Of a DNA stretch of 64,000 bases, positions 1-64,000 are shown piece by piece. A program made the translations under genes and the position numbers. The DNA is from Planctomyces sp. SH-PL14 (lineage in GTDB: Bacteria; Planctomycetota; Planctomycetia; Planctomycetales; Planctomycetaceae): the NCBI RefSeq assembly GCF_001610835.1, contig NZ_CP011270.1, forward strand, positions 1,940,001 to 2,004,000, given 5' to 3'. The notes beneath the pieces were generated by a model. It saw only the letters and a list, made by a program, of their open reading frames with translations. It was not told where the DNA came from and did no database searches. How positions within the stretch are numbered: the stretch's first letter is position 1; the number at the start of each line of letters is the position of its first letter.

Positions 1-985
1 CCATGACGGTCAGTTGCTCGAGAATCCGGCCGATCTCGCGATCCATGCGGTCGATCATCGCCGCGTGGACCGCCATCTTGTCGGCCTGAAACGCCTGCTG
101 CTCCGGCGTCAGATCCTTCCACGGGAGGGGCCGGTTCACCTCACCGGGCCCCAGCTTCTGGAGGGCCTCGGGAAAGTCGTACGGTGGACCGACATCCGCC
201 TCAGGAGCCGAGAGCGGCGCGGCGACGAGCCCCAATCGCTTCTGCCGCTCGTAGCGAGCCCCGCGGATCGCCTCCCACCCCGCCCTGTATTTTTCCTTGT
301 AGCGGGCGATGTCCTCCGGCAGGGCCTGCAGCGGGAAGTGCGGGGAGGTGAAGGCGACGTAGTAAAAGAACGGCTGCCCGGAGAACCGGGCGGCGTGCTC
401 TTGGAGGCATTCGACCGCGTGGTCGGCAATGCTCACCGTGCAGTACTGATCGCTCCAGCGGTGGTCCGGACCGATCTTCCGGCCGTCGACGAGGATGTTG
501 GCCGGGTGGAAGTACGAGTTGTGGTCCTCGAGCTGGAACGAGTGATCGAAGCCGTTCTCGAGCGGCTTCCCGTCGATGTGCCACTTCCCGGAGTGGTAGC
601 TGCGATACCCGAGCGGCCGCAGCCGCGCCGGAAGCAGCGGAGCCCAGCCGGGACGCGTCCCCTGCCCGCCGCTCTTCACTCCGGGGACCGTATCGCGGCG
701 GACCTGCTGGGCGTAGTAGCCGGTCATGAGCGCCGCCCGCGACGGCCAGCAGCGGGCCGTGTTGTAGAACTGCGTGAACCGCAGCCCGCCCGCCGCCAGC
801 CGGTCCAGGTTTGGCGTTTCGATCTCCCCGCCGTAGCAGCCGAGGTCGGAGTACCCGAGGTCGTCCGCAAACAGGATCAGAACGTTCGGGCGAGGAGTCT
901 CCGCCGCATCGGCCGGGGCACCGCCCCCTGAATCGCAAATGAGCAGGGCGGCGACAACGGAAAGAGTTCGCACGATCCAGAGCAT
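1..985 (-). CDS. Secreted sulfatase (arylsulfatase family), C-terminus beyond the window
   Basis: The reading frame begins at an ATG with a hydrophobic leader (about residues 1-25, ending near ADA) and runs off the left edge, so only about 328 residues are seen. It matches the alkaline-phosphatase-fold sulfatases: an N-terminal metal-binding stretch NVLILFADDLGYSDLGCYGG, then the activation motif C-W-P-S-R (ARCWPSRAALMTG), whose cysteine is converted to formylglycine by a maturation enzyme, then a GKWH motif. Such enzymes remove sulfate esters from polysaccharides in the periplasm or outside the cell and are very numerous in planctomycetes. The substrate cannot be read from this fragment. Family assignment is firm; specificity is unknown. 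Confidence 0.93.
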   Translation of the reverse strand, partial: MLWIVRTLSVVAALLICDSGGGAPADAAETPRPNVLILFADDLGYSDLGCYGGEIETPNLDRLAAGGLRFTQFYNTARCWPSRAALMTGYYAQQVRRDTVPGVKSGGQGTRPGWAPLLPARLRPLGYRSYHSGKWHIDGKPLENGFDHSFQLEDHNSYFHPANILVDGRKIGPDHRWSDQYCTVSIADHAVECLQEHAARFSGQPFFYYVAFTSPHFPLQALPEDIARYKEKYRAGWEAIRGARYERQKRLGLVAAPLSAPEADVGPPYDFPEALQKLGPGEVNRPLPWKDLTPEQQAFQADKMAVHAAMIDRMDREIGRILEQLTVM

Positions 986-1078
986 GGTTGGACCTCGATG
1001 AACGCTGCGCGGGCCCCTGTGTTTTAGAGACAAGCGATCCTGGATGGGAACCGAGCCCGCCTCCGGATCAGACGCCCG

Positions 1079-1390
1079 TTATGACGCCGCAAGCGACAGC
1101 CAGATCAGCGCGGCCGTCCCGCAGAGCAACAATGCCAAGCCCGCCGACAGAGAGCTCACGTGAATGATCCACCAGACTCGATCCGGCGTCGTGCAGAGAA
1201 ACGATGCCCATAGCTCCAGTCCGTTTCGCGGAGGCTCACCCCGCATGCGGTTCAGGCGCCAGGTCGCCGCCATGGCGGGAATCGGCTTCTCCCACATTCG
1301 CCGCGCGACAGCCGGAAACCACATGTGGAGCACGAACGTGGTGGCCCCCGCGGCGATCGCAAGCAAGATCACCACAACCGGTTCACTCAT
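1079..1390 (-). CDS. Small two-TM membrane protein, unknown function
   Basis: From the ATG at MSEPVVVILL the product is about 103 residues with two hydrophobic segments, one at the N-terminus (VVVILLAIAAGATTFVLHMW) and one near the C-terminus (LSAGLALLLCGTAALIWLSL), joined by a basic loop. An in-frame GTG 16 codons upstream (base 1438) would add a charged extension; neither start has a clear Shine-Dalgarno site. I do not recognise the family. It lies between the sulfatase and the kinase gene, all on the minus strand. It could be a chance frame, but the clean TM pattern argues for a real protein. Confidence 0.5.
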   Translation of the reverse strand: MSEPVVVILLAIAAGATTFVLHMWFPAVARRMWEKPIPAMAATWRLNRMRGEPPRNGLELWASFLCTTPDRVWWIIHVSSLSAGLALLLCGTAALIWLSLAAS

Positions 1391-1515
1391 CCTGGCCCAC
1401 CCCCTCGCGCCCTCCTCCACCCATTTCAACACGATCACGGCAGCCCAGCCGTCAGCTGACTCACCGGCGCGGTCCGGGACTACATACGGCAGAACCGCCC
1501 CTCAAAGAGAGCTGA

Positions 1516-2919
1516 CTAGCCGAGCAACCACCAGCTGATGCCAGCCAGAGCGCCGAGTACACCGAGAACGGCAGCGGTCACGGCCCCCGTGTTCAGCCGA
1601 TGGCGGCGCTTCTTCCGCCTCGCATGCAGCGTCCCGCTCCGCTTCTGCATCGCCGCCATCATCTGCACGGCGTTCGGAGTCGTGGGGACGTGCGGATCTT
1701 CCACCTCGACGGGGCGGCTCGTCGGCGGACGCCGCGGGGGACGCTCGGAGACCGTCGACCCGACAGAGAGCTGCGTCGAACGGGTCGGCGACATGATCGA
1801 CGACTTGCTCGTCTGGCTTGCTCCGCGCTCCCAGCCCTTCCGCTCAGCAATCTTACGGCGGGCCTTGAGAACGATACTGAAGTCGAATTCGACCGCGCTC
1901 GGCTCGGCCCACCGCTTCAGTTCGGCGGCCACGGCGAGCATGTCGGCCGGCCGGTCTTCGGGCCGCTTGGCCATCATCCGCTGCAGCAGGTCATCGAGCT
2001 CCTTCGGAACGCTCGGGACCCATTTGCGAACACTCCGCGGCGGAAGCTCGCGGTGGGCTTTCAGGACCTGAGCCCGGTCGGGCGCCTGGAACGGCGGCCG
2101 GGCGGCGAGGATGGCGAACAGCGTGCAGCCGAGGCCATAGACGTCGGCCCGCGCGTCCACATTGAAACTGTCGAGCGTCTGTTCGGGAGCGATGTAGTCC
2201 GGCGTCCCCAGGCAATCCTGGCCGAAGATCATCGACAGCGAAAACTCGTCCGACACCGCCTTGTCGCCGAGCGCCAGACCGAAGTCGAGGACCTTGACGT
2301 GACCGGTGCGGCCGACGAGGAGGTTATCGGGCTTGATATCCCGGTGAACCATTCCCTGCGAGTGAAGCGCGTGCAGGCCCAGAGCCGCCTGCCGGACCAG
2401 ATCGCACGCCAGACCGACCTCGAGCCGGCCCCGCAGGTTGACCAGTTCGTGGAATGCGATCCCTTCAAACAGCTCCATGACCTGATAGTCGGCATCGCCG
2501 AACAGGTCATTGGTGACGCCGCATTCCAGCGTGTTCAGAAGATTCGGGTGGGAGCAGCGGGTGCCGGCGACCCCTTCCAGGCCAAAACGGGCCCGCATCC
2601 CGGAGTCATGGCGGAAACGTTCGGCCAGCACCTTGAGGGCGATCGCCTCGCCGGTCTTCGGGTGCCGGGCCTTATAGACGGTCCCCATCCCGCCCCAGCC
2701 GACGGTATCGAGCAGCACGAAGTCCCCGACCCACAGGCGGCGGACATTCCCCTCAGCGATCTGCTGGACCTGAAAAGGGGTCAGCAGGCGGGCTTTCACG
2801 AAGGCGGCCGGCAGGTCTTCGGCATCGGCCTGACCTGCAATCTGAGCGATGAGTTCGGGCTTGAGCACCCGACTCTTCCGGAGACCCTCGAGGAAAGAGG
2901 AGTCCACAACGGACGACAT
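1516..2919 (-). CDS. Membrane-anchored Hanks-type Ser/Thr protein kinase
   Basis: A 467-residue kinase. After an alpha-helical N-terminal stretch of about 60 residues comes a complete catalytic domain: glycine loop VGWGGMGTVYKA (about 73-84), ATP lysine in ALKVL (about 96), HRDIKPDN loop (Asp about 194), DFG (about 212) and the GTPDYIAPEQ activation segment. A Ser/Thr/Pro-rich linker and a basic stretch precede a single C-terminal TM helix (about 447-465), so the kinase is cytoplasmic and tail-anchored. There is no extracellular sensor, unlike PknB. All catalytic residues are present. The N-terminal stretch, seen next to many planctomycete kinases, may be a docking region (inference). Start chosen at ATG over a GTG one codon upstream. 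Confidence 0.93.
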   Translation of the reverse strand: MSSVVDSSFLEGLRKSRVLKPELIAQIAGQADAEDLPAAFVKARLLTPFQVQQIAEGNVRRLWVGDFVLLDTVGWGGMGTVYKARHPKTGEAIALKVLAERFRHDSGMRARFGLEGVAGTRCSHPNLLNTLECGVTNDLFGDADYQVMELFEGIAFHELVNLRGRLEVGLACDLVRQAALGLHALHSQGMVHRDIKPDNLLVGRTGHVKVLDFGLALGDKAVSDEFSLSMIFGQDCLGTPDYIAPEQTLDSFNVDARADVYGLGCTLFAILAARPPFQAPDRAQVLKAHRELPPRSVRKWVPSVPKELDDLLQRMMAKRPEDRPADMLAVAAELKRWAEPSAVEFDFSIVLKARRKIAERKGWERGASQTSKSSIMSPTRSTQLSVGSTVSERPPRRPPTSRPVEVEDPHVPTTPNAVQMMAAMQKRSGTLHARRKKRRHRLNTGAVTAAVLGVLGALAGISWWLLG

Positions 2920-3057
2920 CACTGAGACTTTCCGCGTCGACCGGGGTCGACGGCGACTGACATCCCTGCCGCCTGGCGGACACGCTGGCCCCCTGCCACC
3001 GCATCCCGTTCGCTACACTTTCAATCTCAACCAATGCAATCTTAACGCTCAATATAG

Positions 3058-4011
3058 GTGCATCGAATCTCAACTCCGAATGAAAATAGCGAAACCTCTG
3101 AATTTTTGCCGAAACCGCGGATCAGTTCCGCGCCGGTCCCCAGTCCCTCGCAAGTCCTGATCCTCGGCTGCGGTTATCTCGGAATCCGCGTCGCGCGGAA
3201 CCTGCTGCAGTCCGGGACAACGGTGCACGTCCTGACGCGATCCGCCGACCGGGCTCGAACCCTGGCCGCCGCCGGGTTCCGGCCGCACGTCGGCGATGTC
3301 ATGGAACCGTCCTCGCTGGAAGAACTTCCGCAAGTCGATTCGGTCCTCCACTGCATCGGCTTCGACCGCACCGGGACGTGGAAAAAACGGGACGTCTATG
3401 TCGAAGGACTCGGGAACGCACTCGATGCAATTGGGCGAAAATCCGCCCGCTGGGTCCACGTCTCCAGCACGAGCGTGTACGGCCAGGACGACGGATCCGT
3501 GGTCGATGAAGCCTCCGTGACCGCCCCCGCCGCAGAGGGGGGGCAGATCTGCCTGGAGGCGGAGGCGGTCCTGGCGGCCTTCCGGGAGCGGACGGGAATC
3601 GCCACCTCCGTGCTTCGTCTGGCGGGGATCTACGGCCCGGGCCGGCTGCTCGCGAAAGCGGAGGTGCTGCGGCGAGGAGAGACTCTCAGCGGCAGCGGCC
3701 GGGAATGGCTCAACCTGATCCACGTCGAGGATGCGGCAACGATCGCCGTCACGGTTCTGGGGTGCGATCACCCTCCCGACGGCCTGCTCGTCTGCGACGA
3801 CGAGCCCGTCGAGCGCCGGCGTTATTACACAGCCCTCGCCCAACTGGCCGCTTCCCCGGCTCCGACCTTCTCCGAAGCCGCATCGAGCACTCGAAACAAA
3901 CGCTGTTCCAATCGCCGTTTGCGTTCGTTCGGCTTCTCCCTCTCGTACCCGACCATCGAGACCGGGCTGCCGCAAGCCTGGCGGGAGAGCGAACGAGCGG
4001 ATCCGGCTTGA
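3058..4011 (+). CDS. NAD-dependent epimerase/dehydratase-like SDR protein (YeeZ-like)
   Basis: The Rossmann motif GCGYLGIRVA (about residues 37-46) opens an atypical short-chain dehydrogenase fold; VHVSSTSVYGQ marks the active-site strand with the catalytic Ser/Thr and Tyr, and RLAGIYGPGR is typical of extended SDR enzymes. The usual YxxxK lysine is not at its expected place, as in the YeeZ-like atypical SDRs, so a classical epimerase reaction is doubtful. The start is a GTG giving a long polar N-terminal tail of about 30 residues; the real start may be further in, since no ATG lies before the Rossmann fold. It is divergent from the kinase gene across about 140 bp. Confidence 0.8.
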   Translation: MHRISTPNENSETSEFLPKPRISSAPVPSPSQVLILGCGYLGIRVARNLLQSGTTVHVLTRSADRARTLAAAGFRPHVGDVMEPSSLEELPQVDSVLHCIGFDRTGTWKKRDVYVEGLGNALDAIGRKSARWVHVSSTSVYGQDDGSVVDEASVTAPAAEGGQICLEAEAVLAAFRERTGIATSVLRLAGIYGPGRLLAKAEVLRRGETLSGSGREWLNLIHVEDAATIAVTVLGCDHPPDGLLVCDDEPVERRRYYTALAQLAASPAPTFSEAASSTRNKRCSNRRLRSFGFSLSYPTIETGLPQAWRESERADPA

Positions 4012-4253
4012 ACGGATCGACGCCCCCTGCCAGCATGGCGGGAGTCGGAAAGAGCGATCTCGGCCTCAGCAGGTCGAAGGCTCGCCGCGTGCGGCAAAAC
4101 GAAACGGCTCACAAGAATCTGCAAAAAGTGACGGCGGTTGATGCGAGATTGACCGCCCCCTGAACAAGAACCGCCGCTAGTATTTGCCTCCCCCTTCCGA
4201 GTGAACGACGATTCCGGCGCAGGCCGTTTTCTTCCCCGTCGCAGGGTTCGTGA

Positions 4254-7187
4254 ATGTCGGTCGGCTCTCCTCCCATTCCTTCGCTCCTGACTCATCCCAC
4301 GGGCGAGATGCGGGAACGGATTCGAGGCATGGACTGGTCGCGCACCGCGCTCGGTCCGCGCGAGTCCTGGCCGGCGCCCCTGCGGATGGCGGTCGACCTG
4401 ATCCTCGACATGCCCGTCCCCGCGGCGGTGCTGTGGGGGCCGGACCTGATCCAGATCTACAACGACGGCTACGCGGTCATCGCCGGCGGAAAGCACCCGG
4501 GAGCGCTCGGACTCCTGAACGCCGCCTGCTGGCCGGAAGTGCAGGAGGTCGTCCGGCCGCTCTATGAGCGAGTTCTGAAGGGGGAGCCGATCTTCGTCGC
4601 GGACCTGCCGCTGACGCTGGCCCGGAAAGCGGTCCCCGAACAGGTCCACCTCTCGGTCGCGTACACTCCTTTGCGGCAGGAAAGCGGAGAGGTCTGCGGA
4701 ATCCTGGCGGTCCTCTCCGAAACAACCGAACTGGTCCGGACGGAACAGCGTCGACAGCAGGCGGAGCGGGAGCGGCTCCGACTGGCGGAACAGCAGCGGC
4801 TGGCGCTGGAGGCGGCCCAGATGGGCTGGTGGCACTACGACGTCGAGCAGGACTGCGTTCACTGGGACGAGCGGCTGCAGGCGATGTTCGGCATCGAGCG
4901 GGCCGACATGAAGCTCGAAGACGTCCTGGCCTACCTCTCCCCCGACGACGCCGAAAAGGTCGCCGCCGCCCTCCGGACCGCGCTCGATCCCGCCTCGACC
5001 GTGCCGTACCGCGTCGAATATCGCGTCCGCCGCCCCGACGGCACCCGCCGCTGGCTGCAGTCCCGTGGTCAGGCGCTGAAGGTGGGCGAAGGGGCGGAGC
5101 AGCGCGTGGTCGGGATCTATGGAACCGCCCTCGATATCACCGAGACCAAGGAGTCGGACACGGCGCTCCGCACCGCCGCGGCCCGGCTGAACCTGGCGCT
5201 CGAGGCGGGGCATCTCGGAACGTGGGAGTGGGACGCCCGGAGCGACGCGATGACGCTCTCTCCGCGAGCCCGGCGGCTCTACGGCGTGGCGGACGGGGTC
5301 TCGACGACACGCGCCGAAGTCCGGCAGCTGCTCCAGCCCGAGCATCGCGAGCTGGCCCGCCAGAAGCTGGAGGAGATCGTCCGGACGAAGGGGGAATACG
5401 AGATCGAGTATGCGCTGGCGGCCCCCCGGAGCGACTCGGCCGCCTCCCCGACGTGGCTCGCCGCGCGGGGCCGGTGCATCTTCAACTCCGCCGGCGACGT
5501 CGTCGGCATGATCGGGGTGGTGCAGGACATCACGCCGCAGAAGCAGTATGAAGACAGCCAGGCGCGGCGGATCGAGGAGATCGATTCCGAGCGGGCCCGC
5601 CTGAGCGCGGCCTTCCAGAAATCCCCGGCGTTCATGTGCGTCCTGCGGGGGCCGGAGCACGTCTTCGAGTTCGTGAACGACCAGTATTCGCAGCTCGTCG
5701 GAGAGCGGGATCTGATCGGATTGCCGGTCCTCAAGGCGCTCCCCGAGATCGAGGGGCAGGGCTACCTCGAGCTGCTCGACCGGGTCCTGGCGAGCGGCCA
5801 GCGGTACGTCGGGCGGGACATGTCGGTTTCGATCCAGCGGAAGCCCGGCGAGCCGCTGGAGGAGCGGTTCATCGACTTCGTCTACCAGCCTCTCACGGCG
5901 GCGGACGGCCAGGCGACCGGCATCTTCGTCCACGGGGTCGACAGCACCGAGATGAAGCAGGGGCTCCAAGAGCGGGAGCGGCTGCTCGACCGGGAACGCA
6001 CCGCTCGGGCCGACGCCGAGCGAGCCAACAAGATGAAGGACGAGTTCCTGTCGACCCTCAGCCACGAGTTGCGGACGCCGCTCAATGCGATCCTCGGCTG
6101 GGCGCAGGTCCTGCGGGCGAACACGAAGGACCCGGCGGCCCTCGCCGAGGGACTGGAGACGATCGAGCGGAACGCCCTCTCGCAGACGAAGATCATCGAG
6201 GACCTCCTCGACATGAGCCGGATCATCTCCGGAAAGGTCCGTCTCGACGTCCAGCGCGTCGATCTGGCAGAGGTCATCCGGACCGGCGTCGAAACCGTCC
6301 GCCCCGCGGCCGAAGGAAAAGGGGTCCGGATCACGACGGTCCTCGATCCGCTCGCCGGCCCGGTCGTCGGCGACCCCGACCGGCTGCAGCAGGTCGTCTG
6401 GAACCTCCTCAACAACGCGGTCAAGTTCACCCCCCGCGACGGGCGGGTCCAGGTCGCCCTGGAGCGGGTCAACTCGCACATCGAAATGAGCGTCATGGAC
6501 ACCGGGATCGGGATCGCGCCCGAGTTCCTCCCGCACGTCTTCGACCGCTTCCGGCAGGCGGACTCCTCCACGACGCGGCGGCACAGCGGCCTGGGCCTGG
6601 GGCTGGCCATCGTCCGGCAGCTCGTCGAGCTCCACGGCGGGAGCGTCCGGGTGAAGAGTCCCGGCATCGACCAGGGGTCGACCTTCACGGTGGCGCTCCC
6701 GATGTCGGCGGTCCATCCGGATCCGGCTCCCGAGCGGGAGCGGTTCCATCCGCGGTCGCAGAAGATCTCCGATCCGGAACAGGACGCGCTCGTCTTCCTG
6801 CCGGGGGTCCGGGTCCTGGTCGTCGACGACGAGCCGGACGCGCGGACGCTGATCCGGAAGATCCTGGAAGACTGCGATGCCCGGGTCACCACGGCAGGAT
6901 CGGCAGTCGAGGCGATGGAGCTGATCTTCAAGGAGCAGTTCGACGTCCTGGTCAGCGACATCGGGATGCCGGACGTCGACGGCTATCGGCTGATCCGCCG
7001 GATCCGGAAGCTCACTCCCGAGCAGGGAGGGACGATTCCGGCCCTGGCGCTGACCGCGTTTGCCCGTTCCGAGGACCGGATGCGGGCCATCCGCTGCGGC
7101 TTCAACATGCACATCTCGAAGCCGGTCGAACGGGCCGAACTGGTGACGATGGTGGCCAGCCTGAGCGGCGCTTCCGGGACGCCTTAG
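4254..7187 (+). CDS. Multi-PAS hybrid histidine kinase with receiver domain
   Basis: A 977-residue soluble sensor with no signal peptide or TM segment. Visible order: an N-terminal PAS/GAF-like sensor (about 35-160), PAS domains near 180-300, 310-430 and 450-570, a short coiled coil (about 570-597), HisKA with the H-box LSTLSHELRTPLNAI (His 604), a HATPase domain with N, G1 and G2 boxes (WNLLNNAVKF, DTGIGI, GLGLGLAI; about 705-816), and a C-terminal receiver (about 852-970; acidic pocket DDE, phosphoacceptor Asp 902 in VSDIGMPD, Lys 956). Signals are therefore cytoplasmic or diffusible. The downstream HTH-receiver gene could be a partner, but it has its own promoter. Confidence 0.93.
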   Translation: MSVGSPPIPSLLTHPTGEMRERIRGMDWSRTALGPRESWPAPLRMAVDLILDMPVPAAVLWGPDLIQIYNDGYAVIAGGKHPGALGLLNAACWPEVQEVVRPLYERVLKGEPIFVADLPLTLARKAVPEQVHLSVAYTPLRQESGEVCGILAVLSETTELVRTEQRRQQAERERLRLAEQQRLALEAAQMGWWHYDVEQDCVHWDERLQAMFGIERADMKLEDVLAYLSPDDAEKVAAALRTALDPASTVPYRVEYRVRRPDGTRRWLQSRGQALKVGEGAEQRVVGIYGTALDITETKESDTALRTAAARLNLALEAGHLGTWEWDARSDAMTLSPRARRLYGVADGVSTTRAEVRQLLQPEHRELARQKLEEIVRTKGEYEIEYALAAPRSDSAASPTWLAARGRCIFNSAGDVVGMIGVVQDITPQKQYEDSQARRIEEIDSERARLSAAFQKSPAFMCVLRGPEHVFEFVNDQYSQLVGERDLIGLPVLKALPEIEGQGYLELLDRVLASGQRYVGRDMSVSIQRKPGEPLEERFIDFVYQPLTAADGQATGIFVHGVDSTEMKQGLQERERLLDRERTARADAERANKMKDEFLSTLSHELRTPLNAILGWAQVLRANTKDPAALAEGLETIERNALSQTKIIEDLLDMSRIISGKVRLDVQRVDLAEVIRTGVETVRPAAEGKGVRITTVLDPLAGPVVGDPDRLQQVVWNLLNNAVKFTPRDGRVQVALERVNSHIEMSVMDTGIGIAPEFLPHVFDRFRQADSSTTRRHSGLGLGLAIVRQLVELHGGSVRVKSPGIDQGSTFTVALPMSAVHPDPAPERERFHPRSQKISDPEQDALVFLPGVRVLVVDDEPDARTLIRKILEDCDARVTTAGSAVEAMELIFKEQFDVLVSDIGMPDVDGYRLIRRIRKLTPEQGGTIPALALTAFARSEDRMRAIRCGFNMHISKPVERAELVTMVASLSGASGTP

Positions 7188-7271
7188 CGGCGCTCCAGAT
7201 CGCCCGAAAGTGTCCATCTGCGGAGCCTTGAGAGCGCTGGCAGGCTGGGCGGTCTGCCTAGAAAACCCCTG

Positions 7272-7299
7272 TTGACCCGGTCTGCGAAGCCGTTAGAAT
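7272..7299 (+). promoter_or_regulatory. Sigma-70-like promoter for the HTH-receiver gene
   Basis: TTGACC and TAGAAT are separated by 16 bp, a good match to the housekeeping -35/-10 pattern. It lies about 165 bp ahead of the HTH-receiver start and after the hybrid kinase stop, so that gene can be transcribed on its own with a long leader. Confidence 0.6.
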
Positions 7300-7464
7300 C
7301 CGCACAACCGAGAACCTTGGCAAACTCGCTACTTTGCAGAGTTCGTCAGGTTTGACCGAGAGGTCACGGATCGGATGACTCCCGAAGGGACGGATTCTCG
7401 GGAGGGATGCGTGCTAGGTCCAGCCGCCGTGCGTTGGACCGAAACCAACGGATGGATCAGCACT

Positions 7465-8049
7465 ATGAAGACCGTCTTTACCACGGGTGAAGCTGCCAAG
7501 ATCTGCAAGGTCAGCCAGCAAACCATCATCCGTTGCTTTGACTCCGGCCAGCTCAAGGGATTCCGCGTCCCCGGCTCGCGCTTCCGCCGGATTCCCCGTG
7601 ACGTCCTCTACAAGTTCATGAAGGACAACGGGATCCCGACCGACGCCCTCGAAAGCGGCAAGCGCAAAGCCCTTGTCGTCGACGACGATCCGGATCTGGT
7701 CGAACTGATCAAGGACGCCCTGGAAGGGGATGGCCGGTTCGAAGTCCGCGTGGCGAACAACGGTTTCGACGCCGGGATGATGGTCCGGGAATACCGTCCG
7801 GACGTGATCGTCCTCGACGTGATGCTGCCGGACATCAACGGCAAGGAAGTCTGCCAGCGGGTCCGGAGCGATTCGTCCCTCGACGACGTCAAGATCCTGT
7901 GCATCAGCGGGATGGTGGAAGCGAGCAAGATCGAAGAGCTCAAGGCGGCGGGCGCCAACGACTTCCTCCAGAAGCCGTTCGAAGTCGACAAGCTCATCGA
8001 GCGTCTCTGCCAGCATCTCGACATGGACATGCCGGTCGCTTCGCGCTAG
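7465..8049 (+). CDS. Response regulator with N-terminal excisionase/MerR-type HTH
   Basis: A 194-residue fusion. Residues 1-52 are a winged helix-turn-helix of the excisionase/MerR-like type (FTTGEAAKICKVSQQTIIRCFDSG followed by the wing VPGSRFRRIPRD). Residues about 67-188 are a receiver domain with the acidic pair DDD (about 73-75), phosphoacceptor Asp 118 in VLDVMLPD, and conserved Lys 170 in QKPFEVD. The order is the reverse of ordinary response regulators, where the receiver comes first. It is likely to bind DNA under phosphorylation control; the partner kinase may be one of its two neighbours (inference). The ATG is chosen because the HTH starts directly after it; an upstream in-frame extension of 30 codons has no domain content. 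Confidence 0.88.
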   Translation: MKTVFTTGEAAKICKVSQQTIIRCFDSGQLKGFRVPGSRFRRIPRDVLYKFMKDNGIPTDALESGKRKALVVDDDPDLVELIKDALEGDGRFEVRVANNGFDAGMMVREYRPDVIVLDVMLPDINGKEVCQRVRSDSSLDDVKILCISGMVEASKIEELKAAGANDFLQKPFEVDKLIERLCQHLDMDMPVASR

Positions 8050-8105
8050 CGAACAGAGCGCCCGGGCGTTCCAGTCCGCGGCATGAAGTGATCGTTGAAG
8101 AAGCG

Positions 8106-8130
8106 GGAGGCCTTGCGATGCGGGGCCTCC
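8106..8130 (+). other. Hairpin preceding the terminator
   Basis: GGAGGCC and GGCCTCC form a perfect 7-bp stem with an 11-nt loop, 14 bp ahead of the main terminator hairpin. It may assist termination or protect the 3' end of the HTH-receiver mRNA. Confidence 0.5.
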
Positions 8131-8143
8131 AAGTCAGAATTCG

Positions 8144-8170
8144 AGCCGCGGCACGTGCCGCGGCTTTTTT
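8144..8170 (+). terminator. Rho-independent terminator after the HTH-receiver gene
   Basis: A perfect 9-bp GC-rich stem (AGCCGCGGC / GCCGCGGCT) with the 4-nt loop ACGT is followed directly by a run of six T. This is the clearest intrinsic terminator in the window. It separates the HTH-receiver gene from the next kinase gene and rules out start codons for that kinase upstream of it. Confidence 0.9.
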
Positions 8171-8184
8171 CATGGACTCCTGCC

Positions 8185-9321
8185 GTGTCGAGTGACTGCT
8201 CCGAACTCTCGCTCGGCTTTCTCCAATCGATTCTGCCGTGTCACTCGGTCGTCACGTTCTGTGAGCGGGCCCTCGAGTTCTGGCAGAGCCATGTCGCCCC
8301 CGAGGCAGCCGCTCCCGACTCGCCGGAGGCTTCGGCGACACCCCTGATCCTCGTCCGCTCTCCCACCCGTCGGGCCTGGTTTTCCGTCGGGCTGACCGAC
8401 GGCGACGTTCGCGCCACGCTCCTGAAGGACCGCCCCTGGGATGGGGCTTCATCGCCCGGCCGCGACGGACTCCGTCAATGGCAGCGATGCGAATGGCTGA
8501 CGGAGGTGGAAGGAGATGTGGACCTGGTCGGAGAGATCGGAACCGCGGCCGACTCCTCGGCCTCCAGGCCCGCCGAGCAGACGTGGAGCCAGCTTGTCCT
8601 GGCGGTGTGGCCGCAGATCTACTCGGAGGAGTCGACCTTCCTGAAGCGGAAGCTGGAGGCGATGGCGGAGTTCGCCGCGGGGGCCGGGCACGAGATCAAC
8701 AACCCCGCCGCCACGATCGTGGGCCGCGCCGGACAGCTCCTGCGGGAGGAGACCGACCCGGAACGCCGCCGGCACCTCGCCACGATTGGGGCCCAGGCGT
8801 ATCGCATCCGGGACATGATCGGCGACGCCATCCTCTTCGCCCGTCCGCCGCGACCCAGTTTCGCCGACGTACGTCTCAGCGAGGTCGTCCTGGCCGCCCT
8901 GAATCTCCTCGATGAACGCCTGCGGAAGAAGTCGCTCGCAGTCACCGTGGAGGCGCCGACGGATCCCGAATGGACCGTCCCGGCGGATCGGACGCAGATG
9001 GAGATCGTCTTCTGCGAGCTGCTCCGGAACGCGATCGAGGCCAGCTCCCCCGGGCACGCGATCCGAGTCGCACGCCGGCAGTTCGAACGGTCAGGACAGC
9101 GACTCGTCGAGTGGCTCGTCGAGGACGGCGGGCGGGGGCTAACGGAGACGGAGCGCGAGCACCTGTTCGATCCCTTCTTCTCCGGCCGCCAGGCAGGCCG
9201 CGGCCTGGGCTTCGGGCTCCCGAAGGCCTGGCGGATCGTCGATCAGCACCGCGGATCGCTGACAGTCGAAGCCGAACCGTCCGCGACGCGGTTCTTTCTC
9301 ACGATGCCGGCGGCTTCCTAG
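8185..9321 (+). CDS. Soluble histidine kinase (HisKA-HATPase) with an unrecognised N-terminal domain
   Basis: About 378 residues. The N-terminal 150 residues match no domain I recognise. HisKA follows with the H-box FAAGAGHEINNPAATIVGRA (His about 169), of the NtrB/GHEINNP class, then a HATPase domain with N-box CELLRNAIEAS, a degenerate G1 (VEDGGRGL) and G2 GLGFGL. There is no TM segment. The start is set at GTG because a strong terminator lies just upstream; the longer in-frame reading would pass through that hairpin. No good Shine-Dalgarno is seen, so the exact start is uncertain. It probably works with the adjacent HTH-receiver protein (inference from position). Confidence 0.85.
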   Translation: MSSDCSELSLGFLQSILPCHSVVTFCERALEFWQSHVAPEAAAPDSPEASATPLILVRSPTRRAWFSVGLTDGDVRATLLKDRPWDGASSPGRDGLRQWQRCEWLTEVEGDVDLVGEIGTAADSSASRPAEQTWSQLVLAVWPQIYSEESTFLKRKLEAMAEFAAGAGHEINNPAATIVGRAGQLLREETDPERRRHLATIGAQAYRIRDMIGDAILFARPPRPSFADVRLSEVVLAALNLLDERLRKKSLAVTVEAPTDPEWTVPADRTQMEIVFCELLRNAIEASSPGHAIRVARRQFERSGQRLVEWLVEDGGRGLTETEREHLFDPFFSGRQAGRGLGFGLPKAWRIVDQHRGSLTVEAEPSATRFFLTMPAAS

Positions 9322-9351
9322 AGCCGTTCGCGTGGTCAGAGGCCGGGAGGG

Positions 9352-9376
9352 CCACAGCTGAACACAGACATAAAGG
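9352..9376 (+). repeat. Degenerate CCACAG...ACACAGA-type short repeat
   Basis: The stretch CCACAGCTGAACACAGACAT resembles the ACAGAT-type repeat seen again near 57.97 kb. It sits about 30 bp after the kinase stop. Function unknown. Confidence 0.4.
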
Positions 9377-9479
9377 CAGGGGACGTGGACCTTGCCGCCG
9401 CCGTCGGTTCAAACTCGGATTCGTAATTCTTGACGCACGGGTGTGTTTTGCGCGGGAGGGGCGGATAGGTTCGCACCGC

Positions 9480-9810
9480 GTCCTTGCCGGCACGACTTGA
9501 TAGCTCAAACCCAACGTGCCACGGCAGCCGGGGTCAAGGGGACAACCCCTTGCCGCCGGAGGCACTCCTGTGAGGCCCCGCGGTACACGACGGGCGTCCG
9601 CTTTGTGGTACCAGCGTTGAGGACTCCCTCCAAATACACGGCTCGCTTTGCAATCCCTGCGGGTTGGTGAGGGGGCATACGGCACCGTGTCCGCGTTTAG
9701 ACACGCGCTCCTTCAGACATCTCTCGACGGCCAGGCCTCCGGCGGGCAAAGGGCCCAAAGAACAACACAGGCCCCTCTGCACTCCCCACCAGGGTGCCCC
9801 TGGACCCGGT
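9480..9810 (-). repeat. Intergenic structured element, copy 1
   Basis: A full copy read on the minus strand, filling most of the gap between two convergent genes. Subfamily A (leading CCGGGTCC and a 6-bp first hairpin CCAGGG/CCCTGG). The left-arm hairpin H2 carries the long TGTGTTGTT-containing loop; the right-arm hairpin H3 has the short loop TTGT. The central hairpin pairs TGTCT with GGACA, keeping one pair as G-U. Confidence 0.92.
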
Positions 9811-9909
9811 GATTGGGGCGGCAATCTCTCTGTCGTTCACCTTGCAGAAGACCTCAAGCACAACTGCGTCGGTTGGCGTGAGTCTCGTAGCCCGCCACAG
9901 GAGAACGGC

Positions 9910-11694
9910 TCACCACTCGCCAAGCTCTTCCTGAAGGGCACACCACTTCTCCTCCGCCTCCGTGAGCTGGGTCGCGAGCGTCGTGACCTCCTGATGCAGC
10001 CGCATCGCTTCCTTGGGATCGGTCGCTTCCATCAGCTGGGCGTTGGCCTTCTTCTTCTCCTCGTCGAGGCGGGCAATCGTCTTCTCGACGTTGTTCATTT
10101 CCTTGCGGATCTCCCGCTCCCCCCGGTCCGGCTTCTTGACGACCGCCTTCGCTTTCAGCACATCCTGCGGGGCCTTCGACATCCCCTTGGCCGCCTCCCG
10201 CTCCCCTTCATCAATTTCCTTGTTCACGGCGTACATGTAGGCGTCGTAGTTGCCGTTGTAGTTCACGACCCGCCCGTCGCGGACTTCGATCACGTGCGTC
10301 GCCAGCCGCTTCATGAAGTGCCGGTCGTGGCTCGTGAAGATTACGGTCCCCTTGTAGGCCAGGAGGGCTTCGGCGAGCGAATCGACCGTGTCGACGTCGA
10401 GGTGGTTTCCCGGTTCGTCGAGGATCAGGACCGTGTACTTGGAGAGCATCAAGCCGGCGAGACAGAGCCGGGCCCGTTCGCCCCCCGACAGGACCGAGAT
10501 CTTCTTCTTGATGTCGCCGCCGCGGAACAGCAGCGACGCCGCTCCGTTCAGAATCTCCTGCGTCTTGGTCCCCGCCGGGGCGACCGCTTCCAGGTACTCG
10601 TAGACCGTCTGTTTCGGCGGAAGGCTCGTGTAGACGTGCTGGGCGTAGACGCCGATGTCGCAGCCGTAGCCCCAGCGGACTTCGCCCGAGACGGGTTTCA
10701 GCGAGTCGACGATCGTCCGCAGGAACGTCGTCTTTCCCTGGCCGTTGTCCCCGACGATCGCGGCCCGGGACTGGTGATCGACCTCGACCCCGATCTCCTT
10801 GGCGATCGTCCGCTCCGGATAGCCGATGCTGACGTCGATGCAGCGGAGGGCCGCCCCCTTGCGGGGCTCGACCTGCGGCGGGCGGATGCTGACCGTCGGC
10901 TCGTCGGCGGCGACCTCAACCTCTTCCAGTTTCTCGAGTTGCTTCTCGCGGGACTTGGCCCGCGTGGCGGTGCTCGCCCGGGCCTTGTTCTTGGCGATGA
11001 ACTCTTCGAGGTGCTTCCGCTTGGCCTGGATGCCGGCGTTCACGCGTTCGTCGTGCTCGCGGCGTTCCGCCATGTTCTCGAGGAACGCGTCGATCTTGCC
11101 CGGGAACATCGTCAGCTTGCCGCGTGACAATTCGAGCGTGTGCTGGCAGGTCGCGCCGAGGAAGCCCCGGTCGTGCGAGACGATGAGGCACGCCTGGTCG
11201 TAGTGCCGCAGGAAGTGTTCCAGCAGGATCTGGGTGCGAAGGTCGAGGAAGTTCGTCGGTTCGTCGAGGAGGAGCAGGTTCGGGTCGTGCAGGAGGAGCG
11301 CCGCGAGTTTCACGCGGGTCTGCCATCCGCCGGAAAGTTTGCTGACGGGGCCTTCGAGGTAGGCCCCCTTGATCTCGAATTCGCCGGCGACTTCGCCGCA
11401 TTTCCAGTCGGGCTGGCCGCTGTCCCGCATCAGGAAGTCGAGAACCGTCTCACCCGGCTGAAAGGCGTCGTGCTGGCGGAGGTAGCCGAGCCGGAGTTTG
11501 GGGTGGCGGATGACCTCGCCGCGGTCGAGTTCTTCTTCGCCGAGGAGGACTTTGAGGAGGGTACTTTTGCCCGCTCCGTTGCGGCCGACGAAGCCGACTT
11601 TCACGTCATCCGTGATCGAGCATTCGGCCCCATCGAGGAGGACCTGTCCGCCGTAGCTCTTGTGCGCGTTCCGCACCTGCAACAACACCGCCAT
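9910..11694 (-). CDS. ABC-F family ATPase (Uup/EttA-like)
   Basis: 594 residues with two ABC domains and no membrane segments, the ABC-F plan of ribosome-acting ATPases. Domain 1: Walker A GRNGAGKST, signature LSGGW, Walker B LLLLDEPTNFLD. The linker (about 235-280) is basic and helical, as expected of a P-site tRNA interaction motif. Domain 2: Walker A GDNGQGKTT, signature LSGGE, Walker B LILDEPGNHLD, where the usual Thr of DEPTNHLD is Gly. The last 90 residues form a charged coiled coil as in Uup. The start is the ATG at MAVLLQVRNA; an upstream frame has no domain content. The probable role is resolving stalled ribosomes or assembly; antibiotic protection cannot be excluded. Confidence 0.92.
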   Translation of the reverse strand: MAVLLQVRNAHKSYGGQVLLDGAECSITDDVKVGFVGRNGAGKSTLLKVLLGEEELDRGEVIRHPKLRLGYLRQHDAFQPGETVLDFLMRDSGQPDWKCGEVAGEFEIKGAYLEGPVSKLSGGWQTRVKLAALLLHDPNLLLLDEPTNFLDLRTQILLEHFLRHYDQACLIVSHDRGFLGATCQHTLELSRGKLTMFPGKIDAFLENMAERREHDERVNAGIQAKRKHLEEFIAKNKARASTATRAKSREKQLEKLEEVEVAADEPTVSIRPPQVEPRKGAALRCIDVSIGYPERTIAKEIGVEVDHQSRAAIVGDNGQGKTTFLRTIVDSLKPVSGEVRWGYGCDIGVYAQHVYTSLPPKQTVYEYLEAVAPAGTKTQEILNGAASLLFRGGDIKKKISVLSGGERARLCLAGLMLSKYTVLILDEPGNHLDVDTVDSLAEALLAYKGTVIFTSHDRHFMKRLATHVIEVRDGRVVNYNGNYDAYMYAVNKEIDEGEREAAKGMSKAPQDVLKAKAVVKKPDRGEREIRKEMNNVEKTIARLDEEKKKANAQLMEATDPKEAMRLHQEVTTLATQLTEAEEKWCALQEELGEW

Positions 11695-11810
11695 TGTCGA
11701 TCCACGCTCCGCACGTTCTGAGGAAAGGGGAATGTTAGCGAAGTTGCGGGTGTTCCTTGAGCGGGATCGCATGAAAATTGGTGCCAGAACACCAAAGGAG
11801 CCTCCCTAGA

Positions 11811-12153
11811 ACCGGGTCCAGGGGCACCCTGGTGGGGAGTGCAGAGGGGCCTGTGTTGTTCTTTGGGCCCTTTGCCCGCCGGAGGCCTGGCCGTCGAGAG
11901 ATGTCTGAAGGAGATCGTGTCCAAACGCGGACACCGTGTCGGATGCCCCCTCACCAACCCGCGGGGATTCCAGGGCGAGCGGTGAGTTCTCAACGCCGGT
12001 TCCACAAAGGGGACGTCCGTTGTGTCCCACGGTTCCGCGACGAATATGCCTCCGGCGGCAAGGGGGCCAAAAAAACAACACAGGCCCCCTTGACCCCAGG
12101 CTGCCGTGGCACGTTGGGTTTGAGCAAACAGAGCTGCGCCGGCCAGAACGTGG
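11811..12153 (+). repeat. Intergenic structured element, copy 2
   Basis: A full copy between two divergent genes, subfamily A. It is the longest copy because both arm hairpins (H2 and H3) carry the long loop cassette: TGTGTTGTTCTTT in H2 and its near reverse complement in H3, where the stem reaches 10 bp. The right end is the most diverged of the set (CCAGAACGTGG instead of AAGGACGCGG). Confidence 0.92.
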
Positions 12154-12259
12154 TTAGGCCGCTCCCTCTTGCAACAGCGCGAATCAGAAAAGACAATCTG
12201 TCTGAATCCCTGGGCAGGGATCTCAGAGTGAAGCAGCGGGAAACGTCAGGGGCCTGATC

Positions 12260-15200
12260 ATGATTACTGTCGCCTGTCCGCAATGCGGACTCAGCATCCA
12301 GGCGCCCGAAACGGTGATCGGGAAGAAAGCCCGCTGCCGCCGCTGCCAGACCGTCTTCATCGCAGCCATCGGCGGCGCCCCACCCGCCACACCACCGGGC
12401 TCCGCCACCACCGCTCCAACACCGGATCCCCTGGCCGAACTCGACACCGCCATCGGCGCCCCCGCCGCCGCAACACCCGCCAGCAACAACCTGGACGAAC
12501 TCTTCGGACACTCCGCCCCCGTCGATCCCTCCCGCTCCCCCCCACGTCGGAAGTCGAGCTCGGGCGGCAACCTGGGGATCCTGGCGGTCGGCGTCCTCCT
12601 GGCAGCGGTCGCGGTGGCGGTCTGGCTCTTCCGCCCCAAAGGACCGGAGGGCCAGGCCCAGTCGGTCATGGAGATGCCCCCCCAGACCATCCCGGAAAAC
12701 AAGCTCTACCGGGTCAAGATCGGCGCCGGCGCGGCATCGGAGGACGCCTACCTGGAAATGCTCGACGGTCCGGAGGGGGCCAAGATCGCCGAGTCGGGCG
12801 ACTTCTCCTGGTCGCCCACCGAAGCCCAGGGACCCAACGAATACACGATCGCGCTCGTCACAAAGTCCCGCCGGACGAGCGCCATCACCTCGCGAGTCAC
12901 GCTGCGGCTCATTGTCGAAGAAGTTCCCGAGCCGCCAGTCTTCGACAAGATCGAAGTCGTCAACGCCGTCGTCGGCCAGCCGGTCAGCGTCCGGGTCCAC
13001 GCCCGCGACACCGACCTGCCGGCCGTCCCGGTCGTCTACTCCCTCAAAGGGGAAGCGACCGCCCGGACGCCGGACTTCAATCCCCGGACCGCCGAGGTCA
13101 CCTGGACCCCCGAGTTCCAGGATGCCGGCAAGACGATCTCCGTCATCGTCGTCGCGACCGAGGAAGGGGGAAAGAACCTTTCCGCCGAGCAGGCGATCCG
13201 CTTTCAGGTCCGTCCGCCAGACACGCCCATCGAGCAGTTCCTGTCCCGCTTCCGCGCGACCAAGGCCAGGATCGAGCCGTTCCCGGGATTCGCAGAGTTT
13301 GACCTGAAAGGAGAAACCCACCCCTTCAAGATCAACGGCGAGGAGCTGTACGTCTTCCTCTACGAAGACCCCGCCGCCGCGGAAAAGGAGATCGAGGAGC
13401 TTCGCGGAGACAAGTCGCGGCTCACCGCCGCCGCCCGCCGCGTCGGGACGGGCATCGTCTTCTACCAGCAGGGGAGCGGCATCGCCGCCTACATGGGGGC
13501 CTCGTCGCCGTTCGCCTCGCTGCTGGAGTCGACCCTCGGGAAACCGGTCGTGGAAGCGGAATACTCCGCCGCTCCCATCACGACCAAAGGGCTCGACGAG
13601 TTCGACAAGCAGATCCTCACGATGTTCGACGAGCGGGACCGGCGGTCCAAGTCCCCACGGCTCTTCTCCCCCTTCGAATACACCGAGCTCCGCAAGATCC
13701 GCGCGCAGCAGTTTGAGAAGGAGAACGCCGAGGAGATCGCCAAAGCGTTCGGCGACGACACCGACGCAATGCGGAAGTGGCTCGACGAGCGGTCCGACTT
13801 CAAGGAGTCGCTCTTCCTGGCGTTCGATCCGCACCACGACGATGTCGTAGCGGGCCTCCGCATCGTCAAGGAGCTGAAGGAAAAGTTCCCGAAGCAGATC
13901 GACAAGTACTTGAGCCTCGTCATTGCTACGGCGGTCGTCTGGGACAAGCCGGGGGGCGGCGTCCCGAGCTACGAAGGGCACCAGCGAAGGACCCACAGCA
14001 TCCTGCCGAGCGGCCTCCTGGGAGCGATCGAGAACTTCCAGTACCTCCTGGAAGCGGAACCGGTCATGCAGGGGCGGATCCAGTTCGTCCCCTGGGAGTT
14101 CCTGGTCCACGTCTGCAACCACAAGACGCCCCTCCTCGAACGGCAGTGGGCGGTGGCGAACTACGTCCCCAAGCGGGTCATGTTCGGCAAGTGCTACAGC
14201 GACGTCCCGTACGACTTCCAGATGCTGCAAACGGAGAGCAAAGTCTGCAAGCTGGGGGGGAAGGAGTACACGCTCCCCAACATCCTGAACTTCGGCGGCG
14301 TCTGCGCCATGCAGGCGGACTTCGCCGCGCGGGTCGGCAAGAGCATCGGCGTCCCGGCGGAGTACGTCGGCGGGGCGGCCGCCTCCGGGGACCTGCACGC
14401 CTGGGTCATGTGGATCGAGCTGACCGCCGCGACTCCCACGAACGTCGCGTTCACGCTCCAGTCGCACGGCCGCTACCGCGGGGACCACTACTTCGTCGGG
14501 ACTCTCCGCAGCCCCCAGACCGGCGAGCAGATCACCGACCGTGACCTGGAACGGCGGCTCAACGCGGTCGGAACGAGCGCGTTCAACAAGCGTCAGGCGG
14601 ACCTCGCCATGGAGGCGTACCAGATGGTGAAGAACGAGCGGAAGCTCGACCTCGACGCGCAGCTCGACTACCTGACGCATGTGACGCGTCTCTCCCCCTG
14701 GAACGAGGCCGCGTGGCGCGAAGCGGCCCGGCTTGCCCGCGGACCGACGCTCGACAAGCGGGGCCGGACGGAGCTTCTGGCGGTTCTCAATCAGCTCTTC
14801 TCCACGTTCGCCGCGTTCCCCGACTTCACGCTCGAGATCTTCCCGACGCTGGTCGAGTTCGAGCCGGAAGACAAGACCCGGATCCAGCACTACTACAAGC
14901 TGCTCGACATGTACGCGGCGGCGAACCGTCCCGATCTCTCCTTCGCGGCCCTGCACTACCTGTCGGACATCCTCGTCCAGAACGAACGGCAGACGGAAGC
15001 GATCCAGGCCCTGGCGACGGCGATCAAGAAGTACGCCAACCAGGGGAACTACGTCCCGAAGATGCTCGATCATCTCGAAAAGCTGTGCGAGACGCCGGAG
15101 CACAAGGCGGCGCTCGTCGGCTTCTACGGCGAGTTCCTGCCCCTCGTCCCGACAAAGCGCGGCGACGAATCGAGCAAGTACTGCATGCGGATGTACGAGC

Positions 15201-15286
15201 GGGGAATCGCCAAGTTCCAGGAAGCAGGCCAGACGCAGCTGGCCCAGGTCTATCAGGCCAAGCTCGCGGAACTCCGGGCCAAGTAG
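12260..15286 (+). CDS. Zinc-ribbon membrane protein with transglutaminase-like domain
   Basis: 1008 residues. An N-terminal MJ0042-type zinc ribbon (Cys 6, 9, 26, 29) is followed by a Pro/Ala-rich linker, one TM helix (about 105-124) and two Ig/cadherin-like segments (about 140-320). A large C-terminal region contains NFGGVCAMQADFAARVGKSI (Cys 682) and DLHAWVMW (His 713), with a candidate third residue Asp 742. This Cys-His-Asp order and spacing fit a transglutaminase-like cysteine protease core. The last 250 residues look like helical TPR-type repeats. The catalytic part would be outside the cytoplasm and the zinc ribbon inside. The fold assignment is by eye; no substrate can be named. ATG start, about 107 bp after repeat copy 2. 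Confidence 0.75.
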   Translation: MITVACPQCGLSIQAPETVIGKKARCRRCQTVFIAAIGGAPPATPPGSATTAPTPDPLAELDTAIGAPAAATPASNNLDELFGHSAPVDPSRSPPRRKSSSGGNLGILAVGVLLAAVAVAVWLFRPKGPEGQAQSVMEMPPQTIPENKLYRVKIGAGAASEDAYLEMLDGPEGAKIAESGDFSWSPTEAQGPNEYTIALVTKSRRTSAITSRVTLRLIVEEVPEPPVFDKIEVVNAVVGQPVSVRVHARDTDLPAVPVVYSLKGEATARTPDFNPRTAEVTWTPEFQDAGKTISVIVVATEEGGKNLSAEQAIRFQVRPPDTPIEQFLSRFRATKARIEPFPGFAEFDLKGETHPFKINGEELYVFLYEDPAAAEKEIEELRGDKSRLTAAARRVGTGIVFYQQGSGIAAYMGASSPFASLLESTLGKPVVEAEYSAAPITTKGLDEFDKQILTMFDERDRRSKSPRLFSPFEYTELRKIRAQQFEKENAEEIAKAFGDDTDAMRKWLDERSDFKESLFLAFDPHHDDVVAGLRIVKELKEKFPKQIDKYLSLVIATAVVWDKPGGGVPSYEGHQRRTHSILPSGLLGAIENFQYLLEAEPVMQGRIQFVPWEFLVHVCNHKTPLLERQWAVANYVPKRVMFGKCYSDVPYDFQMLQTESKVCKLGGKEYTLPNILNFGGVCAMQADFAARVGKSIGVPAEYVGGAAASGDLHAWVMWIELTAATPTNVAFTLQSHGRYRGDHYFVGTLRSPQTGEQITDRDLERRLNAVGTSAFNKRQADLAMEAYQMVKNERKLDLDAQLDYLTHVTRLSPWNEAAWREAARLARGPTLDKRGRTELLAVLNQLFSTFAAFPDFTLEIFPTLVEFEPEDKTRIQHYYKLLDMYAAANRPDLSFAALHYLSDILVQNERQTEAIQALATAIKKYANQGNYVPKMLDHLEKLCETPEHKAALVGFYGEFLPLVPTKRGDESSKYCMRMYERGIAKFQEAGQTQLAQVYQAKLAELRAK

Positions 15287-15343
15287 AATCGTTCCGTCGT
15301 TCGTGCTCCAAGACCGAGGGAGAGACGCCGGCTCCGACGTTGG

Positions 15344-15571
15344 CTACAGGAGCTTCAAGAACTCCTCGACCGTCATGCCCGCCTGTCGAATGATGGCGCG
15401 AAGCAGGCCGCGTCCGATCTCTCCTTTCGGGACCGTCAGGCCGGTTGGTGGATCGGGGCGATAGAGAAAGGTGTGGCTCCCCTTTCCCCGTGCCGGAATG
15501 ACCGCAAAGCCAGCTTTCTGCAAAGCGGCGATCACCTCTCGACTCGACAGTGAAGGAAGTTGCGGTGACAT
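15344..15571 (-). CDS. hicA: HicA-type mRNA interferase toxin
   Basis: 75 residues matching the HicA dsRBD-like fold: SSREVIAALQKAGFAV, the catalytic GSHTF motif with His 33, a basic stretch before it, and the C-terminal helix GLLRAIIRQAGMTVEEFLKLL. HicA toxins cleave mRNA on or off the ribosome and are held by the cognate HicB. GGAAGG lies about 5 bases before the ATG. It is the second gene of the pair, 110 bp after hicB, a wider gap than usual, so hicA could have its own promoter. Length and active site are intact, so the toxin is probably functional. Confidence 0.9.
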   Translation of the reverse strand: MSPQLPSLSSREVIAALQKAGFAVIPARGKGSHTFLYRPDPPTGLTVPKGEIGRGLLRAIIRQAGMTVEEFLKLL

Positions 15572-15681
15572 CTCGGCCTTCCGGAAGACGACTCTGGGTG
15601 CCCAACACCAGACGCTGGAAGAGACCAGGCCCCGTTGGTCAGGCTGGTCGACGCCGAGCAGGCGCCTGCGGAAGAAGAAAC

Positions 15682-15906
15682 TCAGACGGCCAGCAATTCG
15701 ACGTCGAAGTTCTCAGCGGGGATCGGTAGACCGACGGCATTGGCCCCTTCTGTCCAAGCGGCGATTGCGTCCTGAATGTTCTCGATCGCTTCGGCTTTGG
15801 TTGCGCCTTGGGAAAGGCAACCGGGAAGACTCGGAACTTCAGCGATCCACCCGCCGTCTTCGCGATCGGGATACAGGACAACCTGTCGGCCAACACGCTC
15901 CGCCAT
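15682..15906 (-). CDS. hicB: HicB-type antitoxin
   Basis: 74 residues with the HicB partial RNase H-like fold: DREDGGWIAEVPSLPGCLSQG, then TKAEAIENIQDAIAAW. HicB binds and blocks HicA. There is no C-terminal HTH or ribbon-helix-helix extension, so this short form may not bind DNA itself, and autoregulation of the pair is unclear. A strong AGGAG sits 9 bases before the ATG. The order hicB-hicA is the less common arrangement. Confidence 0.88.
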   Translation of the reverse strand: MAERVGRQVVLYPDREDGGWIAEVPSLPGCLSQGATKAEAIENIQDAIAAWTEGANAVGLPIPAENFDVELLAV

Positions 15907-15994
15907 CAGACAATCTCCTGGGAACTCTCATCCAGTCTCCCCGCGGCCACATTGCGGGTCAATCCCCATCGTTTTGTCCCACGGCCGAAGTCGG

Positions 15995-17254
15995 TCATCG
16001 CGAGTACCAGACCGCCAGCTTCCCGATGTCCCCCTTCTGGGCCATGAACCGCACGCGGCTCCGGAAGCTCGACGAGCCGAAGATGTCCGCGTAGCCGTGG
16101 TGATGGTCAGCGATCGCCAGCGCCCCCTCGATGTCCACGGCGGTCAGGGCTGTCCGGGACTCGCTCGCCGCCAGCCACCGGGCCAGCCACAGGACGACCG
16201 GGTAGACGAGCGCCAGGCTCCAGAAGCCTTCGACGAACGGAACGCCGTAGTAAGCCGGACCGCAGAAGTGCAGCCCCTGAATCTTGACCCGGAAGTACCG
16301 CGTCAGGATCTCGTCGGTTTCGGCAGGGAGCGGGCCGAACGAGTTCTCCAGCTGAGAGAACGGCACCGGCCGGAACACCGGCTGGAGCGATGGAACGGTC
16401 CCGGTTCCGCGGGTGAACGCGAGCGCCGTCCGCAGCAGCCGCCAGCGGCCGCTCCATCCTGACCGGAGATCGAGCTCCGTATCCTTCCGGGCGTACTGCG
16501 CGCAGAGCAATCGGAAGTTCACCCGCCCCAGGGACGACGGCTCTGCGATCCGGTCGAGCGGCGGCATCTGCTCGGCGACCGCCTGCCGCAGGACATCGAC
16601 CAGCTCATCGACCCGGTCGCCGCGGATCTTGTCAAAGTTCGCCTGGCCGATGTGGGTCACCCACTCGACCGCCTGAACGATCCGGCCCACGAGCGGCACA
16701 CCGCGGTCCGCGAATGTCGCATCGAGCCCCGCCACGAGCCGCCGGAAATCCGGCCACTCCAGATGCGCGCTCTCCGACACCGCGGGAGGCCGCATCTGGT
16801 CCCCCCCTTCGGGAACCACCAGCCGCGCCAGCTCCTTGAGGTCCTTCTCCTGAGCCTTCAGCGTCGCCCCCCGGTTCGAGACGACCGAGGGACAGCTGTA
16901 CCGCAGGCTGACGACGACTGACTTCCCCGAGGGATGAAACGCATACGGGTAGATCCGGCAGGCCAGAGGCTTGGCCGGCTCACCAAACTTGGCGTGGATC
17001 CGGCACAGCCCCTTCTCGTCCAGAAACACGCAGCCGCCGTCCGCCTGATGCGCCAGCCGCGTCCGCCTTCCGCGGAACCAGCCCCCCTCTTTCACGAACA
17101 GCGGACCCGGGACGCCCTCGGCCGCGGTCCACTCCTGCTGTTCGATCCGCGCCCGCTCCTCGGGCGTGATGTAAATCGCATGCTGCCGGCAGCAGCCGCC
17201 GCAGTTGTGGCAGCTCCAGTTCTGGAGCGTCGGCAGGTGGACGGTGATCGCCAT
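15995..17254 (-). CDS. YkgJ/FliB-type cysteine-cluster (zinc/iron-chelating) protein
   Basis: 419 residues. The N-terminal motif CHNCGGCC (from residue 15) and the later cysteines in GGCVFLDEKGLCRIH and PLACRIYPY give the CxxCxxCC pattern of the YkgJ family, thought to bind zinc or an Fe-S cluster and including flagellin N-methylase FliB. The 300-residue C-terminal part is unlike short YkgJ proteins and may hold a hydrophobic segment near WSLALVYPVVLWLARWL. I cannot name a substrate. It begins about 190 bp downstream of the transporter gene on the same strand. Confidence 0.82.
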   Translation of the reverse strand: MAITVHLPTLQNWSCHNCGGCCRQHAIYITPEERARIEQQEWTAAEGVPGPLFVKEGGWFRGRRTRLAHQADGGCVFLDEKGLCRIHAKFGEPAKPLACRIYPYAFHPSGKSVVVSLRYSCPSVVSNRGATLKAQEKDLKELARLVVPEGGDQMRPPAVSESAHLEWPDFRRLVAGLDATFADRGVPLVGRIVQAVEWVTHIGQANFDKIRGDRVDELVDVLRQAVAEQMPPLDRIAEPSSLGRVNFRLLCAQYARKDTELDLRSGWSGRWRLLRTALAFTRGTGTVPSLQPVFRPVPFSQLENSFGPLPAETDEILTRYFRVKIQGLHFCGPAYYGVPFVEGFWSLALVYPVVLWLARWLAASESRTALTAVDIEGALAIADHHHGYADIFGSSSFRSRVRFMAQKGDIGKLAVWYSR

Positions 17255-17448
17255 GAGTCGCTGTCAGCGTCCGCCGCCAGCCAGTGGAATCAGGAGAGGA
17301 GCGAGAGGAAGAGACTGTTCATTGTAGGCCGGCCGCCCGGCGGTGGAGCGATCCATTTGGGAGATCGCTTGCCGGCCCAGCCCGGGTGGAACGCCCGTGC
17401 GGCCGCCAGGGGAACGGTGCGGTCTTTTGGCCCCCGGCCCCCCAACTC

Positions 17449-18963
17449 TCACGTCTTGGCCGCGTGCAGCCGGTGCTCCAGATACGTCGTCAGCTTGGAC
17501 AGCGGGTAGCTCATCATCAGGTACAGACTCGCCGTCACAATCCCGAGCTCCACCACCGCCCCCGTGCTGCGGGCATGGATGTAGTACTCCTTGCTCAGCT
17601 CCACCACCGTGATGATCGAGCAGACCGCCGTGTCCTTGAAGAGGGCGATGAAGTCGTTCGTCATCGGCGGAATCACGATCCGCGTCGCCTGCGGAACAAT
17701 GATCCGCCTGAGCGTCAGCCACCGCGACATCCCCAGCGAAGTCGCCGCCTCCCACTGCCCCTTCGGAATCGCCTGCATTCCCGCCCGGTAGATCTCCGCC
17801 TCGTAGGCGGAGTAATTGATCGCCAGCCCCATAATCGAAGCGGTGAACGCACTGAACCGGATCCCGACCTCCGGCAGCAGGAAGTAGATGGTGTAAAGCT
17901 GCAGGACGAGCGGCGTCCCCCGGACGACTTCCACATAGAACGTCCCCAGCATCCGCAGAGGCGCCGGGCCGTACAGGCGGCAGATGGCGATGATCATCCC
18001 CGTCAGGATCGCCAGCGGCATCGCGGTGACGGACATCAGCACCGTCACCCCCGCCGCGCGGACCAGGAACGGCGTGTACTTCTGCACCACCGCCCAGCCC
18101 CGCGTCGCCTGGAAGGCGTTCGGAGCGTTCGTCTTGCCCGGATCGATCTCCAGCGCTTCCGTCTCCTGCGTGACGTTCCACAGCCCGTACCGGTCGTAGA
18201 TCTTCCGCAGGCTGCCGTCGTTCCGCGCCTCGAGGATGATCTCGTTGATCCGGTTGATGAGGGAGAGGTCCTCCTTCCGCCCCATCGCGACGTAGTAGTT
18301 CTTCCCCACCGGCCGGCCGACCCGCTTCAGCCCCGGGAACCCTTCCTGGAGGTAGAAGGTGACGATCGGCGAGTCCTGAAGATTGGCATCGATCCCGTCC
18401 GCATGGAGCTCGACCGCCCGCATGGCGTCCGTGATGCCGTCGATCCGGACGATCTCGACCTTGTCGCCAAAGTGATCCTGAACGTACGCCTCCGCCGCGG
18501 AGCCCCCCAGGACGACCACCCGCCGCTTCTCGCCGTCGAGCTCCTTTTCGAGATCGGGCCAGTCATTGAGCGTCGCGTCGTCCTTCCGGGCCAGAAGCTG
18601 GAGCTCGTAGATGTAGTACGGGCGGGAAGTCGCGTACCGCTGCGCCCGCTCGGGAGACCACTCGTACCCGTTGAGGACGATGTCGATGTCCCCCCGGTCG
18701 AGCACGTCGGGGAGCTTCTCCCACTGCCCCTGGCGGAACTCCGCTTTCACGCCGAGCTTGGAGGCGATCAGGTCCGCCAGTTCGACCTCGAAGCCGATTA
18801 GCGTGTCCGGGTCGTCGGCCTTGGCGTAAATGAACGGTCCGCCCCCCTCCAGGTCGGCCCCCCAGACGAGCTTTCCGCTCTTGACCACGCGCTCGAGCGA
18901 GTCGTCCGCGGCGACGAAGGTGGCAACGCACAGAAAGGCCAGACCGAACAGACACCGCAGCAT
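17449..18963 (-). CDS. Polar amino acid ABC transporter: fused binding protein and permease
   Basis: 504 residues joining two parts that are usually separate. Residues 1-19 are a signal peptide; about 24-270 are a type 3 solute-binding domain (GKLVWGADLEGGGPFIY, GFEVELADLIASKLGV, RGDIDIVLNGYEWSPER). About 305-500 are a GlnP/HisM-type permease with the coupling EAA loop YEAEIYRAGMQAIPKGQWEAATSLGMS. Fusions of this sort occur in glutamine/arginine uptake systems. The cognate ATPase (GlnQ-type) is not in this window, so it must be encoded elsewhere. Ligand unknown, probably a polar amino acid. The start ATG precedes a clean signal peptide. Confidence 0.92.
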   Translation of the reverse strand: MLRCLFGLAFLCVATFVAADDSLERVVKSGKLVWGADLEGGGPFIYAKADDPDTLIGFEVELADLIASKLGVKAEFRQGQWEKLPDVLDRGDIDIVLNGYEWSPERAQRYATSRPYYIYELQLLARKDDATLNDWPDLEKELDGEKRRVVVLGGSAAEAYVQDHFGDKVEIVRIDGITDAMRAVELHADGIDANLQDSPIVTFYLQEGFPGLKRVGRPVGKNYYVAMGRKEDLSLINRINEIILEARNDGSLRKIYDRYGLWNVTQETEALEIDPGKTNAPNAFQATRGWAVVQKYTPFLVRAAGVTVLMSVTAMPLAILTGMIIAICRLYGPAPLRMLGTFYVEVVRGTPLVLQLYTIYFLLPEVGIRFSAFTASIMGLAINYSAYEAEIYRAGMQAIPKGQWEAATSLGMSRWLTLRRIIVPQATRIVIPPMTNDFIALFKDTAVCSIITVVELSKEYYIHARSTGAVVELGIVTASLYLMMSYPLSKLTTYLEHRLHAAKT

Positions 18964-19102
18964 CCGTCACTCCCGAGAAGATGGATGGCGAGTGTTGTCG
19001 CGGGAAGCGGGGTGATCTGCAAGGGCGTCCCGGCCGGAGCGGCGTCCGTCGGATTGACGCCGCCTCGGGCGCGGCGGGACCACCGTCGTCGCGGCACCCG
19101 CG

Positions 19103-22039
19103 TCAGATGGCCTTCTCGCCCCCTTCGGCCGGCGGGAAGGGCTGCGGTTGCAGCGGCTGAGCCGGAGCGGGAGTCGGCTCGAAGAACCCGCCGTTGGCCG
19201 GGGCGGGCTGCGGATTCGACGGTGGCGGCGAAAAGCCTCCCGGGGTTCCGAAGGCAGGCTGCTGGCCGCCGGTCGGGAAGAACCCGTTGTCCGGCAGGAC
19301 CGAGGGATAGTGCTGCGGCTCGACAGCCGGCATCGGTCCGATGCCGCCGGGTGGGATCGTGGACTTCACCGGATCGTCGAAGAAGACCGGATCCTGGCGG
19401 CGCGACGGAATCGAAGTCCCGCCAGCTCCTCCCGGCTGCGGTCCCCCGGCGGGCGGGAACATTCCCGGAGCGGTGTCGCCCGGGAACAGCGGACTGGACG
19501 AATTCCCTCCCGGGCTCGGGGAGAACGGGACGCTGGACGGGTTCCCCGCCGCATTCCCCGGGAACGGATCGACGAACGGCGTCGGCTGCGGTTCATCCGA
19601 CAGTCCGGGACGCCCCGTGGGCTGCGGGCGGGTCCGGCCGCCGGCTCCCGGGAACGGATCGCCGGCTCCGGGACCACCGGCCGGCTCGGGCGAGAAGAGG
19701 TCCGTTGGCCGCTCCGCGGGGCGACCGAAGTTCGGCTGTTCCGGCATCGCGGGGAAAGGACTTCCGGCGTCCGGCGAACGGGATCCGGGGTAGGGAATCG
19801 TCTGCGGCTGGCCGAGGTCCGTGGAGAACGGCGAGCTGTTGCCCGGGACCGCCGGGGCGAAGCCGCCGTTGTACGGCTGATCCGGAACGCCGCGGTTGAG
19901 GCCGGGAGCGGCGTAGGGGTTCGCCGGCATGCTCGAAGGGGTGTCGACCTTCTTCTCCGGAACGACCTTCCGGTTCGGCCGGGCCAGCTCGTCGTCATCG
20001 CGACGGCGGTGGAGGATCTTGTCTTCCGGAATCGACGAGTTCCCCGACGGGCCGGTCGGGATCGACGTGCGGGACGGCTGGTTGTCGACCGCTCCGTTGG
20101 GACGCCACTGTCCGTCGGTCGCCGGCATCCCGGTGTTTCCACGATCGCGGCCCGGGAAGGTCGACGAGGGGAGCGGCTCCTGCCCGAAGGGGCTCGTCAG
20201 GGGTCCGCCTTGCTCGCGGCCGGGGGCGCCATTCCAGGCGCCGTCTTCGGCTCGGCCGGGGAGGGAGCCGGAGCCGGGATTGAAGTTGCCGCCGGGGTTG
20301 AAGCCGGTCCCCGGGTTGACGCCGTTACCGGAGTTGAAGCTGTTGCCGGCGTTGAAGCCGGGGCCGGGGCTGGCGAGCGAACCTTGGCCGGCGCCGGGGT
20401 TGGCCGGGAGGGAACCGTTGCCGCCGGGGAACGGCTCACGACCACCGGGGACGGTGCTCTGCACACGGGAGGGCAGACCGTCGTCGAGGTCAGGTCGCGC
20501 GCGGGAGGGGACGGTCGAGCGGCCACCGGTGGAAGGGGGGCCGCCGGTGGACGGGAGACCGCCGGCACCGTTTCCGGGGCGGGCGGCGGGGTAACCGGGG
20601 CCGGGGCTGGTTCCCTGGTTTCCGGGAAAGGTCCGCGGGTCGATCGACCCCGGCCCCCCCGTGCTGGGACTGCCGCTGGCGGCAATCGCGATTTCAAAGA
20701 CCTTGACGACCGGCTCCGCGTTCGCGGCGGAGAGCCGCGAGGCGAGCGTCGCCACGCCCGGACGGGCGCCGACGGCGTAGAACTTGATCCGCCGCGAATC
20801 CCCCGCCGCGAGCTCGGACATCCGGTGCTCGAGGTATTCGCCATAGCGGTGGTCGAGCTGGTCGGAGATCGTGACGTAGGTGACGACGTCCGTCGCCGGG
20901 CCGTCGCCCGTGTTGCGGATGACGTAGTAGGCCCGGACGTCTCCGCCAAGGTCGACCTGATTCGGCTGTTCGAGATCGAGCGTCAGGACCGGCCGCGGGG
21001 CGGGCCGCGTCGGTTGCGGCGGCGCGGGCGGGGGCGTCGGAGGCGCGGCCGGCACTTCCGGCGGAATGTACGGTGTCCGGATCGTCGTCGAGCCCGCGAC
21101 CCGCGCGGTCAGCGAGACGATCGTCTGATGGCGGATCGGATCGCTCGACTCGGGCGTCAGCGTGACGCGGATCCGGCGGCTCTCTCCGGAGCGGAGGTTG
21201 GAGACGTTCCACTGCAGAGCGGTGCCGTCGGGCGTGAGCGACGCGGGGGGCTCGGTGTTGACGACGCGGTGGAGCGCGCTCAGGCGTTCTTCGACGACCG
21301 CCGACTCGATCAGTTCGGGGCTGGGGTTCGTGACGACGAGCGTGTAGCTCGCTTCCTGATTGAGGCTGACCGGTCCGTTCCCTTCCTCGCGCGACACGAC
21401 GATCGAGGGAGTGCGGTTCGTCCCGACCGGCTGCGCGGGATCGACGCTCTCCGCCGCGGAAAAGGTCGGCGCGAAGGAGGCGGTCACCACGCCGGGACGG
21501 GTGACGTAGGGGTGGAAGAGGTCGGCCGCCATCTGGCCGTGGCGGGCCGAGTTCATCGTGAACCAGCCGTCCCGCAGGAGGTAGGGGTTCTGCGGCGCCG
21601 CGGGCTGCGGGCGGGAGACGAGCATCTGCTGTTCGCGGAGGTCCCAGGAGGCGGGGAGCCGCGTGCGGGCGAAGGCGAGCCGGAGGTCGGAGAACGAAGT
21701 GCTGACGGGGGGCGGAACGGGGACGGAGATGGAGACCGGGATCACCGGGACGGCCGGGCCGAGGTCGGTCGGGATCGTGATCGCGATCCGTTCTACGACG
21801 GTCGGTTCTTCGGTCGAGGCTTTAGCCGGGGTGCCCGGGGTGTTGAAGAGGAAGAGCAGGATCGCGCCGATGACTCCCATGACGCCGCAGACGGCGCTCG
21901 CCGTCCAGAGGGAGGCGATGCGGAGGGGGACGAAGAGCGTCCAATTGAGGCGCAGCAGGAGCCGCTGGAACTGGAACCAGGGACCGAAGAGGTAGGGGAA
22001 GAGGTGCTTTGCGTGGAGCAGCCGTCCGTGGGCAGGCAC
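19103..22039 (-). CDS. Large Pro/Gly-rich membrane protein with DUF11-like domains
   Basis: 978 residues. A short basic N-terminus (20-40) and one TM helix (about 42-66) lead to an extracytoplasmic region. About 235-320 and 360-460 are Ig-like DUF11-type repeats (SLNQEASYTLVVTNPSPELI; VDLGGDVRAYYVIRNTGDGPATDV). The remaining 500 residues are low-complexity Pro/Gly/Asn/Ser/Phe, rich in PG and FNPG-like units, probably disordered and surface-exposed or wall-spanning. The start is a GTG with AAGGAG 7 bases ahead, which decides against internal ATGs. Function unknown; an envelope structural role is inferred. Confidence 0.82.
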   Translation of the reverse strand: MPAHGRLLHAKHLFPYLFGPWFQFQRLLLRLNWTLFVPLRIASLWTASAVCGVMGVIGAILLFLFNTPGTPAKASTEEPTVVERIAITIPTDLGPAVPVIPVSISVPVPPPVSTSFSDLRLAFARTRLPASWDLREQQMLVSRPQPAAPQNPYLLRDGWFTMNSARHGQMAADLFHPYVTRPGVVTASFAPTFSAAESVDPAQPVGTNRTPSIVVSREEGNGPVSLNQEASYTLVVTNPSPELIESAVVEERLSALHRVVNTEPPASLTPDGTALQWNVSNLRSGESRRIRVTLTPESSDPIRHQTIVSLTARVAGSTTIRTPYIPPEVPAAPPTPPPAPPQPTRPAPRPVLTLDLEQPNQVDLGGDVRAYYVIRNTGDGPATDVVTYVTISDQLDHRYGEYLEHRMSELAAGDSRRIKFYAVGARPGVATLASRLSAANAEPVVKVFEIAIAASGSPSTGGPGSIDPRTFPGNQGTSPGPGYPAARPGNGAGGLPSTGGPPSTGGRSTVPSRARPDLDDGLPSRVQSTVPGGREPFPGGNGSLPANPGAGQGSLASPGPGFNAGNSFNSGNGVNPGTGFNPGGNFNPGSGSLPGRAEDGAWNGAPGREQGGPLTSPFGQEPLPSSTFPGRDRGNTGMPATDGQWRPNGAVDNQPSRTSIPTGPSGNSSIPEDKILHRRRDDDELARPNRKVVPEKKVDTPSSMPANPYAAPGLNRGVPDQPYNGGFAPAVPGNSSPFSTDLGQPQTIPYPGSRSPDAGSPFPAMPEQPNFGRPAERPTDLFSPEPAGGPGAGDPFPGAGGRTRPQPTGRPGLSDEPQPTPFVDPFPGNAAGNPSSVPFSPSPGGNSSSPLFPGDTAPGMFPPAGGPQPGGAGGTSIPSRRQDPVFFDDPVKSTIPPGGIGPMPAVEPQHYPSVLPDNGFFPTGGQQPAFGTPGGFSPPPSNPQPAPANGGFFEPTPAPAQPLQPQPFPPAEGGEKAI

Positions 22040-22237
22040 GTCCAGTCTCCTTCCATGGATGATCCGCCGTTCGAAGTCCGTCTCGAGCGGGCGGAGGGAT
22101 GGGCGGCCGTCAAGAGATTCCAGACGGATGCGCCCCCGGTTCCGAGCCTATGGGGCGTGATGTAGCAGAATCTGCCGGAGTGGAAAAGGGGAGTTGGGAG
22201 CCTGGAGAGGCGGGGTGCGCCGCCGCGTTCTGGGCCA

Positions 22238-22555
22238 ACCGGGGTCCAGGGGGAACCCCTGGTGGGGAGTGCAGAGGGGCAACGCCCCTTTGCCCGCCGG
22301 AGGCCTGGCTGTCGAAAGATGCTTGAAGGAACACGTGTCCAAGCGCGGACAACGTGCCGGATGCACCTTCACCAACCCGCAGGGAGTCCAGAGCGAGCGG
22401 GGAGTCCTCAACGCCGGTACCACAAAGCAGACGCCCGTTGTGTACCACGGTTCCTCATGGAAGCGCCTCCGGCAGCAAGGGGGCGAGACCCCCTTGACCC
22501 CAGCGGCCGTGGCACAATGGGTTTGAGCAAGCACAGCCGTGCCGGCAAGGACACG
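22238..22555 (+). repeat. Intergenic structured element, copy 3
   Basis: A full copy between the start of the DUF11-type gene and the end of the tRNA gene. Subfamily B (leading CCGGGGTCC; first hairpin 7 bp, CCAGGGG/CCCCTGG with loop GAA). Both arm hairpins have short loops; H3 is an 8-bp stem with loop CGAGA. The right strand of the H3 base has CAGC instead of CGGC. Confidence 0.92.
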
Positions 22556-22576
22556 ACTCCAGACTCCAGAAACGAC

Positions 22577-22606
22577 AAAACCTGCCCCCCGTCAAAGGGG
22601 CAGGTT
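22577..22606 (-). terminator. Intrinsic terminator downstream of tRNA-Thr
   Basis: Read on the minus strand, AACCTGCCCC pairs with GGGGCAGGTT around a short loop, followed by TTTT. It begins 7 bases after the tRNA 3' end. Confidence 0.8.
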
Positions 22607-22613
22607 CGTTCAG

Positions 22614-22686
22614 AGCCACCAGTCGGATTTGAACCGACGACCTATGCTTTACGAAAGCATTGCTCTACCAGCTGAGCTACGGTGGC
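22614..22686 (-). tRNA. tRNA-Thr (anticodon CGU)
   Basis: Folds as a full cloverleaf of 73 nt: acceptor GCCACCG/TGGTGGC with a terminal-side G-U pair, D arm GCTC/GAGC, anticodon stem ATGCT/AGCAT with loop TTCGTAA (anticodon CGT, reading ACG), variable loop AGGTC, T arm GTCGG/CCGAC with loop TTCAAAT, and discriminator T. CCA is not encoded. It reads a codon that is common in this high-GC DNA. Confidence 0.95.
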
Positions 22687-22863
22687 GGACCCCCATGCCG
22701 ACCGCCCCAAGGCGGGTCGAAGAGGGAGCGGAGTAAAGCATACACTCGCGCCGACTGTCAACGGAACCCGTTCGCACGGACCGGGAAATCGCCGGCCCCC
22801 CGCAGACCGGAGGGCCTGAGTCGGGACACGCCGGACAAACACGGAGTTCGCCCGAAAACGAAG

Positions 22864-22887
22864 ACAGCCTCCGGCAAAGGAGGCTGT
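22864..22887 (-). terminator. Probable terminator after rplU
   Basis: ACAGCCTCC and GGAGGCTGT form a perfect 9-bp stem with a 6-nt loop, about 45 bp after the rplU stop. The following minus-strand bases CTTCGTTTTC are only moderately T-rich. Confidence 0.65.
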
Positions 22888-22930
22888 CCCGAATCAGCAA
22901 CAAGACTGGGGCCGGTATCGGCGTCCAGAC

Positions 22931-23284
22931 TTAGGACTTCGGTGCGGCAACTTCGAGACCCGGAATCTGGATCCCCGTCACCTTCACGTGCGTGTACTTC
23001 TGCCGGTGACCGGTGTGGCGACGCGAATTGTGACGGCGGCGGAACTTCTGAATCTCGAGCTTCTCGCCCTTGACGATCGGCTCGACGACTTCGCACGAGA
23101 CCGAAGCCCCGTCGATCACCGGACCGCCCAGAATGCTGGACGCTCCGCCGTTGGCGAGGAGCACCCGGTCAAACTTCAGCTTCGTGCCGGTCTCGACGCC
23201 ATCGCGAAGATCGAGCTGGAGGACGTCCCCCTCCTGAGCACGAATCTGACGGCCGTCGGTTTCAAAAATGGCAAACACGGACAT
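22931..23284 (-). CDS. rplU: 50S ribosomal protein L21
   Basis: 117 residues with the L21 pattern MSVFAIFETDGRQIRAQEGD, a beta-rich core, and the C-terminal KFRRRHNSRRHTGHRQKYTHVKVTGI that contacts 23S rRNA. The ATG at MSVFAIF matches the family start. It follows the RNase G gene by 140 bp on the same strand. L27 (rpmA), which usually follows L21, is absent; a terminator and then the tRNA gene follow instead. Confidence 0.96.
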   Translation of the reverse strand: MSVFAIFETDGRQIRAQEGDVLQLDLRDGVETGTKLKFDRVLLANGGASSILGGPVIDGASVSCEVVEPIVKGEKLEIQKFRRRHNSRRHTGHRQKYTHVKVTGIQIPGLEVAAPKS

Positions 23285-23424
23285 GGTACGGAATCCCGAA
23301 TCCCAAGACGTCAAAATCGGTGAACGTCGGCGTTCTGCCGCAAGCTCCTGGAGCCACTGCGGTTAGGCTCACCGGCGGCAAGCCGGCCGGATGAGCCAAA
23401 CGCGAAGCGGAGCAATGTAGCGAA

Positions 23425-24999
23425 TTACGAGCGGGAATACGAGTCCCCACTCCCCAGAATCGACACCTCCTGGCCGATGTCGTTGAGGCACTTCACGACG
23501 AGGTGTTCCGGCGTGACGTTCATCCCGGTCTGGATCGTGACCGTGATCCCGTACCGCTCTTCCAGGTCAATGATGTCCCGCCGCTTGCGGTTGATCAGGA
23601 AGTCGGCGACGCGGGTGTGGCACTCCACCTGGATCCGCTTCACTTCCTCGTTGCTGGCCCGCTTCATGATCGTGCGGACCACCTCGATCGCCATGCTCTC
23701 GCCGGTCTTGACCATCCCCACGCCGCGGCAGCAGGGGCAGTCCTCATACGCGCTCCGCTTCAGCGACGGCCGGATCCGCTGGCGGGTCATCTCGATCAGG
23801 CCGAACGGGCTGATCCGCAGGACCTTCGTCCGGGCCCGGTCCCGCTCGACGCAGTCCCGCAGCTTGTTCTCGACCATCCGGCGGTGACGCTCGTCCCGCA
23901 TGTCGATGAAGTCGTTGACGATCACGCCGCCTAGGTCGCGGAGACGGATCTGGCGGGCGATCTCCTTCGCCGCGGCCAGGTTCACCTGAAGCGACGTCTT
24001 GTCGGCATCGTTGTCGACGCGGTGGCTGCCGCTGTTGACGTCGATCGCCACGAGCGCTTCGGTCTGATCGATGACCAGCGATCCTCCGCCCGGGAGCGGG
24101 ACGCGGCGGGACTGGATCCGGTCGATCTCTTCCTCGATGCGGTACTTGTGGAACAGCGGTTCCTTGGCCTCGTACAGCTTCACGCGGTCGACGTGTCGCG
24201 GCATGATGACTTCGACGAAGTCCCGGGCCCGCTCGTACGCCTTCGGCTCATCGATCCAGATCGTCTCGATGTCGGCCGAGAAGATGTCCCGGATCGTCCG
24301 GGTAATGAGGTCGGTCTCTTCGTAAATGTCGACCGGCGACTGCTGCTTCTCGATCCGGCGGACGATCGTCTTCCACAGCCGGAGCAGGTAGTTCATGTCC
24401 CGGACAAGATCCTCGGCGCTGCGGTCGACGCCGGCGGTGCGGACGATGAAGCCCAGCCCCTCGGGCGGATCGATCTGGCGAAGGATCTGGCGGAGCCGGC
24501 GGCGGGTCTCTTCGTCCTCGATCTTGCGGCTGACCCCCATCCGCTGGAGGCCCGGCATCAGCACGAGATAGCGGCCCGGGATGCTGACGTAGGTCGAGAG
24601 CGTCGGGCCCTTGGTGCCGATCCCTTCCTTGATGACCTGGACCAGGACTTCGCTGCCGCGGGTGAAGATGTCCTGGATCGGCGGCTTGTGGCGGGCGCTC
24701 CGCTCGTTGAACTTCGGGTTCTTGCGGTTGGCCCGCATCTCCTCTTCAGAGACGAGATGCTTGTAGTACTGGAACTCGACGTCGCTGACGTGGAGGAAGC
24801 CGTTGCGGCCGACGCCGAAATCGACGAACACCGCCTGGATGCTCGGCTCGATGTTGACGACTTTGCCCTTGTAGATGTTGCCGACGAGATTCTCGTGACT
24901 CGTCCGCTCGACGTAGAGCTCTTCCAGCACCCCATCTTCAATGATGGCGATGCGGCTCTCCTCCGGCTGGAGGACGTTGATCAGCATTTCTTTTTTCAT
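23425..24999 (-). CDS. rng: Ribonuclease E/G family endoribonuclease
   Basis: 524 residues, RNase G size, without the long C-terminal scaffold of RNase E. An S1 domain lies near 38-125 (NLVGNIYKGKVVNIEPSIQAVFVDFGVGRNGFLH is split here by function, not by sequence). The DNase I-like catalytic part has the two Mg-binding aspartates in AIDVNSG and DFIDM, and the Zn-link cysteines sit in DCPCCRG. It processes rRNA and decays mRNA from 5'-monophosphate ends. Upstream of rplU, as in several phyla. It has a long leader region; RNase E/G genes are often autoregulated through such leaders, but no specific motif is visible here. Confidence 0.93.
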   Translation of the reverse strand: MKKEMLINVLQPEESRIAIIEDGVLEELYVERTSHENLVGNIYKGKVVNIEPSIQAVFVDFGVGRNGFLHVSDVEFQYYKHLVSEEEMRANRKNPKFNERSARHKPPIQDIFTRGSEVLVQVIKEGIGTKGPTLSTYVSIPGRYLVLMPGLQRMGVSRKIEDEETRRRLRQILRQIDPPEGLGFIVRTAGVDRSAEDLVRDMNYLLRLWKTIVRRIEKQQSPVDIYEETDLITRTIRDIFSADIETIWIDEPKAYERARDFVEVIMPRHVDRVKLYEAKEPLFHKYRIEEEIDRIQSRRVPLPGGGSLVIDQTEALVAIDVNSGSHRVDNDADKTSLQVNLAAAKEIARQIRLRDLGGVIVNDFIDMRDERHRRMVENKLRDCVERDRARTKVLRISPFGLIEMTRQRIRPSLKRSAYEDCPCCRGVGMVKTGESMAIEVVRTIMKRASNEEVKRIQVECHTRVADFLINRKRRDIIDLEERYGITVTIQTGMNVTPEHLVVKCLNDIGQEVSILGSGDSYSRS

Positions 25000-25752
25000 G
25001 GGTCACCCTGTGCCTCGGACGAGATCGTCCGGTTGGGGATATTCCACGGAGGGAACATCCGGTCTGCGGCCGGACAGGGTGAGTTTCTTCGCGAAGGGCG
25101 CCCGCAAGGGACGGTCGCGAAAGGCATTCGGATTCCGGAAGGTTCAGCGCCATAGGGCGGCGGCTGGTCCCGCAAAACGCACGCGGGGCCGCGCCGGGCT
25201 GAAAAGATGCGTTCCGGGGAGCGGCAGCCGTGTAGGGCTCGCCGTTTTCCCGTCCCGCGTCGATCGAGAATGGTTCACGAATGTCCGCGTCAATCCGGTC
25301 GGTCGAGGCCAAGCAGTTCGCCACGGAGGGCGATGCCTCGAAAGAAGAACCGGGAGCGCGCGTGTCCCGCCGGCGGAACGAAGTCCGGACCGGGCAGGGT
25401 GGGGCGCTCTGCGGAAGAATCTGCACGCTGTCAGACCAGGAATGAAAACAACTGGTTCTGTCCGCCCCGGACGACAAGTCCGGAAGCGGGTCGCAAAAGT
25501 ATTTCGTTGACCCGCGGACGAGAGGAACCGGCTGGTCCCCTCTCTCCGTGTCCCCCGGGGTCCCCCCGTGACGCCCTCTTCCAGCCGAGCCCGCGTGATC
25601 TGTGGTGGTCCAGGCACTCCCCTCGCGTCAACGACGTCCGGGCGAGCTGGCAATCGACTGCAATTCTTCGGCGGCTCCCGCGGCCATCGGAAAGAAACCC
25701 CGATTCAGCCCACGGTCGCCAGCAAGGACGGAAGCCCCGCCCTCGAAATCGC
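25000..25752. other. 753-bp gap between EI and RNase G genes, nothing recognised
   Basis: The gap lies after the EI stop-side of one gene and before the RNase G start, both on the minus strand: it is the region upstream of the RNase G start and downstream of nothing else, since EI ends at its left neighbour side. Open frames here lack Shine-Dalgarno sites and domain content. It probably contains the RNase G promoter and leader. No repeat element is present. Confidence 0.5.
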
Positions 25753-27510
25753 CTAGTAGTCGTTGTCCTGGTAGATCTTGCGGAGTTCTCCTCGAAGGAA
25801 CGCCTCGATGTCCCGCGCGCTCTCCATGTGCCGGGCCCGGGCTGCGATCTCCCGGACTTGCGGCATCGTCACGCGCCCGACGAGGTCCCGGATTTCCAGA
25901 ATGGCGGGAGGAGTGACGCTGAAGCGCCGCACCCCCACCCCCATCAGGAGCGGGACGAACTTCGGATCGGAACACATCTGCCCGCAGACGGTGACGGGAA
26001 TCTTGTGCTCATCGCCGGCCTTCTGGACCATTTCGATGAGCCGCAAAATCGCCGGATCGGCGGCGTTGTAGTACCGGGCGACCGCCGGGTCGGAGCGGTC
26101 GGCCGCCAGAGTGTACTGGATCAGATCGTTGGTGCCGATAGAGAAGAAGTCGACTTCCCGGGCGAATTCGTCCGCCATGATCGCCGCCGATGGGACTTCA
26201 ACCATCATGCCGATCGGGATCTTCCTGCGGAACGTGACGTTCTCCTCTTCGAGATCCTCGCAGACGTCCTGCACCAGCATTTTCGCCTGCCGCAGCTCCA
26301 GCAGCGACGAAACCAGCGGGAACATCAGCCAGATGTTCCCCTCGACCGCCGCCCGCAGAACCGCCCGAAGCTGCGTCTTGAACAACCGCTTGTTCGCCAG
26401 GCTGACGCGGATACTCCGCATCCCCAGCTCGGGATTGGCGAAGTCGCTGAAGTAGTCGTGCATGTTCCCGGGGATCTTGTCCGCCCCCAGGTCGAGGGTC
26501 CGGATCACGACCGGGGCGTCCCCGAACGTCCGGGCGACATGCTTGTACGCCTGGAAATGCTCGTCCTCGGTCCGCTCCTTGTGATGCCCCAGGTAGAGGA
26601 ACTCGGTGCGGTAGAGACCGACCCCTTCGGCCCCCCGCTCCTGGCAGTGCTCCGCCTCCTCCGGGAACTCGATGTTCCCCAGGACGATCACGCGGGCCCC
26701 GTCCGCCGTCGTGCAGATGTCGTCGACCACCTGCCGGCTGATGAGCTGGCTGGCGCGGGCCGCCTCTTCGGCCTGGATCGCCCGGTAGCGGCCGATCGTC
26801 GCCTCGTCCGGGTCGATGTAGATCAGGCCTTCGTTGCCGTCGATAATGACCGTTTCGCCCCCTCCGCCGATCTCGGAGAGGAACTGCCCGAGGCCGACGA
26901 CCGCCGGAATCTCGAGCGCCCCGGCCAGGATCGCGGTGTGGCTCGTCGGGCCGCCGACTTCGGTCGCGAAGGCCCGGATGAACTTCTTGTCGAGACTCGC
27001 GGTCTCGCTGGGGGTCAGGTTGTGGGCGAGGATGATCGCTTCGGTCTTGAGATTCGACAGCTCCTGATGCGGCTCCCCGACGAGGTGCCGCAGCAGCCGC
27101 TTTTCCAGATCCTCAAGGTCCAAAGACCGCTCGGCGATGTAGCTGTTGGAAAGGGCGCGGAGCTGACCTGCGCGTTTCCTCAGCACATTCTGCGTCGCCT
27201 GCTCAGGGGCATAGCGTCGCTTGCGGATCTGCTCTTCGATTTCCTGGACCAGCTTCTTGTCCCGGGCCAGCAGCAGATGCGCCCCGAAGATCGCGGCAAA
27301 CTGCGCCCCGAGCTGCTCCGTCGCCAGGCGTTCCTGCTCGGCAATTTCCTCGCAGACCCGCTGCAAGGCGCCGTGGAGCCGGCTGATCTCGAAGTCGACG
27401 ACGTCGCCGGTCAGGTAGCGGTGGGGGATCTGGAGTTCGTTCTTACCGATGAGGATCGCCGGGCCGATGGCCACGCCCGGCGAGACGGCGATCCCCTGCT
27501 TCACGAACAT
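25753..27510 (-). CDS. ptsI: PTS enzyme I (phosphoenolpyruvate-protein phosphotransferase)
   Basis: 585 residues, normal for EI. The N-terminal half carries the phosphohistidine motif GGPTSHTAILA; the C-terminal PEP-binding TIM barrel has RTEFLYL, the ELGMRSIR arginine motif, the IGTNDLIQYTLAADR stretch and the CGQMCSDP cysteine motif. There is no N-terminal GAF domain, so it is PtsI rather than PtsP. It passes phosphate from PEP to HPr, encoded just upstream. No sugar permease (EIIBC) is in the window. All catalytic residues are visible. Confidence 0.95.
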   Translation of the reverse strand: MFVKQGIAVSPGVAIGPAILIGKNELQIPHRYLTGDVVDFEISRLHGALQRVCEEIAEQERLATEQLGAQFAAIFGAHLLLARDKKLVQEIEEQIRKRRYAPEQATQNVLRKRAGQLRALSNSYIAERSLDLEDLEKRLLRHLVGEPHQELSNLKTEAIILAHNLTPSETASLDKKFIRAFATEVGGPTSHTAILAGALEIPAVVGLGQFLSEIGGGGETVIIDGNEGLIYIDPDEATIGRYRAIQAEEAARASQLISRQVVDDICTTADGARVIVLGNIEFPEEAEHCQERGAEGVGLYRTEFLYLGHHKERTEDEHFQAYKHVARTFGDAPVVIRTLDLGADKIPGNMHDYFSDFANPELGMRSIRVSLANKRLFKTQLRAVLRAAVEGNIWLMFPLVSSLLELRQAKMLVQDVCEDLEEENVTFRRKIPIGMMVEVPSAAIMADEFAREVDFFSIGTNDLIQYTLAADRSDPAVARYYNAADPAILRLIEMVQKAGDEHKIPVTVCGQMCSDPKFVPLLMGVGVRRFSVTPPAILEIRDLVGRVTMPQVREIAARARHMESARDIEAFLRGELRKIYQDNDY

Positions 27511-27631
27511 CCATCCATCCCTCTCCGGGGTTTGCCCCGGATGCCGAGCCGCTGGCGCGCCGACGACGCACGCTCCATGGAAACGTGGAACGGACCGGGC
27601 GGATCAAACGTTCCACCTTCGGCACCCGCCC

Positions 27632-27916
27632 CTACGACTCCAGCTTAAAGCCATTCTCGAAGAATCGCGAGATCTGCTCGGCCATGATTTCCGCCTGTTC
27701 TCCGGTCACGGTCAGCGAGAGCGTGGTTCCGGGCGCGGCGGCGAGCTGCAGGAGATCGAACATGGACTTGCAATCGGCCTCGTGCTGGCCGTTGGAAAGG
27801 CGGACGTCTCCCTGGAAATCCTTAATGAGGCGCACCATGAGCGAGCACGGAATCATGTGCAGGCCGTTTTCATTCACGACCGTCACAGTTCGGTTCAGGG
27901 TCATAGTCTCGCTCAT
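27632..27916 (-). CDS. ptsH: HPr-like phosphocarrier with altered active site
   Basis: 94 residues from the ATG at MSETMTLNR, which has GGAAG 5 bases ahead; a GTG four codons upstream is possible. The HPr fold is clear, with the phosphorylatable His 20 in NENGLHMIPCSL and a Ser46-like residue in CKSMFDLLQLAA. In standard HPr the motif is GLHARPA; here Ala-Arg-Pro-Ala is Met-Ile-Pro-Cys, so the conserved active-site Arg is Ile. That Arg helps phosphate transfer in known HPr proteins. The gene lies between ptsN and ptsI. It may work slowly, or with an altered EI, or mainly as a regulator. Confidence 0.9.
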   Translation of the reverse strand: MSETMTLNRTVTVVNENGLHMIPCSLMVRLIKDFQGDVRLSNGQHEADCKSMFDLLQLAAAPGTTLSLTVTGEQAEIMAEQISRFFENGFKLES

Positions 27917-28103
27917 CAGTGCTTCCACGACTCACCTCTCACGTTCGACCGCTCGCAACCAAAAATCAGACTGGCCCGGCATGCCTGCCGGCAAAACCCA
28001 TGCCTTGAGTTCTACCCACAGGACAAAAATCTAATCTCTCGGGTTCGGCGACTCTTCGTGAGTTGGTGACTTCTCGTACAGAATCCTTTCCGTCTGAGGG
28101 GCC

Positions 28104-28145
28104 TGGGCTGCACCAGCCCAACCGCCTTGCGGTCCGCAAAGCGGT
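28104..28145 (-). repeat. Tandem hairpins between ptsN and ptsH
   Basis: TGGGCTG-CAC-CAGCCCA is a perfect 7-bp hairpin. Immediately beside it, ACCGC and TTGC pair with GCAA and GCGGT around one mismatch and the loop GGTCC. There is no T-run, so it is not a standard terminator. It may stabilise the mRNA end or reduce read-through from ptsN to ptsH. Confidence 0.6.
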
Positions 28146-28171
28146 ACGTCACGCACCGTCGGACAACATCT

Positions 28172-28642
28172 TCAGAACTGCTTTTCGTCGGCTTCCTGGA
28201 GCAGGTCCATGACCAGCTGCTGGCTCTTGGACTGCCGGAGGAAGTTACAAAAGTCATCGCTCTTGAGATGGCGGGTGATCGTCTCCAATGCTCGCAGATG
28301 ATCCCCGGGCCGGTCGGGCGGAGAGATCAGCAGGAACACGATATGGACGTCTTCACCATCCAGGCTGGCGAACTCGAGCCCGGCGCTCGAGAGGGCCACC
28401 GTGGCGACCATCCCGTTGACGGACGCGTGCTTCGTATGCGGGACGGCGACTCCCCGGCCGATGCCGGTCGAGCCGAGCTCTTCCCGCTTCATGATGGCGG
28501 CCGCGATCGCCTCTTCGTGTTCGGCCGGGATGCGTCCCGCCTCACGAAGACTGGCGATGATCTCCCGAATGGCCGCCTCCTTGGTGGTGGCCTTCAGTTC
28601 GGGGATGATCGCATCCGCCACGACAAATTCAGTCAGTTTCAT
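28172..28642 (-). CDS. ptsN: PTS EIIA-Ntr/fructose-type regulatory protein
   Basis: 156 residues with the EIIA fold: the phosphohistidine lies in [12 protein letters not shown], and [28 protein letters not shown] is the conserved helix region. Single-domain EIIA proteins near hpf are normally the last phosphoacceptor of the regulatory PTS-Ntr, controlling K+ transport, sigma-54 or stress functions rather than sugar uptake. The context (hpf directly upstream, HPr and EI downstream, no permease) supports that. ATG start. Confidence 0.92.
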
Positions 28643-28754
28643 TCGTTACTCCCAGGATCCGCCAGCCCGAACCGATCCCCGAATTGCTCCAAAGTTCAAC
28701 ACTCGCCCGGCTTGGCAGGCGAGGAGCGCCGCGACACACCGTATGCCGGCTGGC

Positions 28755-29090
28755 TTATCCGCCCATGGGGGTATCCCGGCGGTGATCCTGCAGTTTCTCT
28801 TTGTACTTCTTGATCTGCTGTTCCATCTTGTGCATCGCCTGGTCGAACGCGATGTTCACTTCGGCCGCGTCGTCCGCGGCGACAAAATTGTGCTTGTGCT
28901 CGGCGTCGACCAGGATTTCGACCTTCACGCGGTCTTCCTTGGCCTTTTCATCCCCGAAGTCCACCGTCACGTTGATCGCCGTCACGCGTTCGAAATACGT
29001 CAGAAGCTTTTCCGCCTTGCGAACCATGTATTCGTGCGCGGCCGGCTTGACGGCCCCGTGACGGGACGAGACTTCGATTTGCACGTTCAC
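28755..29090 (-). CDS. hpf: Short ribosome hibernation-promoting factor
   Basis: 111 residues of the HPF/YfiA family: MNVQIEVSSRHGAVKPAAHEYMVRKAEKL is split by helix 1, followed by VTVDFGDEKAKEDRVKVEILVDAEHK and the AIDQAMHKMEQQIKKYKEKL-type helix (here AFDQAM). It lacks the C-terminal dimerisation domain of long HPF. It binds the 30S decoding site in stationary phase. First gene of the hpf-ptsN-ptsH-ptsI series, all on the minus strand with gaps of 110-255 bp. The start codon is GTG. Confidence 0.92.
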   Translation of the reverse strand: MNVQIEVSSRHGAVKPAAHEYMVRKAEKLLTYFERVTAINVTVDFGDEKAKEDRVKVEILVDAEHKHNFVAADDAAEVNIAFDQAMHKMEQQIKKYKEKLQDHRRDTPMGG

Positions 29091-29268
29091 CTCAGTGCTT
29101 CCAACGCGGGAGGGCGGGCGCGGCGGGGCGACACGATGGATTGTCAGCGCCAGCGAAACCGCGATTCTAGTTCCGCACCGGGCGCCGTCAATCTAGCCCC
29201 CCGCCGTGGCGCGTCGATCCCCCGCCCTCCTGCAACTCCTGCCCGTATCTCCGTTTTCCCCCGTGGGT

Positions 29269-30771
29269 TCAGACCGGCACTCCCGCCGCACTGAGGGCCT
29301 GCCCCGTCGCACGGACCTCATCCATCAGTCCCCGCAGATCCGATCGTGTCGTGAGCGGGTTCATGACGACCGCGCGGAGAGCCCCCACGTGATCGACCGA
29401 AGTCTGGACGAAGTAGAACCGCCCCGATTCGATGATTGTCCGCCGGATCCGGCGGTTGAACTCGCCGAGCTGCTCCTCGCTCCCCTGCCAGGCGGCGGGG
29501 CGGTAGCGGAAGACGACGATGTTCGACTCCGGCTGGAACAGCAGGTCGAAGTCGGGCGCCTCCCGCAGGTCCTCCGCAAACTCCTCCGCCCGGGCACAGG
29601 TCGCGTCGACCAGATCGCCGAAGATCCCCGGCCCCAGCAGGCTCCACAGCCCCCACACCGTGTAGGTCATGGCCCGCTTGGTGCATTCGACGGTCAGCAG
29701 CCCGAAGTCGAAATCGGCGCTCCCGGACGCAGTCGGGTCGTAGAGGTAGTGGGCCTCCTGCGCAAACGTCGCATAGCGGCGATCCGGATGGCGATGGAAC
29801 ACGAAGGCGCACAACGCCGGAGCGAACATCATCTTGTGGGCGTCGCAGACAAAGCTGTCTGCCCGCTCGAGCCCCTGGAGCCGATGCCGGTGCCGCTCGC
29901 TGAAGATCGCTCCGCCGCCGTGCGCGGCGTCGACGTGCATCCACACGCCGAACTCCCGGCAGACATCCGCAATGTCGCCGAGGCAATCAAACGTCCCGGT
30001 CATCGTCGTCCCCGCACACGCCACGACCGCCAGGATCGGCGTCCCCCGCGACCGCAGGTCGGCCAGCGTTGTCCGTAGCTGCGGCACATCGATCCGACGG
30101 TCCCCGTCGAGCGCCAGTGGAATCACCCGCGACGTCCCGATCCCCAGGATCCCCGCCGACCGGTCGACGCAGTAGTGCGCATCGCGATGGACGAGCAGGA
30201 CGGGAGTCGGACCGGCCTCAAACCCGTTCTGCCAGACGCCGGGAAACTGAATGCTCCGCGCGGTCAGGAGAGCGGTCAGGTTCCCCAGCGAGCCGCCGTG
30301 CGTCGCAAAGCCGGTAAAACCTCCCGCCGGCAACCCGAACGCTTCCCCAAGGCGATTGACGACCGCCCGCTCGACCCCGGCGGACCACGGCCCCATCTCG
30401 TAAATCGCTGCCCCCTGGTTGGTCAGCGACGAGATCGCATCGAACACCGCGGCGAGCGGCGGCGGCGGAGCGACCTGATGGCCAATGTAGTGCCGATGAT
30501 GCAGGTTGATCCCGCGATCCAGAATCGTCTGCACGAGCGTCTCAAAGCGTCTCGCGACCGCTTCAACATCCTCGCCCGGTTGCGACTCTCCCGCCCCGAG
30601 AAACTCTGCGGCCCGCGCGACGTTCTCGGCCGGAGCATTCCAGGGGAGCACCGGCCCCTCCGCCTGCTGGCTGCGAGCGAGATGCTCGGCAAACCGCTCT
30701 CCGACATGCCGCAGCACGCGCGACGCGAGTTCCGGCGAGTACGCGAGCCGGATCCGATCCGATGGGGCCAT
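29269..30771 (-). CDS. PLP-dependent group II decarboxylase
   Basis: 500 residues, normal for the group II amino acid decarboxylases (glutamate, aromatic L-amino acid, 2,4-diaminobutyrate). Motifs: GFATHGGSLGNLTAL (phosphate loop), HYCVDRSAGILGIG, WMHVDAAHGGG with the PLP-pyridine Asp, and the Schiff-base lysine in VCDAHKMMFAP. The substrate is not evident; similarity of pattern to diaminobutyrate/glutamate types is an impression only. It stands alone between hpf and the c-di-AMP synthase gene. Confidence 0.92.
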   Translation of the reverse strand: MAPSDRIRLAYSPELASRVLRHVGERFAEHLARSQQAEGPVLPWNAPAENVARAAEFLGAGESQPGEDVEAVARRFETLVQTILDRGINLHHRHYIGHQVAPPPPLAAVFDAISSLTNQGAAIYEMGPWSAGVERAVVNRLGEAFGLPAGGFTGFATHGGSLGNLTALLTARSIQFPGVWQNGFEAGPTPVLLVHRDAHYCVDRSAGILGIGTSRVIPLALDGDRRIDVPQLRTTLADLRSRGTPILAVVACAGTTMTGTFDCLGDIADVCREFGVWMHVDAAHGGGAIFSERHRHRLQGLERADSFVCDAHKMMFAPALCAFVFHRHPDRRYATFAQEAHYLYDPTASGSADFDFGLLTVECTKRAMTYTVWGLWSLLGPGIFGDLVDATCARAEEFAEDLREAPDFDLLFQPESNIVVFRYRPAAWQGSEEQLGEFNRRIRRTIIESGRFYFVQTSVDHVGALRAVVMNPLTTRSDLRGLMDEVRATGQALSAAGVPV

Positions 30772-30774
30772 GGG

Positions 30775-30817
30775 GGACTAGGGTCCAGGGACGAACGACT
30801 AGGGACGAGCGACGACA
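30775..30817. repeat. Short GACTAGGG/GGGACGA direct repeats
   Basis: Two imperfect units of GACTAGGG followed by GGGACGA or GACGAGCGACGA lie directly before the decarboxylase start. Possibly a slipped simple repeat; no function is apparent. Confidence 0.45.
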
Positions 30818-30898
30818 GAAGAGTATTCGCCAACCGACCAAAGATTCGAGCGCCCGCCCCGGCCCTCTTCCTTCCGCCTTCAGTCTTAAGCCTTCCGC

Positions 30899-31825
30899 CT
30901 AATCCAGCGGCGGCTCGGTGGCGACCTCGTGCCACTTCATTGCCTGATCGAGAGGCTCGATCCGCAGGACCACGACGCCGTCCTGGAAGATCCGGACGGT
31001 CCCGGTCGATTCCGAAACCGCAATGGCGATCGCCCGGGCCGCCTTGCTGATCCCGGCCGCCGCCCAGTGCCGGGCTCCGAGGCCCTTCGAGAGGGTGATC
31101 GACTCCGCGTTCGCGTCCAGAATCCGGCCGGCCGAAACGACCTGCCCGTCGGACGAGATCACGAACGCCCCGTCGATCTGGGCCAGTTCCTTGATGCTCT
31201 CGCGGACGCGGGGATTGTGGATCATCCGCTCCTTGGCGCTGTAGCCGCGGAACGGGTCGTGAACCCCTTCGTGCGACATCTCCAGCACCTTGCGATGCTG
31301 GCCGACCACGAACAGCGTCCCGACCGCATGTCCTTCGCGCCCCTCGCGGCCGATCTCGACCGCCAGGTCGACCACGCGGCGAAGCGTATCGAGCGGGACG
31401 GAGGTCTCGAGCCGCTGCAGGTCCCGGCGGGTCAGCCGGGCCAGCCGTTCGGTGAGGCTGATGATGCTGACGGTATCGAGGGCGTCCTTGTCGAACGATG
31501 TGTAGACGGCGACCACCTTGGCCCCGGTCGGCAGCAGGTCGTCGGCGATCGCTTCGAGGAGCGCCTGGCTCACCTGGATCTGCCGGGTCTGCGGCTCATG
31601 GCTCAGGAGGACCTCGCTCAGCCCTTCTTTCTTGGCCGCCTCGACGATCTCCTGCTTGTTCGAAGCGATGATCACCGGCCGCTTCTCGAACGTCGCCCGG
31701 ATCGCGCGAAAGTCGTAGACATGCTCCGCCAGGACCAGGACCGCCGCCGCCTCAATGCTGTCCGCCAGCTTGCTGGCGCCGGCCAGCAGGGCAGAAAGTT
31801 GAGGCGTGAGATCCGAACGGACCAT
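30899..31825 (-). CDS. DacZ-like diadenylate cyclase (c-di-AMP synthase)
   Basis: 308 residues. The C-terminal domain (about 150-296) is a DisA_N/DAC fold: the catalytic DGA (218-220), a G-A-R-H motif followed by WAAAGIS (250-260; typical enzymes have RHR) and SESTGTVRIF (271-280). The N-terminal 145 residues resemble a pyruvate-kinase C-terminal alpha/beta domain (VIIASNKQEIVEAAKKEGL, KVVAVYTSFD). This pairing is the architecture of archaeal DacZ rather than bacterial DisA, CdaA or CdaS. There is no TM segment, so synthesis would be in the cytosol. It converts two ATP to c-di-AMP, which commonly controls K+ and osmotic balance. Confidence 0.85.
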   Translation of the reverse strand: MVRSDLTPQLSALLAGASKLADSIEAAAVLVLAEHVYDFRAIRATFEKRPVIIASNKQEIVEAAKKEGLSEVLLSHEPQTRQIQVSQALLEAIADDLLPTGAKVVAVYTSFDKDALDTVSIISLTERLARLTRRDLQRLETSVPLDTLRRVVDLAVEIGREGREGHAVGTLFVVGQHRKVLEMSHEGVHDPFRGYSAKERMIHNPRVRESIKELAQIDGAFVISSDGQVVSAGRILDANAESITLSKGLGARHWAAAGISKAARAIAIAVSESTGTVRIFQDGVVVLRIEPLDQAMKWHEVATEPPLD

Positions 31826-32091
31826 CAGGGGGTGACTTTCGAGAGGTGCATCAGTGAGGAGGGAGGGTCCCGCTTGGCCGAGTTGCGAGACGAGATCGCA
31901 GTTTATGGAAATGCCCTAGCCCGTCAACGAGCCATTTTTCAGCAATCGGCGCAATTTCCGACCGCGGCGCGATCACCGGCTCACAGTCCGCATCCTCAGT
32001 CGCAATCGCTCCACAATGCCCCCAAACCGGGGGCCGGCACGAAGGCTCCGCTCGACGATCCAGCCCGACGGATCGCCACCAGGGCCCCTCG

Positions 32092-32580
32092 TCACGCCGA
32101 GTTCCGCCGCTCCTGCTCCGCCTGGGCCCGGTCTTCCGCCCAGTGGACAACATCCAGATGAACCATGTCGAACGTGGCGGTCGCTTCGTGGCACTGGAGG
32201 ATCACCATCGAGGGATCGTCCTTCCACATGAACCATTCATCGTCGGACTGCGTCGGCTCCCCGAGCTTGCCGGTGAAGTAGCGGACGACCCGCCGGACCT
32301 CCGCGGCTTCGATCGTGGCCTCCATCCGCATCAGCTGGTCGCCGAGAAACTCGACGACCAGGCTCGCTGGAACGACCCCTCCGACCGACCAGCGCCCGCC
32401 GGCGGGATCGATGGCGAACCGCCGCACTCCCGCCTGCTCGTGCCAGCGGGCCTGAAGTCCGATGGCGACCGAGTCGGAGATCGCCTGGGCGAACCGCTGG
32501 CGGACCGGCTCCAGTCGGGAGATGCCGACCTGGAGACCATCGACCTCGATGGGAATCGGTTTGACCGGGAACAGCGACAT
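32092..32580 (-). CDS. Hypothetical protein, 162 residues
   Basis: Not recognised. It is soluble, with no signal peptide or TM segment, and has a regular mix of predicted strands and helices (VKPIPIEVDGLQVGISRLEP; VVPASLVVEFLGDQLMRMEA; WFMWKDDPSMVILQCHE). The ATG is chosen because GAGG lies 5 bases ahead; a longer reading overlaps the divergent esterase promoter. The codon use is like that of its neighbours and the product looks like a folded single-domain protein. Confidence 0.75.
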   Translation of the reverse strand: MSLFPVKPIPIEVDGLQVGISRLEPVRQRFAQAISDSVAIGLQARWHEQAGVRRFAIDPAGGRWSVGGVVPASLVVEFLGDQLMRMEATIEAAEVRRVVRYFTGKLGEPTQSDDEWFMWKDDPSMVILQCHEATATFDMVHLDVVHWAEDRAQAEQERRNSA

Positions 32581-32810
32581 CAAAACCTCGTCAACGCGGG
32601 CCGGAACCACCGCCGGGCTCGATTCTGAAGGGCGACGGACAATTCGCCAACCGCGAAAGGCCGAATCCGGCGAAGAGGGGAGAACATGGCCCAATCCCGG
32701 CAGGATTTGCGCCACGGCGGCCGCCGATGCCCCTTTTTCGGGCTCCTCCGCGTAAAATTCCCCACCTCCTGGCGTATCCTCCGGGAGCGGAGTTCCTCAG
32801 GGAGTTACCC

Positions 32811-33848
32811 GTGCTGAGACCGATCGGATCGCTCGCTGCCGGACTGGGTCTGTTAGCCGGACTTGCCGCCGCTCCCCAATTGCCGGCGGCCGACAAAGCG
32901 GCCCCGCAGCTCACCTCCGGCCCCTCGAGCGAGAGTCCGAAGGCTCCCCGCGTTCGAAAGCGGAACGGAACGAACCGCGACGTCTCGCTCACCCACGCGG
33001 GCCTCGAACGCGTGGCGATCCTGCATCTTCCCTCCGCGCCGGAACCGGCCAAGCCGCGGCCGCTCGTGATTGTCCTGCACGGACTGATGACGACGGCGGC
33101 GATGACGCAGGCAATGACCCGCTTCGATCAGGTCGCGGACGAGCACGATTTCCTCGTCGTCTACCCGGACGGCGTCGGCAAGATGTGGCGGTTCTGGGAA
33201 GGGACGGGCCGCAAGCCCCCTAACCGGGACCTGGAGGTCGTGGACGACCCCGGCTACCTGCTGCACCTCGTCGACACGCTTGCCGAAGAGAAGCTGATCG
33301 ACCGCCGCCGGGTCTACATGACCGGGTTTTCGAACGGCGGGTTCATGGCCAACCGCATGGCGTGGGAGTACGGGGACCGCATCGCCGCGATCGCCTCGGT
33401 CGCCGGCTCGATCCCCAACCAGCTTCTCGACGCCAAGCCGGTCCGGCCGGTCCCGACGCTGCTGATCCACGGCACGGAGGACGCGATCGTCGACTTTGGC
33501 GGATCGCAGAAGTTCGGCCGCGGGACGCAGTTCGTCGGGGCCCGGGACGTGGCAAAGTGGTGGGCCGGCAAGAACCACTGCGGGAGTCCCGAGGCGACGC
33601 TCCTGCCGAACACCTGCGACGACGGCACGCTGGTCCGTCAGGTCCGTTATCCGGCGGGGGCCTCAGGAGGTGAGGTCTGCCTGCTGGAGATCACGGGCGG
33701 CGGGCACACCTGGCCGGGGAAGGTGATTCTCCCGAAGGCGATCGTCGGCACGACCTGCCAGGACTTCAGTGCGTCGGAAGCGATCTGGGAGTTCTGCTCA
33801 AAGCAGGCGTTGCCTGAGGAGAAGGCGAAAGCCCCCGGGGCCCAATAG
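32811..33848 (+). CDS. Secreted esterase of the PHB-depolymerase/LpqC (CE1-like) family
   Basis: About 345 residues. A signal peptide (VLRPIGSLAAGLGLLAGLAA) is followed by an alpha/beta-hydrolase with the oxyanion HG motif in VIVLHGLMTTAAM, the nucleophile Ser in TGFSNGGFMANRMA, an Asp in HGTEDAIVDFGG and His in GGGHTWPG. This family includes PHB depolymerases, feruloyl/acetyl-xylan esterases and LpqC. Extracytoplasmic; the polymer substrate is unknown. The GTG start is supported by GGGAG 7 bases upstream. The repeat copy 4 begins 13 bp after the stop. Confidence 0.9.
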   Translation: MLRPIGSLAAGLGLLAGLAAAPQLPAADKAAPQLTSGPSSESPKAPRVRKRNGTNRDVSLTHAGLERVAILHLPSAPEPAKPRPLVIVLHGLMTTAAMTQAMTRFDQVADEHDFLVVYPDGVGKMWRFWEGTGRKPPNRDLEVVDDPGYLLHLVDTLAEEKLIDRRRVYMTGFSNGGFMANRMAWEYGDRIAAIASVAGSIPNQLLDAKPVRPVPTLLIHGTEDAIVDFGGSQKFGRGTQFVGARDVAKWWAGKNHCGSPEATLLPNTCDDGTLVRQVRYPAGASGGEVCLLEITGGGHTWPGKVILPKAIVGTTCQDFSASEAIWEFCSKQALPEEKAKAPGAQ

Positions 33849-33861
33849 CGGCGCCGACCAC

Positions 33862-34187
33862 GTCCTTGCCGGCACGGTGCTGCTCGCTCAAACCCAATGT
33901 GCCACGGCAGCCTGGGGTCAAGGGGGCCTGTGTTGTTTTCTTGGCCCCCTTGCCGCCGGAGGCACTCCTGTGATTAACCGTGGGATACAACGGACGTCCC
34001 CTTTGTGGGACCGGCGTTGAAGACTCACCACTCGCTGTGGAATTCCCGCGGATTGGTGAGGGGGCATCTGGCACGGTGTCCGCGTTTGGACACGCACTTC
34101 TTCAGACACCTCTCGACGAGAGGGCCTCCGGCGGGCAAGAGGGCGTTGCCCCCTTGCATCCCCCACCAGGGTGCCCCTGGACCCGGT
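33862..34187 (-). repeat. Intergenic structured element, copy 4
   Basis: A full copy read on the minus strand between two co-oriented plus-strand genes; its right end lies 13 bp after the esterase stop. Subfamily A. H2 has the short loop but a rearranged stem (AAGGGGGC/GCCCTCTT in place of GAGGGGC/GCCCCTTT), where three adjacent pairs changed and all remained paired. H3 has the long loop. Confidence 0.92.
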
Positions 34188-34286
34188 GAGACCAAGCCTT
34201 CTTTCGCGGCATGGCGGGTCATATCCGAGAGGAGTAGACTCTGGTTTCCGCCGGTCATCCCCCCACAGATCTCGGAGATTGTCTCA

Positions 34287-35498
34287 ATGCGACTCTTCGC
34301 ATCGGTTGCCACGCTGATGGCTGCGGCGCTCCTCTCCCTCTCGGTCCACGGCGACGAATGGCCGCGCTTTCGCGGTCCCCAGGGGAATGGATTCAGCCCG
34401 CTCAAGGGAGTCCCCGCCACCTGGACGGAGTCGGACTTCGAGTGGAAGGTCGAGCTTCCGGGAGTCGGTCACTCCTCCCCGATCGTGTGGGGAAACAAGC
34501 TGTTCCTGACGACCGGAACCGAAGACGGCGACCGCAGCATGCGGTGCCTCGACGCCCTCACCGGTAAGGAGCTGTGGAGCGACACCGTCAAGCTGGGAGC
34601 CAATCCGCTCCACAAGAAGAACAGCTACGCCTCGGGCACGCCGACCGCTGACGAAGAGCGGGTCTACATCAGCCATGCGGACACCGGACAGTATGTCGTC
34701 ATCGCGTATACGCACGCCGGCGAGAAGATCTGGTCCGAGGACCTGGGGCCCTTCGTAGGGCAGCATGGCCAGGGAATGTCGCTCCTCATCTTCAAAGACC
34801 TGCTGATCGTTCCGAACGACCAGGACGGCCCCAGCTCGATCGTGGCCCTGAACCGGAAGACCGGGAAGCGGGTGTGGGCCAACGACCGCCCCTCCCGCGA
34901 AGTCTCCTATTCCACACCGTTCGTCTTCGACAAGGGGCCCAAGCCGCAGCTCATCTGCGCCAGCGGCGTCACCGGGATCACCGGCCTGGACCTCGATTCC
35001 GGCAAGACGCTCTGGAGCAGCGCCCCGATGGACAAGCGAACGGTCGGATCGCTAGTCGAGGCGGGTGGGTTCGTCTTTGTGACCTGCGGCTCGGGCGGCC
35101 GCGGAAGCCTGATGCTGGGGATCAATCCTCTCGCTCCCGATTCGAACCCGATCGGACTGACGAAGGGGATGCCTTACGTCCCGACGCCGGTCGGTAAGGG
35201 GGATCTCCTGTTTCTGTGGACGGACGATGGCTTCGCGGCGTGTCTCGATGTCGCCAGCCGTCAGGAGATCTGGCGGAAGCGAGTCAGCGGGAACTACAGC
35301 GCCTCGCCGATCCTGATCGACGACAAGATCTACGCGGTCGGGGAAGATGGGCAGGTGGCGGTTGTGGCGGCGAACCGGGAGTTCGAGCTCTTCGGCAAGA
35401 GTCCGATTGGGGACAACTCGTTCTCGACGCCGGCGGTCGCCAATGGCCGTGTGTATTTCCGTGGGTTTCATACGCTCGCCTCGCTGAAGGCGAAGTGA
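34287..35498 (+). CDS. Secreted PQQ-like beta-propeller protein
   Basis: 403 residues. A signal peptide (MRLFASVATLMAAALLSLSV) precedes DEWPRFRGPQGNGFSPLKG, a typical opening of planctomycete PQQ-like/BamB-like propellers, then repeated blades with the LDALTGKELW, LNRKTGKRVW, LDLDSGKTLW and LDVASRQEIW tryptophan-docking motifs. Such proteins are probably periplasmic scaffolds or, if they bind PQQ, dehydrogenases; no catalytic dehydrogenase signature is seen. GGAG lies 9 bases before the ATG. Confidence 0.9.
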   Translation: MRLFASVATLMAAALLSLSVHGDEWPRFRGPQGNGFSPLKGVPATWTESDFEWKVELPGVGHSSPIVWGNKLFLTTGTEDGDRSMRCLDALTGKELWSDTVKLGANPLHKKNSYASGTPTADEERVYISHADTGQYVVIAYTHAGEKIWSEDLGPFVGQHGQGMSLLIFKDLLIVPNDQDGPSSIVALNRKTGKRVWANDRPSREVSYSTPFVFDKGPKPQLICASGVTGITGLDLDSGKTLWSSAPMDKRTVGSLVEAGGFVFVTCGSGGRGSLMLGINPLAPDSNPIGLTKGMPYVPTPVGKGDLLFLWTDDGFAACLDVASRQEIWRKRVSGNYSASPILIDDKIYAVGEDGQVAVVAANREFELFGKSPIGDNSFSTPAVANGRVYFRGFHTLASLKAK

Positions 35499-35540
35499 CC
35501 GCCCCCATTCACGGGACGGTAATCCCGGATTGCGCCCCAT

Positions 35541-35867
35541 CCGGGTCCAGGGGCACCCTGGTGGGGAGTGCAGAGGGGCAACGCCCCTTTGCCCGCCGGA
35601 GGCCGTCTCGTCGAGAGATCTCTGAAGGAGAGAGTGTTCAAGCGCGGACAACGTGCCGTATGCCCGCTCACCAACCCGCCCAGATTCCAGGGCGAGCGGT
35701 GAGTTCTCGACGCCGGTTCCACAAAGGGGACATCCGTCGTTTACCACGGTTCCTCATGGAAGTGCCTCCGGCGGCAAGGGGCCAGAAAACAACACAGGCC
35801 CCCTTGCCCCCAGGCTGCCGTGGCACATTGGGTTTGAGCGAGCAGCACCGTGCCGGCGAGGATGCGG
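35541..35867 (+). repeat. Intergenic structured element, copy 5
   Basis: A full copy between two co-oriented plus-strand genes, read in the same direction as both. Subfamily A. H2 has the short loop and H3 the long one. The central hairpin pairs TGTTC with GGACA, keeping one pair as U-G. Confidence 0.92.
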
Positions 35868-35978
35868 TCCGAGCCAGCGGGACACGACATTTCGCCTCCT
35901 CGCCTGTCGACTGCCCGCTCCCGACAGCATTCCACCTGCGAACTTCGCCGACGCGAACCGTTGACGCAAAATCGCTTA

Positions 35979-36007
35979 TTCACTGCACTGACCTCGCTGT
36001 TTAGAAT
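35979..36007 (+). promoter_or_regulatory. Sigma-70-like promoter for the McsA-like gene
   Basis: TTCACT and TAGAAT are 17 bp apart, about 50 bp before the start codon. The -10 is identical to that of the promoter at 7.29 kb. Confidence 0.5.
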
Positions 36008-36057
36008 TCGAAGCAACCCGGTCCAACAAGACCCCCTTCCAACGCAGCGTGCCCCCC

Positions 36058-36579
36058 ATGAAGAAGTGCCAGGAGTGTCCGAAACCGGCCACCTTGCATA
36101 TCACCGAGATCCGCGAGGGCGACGTCCAGGCGATCCACCTCTGTGAATCGTGCGCGCAGAAGTACCTCTCCAACGTGGAAGTCGGTGGAACGGCCCCCGT
36201 CGCCCCGGCCACCGAAGAGAGCGACGAAGGACCCGGCCAGGCGGAAAAGGAATCGAGCGAGGCAGACGAGAAGACCTGCCCGATGTGCCAGATCACGTTC
36301 AAGCAGTTCCGCGGCATCGGTCGCCTCGGCTGCCCGCACTGCTACGAAGCGTTCCACGACGAACTCCTCCCACTGCTGGAAAGCATCCACAACGGCGAGA
36401 CGCAGCACGTCGGCAAGTCCCCCTCGCAGTCTCCGGCCGAGAACCAGCGGAACCACGAGCTGATCCGCCTCAAGTCCGAACTCCGTGACGCGATCAGCAA
36501 CGAGCAGTACGAAGTGGCGGCCCGCCTCCGCGACCAGATCCAGGTGCTGGAAAAGGCCGAAGCCGAAAAGACCGTTTGA
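36058..36579 (+). CDS. McsA-like zinc-finger/UVR-motif protein
   Basis: 173 residues. Four CxxC pairs form two treble zinc sites (Cys 4/7, 29/32, then CPMC and CPHC near the middle), and a C-terminal UVR motif follows (about 130-165; LIRLKSELRDAISNEQYEVAARLRDQI). This is the layout of McsA, activator of the arginine kinase McsB in the protein-arginine-phosphate/ClpC degradation pathway. McsB and ClpC are not in this window, so the role is by family only. The ATG three codons after a GTG is chosen as MKKCQEC fits the family start. Confidence 0.85.
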   Translation: MKKCQECPKPATLHITEIREGDVQAIHLCESCAQKYLSNVEVGGTAPVAPATEESDEGPGQAEKESSEADEKTCPMCQITFKQFRGIGRLGCPHCYEAFHDELLPLLESIHNGETQHVGKSPSQSPAENQRNHELIRLKSELRDAISNEQYEVAARLRDQIQVLEKAEAEKTV

Positions 36580-36639
36580 CGCCCCCGTGGACTGCGCGGA
36601 GTCGTGCTTCGGGCGATCGCAAGGGCAACGAAGGCCTGA

Positions 36640-36672
36640 ATCGCCGCTGAGAACCTCGTTCCCGGCGGCGAT
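36640..36672. terminator. Hairpin between convergent genes
   Basis: ATCGCCGC pairs with GCGGCGAT (8 bp) across 17 nt, in the 120-bp gap between the McsA-like gene and the aldolase. It lacks a T-run on either strand, so any terminator role is weak. Confidence 0.35.
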
Positions 36673-36699
36673 GCTTGAGCCACTCCCAAGCCGCCTGCC

Positions 36700-37602
36700 T
36701 CAATTCGACGGTTGCTGCGCGTCGAAAACACTCTGGATGGACCGGTCCAGAACGGCGTTGAACTCGGCATCGGACTGCTGGGCCGAGAGTCCCTGGAGGA
36801 GCGCGCGGGAGAAACTCGCCACGACGCCGTGATTCTTTCGCAACCGGCTGTTGGCTTCGTCCCGTGAGTAACCGCCGGACAGGGCGACGACCCTCAGGAC
36901 ATGGGGGTGTCGGACCAGATCGGTATAGAAGCCGTCCTGCTCCGGCAACGTCAACTTGAGCATCACCCATTGCCCCGGCGGCAATCGGCCGAGCTCCTCC
37001 TGCAGCGCCGCCTTCAGCAGGCTTTCGGCCTCGGCCTTGTCCGGGGAATGAATGTCGACCTCCGGCTCGATGATCGGGACGAGGCCCGCGTCACAGATCG
37101 TCTGCGCCAGCTCGAACTGCTGACGGACGACCGTCTGGATGCCGGCGGCGCTGGCCCGCTTAATCACGGAACGCATCTTCGTTCCGAAGATCCGCTTCTG
37201 CTGCGCCTTGGCCAAGAGTCCGGCCAGTTGCGGGATCGGCTTCATCAGCTGGACACCATCGGCTTCCGGCGCCAGCCCCTTGTCGATCTTGAGGAAGGGG
37301 ACGATCCGTTTGACGTTCCAGAGATAGTCCGCGGTCGGCTGCCCCTCGACCTCTCGGTCCATGGTGTCCTCGAACAGGATCGCGCCGATCAGCCGATCCC
37401 CGTCGAAACTCGGACTGACGATGAGGCGGGTCCGCATCTGGTGGACGATCGCGAACATTTCCGCGTCGTTCGCCCACGCGTCTTTCTCGACTCCATACGC
37501 CTGAAGCGCGCTGGGGGTGCTGCCCCCGCTCTGATCCAGCGCGGCGATGAAGCCGCGACCGGACTGCATCTTCTGACGTTGTTCTTCGTTGCGGATGACC
37601 AT
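36700..37602 (-). CDS. fda: Class I fructose-1,6-bisphosphate aldolase
   Basis: 300 residues with the pattern of the bacterial class I aldolases (Staphylococcus Fda-type): GFIAALDQSGGSTPSAL, AILFEDTMDREVEG, PFLKIDKGLAPEADGVQLMKPI, FGTKMRS, GLVPIIEPEVDIHSPDK, VMLKLTLPE with the Schiff-base Lys region, and VVALSGGYSRDEAN. It catalyses the reversible split of fructose-1,6-bisphosphate in glycolysis/gluconeogenesis. The ATG at MVIRNEE is the family start; the longer frame upstream is non-coding. Confidence 0.94.
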   Translation of the reverse strand: MVIRNEEQRQKMQSGRGFIAALDQSGGSTPSALQAYGVEKDAWANDAEMFAIVHQMRTRLIVSPSFDGDRLIGAILFEDTMDREVEGQPTADYLWNVKRIVPFLKIDKGLAPEADGVQLMKPIPQLAGLLAKAQQKRIFGTKMRSVIKRASAAGIQTVVRQQFELAQTICDAGLVPIIEPEVDIHSPDKAEAESLLKAALQEELGRLPPGQWVMLKLTLPEQDGFYTDLVRHPHVLRVVALSGGYSRDEANSRLRKNHGVVASFSRALLQGLSAQQSDAEFNAVLDRSIQSVFDAQQPSN

Positions 37603-37928
37603 GGTCCCGATCACTCCTTCCACCTGGGTCGGACGGCTGAAAGCATTGCCGAGGCGGCCACGCGGCGAGCCGACGAAGGTGGGCCCTCGTTGAGTTACTG
37701 CGAGTTGAGTACCTGCGCGGCGCCGCGTTGAGGATATCCGGCAGGAGGTTTCGCAACAAAGCGGCGTGAAATCGCGACCGCGCTTGGTAAAAGCACAGCG
37801 CGGGACCTTTTGATGGCCAAGGTCTCGCGGCGTCCCTGAAGACATCTGGAAACAGCGGCAGAATCGGGGAGAATTCTGGCAAGGGGCGTCAATGACGCCC
37901 GGTCACTTGCCTATGGGAGCCATGATCG
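37603..37928. other. 326-bp divergent intergenic region
   Basis: The region between the aldolase and the zinc-ribbon gene, which are transcribed apart, so it must hold both promoters. I see no convincing -35/-10 pair, hairpin or repeat beyond short simple sequences. Confidence 0.5.
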
Positions 37929-38144
37929 ATGGAGATCCCATTTCACTGCCGAAACTGCGGCCACCGGTTCTCTCCGAACCGCGTTCTCGGCACGCGCTGC
38001 CCGAAGTGCCAGTACTACGTGGAGCCGCCACGGTTGAGCTTTGCCCAAACCATCGGCCTGATCCTGGTTGGGCTGGCCGTCTATGGATTTACGACGGGCC
38101 TGTTCTCGCCAAAGCCGTTCGTGCAGGGAATCCACACCGAGTGA
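37929..38144 (+). CDS. Small zinc-ribbon membrane protein
   Basis: 71 residues. A zinc ribbon with CRNCG and CPKC (four cysteines) is followed by one TM helix (about 38-58; FAQTIGLILVGLAVYGFTTGLF) and a short tail. GGGAG lies 9 bases before the ATG, which supports a real gene. Function unknown; the plan resembles other planctomycete short zinc-ribbon membrane proteins. Confidence 0.75.
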   Translation: MEIPFHCRNCGHRFSPNRVLGTRCPKCQYYVEPPRLSFAQTIGLILVGLAVYGFTTGLFSPKPFVQGIHTE

Positions 38145-38199
38145 GCCGCCGTCACGTCAGCCAGTCCCCACACTGCGGCGTTCGCCTGCAGGCACTCCA

Positions 38200-39222
38200 T
38201 CACTCCGCGGCAGCCGGCTCTGATGCGACGGTGGCCTGCGGCGGCAACGCGGCCTTCATCGCCCCCAGAACCGTCTCCAGTGCCTTCGCGAACGGCCCCG
38301 GCAACATCGCCCCCGACGCCTGCCGGTGCCCCCCCCCGCCAAACTGCTCCGCCACCTTCGCCACGTCCATCCCGGTCCGGCTCCGGAAGCTGCACTTGAA
38401 CTGCGTCGACTGCTGCTCGACCAGGATGAACGCACACTGCGTCCCGTTGATCGTCAGACAGTCGTTGACCAGGTCCTCCGTGTCCGACGGATGACTCCCC
38501 GTCTCCTCAAAGTCCTTCCGCATCACGTAGGTGTAGGCCAGCCGCCCCTCGGCCTCGACCGTCACCCGGCTCAAGATCCGCCCGTGCAGCTTCAGCCGCG
38601 CCAGCGACGATTTCTCATAGAGCTCCCGATAGATCACGCTGGGCTGAGCCCCCAGATCCACGAGTCGCGCCGCCGTCTTTAGCGTCCGCGACTCGGTATT
38701 CGGAAACCGGAACCAGCCCGTATCGGTCGCGATCGCCGAGAACAGGGCACTGGCCTGCGCGGCCGTGGGCGTCACGCCGAGCGCCTCGGCCAATTCGGTA
38801 ATCAGAACCCCGGTGGCCGAGGCAGTCGTATCCTTGAACTCGACCGCCCCCAGGTCGTCCGAGCTGACGTGGTGATCGATAACCACCTTCTTGGCGGTCG
38901 TCTTCTCCAGGACCTTCCGCAGATCGTGAAGCTGAGCCCAGGCGCTCGTGTCCGCCACGATGTGCACGTCCGTGTCGCACGCCTGCTCGACCGAGACCCC
39001 CTCCCCCAGCTTCTGGATCCGCTTCTCGGGATCCAGAAAGGCGAGGTGATCCGGACTGGCCGACGGATTGATGATCCGAACAGTCTTTCCCAAGGCCTCT
39101 AGGATCCCCGCGAGCCCCATTTCGGAGCCGAGGGCGTCCGCGTCCGGCCGGACATGGCTGGTCAGCACGAATCGTTGATTCGCCTTCACGATGTCAACGA
39201 GCGGCATCCAGTCAATCGGCAT
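38200..39222 (-). CDS. DHH-DHHA1 phosphoesterase (NrnA-like)
   Basis: 340 residues. The DHH domain has SHVRPDADALGSE, a metal-binding DTS region, and DHH in VVIDHHVSSDD; the DHHA1 domain has FKCSFRSR and the GGGGHRQASGA motif. The family cleaves short oligoribonucleotides (nanoRNA) and 3'-phosphoadenosine 5'-phosphate, and related members hydrolyse pApA, the breakdown product of c-di-AMP. There is no TM or PAS domain, so it is not GdpP. The 3' tail is Ala-rich. The gene overlaps nothing; it runs opposite to the zinc-ribbon gene. Confidence 0.9.
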   Translation of the reverse strand: MPIDWMPLVDIVKANQRFVLTSHVRPDADALGSEMGLAGILEALGKTVRIINPSASPDHLAFLDPEKRIQKLGEGVSVEQACDTDVHIVADTSAWAQLHDLRKVLEKTTAKKVVIDHHVSSDDLGAVEFKDTTASATGVLITELAEALGVTPTAAQASALFSAIATDTGWFRFPNTESRTLKTAARLVDLGAQPSVIYRELYEKSSLARLKLHGRILSRVTVEAEGRLAYTYVMRKDFEETGSHPSDTEDLVNDCLTINGTQCAFILVEQQSTQFKCSFRSRTGMDVAKVAEQFGGGGHRQASGAMLPGPFAKALETVLGAMKAALPPQATVASEPAAAE

Positions 39223-39406
39223 CGGTCATTCCTTGGGGCCGCAGGCACAGGGCCCGCAGCGGCAAACGGTTTACAAAGCGGCATCGCAGTGTTTCGAACG
39301 GCATTCTATACCGCAAGTAAGCAGGGGCGGGGATCGGGAAGTGCAATCGTCGCGGCCGCCCCCCGCTATAATCCGGAAGCTCCTCTCGCCGACTTCAGGT
39401 TCCTTG

Positions 39407-39691
39407 ATGTCCGACACTTCGCCCCCGGCTCCCGAGCCGCAGGACCGCCGCGTCTACATTCCCGAGCCGGAGGGCTGGAAGGCACGGATCAAAATCGGCT
39501 GGGACAACGACTACTGCTACGCCAAGTCCCCCGGCCAGGACTACTTTCATCTGCTGCTCAACGGCGAAGTCTATATCCAGAAAGAGCACGAGAAGTTCTG
39601 CCTGACCTGCGCCCTGCGGCTGGGCCTCGTCACCTCCGACCGGCTCTACTGGCAGAACGGCGTCCGCCCCCCCAGGAAAGATCCCCTGTAG
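39407..39691 (+). CDS. Hypothetical protein, 94 residues
   Basis: Not recognised. A Pro-rich N-terminus leads to a compact region WKARIKIGWDNDYCYAKS and FHLLLNGEVYIQKEHEKFC, with three cysteines (CYAK, FCLTCA) that might bind a metal. AGG lies 7 bases before the ATG. No signal peptide. The sequence is typical of conserved small proteins rather than a random frame, but I cannot give a function. Confidence 0.6.
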   Translation: MSDTSPPAPEPQDRRVYIPEPEGWKARIKIGWDNDYCYAKSPGQDYFHLLLNGEVYIQKEHEKFCLTCALRLGLVTSDRLYWQNGVRPPRKDPL

Positions 39692-39716
39692 GGAGTTTTC
39701 CCCCGCAGCCCCGTGC

Positions 39717-40679
39717 TCACTTCGCCGCCCGGCGAAGCCGGTCGTTGATCGCCCGCCCCAGCCCCCGCTCGGGACAGAGACGCGCCGCAATCCGCCGCAC
39801 GTCGGCCATCGCGTCCAGCCGCCGCATCGCTGCGAACAGGTTCGAGGCCCCCTCTGCCAGATCTCCGGCGGCGCTGAGCACCTCGACCGCCGCGAACCGC
39901 CCCGGCTCCCGCACCGGCTCCAGCGACAGGACCCCGACTTCGCCCGGATCCGCCAGCCCCTCGAACGAGTCGACGATCGTCACCAGCGCCCGAGGAGCGT
40001 AGTGCGACGGGAGCATACCGGGCGCGAGCTGAGCCCCTTCGTGCGAGGCCCGGTCCGGCATCGCAACGAGCCCGGCGACCGCCTCAATCGACTCCAGGGG
40101 AACGCCGCCGGGCCGGAGCATCGTCAGTCGGCCGTCGTCGCCGACGTGGAGAATCGTCGACTCCACCCCGACGCGGCACGGCCCCCCGTCGAGGATCAGG
40201 TCAATCCGATCCGCAAGTTGTTCCGCGACATGCTGGGGCGTCGTCGGGCTGACCCGGCCGAAGAGATTCGCGCTCGGCGCCGCGAGCGGCAGCCCGGAGG
40301 TCCGCAGGAGATCCTGGGCGACCGGATGGTCCGGGATGCGGATCGCCACGCTCGGCAGTCCGGCGGTGACGAGATCCGGCACGCACTCCCGCTTCGGAAG
40401 CACCAGCGTCAGCGGCCCGGGCCAGAACCGCTCCATCAACGCTTCGGCCCCCTCCGGAATCCGGGTGACGAGCCCCTCGACCTGTTCGCGGCGGGCCACA
40501 TGGACGATCAGCGGATCAAAATGGGGCCGGTTCTTCGCCTCGAAGATCCGGGCGACCGCCTGCGGATCGAGCGCATGCGCCGCGAGGCCGTAAACGGTCT
40601 CGGTCGGAATCGCGACCAGCCCCCCGAGGCGAATGACTTCGGCGGCGCGGACAACATCGGTGGTGATCGAAGCGGACAC
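39717..40679 (-). CDS. Threonylcarbamoyl-AMP synthase (Sua5/TsaC family)
   Basis: 320 residues, the longer Sua5 type with an extra C-terminal domain beyond the YrdC fold. The YrdC part has GGLVAIPTETVYGLAAHA, IFEAKNRPHFDPLIVH, FWPGPLTLVL, IRIPDHP and LAAPSANLFGRVSPT. It makes L-threonylcarbamoyl-AMP from Thr, bicarbonate and ATP for the t6A37 modification of ANN-reading tRNAs, including the tRNA-Thr of this window. The start is a GTG without a good Shine-Dalgarno; the family start fits. Confidence 0.93.
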   Translation of the reverse strand: MSASITTDVVRAAEVIRLGGLVAIPTETVYGLAAHALDPQAVARIFEAKNRPHFDPLIVHVARREQVEGLVTRIPEGAEALMERFWPGPLTLVLPKRECVPDLVTAGLPSVAIRIPDHPVAQDLLRTSGLPLAAPSANLFGRVSPTTPQHVAEQLADRIDLILDGGPCRVGVESTILHVGDDGRLTMLRPGGVPLESIEAVAGLVAMPDRASHEGAQLAPGMLPSHYAPRALVTIVDSFEGLADPGEVGVLSLEPVREPGRFAAVEVLSAAGDLAEGASNLFAAMRRLDAMADVRRIAARLCPERGLGRAINDRLRRAAK

Positions 40680-40703
40680 GAGGAAAGGGAGTGGACTCGG
40701 GTG

Positions 40704-40807
40704 TCTGGGATTTCGGATCCAGGGAAGCGGACGGCGGGGCCGGTTCCGGTCTCCTGAATCCCAGATCCTAACTCCTCGCCCCGGATTCCTCTCCCTCCCG
40801 GAACCGG
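40704..40807. repeat. Two interleaved inverted repeats
   Basis: Arm A (TCTGGGATT) pairs with AATCCCAGA, and arm B (CCGGTTCCGG) with CCGGAACCGG, in the order A1-B1-A2-B2. The arms cross as in a pseudoknot. They lie between two divergent genes. Confidence 0.45.
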
Positions 40808-40866
40808 AACGGGTTGCATACAGTCATTGACTCCTTACCGAGTTGTCGTCGTCCCGGAAGATTCCG

Positions 40867-41793
40867 ATGTCCGCTGACCCGTCGCAGTCCCTCGTCGCCG
40901 CCCTCCATCGTCATGCGCCCCCGCTGCTGCGGTGGGCCGGGGCGATCGGCCGCACCATGCGGAAGTTCAATATCAAGCTCGACGGCAAGACCTCCGGCAG
41001 CGCCCTCACCGACGCTCTAACGCTGGCGGACATCACGATCCAGGAACTCCTCGTCGCCGGCCTGCGGGACGCCGATCCGCTCTTCCACCAGTGCCGGATC
41101 GAGGCCGAAGAGGCCAATGGCGACCTGAAAGCGTTTGCGGAGGAAGGCCCTTATACGATCGCCCTCGACCCGATCGACGGCACGAAGCAGTTCGCCGACC
41201 ATTCCGGGAACGGCTACGCCGTCATGCTCCACCTGCGGACCCGCGAACAGGTGCTGTACTCGCTCGTCTTCGCCCCCGAAATGGGGGAGCACGGAACCTG
41301 GGTGGAAGTCTACGACGCCGTCGTCCGCTGCGGCCCGGACAATCCCCGCCGAACCGCCCTTGAGGTCCTCGAATCTCTCCCGAACCGCCACGACCAGCCG
41401 CGGACGACGTCGAAGAGCTATTACCTCATCGGCTTCCAGAAGCAGGACCTCTCCCGTTCCCGCGAAGTGACCGGGACGGGTCTTCAGGGATTCGCCCCGG
41501 ACGAGATGCCGGGAAGCATCTATCCGCTCATGGCGACGGGCGATTTCGCCGGTTCGCTGATCCATACGCCGAACATCTACGACTACCCGGTCTCCCTGCA
41601 CCTGGCCCGCGTCCTCGGCGGCGAATCGGTGTGGGTCGACACCGGCGAGCCGGTCCACTTCGGCGAGATGTGGCTCGACGACCGGGCCGACATGCTCCGC
41701 CTCCCGGGAATCGTCGCCACCTCCACCAATCGCGAGCACCTCAAGACGCTCTGCGCCCTCGCCCGCGACTGGCCGAAGAACCGCTATGAATAA
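40867..41793 (+). CDS. Inositol monophosphatase/CysQ-like phosphatase
   Basis: 308 residues of the FIG (Li-sensitive) phosphatase superfamily. Metal ligands are visible: IEAEE near 80, and IALDPIDGTKQFA; later IYDYPVSLHL takes the place of the usual WDxAAGxLL ligand motif, where the Trp-Asp is Tyr-Asp. Substrates in the family include inositol phosphate, fructose-1,6-bisphosphate and 3'-phosphoadenosine phosphate; I cannot choose. GGAAG lies 6 bases before the ATG. It is followed by panC after 100 bp. Confidence 0.85.
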   Translation: MSADPSQSLVAALHRHAPPLLRWAGAIGRTMRKFNIKLDGKTSGSALTDALTLADITIQELLVAGLRDADPLFHQCRIEAEEANGDLKAFAEEGPYTIALDPIDGTKQFADHSGNGYAVMLHLRTREQVLYSLVFAPEMGEHGTWVEVYDAVVRCGPDNPRRTALEVLESLPNRHDQPRTTSKSYYLIGFQKQDLSRSREVTGTGLQGFAPDEMPGSIYPLMATGDFAGSLIHTPNIYDYPVSLHLARVLGGESVWVDTGEPVHFGEMWLDDRADMLRLPGIVATSTNREHLKTLCALARDWPKNRYE

Positions 41794-41893
41794 CCCCTCG
41801 GCCGTCAGCCTGCATCAGTTCGCCGATGGCTGACTGACGAACGCTGAGCGAGTCCGGCACATCGCCCCCAGTCCCCCACTGAGACCTCCCGCA

Positions 41894-42757
41894 ATGCACC
41901 CGGATGGATTCACGGTCACGAACGACCTCGGCGAATTGCGGCGGCTGGTCGCGGCGGCGCGGGAGCAGGGACGGAAGATCGGCTGCGTTCCGACGATGGG
42001 GGCGCTCCATCCGGGGCACATGAGCCTTGTCGAGGAGTCGAAGAAGCGGGCCGGGTTCCATGTCCTCACGATCTTCGTGAATCCGACGCAGTTTGCGCCG
42101 ACCGAGGACCTTGCCAAGTACCCGCGGCCGATCGAGAAGGACCTCCAGATGTGCCGGCAGGCGGGGGTCAACGTCGTCTACATGCCCGAGATCACGGCCC
42201 TGTACCCGGAGGGCTACGATACCTGGGTCACGGTCGACGTGATGTCGAAGGTCCTCGAAGGGGAGTTCCGTCCGACGCACTTCCGCGGGGTGACGACGAT
42301 CGTTCTCAAGCTGTTCAACATCGTGCAGCCGGATGTCGCCTGCTTCGGTGCGAAGGACTATCAGCAGCAGACGATCATCCGCAAGATGGTCCGTGACCTG
42401 AACGTCCCGGTCGATGTTGTCGTCTGCCCGACAATCCGCGAGCCCGACGGCCTGGCGATGAGCAGCCGCAATGTCTACCTCGGCGAAACGGACCGGCAGA
42501 CGGCACTCTGCCTGTCGCAGGCGCTTGAGCTGGCCCGGCGGCGGATCACGGTCGACGGAGACTCCGACATCGCTGCGGTCCAGGCGGCGATGCGGCAGCG
42601 TCTCGACGCCCAGCCCGGCGTGCAGGTCGACTATGCCGTTATCGCCGATGCGGACACGCTGGAGATTCTCACTGCCCCGCGGCGAAAGATGGTCGCCCTG
42701 ATCGCGGCGCGGGTCGGAGCGACGCGGCTCATCGACAACCTCGTGATCTCAGGGTAG
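41894..42757 (+). CDS. panC: Pantothenate synthetase
   Basis: 287 residues. The nucleotidyltransferase HIGH-type motif is in PTMGALHPGHMSL, with IFVNPTQFAPTEDL, FGAKDYQQ (pantoate/beta-alanine site), and the KMSKS-like SSRNVYL. It condenses pantoate and beta-alanine with ATP in CoA biosynthesis. The other pan genes are not nearby. Repeat copy 6 starts 10 bp after the stop. Confidence 0.95.
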   Translation: MHPDGFTVTNDLGELRRLVAAAREQGRKIGCVPTMGALHPGHMSLVEESKKRAGFHVLTIFVNPTQFAPTEDLAKYPRPIEKDLQMCRQAGVNVVYMPEITALYPEGYDTWVTVDVMSKVLEGEFRPTHFRGVTTIVLKLFNIVQPDVACFGAKDYQQQTIIRKMVRDLNVPVDVVVCPTIREPDGLAMSSRNVYLGETDRQTALCLSQALELARRRITVDGDSDIAAVQAAMRQRLDAQPGVQVDYAVIADADTLEILTAPRRKMVALIAARVGATRLIDNLVISG

Positions 42758-42766
42758 CACTCTTGA

Positions 42767-43081
42767 ACCGGGTCCAGGGGCACCCTGGTGGGGAGTGCAG
42801 AGGGGCAACGCCCCTTTGCCCGCCGGAGGCCCGTCTCGCAGGGGTCTTTCTGAAGGAGCACCTGTCCAAGCGCGGACACCGTGTCGGATGCCCCCTCACC
42901 AACCCGCGGGGATTCCCGGGCGAGCGGGGAGTCCTCGACGCTGGTTCCACAAAAGGGACGCCCGTTGCTTACAACGGTTCCTCACAGGAGTGCCTCCGGC
43001 GGCAAGGGGTGACCCCCTTGACCCCGGCTGCCGTGGCACGTTGGGTTTGAGCCAGGGGAGCCGTGCCGGCAAGGACGCGGT
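42767..43081 (+). repeat. Intergenic structured element, copy 6
   Basis: The shortest full copy. It fills the gap between convergent panC and corA, 10 bp from one stop and 11 bp from the other. Subfamily A with short loops in both arms. Its flanks extend the element's ends as an inverted repeat, CTTGAACCG at the left and CGGTTCAAG at the right. Confidence 0.92.
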
Positions 43082-43092
43082 TCAAGACGCCA

Positions 43093-44217
43093 CTACCGGA
43101 GCCATCCCTTCCGAAAGAAGTAAATCAGCAGCGACAGCGCCGTCCCCCCCATCAGCGTCAGCGCAAACGGATAGCCGAACACCCAGTTCAGCTCCGGCAT
43201 GTTGAACCGCGACACCCCCGTGTTGAAATTCATCCCGTACACACTGGCAATGAAACTCAACGGAATGAAGATCGTCGACATGATCGTCAACACCCGCATG
43301 ATCTCATTGGTCCGGTTGCCGACCGAAGTCAGGTACAGGTCCCGCAGGTCCGCGCACATTTCCCGGTACGTCTCCAGCACGTCGATGATCTGGATCACGT
43401 GGTCATAGCAGTCGCGGAGATAAACCCGGGTCTCATCCGAGATCAAAGTGTGACTGTCCCGCTGGAGATGCTGCAGCGCCTCCCGGTGCGGCCAGGCGGC
43501 GCGACGCAGCTGGAGCAGGTTCGTCCGCGTGTCGTGGATGTGCGTCATGAGACTCGGAGACTTCCGCTCGCCGATCTCGGCATCGAGTTCGTCCAGCCGG
43601 TCGCCGAACGCCTCCACGACCGGGAAGTAGCCGTCGATCACGGCGTCGACAAGGGCATAGAGCAGGTAGTCCGGCCCCGACCGGCGGATCCGTCCGTGGT
43701 TCCTGCGGAGCCGCTCGCGAACCGGCTCCAGGCTGTCTCCCCCCGGCCGCTCCTGGAAGGTGACGATGAAGTCCTTCCCCAGGAACAGGCTGAGCTGCTC
43801 GGTCTCCAGCACGCCGTCGCAGAGCGCCACCATCCGAACCACCACGAACAGGAGGTCGTCGTAGTCCTCGACCTTCGACCGCTGATGAACGTGGACCACA
43901 TCCTCCATCGCCAGCGGGTGGAGGTGGAACATGTCGGCGATCTGCTGCAGCAGCGCCGGGTCGCCGAAGCCGTCGACGTTGAGCCACACGATCGGGAACT
44001 CCCTCCGCAGTTCGCGGAGTTCCCCCAGCCCGTCGATCTCCTTTTCGACGATCCGGTCCGCCGAGTAGGCGATCACCTGCAGCACAGGCTTGGGAGAATC
44101 GGGCGGCGGGACGATCGTCCCGGGTGAGGCGCCGGGGGTCGTCTGCCGATGGAAGCGGGGAGCTTCCTTGTGCCGGTGAGCGCCGTCTGCGTGATGCGGA
44201 GAGGAAGAGTGCGACAT
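43093..44217 (-). CDS. corA: CorA-type Mg2+/Co2+ channel
   Basis: 374 residues. A His/Pro-rich N-terminal tail (about 1-45) precedes a cytoplasmic funnel (ELRREFPIVWLNVDGFGDP, EDVVHVHQRSKVEDYDD, QERPGGDSLEPVRERL), and two C-terminal TM helices carry the signature YGMNF between VLTIMSTIFIPLSFIASV and the last helix. These form a homopentameric channel for Mg2+ or Co2+. The start ATG is MSHSSS; a longer frame is non-coding. All diagnostic motifs are intact. Confidence 0.94.
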   Translation of the reverse strand: MSHSSSPHHADGAHRHKEAPRFHRQTTPGASPGTIVPPPDSPKPVLQVIAYSADRIVEKEIDGLGELRELRREFPIVWLNVDGFGDPALLQQIADMFHLHPLAMEDVVHVHQRSKVEDYDDLLFVVVRMVALCDGVLETEQLSLFLGKDFIVTFQERPGGDSLEPVRERLRRNHGRIRRSGPDYLLYALVDAVIDGYFPVVEAFGDRLDELDAEIGERKSPSLMTHIHDTRTNLLQLRRAAWPHREALQHLQRDSHTLISDETRVYLRDCYDHVIQIIDVLETYREMCADLRDLYLTSVGNRTNEIMRVLTIMSTIFIPLSFIASVYGMNFNTGVSRFNMPELNWVFGYPFALTLMGGTALSLLIYFFRKGWLR

Positions 44218-44339
44218 GCCAGTGCGCGCAGCCCAGCGGCCGTGCTCCCGGGACGGAGAGGATCGAAGACGACGCGATTCTGCTGAGCCGGCGGGTCGAC
44301 GGCAATCCGAACCGGATGCAGCCCCGGGCCGACGGCCAT

Positions 44340-45884
44340 TCAGAACACCGGTCCCCACGTCCAGGGATGGAACTCGTCGTCGCCGATTCCCTGCTCCTCG
44401 CTCTTCGTTTCCTTCCCCGACGCGACAGCGACGACCTCCTCGAACATCTCCCGGCCGACCTCTTCGAGCGAGGCTCCGTCGAGGATCCGCCCGGCGTCGA
44501 AATCCATGTCGTCCCGCATCCGGTCGTAGAGCGGCGTATTCGTCGAGACCTTGATCGTCGGGACCGGCTTGCAGCCGAAGCAGCTCCCCCGCCCGGTCGT
44601 AAAGACGACGACGTTGCACCCTCCGGCCACAAGACCCGTCACGGACGCGGGGTCGTAACCCGGGGTGTCCATGAAGACGAAGCCCTTCTCGCGGATCGGC
44701 TCGCCGTACTCATAGACCGCCCGCAGCGCCGCCGTCCCCCCCTTGGCGATCGCGCCGAGGGACTTTTCGTAGATCGTCGTCAGGCCCCCCTTCTTGTTCC
44801 CGACCGAGGGGTTGTTGTCGATGCTCGCGCCGAACTTCCGGGCGTAGTCCTCCCACCAGCGGACCCGCTCCATGAGCTTCTCGGCGACCTGCCGGTTCAC
44901 CGCGCGGCTCGTCAGGAGATGCTCGCCCCCGTAGATCTCCGGCGTTTCGGACAAGACCGTCGTCCCCCCGTGCCGCACGAGGAGGTCGCTGGCGTATCCC
45001 AGGGCGGGGTTCGCCGTGACGCCGCTGTTCCCGTCGCTCCCGCCGCACTCGAGCCCCAGGATCAGCTCCGAGACCGGGATCGGCTCGCGGCGGAAGCGGT
45101 TGACGTCCGGCAGCATCTCCCGCAGCGCCGCCACCCCCCGCTCGACGGTCTTCCGCACGCCCCCCACGTCCTGGATGTTCATGACGGGCGGGGCCTTGGC
45201 CGGTGGAGCGTCGCCGGCCCCCAGCTGCACGAGCCCGCCGTTCTCCATCAGGAACGACGCCTGCGCCGTCTCGCATCCGAGTCCCACGACGAGGTAGGCC
45301 GCGATGTTGGGATGCCGGGCGAAGCCCGCCAGGGTCCGCGTCAGCTGGCGGTGATCCTCGCCGCCATAGGCCATGGCGCAGCCCCCCTTGTGGGTCAGGG
45401 GGACGATTCCGTCGATGTTGGGATAGTCGGCCAGGATCGACTCGTCGAAGTGCTCGGCGATGAACCGCGAGGAGGCGGCCGAGCAGTTGACCGTGGAAAC
45501 GATCCCGACGTAGTTCCGCGTCGCGGCCCGGCCGTCATCGCGGCGGTAGCCCTGGAAGGTCCGCCCCGCGATCGAAGGCTCGTCGGCCGGAATGGCGCTC
45601 GCGTAGGCATGCGTCAGTTCGAGGCTTCCCAGGCCGACGTTGTGAACGTGGACCCACTCTCCGACCTCGATCGGCTGCGTGGCGAACCCGATCGTCTGCC
45701 CGAACTTCCGCACCGCCTCCCCCGCGGCAATCGGTCGGCAGGCGACCTTGTGCCCCATCTCGATCGATCGCCGGGCCTGCCCCTCCTGCAAACGAAGGGG
45801 CGTGCCGGCCGGGACCGCCCGGCGGGCGACGAGGACGTTGTCGCTGGGGTGCAGATGGAGAAAGTCGGAAATTCCACGGTCCAT
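44340..45884 (-). CDS. UxaA/GarD family sugar-acid dehydratase
   Basis: 514 residues. An N-terminal SAF domain (about 1-90; FLHLHPSDNVLVARRAVPAG) is followed by the dehydratase core with GYRRDDGRAATRNYVGI, HKGGCAMAYG, GLGCETAQ, LECGGSDGNSGVTANPALG and GGCNVVVFTTGRGSCFGCKPVPTIK broken here by function. The family dehydrates altronate (UxaA) or galactarate (GarD) with an iron centre; the full fused length suits altronate/galactarate dehydratase. No UxaB/C or kinase lies nearby to decide which. ATG start. Confidence 0.9.
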   Translation of the reverse strand: MDRGISDFLHLHPSDNVLVARRAVPAGTPLRLQEGQARRSIEMGHKVACRPIAAGEAVRKFGQTIGFATQPIEVGEWVHVHNVGLGSLELTHAYASAIPADEPSIAGRTFQGYRRDDGRAATRNYVGIVSTVNCSAASSRFIAEHFDESILADYPNIDGIVPLTHKGGCAMAYGGEDHRQLTRTLAGFARHPNIAAYLVVGLGCETAQASFLMENGGLVQLGAGDAPPAKAPPVMNIQDVGGVRKTVERGVAALREMLPDVNRFRREPIPVSELILGLECGGSDGNSGVTANPALGYASDLLVRHGGTTVLSETPEIYGGEHLLTSRAVNRQVAEKLMERVRWWEDYARKFGASIDNNPSVGNKKGGLTTIYEKSLGAIAKGGTAALRAVYEYGEPIREKGFVFMDTPGYDPASVTGLVAGGCNVVVFTTGRGSCFGCKPVPTIKVSTNTPLYDRMRDDMDFDAGRILDGASLEEVGREMFEEVVAVASGKETKSEEQGIGDDEFHPWTWGPVF

Positions 45885-45978
45885 ATCGATCGCTCGCGAG
45901 CGGGTCAGTGATCCCGCCTCATTCAATACGAAACCCCCTCATTCCCGCCAGCCCAGGCGACGAACGCATGCAATCCAG

Positions 45979-46314
45979 CGGGGTCCAGGGGGGCACCCCT
46001 GGTAGGGAGTGCAGAGGGGCCTGTGTGTTTTATTGGCCCTTTGCCCGCCGGAGGCCTGGCCGTCGAGAGATGTCTGAAGGAGCACATGTCCAAGCGCGGA
46101 CAACGTGTCGTCTGCCCCTCATCTAACCCGCGGGGATTGCATCACAAGCGGTGTACTTTGAGGGAGTCCTCAACGCTTGTCTCACAAAGGGGACGCCCGT
46201 TGTGTCCCACGGCTCCTCATAGAAGCGCCTCCGGCGGCAAGGGGTGACCCCCTTGACCCCGGCTGCCGTGGCACGTTGGGTTTGAGCTATCAGAGTCGTG
46301 CCGGCAAGGACACG
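45979..46314 (+). repeat. Intergenic structured element, copy 7
   Basis: A full copy between two minus-strand genes, in the opposite direction to them. Subfamily B (7-bp first hairpin with loop GGCA). H2 carries a variant of the long loop, one base shorter overall than in copies 1 and 2; H3 has a short loop. Confidence 0.92.
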
Positions 46315-46445
46315 CCTTGGACAGTGGAATCAGACCGACCACCGGTCGGCGAATCCCCCCGGGGCCTGTGGGAGCCCCCAAAAACGAAACGCGGCTCCGG
46401 ATCACTCGATCCGGAGCCGCTGGAAACTCACGATCCACTGGCCAA

Positions 46446-48851
46446 TCAGTTCGGCATCGGCCCGCGGCCCCGACGGCCGCTCCCACTCCCGCTTCCGCCG
46501 CCAGGATAACCGCCGGGATATCCCCCGCCCGGGTAGCCGCCATAGCCGCTGCTGCTGCCGCCGCCGCCTCCCTTACGCATGACGCTCTTCTGGCGGGGAC
46601 CGTACATATCGCCGTAGCCGCCCGCCATTTCCGGCGAGACACCACCCAGGGCTCCGAGCCCGCTGGCATCGACCACCGCCATCGCCATGTCCTTGATCGG
46701 CTTGAAGTACTCGGCCTGATCCTTCATGTAGTCGCGAGCGGTCTTCTCCTCGCCTGCAGCCCGGACCGCGTCAATCAGCCGCAACCGGCCATCCCCTTCC
46801 GCCACCAGCGCCTGACTCGGAAGTCCCAGGTCGCCGCTCGACGTCGTGAACTTCAGGTCGCTGTGGTACTTGGTGTCGAGCTTCGTGTCTCCCGCCGCAT
46901 CGACGAGGAAGTCCCGCGAGGCGAAGGTGTATTCTTCCGTGTCGAACGTGCTCTTGGCCGGGTTGATGACTTCCGTCTTCTGCTTGCCGCCGATCGTCTG
47001 GCCGACGTAGGCATCGACCGCCCCCTGGATGACCGTCCCGATCTTGGAGTCCCACTGGAAGACGTTCATGCGGGCCTGCGGCATGAGCTTCTTGCTGTCG
47101 ACCGCGGAGACGAAGTAATCGACGTCCGGCTTGACGTACGCCGGCGGCGTGATTTCGCTCCACTTGCTCTCGCGGGTCTCTCCCTGCACCACCGTGGCGT
47201 CGCCGTTCGCTTCCGAGGCCTGGCGGCCGAAGTTCGGGTTGATGAGCTCGATCTTGGCCCGATACCGGTAGGTCTTCCCCGGCTCGACGGCAAAGTCGAC
47301 GTAGCGGAACAGGAGCAGTTCGCCGTCCACGGTCGCCCGCGTCCGGATCCACTCGGTGATCGTCTTGTCCTGATCCTTCTGATCCTTGCCCTGGAGCTTC
47401 TTCATCATCTCCTCGGGGGTAACCGGCCCGCCGCGGCCCGCCATACCCGGCCGCTGAGCATTCGTCACCATCAGGCCCGAGCCACCACCCATCTGTCCGC
47501 CATATCCCGGAGGAGCGTAGCCGCCGGAACCGCCGTAGCCCCCCGCCATCTCGGGCGCGACGCCGCCGTATCCGCCACCTCCATATCCGCCGCCCCCGTA
47601 GCCGCCGCCACCCCCGCCGGGGTAACCGCCCATGTACGACGAATCGAAAGCGGAGCCTCCGCCAAAGACTGCAGCCTGAACCTCACGGTTGTCGAACTGC
47701 ATCCCCGAGAAGCCTTTCCGCTCGATCTTCGGCTGTGTGGCGGCCTGCTGATTCTCGAGGTACTTCTCCAGGAGCTTGCGGTTGTACTCAAGCTGTTCGG
47801 CCACTTCCTTGGTCGACAGCTCGAACTTCTCGAGCGACGGATGCGTGACATCCTTGAACCACTGGCCGAAGACCCGCCGCGGCAGGGGCATCGTCATGAC
47901 GCCGTTCGTCACGGTCCCGGCGATGATCTCGGGGTCGAATCCATCGGACTTGCCCAGGACCTCTTCGGCGGAGGCCCGGTCAACAGGAGCCCAGTCGGTC
48001 CACTTGTCCTCGGCGGCGGAGACCAGCTCCTGCCGCTCCAGCGAGAAATCGATGATGTCGAAGGCCCGGGCCGCGTCGGTGAACGGACGCTGGATCGCTT
48101 CCGCAAACCGCCGGATCTGGTCCTTGACCGGGAACACCGCCCGGACGGCGACGTAGTGATAGCCCTCGGCTTCGACGGCCGGCCGGGCCGCGGCGGCCCC
48201 CATCTCTCCGGGAGCGCCCATGGCCGGCGGGGAGTAAAGATCGGGAGCGGTGTAGTTCGACAGTGCCCCGGCCATTTCCGGGGAGACCCCTCCGGCCGCG
48301 CCGAACTCGCCTCCCATCGGCCGCCGGCGGAACTCGTCGCGGATGTTGTCTTCAGGCTTCTTTTCTTCGGGCTTCTTTTCCGTCGTTTCGGTCGTCTGCT
48401 GAGCGGCGGCCAGCAGGGCGGCGGGAATCTTCTGGATCAGCACGCGGCCAGAGGTCGCGAGCGGCTTTTCCAGCCGGGCCAGGACCGGCTCCTTGAGCGG
48501 TTCCTTCCGCTGATAGAGCGGATGAGTGAACTTGGTCGACATCTCCATGTAAAACGGATACCCGTCCGTCCGGAACTCCCGGCGGAGATTGTCGTAGACG
48601 ATCTGCGCGGGGACCTGCTGGGCGGTGAGCTTGAACTTCTCCTGCTCCTCCACCGGCCACGTCCGGGCCTCGAGCTCGTTCTTGTTCTGCTTGACCTTGT
48701 TGGTGATCCGGTCCGGGGTCCCCTCAAAGTGCGACCACCGGGTCATTCCCAGCGTGGCGAGGCCGAGAAGAGCCGCCAGGCCAAACACGCCCTTTTCGGC
48801 ATGGTTGACCACGAGGGCCTTGATTCCCTTGTTGGATTTCTTGCCAGCCAT
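46446..48851 (-). CDS. Gly/Tyr-rich membrane protein of the PilM-operon, unknown function
   Basis: 801 residues. A basic N-terminus and a TM helix (about 20-37; KGVFGLAALLGLATLG) are followed by extracytoplasmic segments. Glycine-rich, low-complexity linkers (about 405-460, and the last 50 residues, made of GGY/PGG units) divide two more ordered parts (about 225-370 and 490-690). The nonapeptide GGV(S/A)PEMAG occurs three times, near residues 187, 429 and 736. AAGGTG lies 5 bases before the ATG. Third gene of a co-directional run headed by the PilM-PilN fusion, so it may belong to a pilus-like or envelope-spanning complex (inference). Confidence 0.75.
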   Translation of the reverse strand: MAGKKSNKGIKALVVNHAEKGVFGLAALLGLATLGMTRWSHFEGTPDRITNKVKQNKNELEARTWPVEEQEKFKLTAQQVPAQIVYDNLRREFRTDGYPFYMEMSTKFTHPLYQRKEPLKEPVLARLEKPLATSGRVLIQKIPAALLAAAQQTTETTEKKPEEKKPEDNIRDEFRRRPMGGEFGAAGGVSPEMAGALSNYTAPDLYSPPAMGAPGEMGAAAARPAVEAEGYHYVAVRAVFPVKDQIRRFAEAIQRPFTDAARAFDIIDFSLERQELVSAAEDKWTDWAPVDRASAEEVLGKSDGFDPEIIAGTVTNGVMTMPLPRRVFGQWFKDVTHPSLEKFELSTKEVAEQLEYNRKLLEKYLENQQAATQPKIERKGFSGMQFDNREVQAAVFGGGSAFDSSYMGGYPGGGGGGYGGGGYGGGGYGGVAPEMAGGYGGSGGYAPPGYGGQMGGGSGLMVTNAQRPGMAGRGGPVTPEEMMKKLQGKDQKDQDKTITEWIRTRATVDGELLLFRYVDFAVEPGKTYRYRAKIELINPNFGRQASEANGDATVVQGETRESKWSEITPPAYVKPDVDYFVSAVDSKKLMPQARMNVFQWDSKIGTVIQGAVDAYVGQTIGGKQKTEVINPAKSTFDTEEYTFASRDFLVDAAGDTKLDTKYHSDLKFTTSSGDLGLPSQALVAEGDGRLRLIDAVRAAGEEKTARDYMKDQAEYFKPIKDMAMAVVDASGLGALGGVSPEMAGGYGDMYGPRQKSVMRKGGGGGSSSGYGGYPGGGYPGGYPGGGSGSGSGRRGRGPMPN

Positions 48852-48940
48852 GGTTCACCTTCGTCGGAAATCCGCTGCGAGGTTCGTTCGCGAGCGGGGG
48901 AGTCGGACAAGAATCAGCGGAAGGAAGGAAACGTCGTCCG

Positions 48941-50725
48941 CTACTGGGGATTGGACGGCGGAGCCGCCGGCGGAGTTCCCGGATTCGCCGGAGCAGCGGG
49001 CGGTGCGGCCGCATCCGCCGCCGGAGCGGCAGGGGGAGTCGCCGCCGGGGGAGCCGCCGGTTCCCCAGCCGGCGGAGCGGCGGGGGCGGGCGGAGTCGCC
49101 GGGGCGGGTGTTGCCGGCGCGGGGGCCGGTGTCGCCGCGGGAGCCGCTGCTGCAGCCGCGGGATCGGTGGCCGGGGCGGCGGCTGGGCTGGCCGCAGGAG
49201 TCGCGGCCGGCATCGGAGCGGCCGGGTCGGTGGCCGCAGGCATCGGGGTCTCGGCCGGCGCGGCCCCTTCGGGGGCTGCCGCGACGTCGCCCATCGGGGT
49301 CGACTCCGGCGCGGCTCCCTCGGCCGGAGCCGCTCCTTCCTTCGGCGGGTTGTAGATCGTGATCGCCCCCAGCACATCGAGCTGGATCAGGTCCGGATTC
49401 TGGAGGGCTCCGTAGCGGTCCTCGACCTTCGGATAGTTCGGCAGGATCGCCGCCGCTCCCGCTTCCGGGGTCATGAGGCTGTTTCCACCGAAGCCACCCA
49501 TTCCTCCCATGCCGCCTCCGAACGAGGACGACTCTCCACCGGGCATCTCCATCCCGGGGCCGTACGCCCCGCCGAACGGCGAGCCGCTGTAGGCCGCGCT
49601 CCCCTCGGGGTTGACTCCCATCGGGTAGGAGTCCGGCCCCATCGGCATGCCGGGGGTGAACGCCTTTTCATGGGGATTGGGAGACATGTTGAACCGGACG
49701 ATCCGGACCGGCCAGGGGCGGTTCGCCAGGAGCGTCAGAAACTCGGGGATCTTCATCTGGCTGATGATGACCCGCATGTAGAAACCGCGTTCCTTGAACT
49801 CCCCTTCGGCGTTGCCGATGTAGCGGATCTTCTTGACCGCCGTGGCACCACCGCCGTAGGCCGCCCCGTCAGCGGGCATCGACATGCCGTCGGGCGATCC
49901 TGCCATCGCTCCATCGCTTTCCGGACCAAACTCTTCGGCCGGATTGACCATCGCTCCGCCGGCCTTCGGGCCGGCGGCAGCTCCACCACCACTCATCATC
50001 ATCATCGAGGGATCAGCGTAACCTCCCCCGTCGGCTCCGCCCGAGCCGGGCATCCCTGCGGCAGACTTCGGAACGGCGGTCCCCGTCCCGCCGAGGAGGC
50101 GGAAGAGCTCGATCGCCCGGACGGTCGCGTTGGCAGGACCGTCGGCATACTTGTTGGCGTCGCGCACAGCGCCCGCCAGCATCTGCATGAGCCACAGGTC
50201 TTCCTGCGCGTCCCACACCTCTTCGTTGCTGGTGGGACGGGTCGGGTGGAACACGGCGACCGTGAGGGCCTTCGGCTCGACGAACACCTTCGGCGTCCAG
50301 GAGATCCCTTTCATCGTCTCCGGAACCATCGGCTCCAGGGACTCGAAGAGCTTCTGGAACTGATTCGGATACTCCCGCTTGTAGGCGAACTTCGCCTGCA
50401 GGTTGAATTCACCGCGATAAGTCTTGGGGGCATCGCGGGAGACGATCGCCGGCCAGGTCATGAGCTTGGCCTGCTCGCCCCAGAGGCCTCCGACGGCCGA
50501 GTCGACGAGCTTCTTGTGCTTCTCGTTGACCGCCTTCAGCCCTTCGGCGAACCGCGTATTCGGATTGCTGGCCGTCGGGATGGCGCCCTCCGAGGCCTTG
50601 ATCTGATCTTCGCGGGCCTTGGTCGCGGCGCTCAGCGAGGAGTTCGCCGAGAAGTAGCCGTACAGGATCATCGGCAGGGCGAGGCCCAGCAGAATCCAGA
50701 AGCGGTGTTTCTTGATGGCGTCCAT
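48941..50725 (-). CDS. PilO-like membrane protein with long Pro/Ala tail
   Basis: 594 residues. One N-terminal TM helix (about 7-28; RFWILLGLALPMILYGYFS) and a helical segment lead into an extracytoplasmic region. Residues about 300-360 (KKIRYIGNAEGEFKERGFYMRV.. split; ISQMKIPEFLTLLANRPWPVRIVRF) resemble the ferredoxin-like domain of PilO/GspM proteins. The C-terminal 100 residues are almost entirely Pro/Ala/Thr, as in a wall-spanning stalk. Position, 84 bp after the PilM-PilN fusion, fits a PilO role, but the resemblance is weak and by eye. Confidence 0.65.
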   Translation of the reverse strand: MDAIKKHRFWILLGLALPMILYGYFSANSSLSAATKAREDQIKASEGAIPTASNPNTRFAEGLKAVNEKHKKLVDSAVGGLWGEQAKLMTWPAIVSRDAPKTYRGEFNLQAKFAYKREYPNQFQKLFESLEPMVPETMKGISWTPKVFVEPKALTVAVFHPTRPTSNEEVWDAQEDLWLMQMLAGAVRDANKYADGPANATVRAIELFRLLGGTGTAVPKSAAGMPGSGGADGGGYADPSMMMMSGGGAAAGPKAGGAMVNPAEEFGPESDGAMAGSPDGMSMPADGAAYGGGATAVKKIRYIGNAEGEFKERGFYMRVIISQMKIPEFLTLLANRPWPVRIVRFNMSPNPHEKAFTPGMPMGPDSYPMGVNPEGSAAYSGSPFGGAYGPGMEMPGGESSSFGGGMGGMGGFGGNSLMTPEAGAAAILPNYPKVEDRYGALQNPDLIQLDVLGAITIYNPPKEGAAPAEGAAPESTPMGDVAAAPEGAAPAETPMPAATDPAAPMPAATPAASPAAAPATDPAAAAAAPAATPAPAPATPAPATPPAPAAPPAGEPAAPPAATPPAAPAADAAAPPAAPANPGTPPAAPPSNPQ

Positions 50726-50808
50726 GGAAAAACTCGCGAGACGAGTGGTGTTCGAATTGATCGGTTCAAAACCCCGGTCACCCGGGTCGACGGACTACTG
50801 CGAGCGGA

Positions 50809-52992
50809 CTACTGAGGAGCGGCCGGGGCCATGGGGGCCGCTTCCGGCATCGGCGCGGCTCCGTCCATCGGGGCAGCACCTTCTCCATTCGCCGCGGCGG
50901 CAGCGGCAGCCGCCTTGGCGGCAGCAGCCTCCATCATCTTCGCCGCCTCTTCCGGATGGATCAGCTTGAAGTCCTCCGGAATCACGTCCGGCGAGACTCC
51001 CTCGGGAGCTTCCTTGCGCTCCTCCGGCTTGACCGGTTTGTAGACGAACTGGACCAGGAAGGTCGTCTGCTTGAGCCGCCGCGCCCCTTCGGGAAGCGGG
51101 ACGTTTCCGCCCGGCAGCGGAGTCACGGCCATCGGCATCGGGAAGTTCGCGTTCGGGATGACCGCCTTGTTCGGTTTCGTGTCGATCTGTCCCGCCGGCG
51201 TGTACATGATCGTTTCGGGCCTGTAGTCCATGATCGTGGCGTGGGAGATCCCCATCCGCCCCACGTCCCGGACCGGCCCTTCCCCGCGCTGGATCTGCCA
51301 CTTCTGGAGGTTCTTGACGAAGTAGTTGTGCAGGAAGAGAACTTCCTGCTCCTCCGGCTTGCCATCCGCGTGATGCCAGTGCGTCCCGGAGATCGAGACC
51401 AGGTAGCCTTCGCCTTCCGGTCCCGCTTCCTTCTGCTTCTCCGGCAGGTACTCCTTCTGGTGGGCCAGCGTGCTGAACCAGCCCCCGGCCAGGTCGGCGT
51501 ACTTCTCCGAAGTGAACGCCTTGATCGAGACCTGATACCGCTGCTCGATCGGCTTCTCGGCGGAGTCGACGTCCTCGCGGGGGACGCAGTCGTTGACGGC
51601 GTCGAACAGCTCCATCCAGGAGATGTCGCGGCGGTTCGCCACGGCGTCCGTAACCCGCTTGCGGTCCGCTTCGAACTGGCCCTGCTCCGCCGTGTAGGCC
51701 GAGTTGTATCCGCCGACCTGATCGACGAACCCCTTGGCCGTTTTCTCGGCCTCGACGAAGTCCGGATTGTCGACGTATGAGAAGGCCATCCCGTTGCCGA
51801 TCGTCGCTCCGGCGAAGCCGAGCATGAGTGCCGCGGCGGTCGCGACCGCCCAGGGCTTCTTGCTGCGGATGAGCCGCTCGCGGGAGATCTCCGGCGGGAG
51901 GAGCGTGGTCTGGATCGCCGTCTGCCCGAGCTGCTGGAGGGCGACGCCGTAGGGGACGGTGAAGCTCAGGACGTTGTCCGCGAAGAGCGGCGAGTTGATG
52001 ACCGAGTCGCCGGCGAGGGCCTTGAACGCCTCAGGACGCTCGACGTCGTACTGGAGGTTCTGCTGCAGGAACTTCTGGAGCCCCGCCAGCTTGAAGCCGT
52101 TGCCGACACCGATGACCTTGGTGATCTTGGCGGAGCGGTTCACGCTCGAGAAGAACCCGATCGACCGCTGGATTTCCGAGACGAAGTCGTTGAACACCGG
52201 CCGCAGGGCCTGGAAGACCGCTCGCGGATCCGGAGACTTCGTGGCGTTGCACTTGAGGTGCTCGGCCTTGGCGAAGCTGAGCTTCATCTCCTTGGTCAGG
52301 GCCCGCGTGAAGTGGTTGCCCCCGATCGGGATGTTGCGGACCCAGATCTTCTTGCCGTTCGAGACCATGAGGGTGGTGTTGTCGCACCCCATGTCGAGAA
52401 CGATGACGTGGTCGGCGTCCTCCGACGGCGTGCCGGGGCGCATCCCGAGCTCGTCGTAGGAGAGGACGTTGAAGAGCCCCAGCGGCGCGATCTGGATGAG
52501 TTCGACTTCCAGCTTGGCGCGCGTGAAGGGGCGGAGCTGGTTCATGACCTGATCGCGCTTCATGGCGAACAGGCCGACTTCCGCTTCGAGGAGGTAGCCG
52601 CTCTCTTCGATTCCCGAGCCGAGAGGCTGGTAGTCCCAGATCACTTCTTCGAGCGGGAAGGGGATCTGCTGGCGGGCTTCGTACTTGACGATTTCGCCGA
52701 GCTTGCTGACTTCAACGGGGGGGAGCTGGATGAAGCGGACCAGCGAGGAGTGGCCAGGGACCGAGAAGCCGATCATGTCCCCCTGCAGGTTGTTCCGGGA
52801 GAGGAACGTCTGCATGGCGTCGCGGATGATCTCTTCCGGAACGGCGTCCGGCTGGGAGAGGATCTTGGGGTACTGGACGTAGTCGAAGGCGGCGGCCACG
52901 ACCTGGCCGGTGCTCTCCGCGTAACGCAGCTTGATCGCCTTGAGGGCCGATTGCCCGATATCGATACCCCACGCGGCACGGCTGGGAGCCAT
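50809..52992 (-). CDS. PilM-PilN fusion protein of a type IV pilus-like system
   Basis: 727 residues. The first 360 are an actin-like PilM/SHS2 ATPase domain (WGIDIGQSALKAIKLR, VKYEARQQIPFPLEEVIWDYQ, VIVLDMGCDNTTLMV, VIGVGNGFKLAGLQKFL). QTTLLPPEISRERLIRSKKP then resembles the N-terminal lipid-facing motif of PilN and leads to one TM helix (about 380-402). Beyond it is a large extracytoplasmic part with a coiled coil and a C-terminal Ala/Met/Pro-rich tail. PilM and PilN are normally separate. AGGA sits 9 bases before the ATG. First gene of the run. Confidence 0.85.
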   Translation of the reverse strand: MAPSRAAWGIDIGQSALKAIKLRYAESTGQVVAAAFDYVQYPKILSQPDAVPEEIIRDAMQTFLSRNNLQGDMIGFSVPGHSSLVRFIQLPPVEVSKLGEIVKYEARQQIPFPLEEVIWDYQPLGSGIEESGYLLEAEVGLFAMKRDQVMNQLRPFTRAKLEVELIQIAPLGLFNVLSYDELGMRPGTPSEDADHVIVLDMGCDNTTLMVSNGKKIWVRNIPIGGNHFTRALTKEMKLSFAKAEHLKCNATKSPDPRAVFQALRPVFNDFVSEIQRSIGFFSSVNRSAKITKVIGVGNGFKLAGLQKFLQQNLQYDVERPEAFKALAGDSVINSPLFADNVLSFTVPYGVALQQLGQTAIQTTLLPPEISRERLIRSKKPWAVATAAALMLGFAGATIGNGMAFSYVDNPDFVEAEKTAKGFVDQVGGYNSAYTAEQGQFEADRKRVTDAVANRRDISWMELFDAVNDCVPREDVDSAEKPIEQRYQVSIKAFTSEKYADLAGGWFSTLAHQKEYLPEKQKEAGPEGEGYLVSISGTHWHHADGKPEEQEVLFLHNYFVKNLQKWQIQRGEGPVRDVGRMGISHATIMDYRPETIMYTPAGQIDTKPNKAVIPNANFPMPMAVTPLPGGNVPLPEGARRLKQTTFLVQFVYKPVKPEERKEAPEGVSPDVIPEDFKLIHPEEAAKMMEAAAAKAAAAAAAANGEGAAPMDGAAPMPEAAPMAPAAPQ

Positions 52993-53668
52993 GTTCGCAG
53001 TCCTCTCAGGATCGGAAATGTGATGTGCGACTTGGAGGAAGGGGTGTTCCCTTCCGGGATCCGTGAATGACGGAATCCGAGACTGTTCGGGCCGCCGGTC
53101 CCGGGGAAGTGGGACGGAAGGACGGCCTGACGAGTGCACCCGTTATGTTACGACACAATGGGTGCCCCAACCATCGTCCTCCCCGCGCCGCCCCTGGAAA
53201 TTCTGCTGAAAAGCTACTGCCCGTGATCGTGCAGCGTCAATTCTGGCTTCGGTTTCCGTCGTGGAAGGGTCGGAGAATCCGGACACTCTGGAAAGGTGTG
53301 ACGGCTGGAGTTGTCGGAAAGTTCCCGTTTTCGTGCCGAATCATTCTGCGTGCCGGGGGAGACACAAGAGGCCGATGCGTGATGGGCAGAGGCCCGAAAG
53401 AGCGTCGTTCCCAGAATCACCGCTTCTCAGTCCGCCGATCGACAGAGCCCGACAGGGAGGTTTTCGCCCACCGTCAGTCGACGCGCCAGTTCATCTCCTC
53501 TCCGTGATCTCTGCGCCTCTGTGTTTCCTTCCTCCGGAAGAGTTTTGAAACACAGAGAAACGAAGGACACAGAGAAGTGTCGCGGAGGCACCGGCCGCGG
53601 AAACCACCGCCGCGGCTCGGCTGGAGCCTCGCCCTCCCGGAGGCCGGCGAGAACGGTGTTCGGGCCGC
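52993..53668. other. Intergenic region upstream of the PilM-PilN gene
   Basis: 676 bp with no convincing gene. It should hold the promoter of the pil-like operon. The only structure noted is the inverted repeat at 53517-53557. Open frames here are short and unsupported. Confidence 0.5.
53517..53557. repeat. CTCTGTGTTTC hairpin
   Basis: An 11-bp perfect inverted repeat, CTCTGTGTTTC / GAAACACAGAG, encloses a smaller CTTCC/GGAAG stem. It lies about 110 bp past the stop of the WD40 gene, which runs toward it, so it may act as a transcript end, though no T-run follows. The CTCTGTG/CACAGAG pattern recalls other short repeats of the window. Confidence 0.6.
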
Positions 53669-56521
53669 TTACTTCGCCGCCTGCTGGGCGACCGGGGGAG
53701 CCGGCGGATCGAATTTCCCCAGCTCCTGGGCGTTCTTCCCGTTCCAGACCCGGATGATGCCGTCCTCGCCCGCGGCGATCACGACCTCCTCGTCCGGAGT
53801 CGCCGCCACGGTGTAGACGTACTCCGTCATCCCGCCAAAGGCCCGCACCTGCCCGCCGTTCTGGACGTTGTGGAACCGGACCGTCTTGTCTCCGCCGCCG
53901 CTCACGATCACATCGGACACCCCGACGAACCCGACCGACGTCACCTGCTTGGCGTAGTTGCTGATCGTCCGGGCCTGCTCGCCGGTTTCGACGTTCCAGA
54001 TCTTGATCGCATTGTCCGCCCCGCTGCTCGCCAGCAGGCTCCCGTCCGCCTTGAACGCGACCCCCAGGACGTGGCTCGTGTGCCCCTCGTACGACCGCAC
54101 AAGCTGCCCCGAGGCGACGTTGAACACCTTCACGAACTTGTCCGCGCCGCCGCTCACCAGGAACTGGCCGTCGCGGGAAAACTCGACGTCATAGACGGTG
54201 TCGCTGTGGGCGTCGGTGATCGGCTTTGCCAGCGACCGCCCAGCCACGTTCCACAGCAGGAGCTCCCCGGACCGCGACGGATCGCCGCCCCCGGTCGCCA
54301 GCCACTGGCCGTCCGGGCTGAACGCCAGCGCCAGCACCCGGTCCACAAAAGGGGACATCGAGACGTCGAGCGTGTTGTCCGGCTTCGCCCCCAGGACGGC
54401 GGCGAGGTTCCAGGTCGGCTGGACACTCCAGACGATCCCCTTCTGGTCCGCACTCCCGGAGAGCAGCGTACCGGCGGGCGAGAACGTCAGCGCCGTCACC
54501 GCTCCGCCGTGCCCCGTCAGCGTTTCCATGGGCTTGCCCGACGCGCTCCAGAGCTGAATCAGCCCGTCGTCGCCGCCGACCGCAATTGTCTTGCCGTCCT
54601 TGGAGAAGGCGACGGAGCGGACCGGCTTGATCCCCTGCGCGGCGGTCTGCTTCGCGGCGTTGGCGGCATCCTCCGTCTGCTTGGAGACCGCCTGAGCCCC
54701 TTCGAGCCGCTGCTTCGTCTCGATGACCCGCTTCTTGGCGTTCTCGAGCGACTGCTGGGCGAGCTGGATCGCCCGATCGGCGGAGGCGACCTGCTGCATC
54801 GCCGTGTCGCGGGCATCGGTCAGCTTCTTGAGGGCCGCTTCCGCGTCCTCCTTGGCCTTCTTGAGCGCCGCGTCATCCGGCTTGGCGGCGAGGGCCTCTT
54901 CGGCCGCTTTGACCTTCGGCTGCTCCTCGTCGACCTTTTTCTGGGCCTCGGCGGCCGCCTTGTCGACGTTGGTCTTGTTCTCCATCGCCTTCTTGAGCGA
55001 CTCCTCGCGGGCGGTCACTTCCTTCTCGGACTCCTTGACCGCGGTGTCCGCAAGCGTCGCCTTCGACTTGGCGACCGTCAGCTCCTCATTGGCCCGGAAC
55101 GCCGCCCGGTCGAGACCGGGGTTTCCCTTGACCTCGGCGACCTGCTGGCCGTTGCGGTTGATGATCCGCAGGTTTCCGTTCTCCCCGCCAATCGCCAGGA
55201 TCTGACCATCGGCCGAGACGCCGATCCCGGTCACCGGCGTGCCGAGGTTCTGGCTGAACGGCTGGCTCCCGTTGTCGAGGTTCCAGATCCGGTACGTGCC
55301 GTTCTTGTAGCCGGCGAAGATCTCGTTCGACGCCGGAAAGTGAACGAGCCCCGTCACCGCGCCGTCACCCGCCTTGAGCTCCTTCGCCGGCATTCCCGGC
55401 TCGGTCGCGCCGGCGGCGGGAATCGCCCAGGTCCGGATGCCGTCCGCCTGCCCGGCGATGAGCTGCATCCCGTCCTTCGAGAACAGGACCGCCGTGGCGG
55501 GGGCCGCGAGCTTGAGGTTCAGGGCCAGCTGACCGTTCTCGGCATTCCAGGTCCGGAGCGTGCCGTCTTCCGAGACGGTCGCGACCGTCTTGCCGTCGGG
55601 CGAAAAGGCCGCCCCGTGGACGACGTTCTCGTGCCCTGTCAGCGTTGCGCCCGGCTGGCCGTTCGTCAGGTTGAAGAGCCGGACCGTGTTGTTGCCGAGG
55701 ACGAGGGCCCCCCAGGTTCCGTCCGGACTGACCACCGTCTGGCTGACGTTCGCTCCGGCCGGAAGCTGGTGCGTCTGGACGTTGGCGATCCGCTGCCAGA
55801 GCTTGGTTTCCCGGTAGCCCCCCGAGGCGAGCAGGTTGCCGTCCGGGCTGAAGGCGAGCGAGTGAACGAAGTCCCGATGCGCCGTCCCGACGCCGTACAT
55901 CGGCTTGCCGTCCTGCTGGATCGTCAGGAGGGCGGGGTCGGTGAGCTGGGCGACTTCGCTCTTGGTCGTGAGGTCGTAGACGACGATCCGGTTGGCCCGG
56001 CCAGCGGCGACAAACCGCGCGTCGGGCGAGAGGGCGATGCTGAAGACCGACCGGACCGACGGGGGAATCGCCTGCCAGTTCACAACCGACGACGGCGGCG
56101 GGGCGTTACCGACCTGGGCCCCTTCTTCGATCCACTTCCGCAGGATCCCGAGCTGCTGCGGCGTGAGCGGCTTGGCCTCGGCCTTGTTGGGCATCGGCGG
56201 CATGACCGGGTCGTTGGCCCGGGCCGCGAGTTCGTAGAGCAGGCTTTCATCCGGTTTGCCGGCGACGACCGACGGACCGCTCGCTCCCCCCTTGAGGATC
56301 GAGGCGGGGCTTTCCAGGACGAGGTCGCTTTCGCTCGTCTGGACGTTGTGGCAGGCGAGGCAGTTCGCCTCCAGGAACGGGAAGACGTCCTTGTAGAACT
56401 CGACGGGCCGTCCGAGCTGCGGATCGACCGGCTGGATCGCCTTGGAAGCGTCCTGGGCCGCCAGGGCCTGCGGAAGGAGGGACGCGCACAGCGCCAACAC
56501 GGCGAAACGTCGCTGCAGCAT
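53669..56521 (-). CDS. Secreted planctomycete cytochrome c/WD40 protein with coiled coil
   Basis: 950 residues. A signal peptide (LAVLALCASLLPQALA-type) is followed by a planctomycete cytochrome c domain with one heme site, CLACHN, about residues 30-125. WD40-type blades run from about 140 to 395 and again from about 510 to 940 (SPDARFVAAGRANRIVVYDL, SPDGKTVATVSEDGTLRTW, SRDGQFLVSGGADKFVKVFN). A charged Lys/Glu/Ala coiled coil (about 395-505) separates the two blade sets. The likely location is the periplasm; the heme suggests electron transfer, but the partner is unknown. ATG at MLQRRF. Confidence 0.9.
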   Translation of the reverse strand: MLQRRFAVLALCASLLPQALAAQDASKAIQPVDPQLGRPVEFYKDVFPFLEANCLACHNVQTSESDLVLESPASILKGGASGPSVVAGKPDESLLYELAARANDPVMPPMPNKAEAKPLTPQQLGILRKWIEEGAQVGNAPPPSSVVNWQAIPPSVRSVFSIALSPDARFVAAGRANRIVVYDLTTKSEVAQLTDPALLTIQQDGKPMYGVGTAHRDFVHSLAFSPDGNLLASGGYRETKLWQRIANVQTHQLPAGANVSQTVVSPDGTWGALVLGNNTVRLFNLTNGQPGATLTGHENVVHGAAFSPDGKTVATVSEDGTLRTWNAENGQLALNLKLAAPATAVLFSKDGMQLIAGQADGIRTWAIPAAGATEPGMPAKELKAGDGAVTGLVHFPASNEIFAGYKNGTYRIWNLDNGSQPFSQNLGTPVTGIGVSADGQILAIGGENGNLRIINRNGQQVAEVKGNPGLDRAAFRANEELTVAKSKATLADTAVKESEKEVTAREESLKKAMENKTNVDKAAAEAQKKVDEEQPKVKAAEEALAAKPDDAALKKAKEDAEAALKKLTDARDTAMQQVASADRAIQLAQQSLENAKKRVIETKQRLEGAQAVSKQTEDAANAAKQTAAQGIKPVRSVAFSKDGKTIAVGGDDGLIQLWSASGKPMETLTGHGGAVTALTFSPAGTLLSGSADQKGIVWSVQPTWNLAAVLGAKPDNTLDVSMSPFVDRVLALAFSPDGQWLATGGGDPSRSGELLLWNVAGRSLAKPITDAHSDTVYDVEFSRDGQFLVSGGADKFVKVFNVASGQLVRSYEGHTSHVLGVAFKADGSLLASSGADNAIKIWNVETGEQARTISNYAKQVTSVGFVGVSDVIVSGGGDKTVRFHNVQNGGQVRAFGGMTEYVYTVAATPDEEVVIAAGEDGIIRVWNGKNAQELGKFDPPAPPVAQQAAK

Positions 56522-56670
56522 GGACGGGGGCTTTCGAACGGAGGGGGCAGGACAGGAAGAGACGCATGGTCTCGGCAGGACCTGTCGCGGGTGAATCGCC
56601 TTTCCCGGGCAGGCATAAGCATCTTCGAATGCGACCTCTCCCTTGTCCAGCCCCAGCGTCCCGCTGGACT

Positions 56671-56697
56671 GGGCGGCCGTCGCACGATGGGTTTGAG
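56671..56697 (+). repeat. Decayed right end of the structured element
   Basis: GGGCGGCCGTCGCACGATGG followed by GTTTGAG matches the conserved right-hand end of the full copies (GCTGCCGTGGCACGTTGGGTTTGAG) but the rest is absent. It lies about 95 bp upstream of full copy 8, so it may be a relic of a nested or tandem copy. Confidence 0.6.
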
Positions 56698-56790
56698 GTG
56701 GCAGCGTCCGTTCGGGCGGGGGCGGTGTTCGAGCTTTCGGTTGGAGTGGGGGGGAGGGCCGGCAGACGGATGCCCCATTGCGAGAATGAT

Positions 56791-57111
56791 CCGGGGTCCA
56801 GGGGGGCACCCCTGGTGGGGAGTGCAGAGGGGCAACGCCCCTTTGCCCGCCGGAGGCCCGTCTCGTAGGGGACAGTCTGAAGGAGCACCGGTCCAAACGC
56901 GGACAACGTGCCGGATGCCCCCTCACCAACCCGCGGGGATCCGAGGCGAGCGAGGAGTTCCCAACGCCGCTCTCACAAAGCGGACATCCGTTGCTTACCA
57001 AGGTTCCGCTACGAAAGTGCCTCCGGCGGCAAGGGGGCGAGGCCCCCTTGACCCCAGTAGCCGTCGCACATTGGGTTGGAGCGAGCAGAGTCTTGCCGGC
57101 AAGGACGCGGT
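56791..57111 (+). repeat. Intergenic structured element, copy 8
   Basis: A full copy between divergent genes. Subfamily B (7-bp first hairpin, loop GGCA). Short loops in both arms; H3 has its longest short-loop stem (9 bp, CAAGGGGGC/GCCCCCTTG, loop GAG). The central hairpin keeps only 4 bp. Confidence 0.92.
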
Positions 57112-57262
57112 TTGAGCCACCGCGACAAGCCATCCCCTCCCACATCGACCACAACCGGCGAAACTCCCATCGGCCAAAGACAGCTTTCGTGATACACTTC
57201 AATACCCCTGTGGACTCGCTCCCTCCGCAGATTTTCCCGCCTTTTTTGCAGGTGTTTTCGCG

Positions 57263-57928
57263 ATGTCCGCTGTGGCTCAGTCCGGTCCCGCATCCCGTCC
57301 CGTCAGCCCGACCGGCCACCGCCCGATCAAGACGTTCCTGTTCGATATGGGCAACGTCCTCGTCAAGTTCTGCCACGAGCGGATGTGCCGCCAGATCGGC
57401 GAGCTCTGCGGCCACGAAGGCCCGGAAGTGAAGCGTCGCCTCCTCGATTCCGGCGTCCAGTGGGACTTCGAACGCGGGAAAGTGACCGAAGCGGTCTTCA
57501 TGGGCCAGATGGAAGAAATCCTCGGCGTAAAAATGGACCGCGAGCAGCTCTACGCCGCCGGCTCCGACATCTTCCACGTCAACGAAGAGATGATGCCGGT
57601 CCTCGAGTCGCTCAAGCGGCAGGGCTTCCGGCTGGTCCTGTTCTCCAACGTCGGCGAATCGCACTTCCGCTGGATCGGCGAACGGTTCGACTTCCTGCGG
57701 TTCTTCGACGACACCGTCCTCTCCTACAAGGAAGGGGGCATCAAACCCGAGCCGCACATGTACGAGGCGGCCCTCGGCCGGATCCACTGCGAGCCGGGCG
57801 AAGTCTTCTACACCGACGACATCGCCGACTACGTGGTGAAGGGACGGACCTACGGCTTCCAGGCGGAAGTCTTCACGACCGCCGACAGCCTCCGCGCCCA
57901 GCTCGCCCCGCGCGGCGTGAGCGTCTGA
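57263..57928 (+). CDS. HAD superfamily phosphatase (YihX-like)
   Basis: 221 residues. Motif I is FDMGNVLV, of the form DxG seen in YihX-type HAD-IA enzymes, where the second Asp is Gly; motif II is VLFSNVGESH, motif III has the Lys in KEGGIKPEPHMYEAAL, and motif IV FYTDDIADYV. The nucleophile Asp is present. Family members dephosphorylate sugar phosphates such as glucose-1-phosphate. ATG start with AGGTG 10 bases ahead. Confidence 0.9.
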   Translation: MSAVAQSGPASRPVSPTGHRPIKTFLFDMGNVLVKFCHERMCRQIGELCGHEGPEVKRRLLDSGVQWDFERGKVTEAVFMGQMEEILGVKMDREQLYAAGSDIFHVNEEMMPVLESLKRQGFRLVLFSNVGESHFRWIGERFDFLRFFDDTVLSYKEGGIKPEPHMYEAALGRIHCEPGEVFYTDDIADYVVKGRTYGFQAEVFTTADSLRAQLAPRGVSV

Positions 57929-57964
57929 CGGCGTCCGGCTCGTTGCCCGGATGAAGGGAATTGA

Positions 57965-57996
57965 GCCACAGATGCACGCAGATCAACACAGATAAG
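57965..57996 (+). repeat. ACAGAT-type short repeat
   Basis: Three imperfect units, CACAGATG, CGCAGATC and ACAGATAA, about 10 bp apart, lie just after the HAD gene stop. Similar short repeats are common in intergenic regions of many bacteria; their role is unknown. Confidence 0.55.
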
Positions 57997-58016
57997 AGCC
58001 GTATTGGCGGCGCAGA

Positions 58017-58331
58017 TCAGCACTCGATCCCGTGGATCGCGGAGAGAGCGAAGAGCTTGACCCCGGTGATCCCGAACGTCCACACGATCAGCATCAGCAG
58101 CGTCAACCAGTGCACGCGGGGATTGAGAGCGAACGCGATCCCGGCCATGACCGGGATGTCGAAAACGAGCAGGGATCCCTCAAGCGCGGGATGTTTCAAT
58201 CCGAACGGCGACCCGTAGGACCAGGCGACGCAGGCGAAGGTGATCAGCGCGATGTCGATGGCGATGATCCCGAGCGGCCAGTGAAGCCGCAGCGCCGAGT
58301 CGAGCTGTTCGCGTTCGGGAAGCGACGGCAT
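58017..58331 (-). CDS. Small three-TM membrane protein, unknown function
   Basis: 104 residues with three hydrophobic helices (about 19-40, 52-70 and 74-96; LGIIAIDIALITFACVAW, SLLVFDIPVMAGIAFAL, WLTLLMLIVWTFGITGV). GGAGG lies 7 bases before the ATG, a strong start. It begins 24 bp after the stop of the DUF1549/DUF1553 gene on the same strand, so the two are probably co-transcribed. Not recognised. Confidence 0.75.
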   Translation of the reverse strand: MPSLPEREQLDSALRLHWPLGIIAIDIALITFACVAWSYGSPFGLKHPALEGSLLVFDIPVMAGIAFALNPRVHWLTLLMLIVWTFGITGVKLFALSAIHGIEC

Positions 58332-58355
58332 GCCCGGTCCTCCGCCTGGGGAACG

Positions 58356-61289
<2,934 letters not shown>

Positions 61290-61415
61290 CCCGACCTCGA
61301 TACGCGTAGGTTGGACCTCTGCCTGGCCGTTTGGCCGAAACAGGCCCATTGTCCTGAAATTTCTTCGGATCGGTAGCCCTGAATCTAAGGAAAGCGCAAG
61401 GACATAGCGTCCCTC

Positions 61416-61740
61416 ACCGGGGTCCAGGGGGTAACCCCTGGTGGGGAGTGCAGAGGGGCAACGCCCCTTTGCCCGCCGGAGGCCTGGCCGTCGAGAGATG
61501 TCTGAAGGAGTGAGTGTCCAAACGCGGACACCGTGTCGTATGCCCCCCTCACCAACCCGCGGGGATTGCAATGCGAGCGGTGTTGTGTGAGGGAGTCCCC
61601 GACGCCGGTCCCACAAAGCGGACGCCCGTCGCTTACCACGGTTCCTCACCGAAGCGCCTCCGGCGGCAAGGGGTTGCCCCCTTGACCCCGGCTGCCGTCG
61701 CACAATGGTTTGAGCTATGGGCGTCGTGCCGGCGAGGACG
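61416..61740 (+). repeat. Intergenic structured element, copy 9
   Basis: A full copy whose right end (GGACG) touches the stop codon of the sulfite reductase gene, with no base between. Subfamily B (7-bp first hairpin, loop GTAA). Short loops in both arms. Confidence 0.92.
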
Positions 61741-63432
<1,692 letters not shown>

Positions 63433-63753
63433 GGGAACGACTTGCTTCGCAGACGGTGGTGGGCCGCGATGCCGGCCCCCTGCTGTCACCGGCATCGCCC
63501 GAGCGGGCGTCGAACCGGATTGAGGGAGGTCAAACGGCGTCGCGAACAGAAACGGTCCGATTCGCTGGACCGCGGCATTTCCGGTAACAAATCCGGATTC
63601 GCCCTGTCAAAGTATGGTAGTCGACAGCCCCACAGGCGGGGGAGAGTAAATGTGGTGCGGTCCAAGGAATGGGAGGGGGGAGAACGGGGGCGGCGGAGGC
63701 GAAAACGGGGCGGGCGGACGGGGGTTCGAGGATTCTGGCAGGGGGAGACGGTC
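63433..63753. other. Divergent intergenic region, 321 bp
   Basis: Between two divergent genes. A TTGACA on the minus strand (bases 63605-63610) could be the -35 of the sulfite reductase promoter, but no good -10 follows at 16-18 bp. A GC-rich, purine-rich run lies nearer the right gene. Nothing else is recognised. Confidence 0.45.
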
Positions 63754-64000
63754 GTGGTGGGAAATCATTCTTTCCAGCGTCGGGCGAAGCATTTGCGTCT
63801 GGGTTTTTCCGTGCTTCTGGCAGCCTGGAGCTTCGGAATCGCGGGGAGCGCTCCGGGCGAGGAACCGTCCAAAAGCCACGGGCCGCTTCCTCGAATCCGT
63901 CCCGCTGATGAGAAGACGCACTTTGTTGCCGAAGGTTCGCCGCGACCATTTGTCGCATGGGGTTTCAACTACGACCACGACGACGCCGGGCGGCTGATCG
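63754..64000 (+). CDS. N-terminus of a probable secreted glycoside hydrolase
   Basis: Only about 82 residues before the window ends. The frame begins at GTG with GGGGAG 7 bases ahead and gives a basic N-terminus, a hydrophobic signal segment (LRLGFSVLLAAWSFGIAGSA) and then SPRPFVAWGFNYDHDDAGRL. The pFvxWGFNYD pattern is typical of the opening of planctomycete glycoside hydrolases of the cellulase (GH5-like) kind. The catalytic part is outside the window, so the family is only probable. An alternative reading frame in the same place gives no such pattern. Confidence 0.65.
   Translation, partial: MVGNHSFQRRAKHLRLGFSVLLAAWSFGIAGSAPGEEPSKSHGPLPRIRPADEKTHFVAEGSPRPFVAWGFNYDHDDAGRLI

Follow-up and report, generated by a model that had tools for sequence, protein, structure and literature searches.

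Copy 4 of an interspersed repeat in Planctomyces sp. SH-PL14 carries a common H2 allele with coupled changes in stem and linker

Introduction

When matched changes on the two arms of a hairpin leave its pairing intact, do they record a compensatory event in one copy of a repeat or a property of the whole repeat family? The question is raised by copy 4 of an interspersed element of about 320 nt (consensus 319 columns), located at positions 33862–34187 of the window, by which we mean the entire 64,000-nucleotide stretch analysed (positions 1,940,001–2,004,000 of the single-contig genome of Planctomyces sp. SH-PL14; 8,442,773 bases, G+C about 66%). The folding strand is the minus strand here, and the features of copy 4 are given in that reading. 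The first-pass annotation had singled out hairpin H2 of this copy as a case of independent changes at matching positions, ascribed to selection for pairing.

The H2 allele of copy 4

The H2 region of copy 4 (34165 down to 34130, minus strand) reads TGGGGGATGCAAGGGGGCAACGCCCTCTTGCCCGCC and includes the succession GGGGGA TGCA AGGGGGC AAC GCCCTCTTGC. The hairpin itself (34135–34157, minus strand; consensus columns 32–41 paired with 45–54) has the form GCAAGGGGGC AAC GCCCTCTTGC and follows the linker purines of columns 25–30 (GGGGGA, 34159–34164, minus strand), among which columns 29 and 30 are positions 34160 and 34159. The other eight copies of the window all read (G/A)GGGAG TGCA GAGGGG, each with AG TGCA GA; five have an AAC loop with GCCCCTTT and three a long T-rich loop. 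Read on the minus strand, the bases originally reported for H2 in all these copies are present, and the pair-by-pair description of copy 4 is accurate: A-T became G-C at 36-50, G-C became G-U at 37-49 and G-U became A-U at 35-51. That all pairs survive is true of the minus strand only, since on the plus strand the G-U corresponds to A.C, a mismatch. The proposed dinucleotide swap is found in the stem, but its description was incomplete, as AG to GA is also seen outside the stem, at columns 29–30.

Copy 4 is not a special case. Three haplotypes dominate the 360 copies with a parsable H2: a (AG.GA, 157 copies), b (GA.AG, 156 copies, including copy 4) and c (GG.GG, 30 copies); AA.AA, with AA at 29–30, was found in none of the 360. 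Exact H2 strings recur 86, 46, 14 and 13 times, and that of copy 4 is present in 46 of the 360 parsed copies, which rules out a sequencing error. Since its haplotype is widespread, copy 4 does not provide evidence of an independent compensatory event, contrary to what had been proposed. Haplotype b is itself variable in the 3' arm (CC 58, TC 65, CT 29, TT 0; Fisher p 9e-9), with at most one wobble throughout. Most H2 stems have exactly one G-U wobble, its position varying, and T is never found at both 49 and 50 in haplotype b.

The repeat family and its genomic setting

A profile search of 2.864 Mb, the 34% of the genome from which the family statistics are drawn, detected 402 copies, 286 of them full length and half on each strand. 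This scales to about 1,185 copies in 8.44 Mb, in agreement with the 1,182–1,210 candidates of a first look. In the genome itself, 40 near-full-length copies were scored. No match at E 1e-5 or better was found in three overlapping sets of planctomycete genomes (59, 398 and 294); the taxonomic family was represented in the sample by 36 other genomes and the genus by none. Only short isolated matches of 20–78 bases, chance-like in character, were seen in other planctomycete genomes, and no homologues were found on plasmids or phages. A close relative sought through a neighbouring gene yielded only a distant Pirellulaceae protein. Rfam gave no match at the gathering score, the only hit being a chance match at E 4.2. 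Mirror G-runs were also considered as a class-wide motif and rejected, this genome having 1,064 and none of 198 others more than 3.

The copies have a mean identity of about 83% and lie about 12% from the consensus; the most similar pair among 230 copies does not exceed 92.4%. Conservation is uneven, 107 of the 319 columns being at least 98% conserved and 27 columns less than 60%. In a block analysis of the same number of copies (230), similarity in one block was no predictor of that in any other, with no corrected correlation above about 0.02. Consequently, a tree of the copies carries little information and the independent origins of the H2 alleles cannot be counted. Local conversion was considered from the similarity of neighbouring copies and rejected, the effect being very weak at most.

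According to our home-made gene caller, no copy of 154 extends more than 100 bp into a called gene, and copies begin at a median of 20–29 bp past neighbouring stop codons and at least 40 bp from starts. For the number of gaps available, copies are as frequent between divergent (43 of 119) as between convergent genes (43 of 120), so that a simple terminator role does not fit. The consensus ends AACCGGGTCC and GGACGCGGTT are candidate terminal inverted repeats, of which the outer five pairs are only 54% Watson–Crick. Comparison of the flanks gave noise-level maxima only and no target-site duplication, although old duplications could have decayed, and no parent autonomous element with the ends of the repeat was found when split copies were inspected over 2.06 Mb. 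The genome encodes two Y1 transposase and five reverse-transcriptase domains, for which no tie to the repeat was found; the nearest copies lie 1.3 kb and >7 kb from the Y1 genes at 6246572 and 2097753, respectively. Near columns 163–180, some broken copies run into a second repeat (GGAAGTCCCGCAGGGACGGCCGAAARTAGCCCACCCTTT...), for example at about 2203215–2203369 of contig G000:C1, as does one partial copy ending at column 163. In the window, a tRNA gene (22614–22686, minus strand) lies just past the element copy at about 22240–22560.

Pairing in H2

Across 286 copies the H2 stem is 89% Watson–Crick and a further 10% G-T, with only 0.3% A-C. Pair 36-50 (A-T 152, G-C 151, G-T 35, A-C 2) has the highest standard-pair excess of the 23,549 column pairs tested (z=12.2). 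In another alignment, made of 92 copies with 29 distinct rows, H2 exceeded shuffled controls in the proportion of paired cells (97.6% vs 93.7%), in covariation score (0.247 vs 0.166) and in doubly changed cells (15 vs 3.8). None of 500 shuffles matched the observed values, and all three measures dropped when the partner strand was slid. The loop-closing pairs vary on both sides as well, e.g. GGGGATCACATCCCC. Wobble-type cells are strand-specific, G-T outnumbering A-C by 314 to 13, which indicates that the constraint acts on one strand, the minus strand in copy 4.

These data support H2 covariation as a real pairing signal, as expected if one strand must fold. Selection for pairing, as suggested at the outset, thus appears likely from the variation of H2 across the family rather than from copy 4. 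We also applied our own R-scape-like script, in which changes are placed on a tree, with 40 simulations as the null. Under this stricter null pair 36-50 alone was not significant (E=0.12), and only the pairs 30/35 and 29/36, which join linker and stem, rose above the maximum of all 40 simulations.

Coupling between linker and stem purines

The strongest coupling signal is not pairing but a mirror identity between the linker and the stem. In almost all copies linker base 29 equals stem base 36 and linker base 30 equals stem base 35 (V 0.98 and 1.0, against a median of 0.12–0.16 at that distance), and 337 of 360 copies have all five inner mirror positions intact. The coupling is present alike in copies with AAC, other short and long loops. 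Because columns 29–30 lie outside the H2 stem, pairing alone fails to explain their matched changes, and the strand directions are wrong for an ordinary duplex between 25–30 and 46–51.

The pattern is plausibly that expected of purine-purine-pyrimidine base triples at a four-way junction. Column combinations at 29.36-50 are A.A-T (152 copies), G.G-C (151) and G.G-T (35), and those at 30.35-51 are G.G-T (184) and A.A-T (156). In tRNA layers, A.A-U and G.G-C interchange. Stem pairs and third bases thus covary in the alignment as in a structured RNA with triples, although linkage inherited from a few ancestral haplotypes could give the same result.

Other stems and the predicted fold

The remaining stems of copy 4 are conserved across the family. 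H1 (CCAGGGGCACCCTGG, 34166–34180, minus strand; columns 9–23) is 99% Watson–Crick, and the length of its upstream G-run (3 or 4) tracks the number of C residues in its stem (3 or 4), with 223 and 78 copies on and 14 and 11 off the diagonal. Stem P joins CCGCCGGAGGC (34124–34134, minus strand; columns 55–65) to GCCTCCGGCGG (33953–33963, minus strand; columns 226–236) in 11 bp that are 99% Watson–Crick. H3, present in copy 4 in its long-loop form (33919–33952, minus strand; columns 237–257), is 94% Watson–Crick, with covariation at 243-251, 245-249 and 246-250. Stems P, H2 and H3 abut, and the interior helices show little covariation.

The proposed partner of linker GGGG 25–28 is CCCC at columns 259–262 (33914–33917, minus strand; A258 is 33918), with which it pairs in the MFE structure of copy 4. 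This structure (z=-3.9) places linker bases 29–30 between the short GGGG:CCCC stem and H2. The adjoining pair 24-263 is T-G or T-A in 283 of 286 copies; 39 of the 286 have an A.C mismatch in place of pair 25-262. The bottom strand of copy 4 folds about equally well (z=-3.6), since the element is an imperfect palindrome, and the energy model applied to the consensus favours another, rod-like fold joining the H2 and H3 arms.

Different copies carry the 18-nt T-rich sequence CCTGTGTTGTTTTCTTGG as the loop of H2 or of H3, in H3 also in inverted orientation, and these occurrences are mutually independent; examples in the window are 33919–33952, 9741–9788 and 11833–11880. Hairpin modules therefore appear to move between positions. 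Long T-rich H2 and H3 loops were examined as kissing partners and rejected, as they do not co-occur (Fisher p 0.55).

Discussion

We favour the view that copy 4 has the second most frequent H2 allele of an intergenic, non-coding repeat that is present in high copy number and has been found in this genome alone, in which H2 pairing is kept and triples probably connect linker and stem; taken as a whole, we hold this explanation to be moderately probable. One strand, minus in copy 4, would fold as RNA or single-stranded DNA around a junction at which stem P0' (24–28:259–263) and H2 meet the long-range stem P, which is invariant, and H3. Pairing in H2 would be maintained, usually with one G-U wobble, and the linker purine strand between P0' and H2 would probably dock in the H2 groove through the triples 29.36-50 and 30.35-51. 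We propose that linker and stem purines change together as a result of this docking.

The coupling could also be simple linkage, if each of the three H2 versions had a single origin in an ancestral source element, after which recombination or gene conversion redistributed them among the copies. Selection for pairing, if any, would then have acted only a few times, long ago. We regard this as quite possible, if not the reading we would choose. Three dominant haplotypes in a family with shuffled modules imply few independent changes, and exact H2 strings do recur many times. Moreover, AA.AA is absent although triples would permit it, other local cassettes are tight too (e.g. columns 67–70, V 0.65–0.99, as tightly linked over 4 bases) and one T-rich loop is common to H2, H3 and inverted H3, so that the coupling could date from few founders. 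Yet even a few switches would all have kept both mirror identity and standard pairing, the 3' arm of haplotype b varies without ever exceeding one wobble, the coupling extends across different loops and G-T far outnumbers A-C. The separate coupling of G-run and stem length in H1 also argues against pure linkage. Selection beyond inheritance from founders is what these observations would suggest.

Two further mechanisms deserve mention. Matched changes would arise without selection if one arm were copied from the other during replication by template switching in a quasi-palindrome. The element does form an imperfect inverted repeat whose arms are hairpins, and the exchange of loops from arm to arm hints that such events may occur; but template switching gives perfect arms, whereas haplotype b mostly has TC, with one G-U retained, and not CC, nor can it create same-strand mirror identity at 29–30, outside the stem. 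We consider it very improbable. The mirror repeat RRRRRR-TGCA-RRRRRR might instead fold as DNA, in an H-DNA-like fold-back triplex, rather than as RNA. At H1, H2 and H3 alike, purine runs are mirrored about a 4-nt T-N-N-A spacer, and the antiparallel purine motif is built of A.A-T and G.G-C triplets. Ordinary pairing between GGG(G) and CCCC 259–262 can account for the runs of H1 and H3, and runs of 4–6 are short for H-DNA, which makes a triplex of this kind improbable, if less so than template switching.

Returning to the single-stranded fold, the repeat is most aptly called a large MITE/ERIC-like element, known so far only from this genome, in which the hairpins and the long-range stem are probably constrained. 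Our working view is that the predicted fold helps the element itself to spread or persist, rather than serving particular genes, because copies are found in both orientations and in all gap types; the element would have spread as a MITE-like mobile element. A more ambitious version, in which selection keeps each of the approximately 1,200 dispersed copies folding, as RNA or as single-stranded DNA, around a four-way junction resembling that of tRNA, where the purine linker reads the adjacent stem through covarying triples, appears rather unlikely to us. With hundreds of naturally occurring variants of the fold available from one genome, the structure, perhaps including tertiary contacts, can be read from covariation. 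The family also poses a puzzle: some 1,200 copies about 12% off consensus have almost no phylogenetic structure, yet a third of the columns are almost invariant.

Comparison with known systems

The contact of a linker base with a stem purine next to it at the four-way junction would recall the core triples of tRNA, such as layers 9-12-23 and 13-22-46 (PMC9095486), in which bases of the linker and the variable region touch such a purine. The resemblance is to be read as analogy and not homology: the arms of the repeat are much longer, and its contacts are known from covariation alone, not from a structure.

REP and REPIN sequences with their RAYT are extragenic hairpin repeats reported in Planctomycetes too (PMC3733652, PMC3116915). 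Our repeat likewise has extragenic hairpins, in a genome with two Y1 transposases, but its unit of about 320 nt differs from the 20–40 bp palindromes of REPs, no GTAG or CGTC tag was recognized beside the hairpins and the nearest copy lies more than 1 kb from a Y1 gene. Unit size and the lack of a tag and of an adjoining RAYT/Y1 gene thus exclude it from this group.

The closer likeness is to ERIC and other bacterial MITEs (PMC10969869), which are also non-coding, imperfectly palindromic, intergenic and of high copy number. The 402 copies in 2.864 Mb, with no gene overlap above 100 bp among 154, correspond to the many short non-coding intergenic copies of a MITE, and the ends resemble a short terminal inverted repeat (AACCGsGTCC). 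Unlike ERIC, for which up to 711 copies have been reported (PMC10969869), the repeat has about 1,185 copies of about 320 nt; it is without a detected target duplication or an identified related IS, and is further set apart from ERIC and MITEs by strand-specific hairpin covariation and by the coupling of mirrored purines.

Follow-up and report, generated by a model that had tools for sequence, protein, structure and literature searches.

In classical type IV pilus (T4P) systems, an LLP peptide at the N terminus of PilN binds PilM. PilP is described as binding both PilQ and PilMNO, thereby linking the cytoplasmic-membrane complex to the secretin, and PulL as a fusion of PilM with PilN (PMC10191384). 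A PilM-PilN fusion is also reported in most T4P clusters of Campylobacterota (PMC11870540). The Amuc_1098-1102 cluster of Akkermansia muciniphila (MUL2) has been published (PMC5332112, PMC13174399), with PilQ/Amuc_1098 given as 907 aa (PMC4960237), and the locus has been proposed as a glycan-attachment pilus in Akkermansia and aquatic Verrucomicrobiota (PMC13174399). Neither the joining of PilM to PilN nor the Akkermansia locus is new; our literature search, which partly covered titles and listings, found no publication linking the planctomycete operon described here, Amuc_1100, and a giant secretin. In Planctopirus limnophila and Gemmata, crateriform structures (pits) have been described as press-stud-like contacts of the inner and outer membranes that bear 12-nm pili-like, dextran-binding fibers, and planctomycetes are reported to take up large molecules; that account assigns no machine to the pits, the fibers, or the uptake (PMC5394234).

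The ORF1-3 locus and its products

The window, which is the whole 64-kb stretch of DNA analyzed (C1:1940001-2004000), belongs to a planctomycete genome of 8.44 Mb in one contig. Three minus-strand ORFs lie in a row at positions 52992-46446, with intergenic gaps of ~85-90 bases (Table 1), and inspection of the neighboring genes listed in the window indicated no relation to them. No secretin, ATPase, or platform gene was found in the window, since none of the 9 secretin, 18 T2SSE, and 21 T2SSF matches of the genome fell within it, in agreement with the first-pass annotation, which had noted that genes for pilins, secretins, and ATPases were missing next to ORF1-3. Promoter and terminator scans gave one convincing site, the hairpin after ORF3, which was the strongest of seven terminator-like sites in the region, a total not above that of shuffles (4.9 ± 2.9 expected). 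Because the position of this hairpin directly after ORF3 fits, the operon probably ends there; ORF1-3 would be co-transcribed. An intergenic dispersed repeat of ~325 bp, with copies 74-87% alike, occurs nine times in the window and was also present in 11/12 other stretches of the same genome; it probably has many hundreds of genomic copies, and open frames inside the repeat yield false ORFs.

Table 1. Positions of ORF1-3, their parts, and further features (numbering of the window, or of contig C1 where so prefixed)
Feature	Position	Strand	Basis or remark
ORF1, PilM-PilN-type fusion, 727 aa	ATG 52992 to stop 50809	-	PilM_2, TIGR01175 pilM, and Amuc_1101_fam matches
PilM (actin-like) domain, ORF1 residues 9-354	51931..52968	-	Pfam PilM_2; PDB profiles of PilM 3jc8, 2ych, 5eou, 5eox
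PilN-type N-terminal peptide TTLLPPE, ORF1 residues 362-368	51889..51909	-	motif and alignment to the 5eou PilN peptide
Predicted TM helix of the PilN part, ORF1 residues 381-399	51796..51852	-	hydropathy maximum; KKPW and hydrophobic run conserved
ORF2, PilO/Amuc_1100-like, 594 aa	ATG 50725 to stop 48941	-	AF2 model, Foldseek, VIA, Amuc_1100_fam
Predicted split ferredoxin-like domain, ORF2 residues 202-458, broken by disordered Gly/Met-rich loops	49352..50122	-	DSSP and pLDDT of the model
Pro/Ala-rich low-confidence C-terminal tail, ORF2 residues ~478-594	48944..49294	-	model and sequence
ORF3, membrane protein, 801 aa	ATG 48851 to stop 46446	-	AF2 model and conserved position after ORF2
Gly/Tyr/Ala-rich disordered linker, ORF3 residues 398-475	47427..47660	-	pLDDT <50 over nearly the whole span
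Predicted C-terminal beta domain, ORF3 residues 512-694	46770..47318	-	model; invariant R516, D519, Y528, N540, G617, G688
Intrinsic-terminator-like hairpin 3' of ORF3, 13 pairs then GTTTCGTTTT (T-rich)	46391..46420	-	terminator scan
Copies of the intergenic repeat	45990-46340, ~9477-9800, 11821-12149, 22250-22558, 33862-34144, 35550-35862, 42777-43079, 56803-57109, 61434-61739		
Giant secretin orthologue in the window's genome, 1,475 aa	C1:4775610-4780034		~2.8 Mb from ORF1-3

Residues 9-354 of ORF1 matched Pfam PilM_2 (PF11104, E 1.3e-32), and ORF1 also matched NCBIfam TIGR01175 pilM (E 5.9e-48), both over the cut-off. Its best NCBIfam E-value was obtained with Amuc_1101_fam (2.6e-58, residues 1-477), yet the score was 198 bits against a curated equivalog cut-off of 650, which was reached by 0/199 genomes. 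Because the score lies below this cut-off, we call ORF1 an Amuc_1101 homologue and not a member of the family. The PilM domain is followed by IQTTLLPPEISRERLIRSKKPW and then by the hydrophobic segment 381-399. An [S/T/N]LLP motif was present in 73 of the 77 relatives of sufficient length, and L, L, P, E, R, and KKP were invariant in this stretch in 41 aligned relatives. Furthermore, 5eou, a crystallized PilM-PilN peptide construct, aligned to the ORF1 family profile through its own INLLP, suggesting that the contact known between PilM and PilN is made in cis within this natural fusion. In the second half of ORF1, HMMs recognized no PilN (Pfam searches of 41 members gave none), the PDB profile search returned only tubulin-tail chance matches, and comparing its profile with those of ORF2 and ORF3 gave weak matches or none. 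The PilN label for this half rests on the motif, the predicted membrane helix, and the position, and its periplasmic part would be expected to have a PilN fold.

The AlphaFold2 (AF2) model of ORF2, built from 47 sequences (pLDDT 70, pTM 0.61), showed a long N-terminal membrane helix, coiled-coil helices, ferredoxin-like strands with one helix, and a disordered Pro/Ala tail; two disordered loops are predicted to interrupt the ferredoxin-like part. The top 11 rows of a Foldseek search with this model were all Amuc_1100 or PilO, with weak E-values of 0.59 and above. VIA-align gave the following values for Amuc_1100: Z 11.8 (6lad, 183 residues, rmsd 6.3), Z 11.0 (6laf, 160 residues, rmsd 3.4), and Z 10.8 (6kny, 167 residues, rmsd 3.5). 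PilO reached Z 7.3 (2rjz, 92 residues, rmsd 2.5) and Z 6.2 (5uvr), and the GspL periplasmic domain 5hl8 reached Z 5.7, with the next unrelated chain at Z 5.4. Independently of the fold search, the NCBIfam model matched by most ORF2 members was Amuc_1100_fam (3/47, best E 0.0016). The ORF2 of the window had no PilO match in Pfam, and the PDB profile search with the ORF2 alignment gave no usable match; the NCBIfam match of one ORF2 member was discarded as a low-complexity chance match. Judged by its predicted structure, ORF2 is PilO-like.

The model of ORF3, from 44 sequences (pLDDT 72, pTM 0.66), consists in order of an N-terminal TM helix, an alpha/beta domain (residues 128-276, with a disordered loop), a helix, a Gly-rich linker, a beta domain, and a Gly-rich tail. 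Pfam and NCBIfam searches with ORF3, and NCBIfam searches with its relatives, gave no recognized family; no PilP family was among the hits of ORF3 itself, no Amuc_1099 model was among the NCBIfam matches listed for the relatives, and the PDB profile search with the ORF3 alignment gave no usable match. NCBIfam matches of many ORF3 members were low-complexity chance matches and were discarded. Foldseek returned nothing at E ≤ 0.001, the best rows being antibodies and fibronectin-like domains; VIA gave Z 6.6 at best, a level that the tool itself calls common, and no PilN, PilO, or PilP chain was among the fold matches listed. These fold matches are middling, and an Fn3 fold is not claimed for ORF3. 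Two relatives carry further matches. The protein at the ORF3 position of a deep-branch relative (L163:4472-6508, minus strand) matched EF-hand-type models (XopAW-type 3.4e-7, lanmodulin 1e-5), which hints at calcium or metal binding, and a single member of the 44-sequence ORF3 set, possibly the L077 protein of 980 aa, matched GldK/PvdO/EgtB-type models (up to 5e-26), a sequence match that suggests an extra fused formylglycine-generating-enzyme-like domain.

The first-pass annotation had taken the first protein for a PilM-PilN fusion, which is supported by the PilM_2 match, the LLP motif, and the TM helix, with the PilN half giving no HMM match; it had also taken the second for a PilO-like protein with a long Pro/Ala tail, in line with the fold matches and the tail at ~478-594. 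The third protein had been described as having no recognized relative: it indeed matched no recognized family, but its place in the gene order is conserved within the phylum, so that it is not an orphan. The low-complexity parts of the two partners are predicted to be disordered loops and tails. "Giant" was an overstatement for proteins of 594 and 801 aa, which owe their length to disordered inserts.

Conserved gene order and the giant secretin

PilM relatives were sought in 84,980 species genomes, and the best 80 loci were kept. Synteny was scored with ORF2, ORF3, and secretin profiles, with room defined as at least 2 kb, at least 4.5 kb, and at least 8 kb downstream, respectively. Among the best 80 loci, ORF2 followed PilM in 58/58 loci with room and ORF3 followed ORF2 in 48/48, a regularity that puts the ORF1-3 gene set far beyond chance. 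Many of these loci fed the ORF2 and ORF3 profiles, and a fairer test was provided by 20 genomes kept apart from profile building: ORF2 was detected in 17/20 (absent in L059, L066, and L067) and ORF3 in 19/20 (absent in L067), always in order, with the profile and test sets not fully independent given the identical ORF lengths and scores of L051 and L072. In L059, L066, and L067, the ORFs after PilM nonetheless have the expected size. Phylum-wide, the ORF3 profile matched 18/59 genomes at E ≤ 0.001; judged by eye, 16 of these matches were downstream of the PilM match listed for the genome, at most 3.5 kb away, whereas two (G055, G037) were on other contigs. Since 41/59 genomes had no match, ORF3 is either too diverged or absent outside Planctomycetia.

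The low-complexity segments fall in the loops, linker, and tails of the ORF2 and ORF3 models. ORF2 measured 535-640 aa with 7-15% Gly in 11 family- and class-level loci (L048-L058), and 365-517 aa with 4-7% Gly in nine phylum-level loci (L059-L067). These segments look like spacers added in Planctomycetia.

A giant secretin was the next gene in 14 of the 43 loci with at least 8 kb downstream among the best 80. The open frames of these secretins span ~1,150-1,530 codons, and the loci are labelled Pirellulales, Singulisphaera, Planctomycetales, and others. An operon that always ends in a secretin is ruled out, as none followed in the other 29/43. The best NCBIfam match of the orthologue in the window's genome was PilQ (TIGR02515, 1.3e-33), and the secretin profile matched 13/59 genomes at E ≤ 1e-40. 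The family-level relatives bearing PilM belong to the same family as the window's genome; within it, the secretin of G024 is encoded on the opposite strand, ~11 kb away from PilM, and that of G048 is distant. In deep branches, L163 contains PilM, a 343-aa ORF (PilO-like size), a 680-aa ORF (ORF3-like size), and a secretin of ~907-908 aa, and L161 and L162 contain PilM, a 377- or 318-aa ORF (PilO-like size), and a secretin of ~900 aa, with ORF3 missing between. The secretins of L163, L161, and L162 matched Amuc_1098_fam at 2.1e-35, 4.9e-33, and 3.4e-33, as first or second best model. This gene order and these Amuc_1098_fam matches suggest that the ancestral cluster was likely PilMN - PilO-like - (ORF3) - secretin. 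The secretin likely grew in Planctomycetia and became unlinked in the window's family.

Further secretin-related proteins were seen in the window's genome. A second, partial relative of the middle region of the giant secretin (4.1e-50) lies ~16 kb from a PilB-like and a PilT-like ATPase gene, the sites being C1:458245-459342 and C1:475239-478393, possibly a further pilus-type cluster. The protein at L157:4551-6656 (C1 ~7002.5-7004.7 kb) combines a BlaR1/M56-type N-terminal half with a secretin-like C-terminal half and is possibly a regulator with a borrowed secretin domain or a chance weak match.

Other machine genes and the proposed role of ORF1-3

PilB, PilQ, and pilin genes, proposed as a check on the initial reading, were found elsewhere and distant: besides the 1,475-aa secretin, an operon at C1:4608-4624 kb (L149) encodes PilB, PilT, PilB, and PilC with five N_methyl-matching ORFs (four over the cut-off), and it lacks PilMNOP. 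In the whole genome there was one PilM_2 match, no Pfam PF05137 match for a separate PilN, and no Pfam T2SSL (PF05134) match for GspL at E ≤ 0.001; the full set of separate PilM, PilN, and PilO genes that the first-pass annotation had named as evidence against its own reading did not appear. A transposon study of Planctopirus limnophila describes a locus, Plim_0410-0401, in which four genes of type II secretion stand with six unknowns restricted to Planctomycetes (PMC10632474), and from this description it may be the counterpart of the L149 operon. Tad-like sets, each with one ATPase and two short T2SSF proteins, occur near C1:3362-3366, 5033-5036, 7729-7732, and 8108-8111 kb, suggesting that the genome has many pilus-type systems.

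We propose, with a probability of roughly three in four, that ORF1-3 encode an inner-membrane alignment subcomplex of PilMNO type, part of a type IV pilus-like machine with its remaining genes scattered over the chromosome. The observations behind this proposal are the PilM domain, the LLP motif, the gene order, the ORF2 fold match, and the presence of motor and secretin genes in the genome. Against it count the negative PilN searches, the weak Foldseek E-values of ORF2, the middling fold matches of ORF3, the lack of ORF3 in L161 and L162, and the 29/43 loci in which no secretin follows. The cytoplasmic actin-like PilM domain of ORF1 would hold the LLP peptide of its own PilN half in cis, and the PilN half would cross the membrane at residues 381-399 and pair periplasmically with the PilO/Amuc_1100-like ORF2. 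ORF3, with its membrane anchor, flexible Gly-rich linker, and distal beta domain, would reach toward the N-terminal part of the giant secretin and do the job of PilP (or GspC) in classical systems. This PilP/GspC-type link is a conjecture; the membrane anchor, the constant position as next gene in Planctomycetia, and the distal folded domain borne by a flexible linker make ORF3 the best candidate. ORF1-3 would form a complex that connects the outer-membrane secretin with the PilB/PilT/PilC motor, and copy number suggests that the L149 motor may be the one that uses it. The disordered inserts may serve as flexible spacers, given the wide periplasm of planctomycetes.

A different assignment, that ORF1-3 supply the GspL/GspM-like platform that the type II secretion system (T2SS) of this genome lacks, or serve both that system and the pilus, finds support in the PulL fusion (PMC10191384). 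A GspE/GspF/GspG-like cluster that includes a GspD-like secretin (L151) is present in the genome, yet there is no T2SSL match, and T2SSL was weakly matched by 6/19 ORF1 relatives (best 7.2e-4). However, the best-scoring type for the linked secretin family is PilQ, or Amuc_1098/MshL in distant members, and the best fold matches of ORF2 are Amuc_1100 and PilO, with GspL lower; we regard the T2SS assignment as unlikely.

PilMNO-like proteins could also have been repurposed as a non-pilus envelope scaffold, as described for FcpMNO in the flagellar motor cage of Campylobacterota (PMC11870540), and the operon here is indeed unlinked to pilin and ATPase genes; this reading is close to that of the first-pass annotation. 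The reported independence of FcpMNO from T4P genes contrasts with the coexistence here of ORF1-3 and a PilB/PilT/PilC/prepilin operon that lacks PilMNOP, and a secretin follows in 14/43 loci and in three deep-branch loci. A scaffold role is very improbable. The envelope-spanning character postulated at the outset is upheld, but the accompanying suggestion that this may not be a normal pilus is not supported in view of the PilB-PilT-PilB-PilC-prepilin operon lacking PilMNOP and the PilQ/GspD-type giant secretin in the same genome, and of the giant secretin orthologues directly after ORF3 in the loci counted above.

As subcomplex components, ORF1-3 may help explain planctomycete surface fibers. 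A tentative extension, which we hold to be possible though doubtful, is that the PilMN - Amuc_1100-like - ORF3 complex and the giant secretin form the crateriform machine emitting dextran-binding fibers, a phylum-wide MUL2 counterpart that would capture glycans, with the inserts bridging an unusually wide periplasm. The related planctomycete module, which has a partner matching Amuc_1100 and, in sister orders, a giant secretin in fourth place, provides named genes for deletion and tagging. Two "hypothetical" planctomycete families (ORF2 and ORF3) become testable pilus parts, and the well-studied Amuc_1100 takes its place among PilO-type machine parts of the wider PVC group.

Comparison with known systems

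Compared with the T2SS, the likeness lies in GspL, described as a PilM-PilN fusion (PMC10191384), and in the presence of 5hl8 among the ORF2 fold matches, whereas the genome has no T2SSL match and the secretin association is another one. With the type IVa pilus PilMNOPQ set, ORF1-3 share the PilM domain, the PilN-type LLP peptide with a TM helix, the PilO-like fold, and a PilQ-type secretin, and the genome has PilB/PilT/PilC and prepilins; the differences are that PilM and PilN are fused, that ORF3 stands in place of a recognized PilP, and that the genes are scattered.

The Akkermansia MUL2 locus (Amuc_1098-1102) differs in several respects: ORF1 is below the curated cut-off of Amuc_1101_fam, the secretin here is unlinked and ~1.6 times longer, and the planctomycete proteins have large disordered inserts with no Amuc_1102-type pilin seen alongside. 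The likenesses are that ORF1 matches the PilM-like Amuc_1101 family over residues 1-477, that the ORF2 fold is closest to Amuc_1100 and its gene adjoins the PilM gene, that the secretin is the fourth gene in relatives, in an order like that of Amuc_1101-1098, and that the deep-branch secretins are of Amuc_1098-like size and family.
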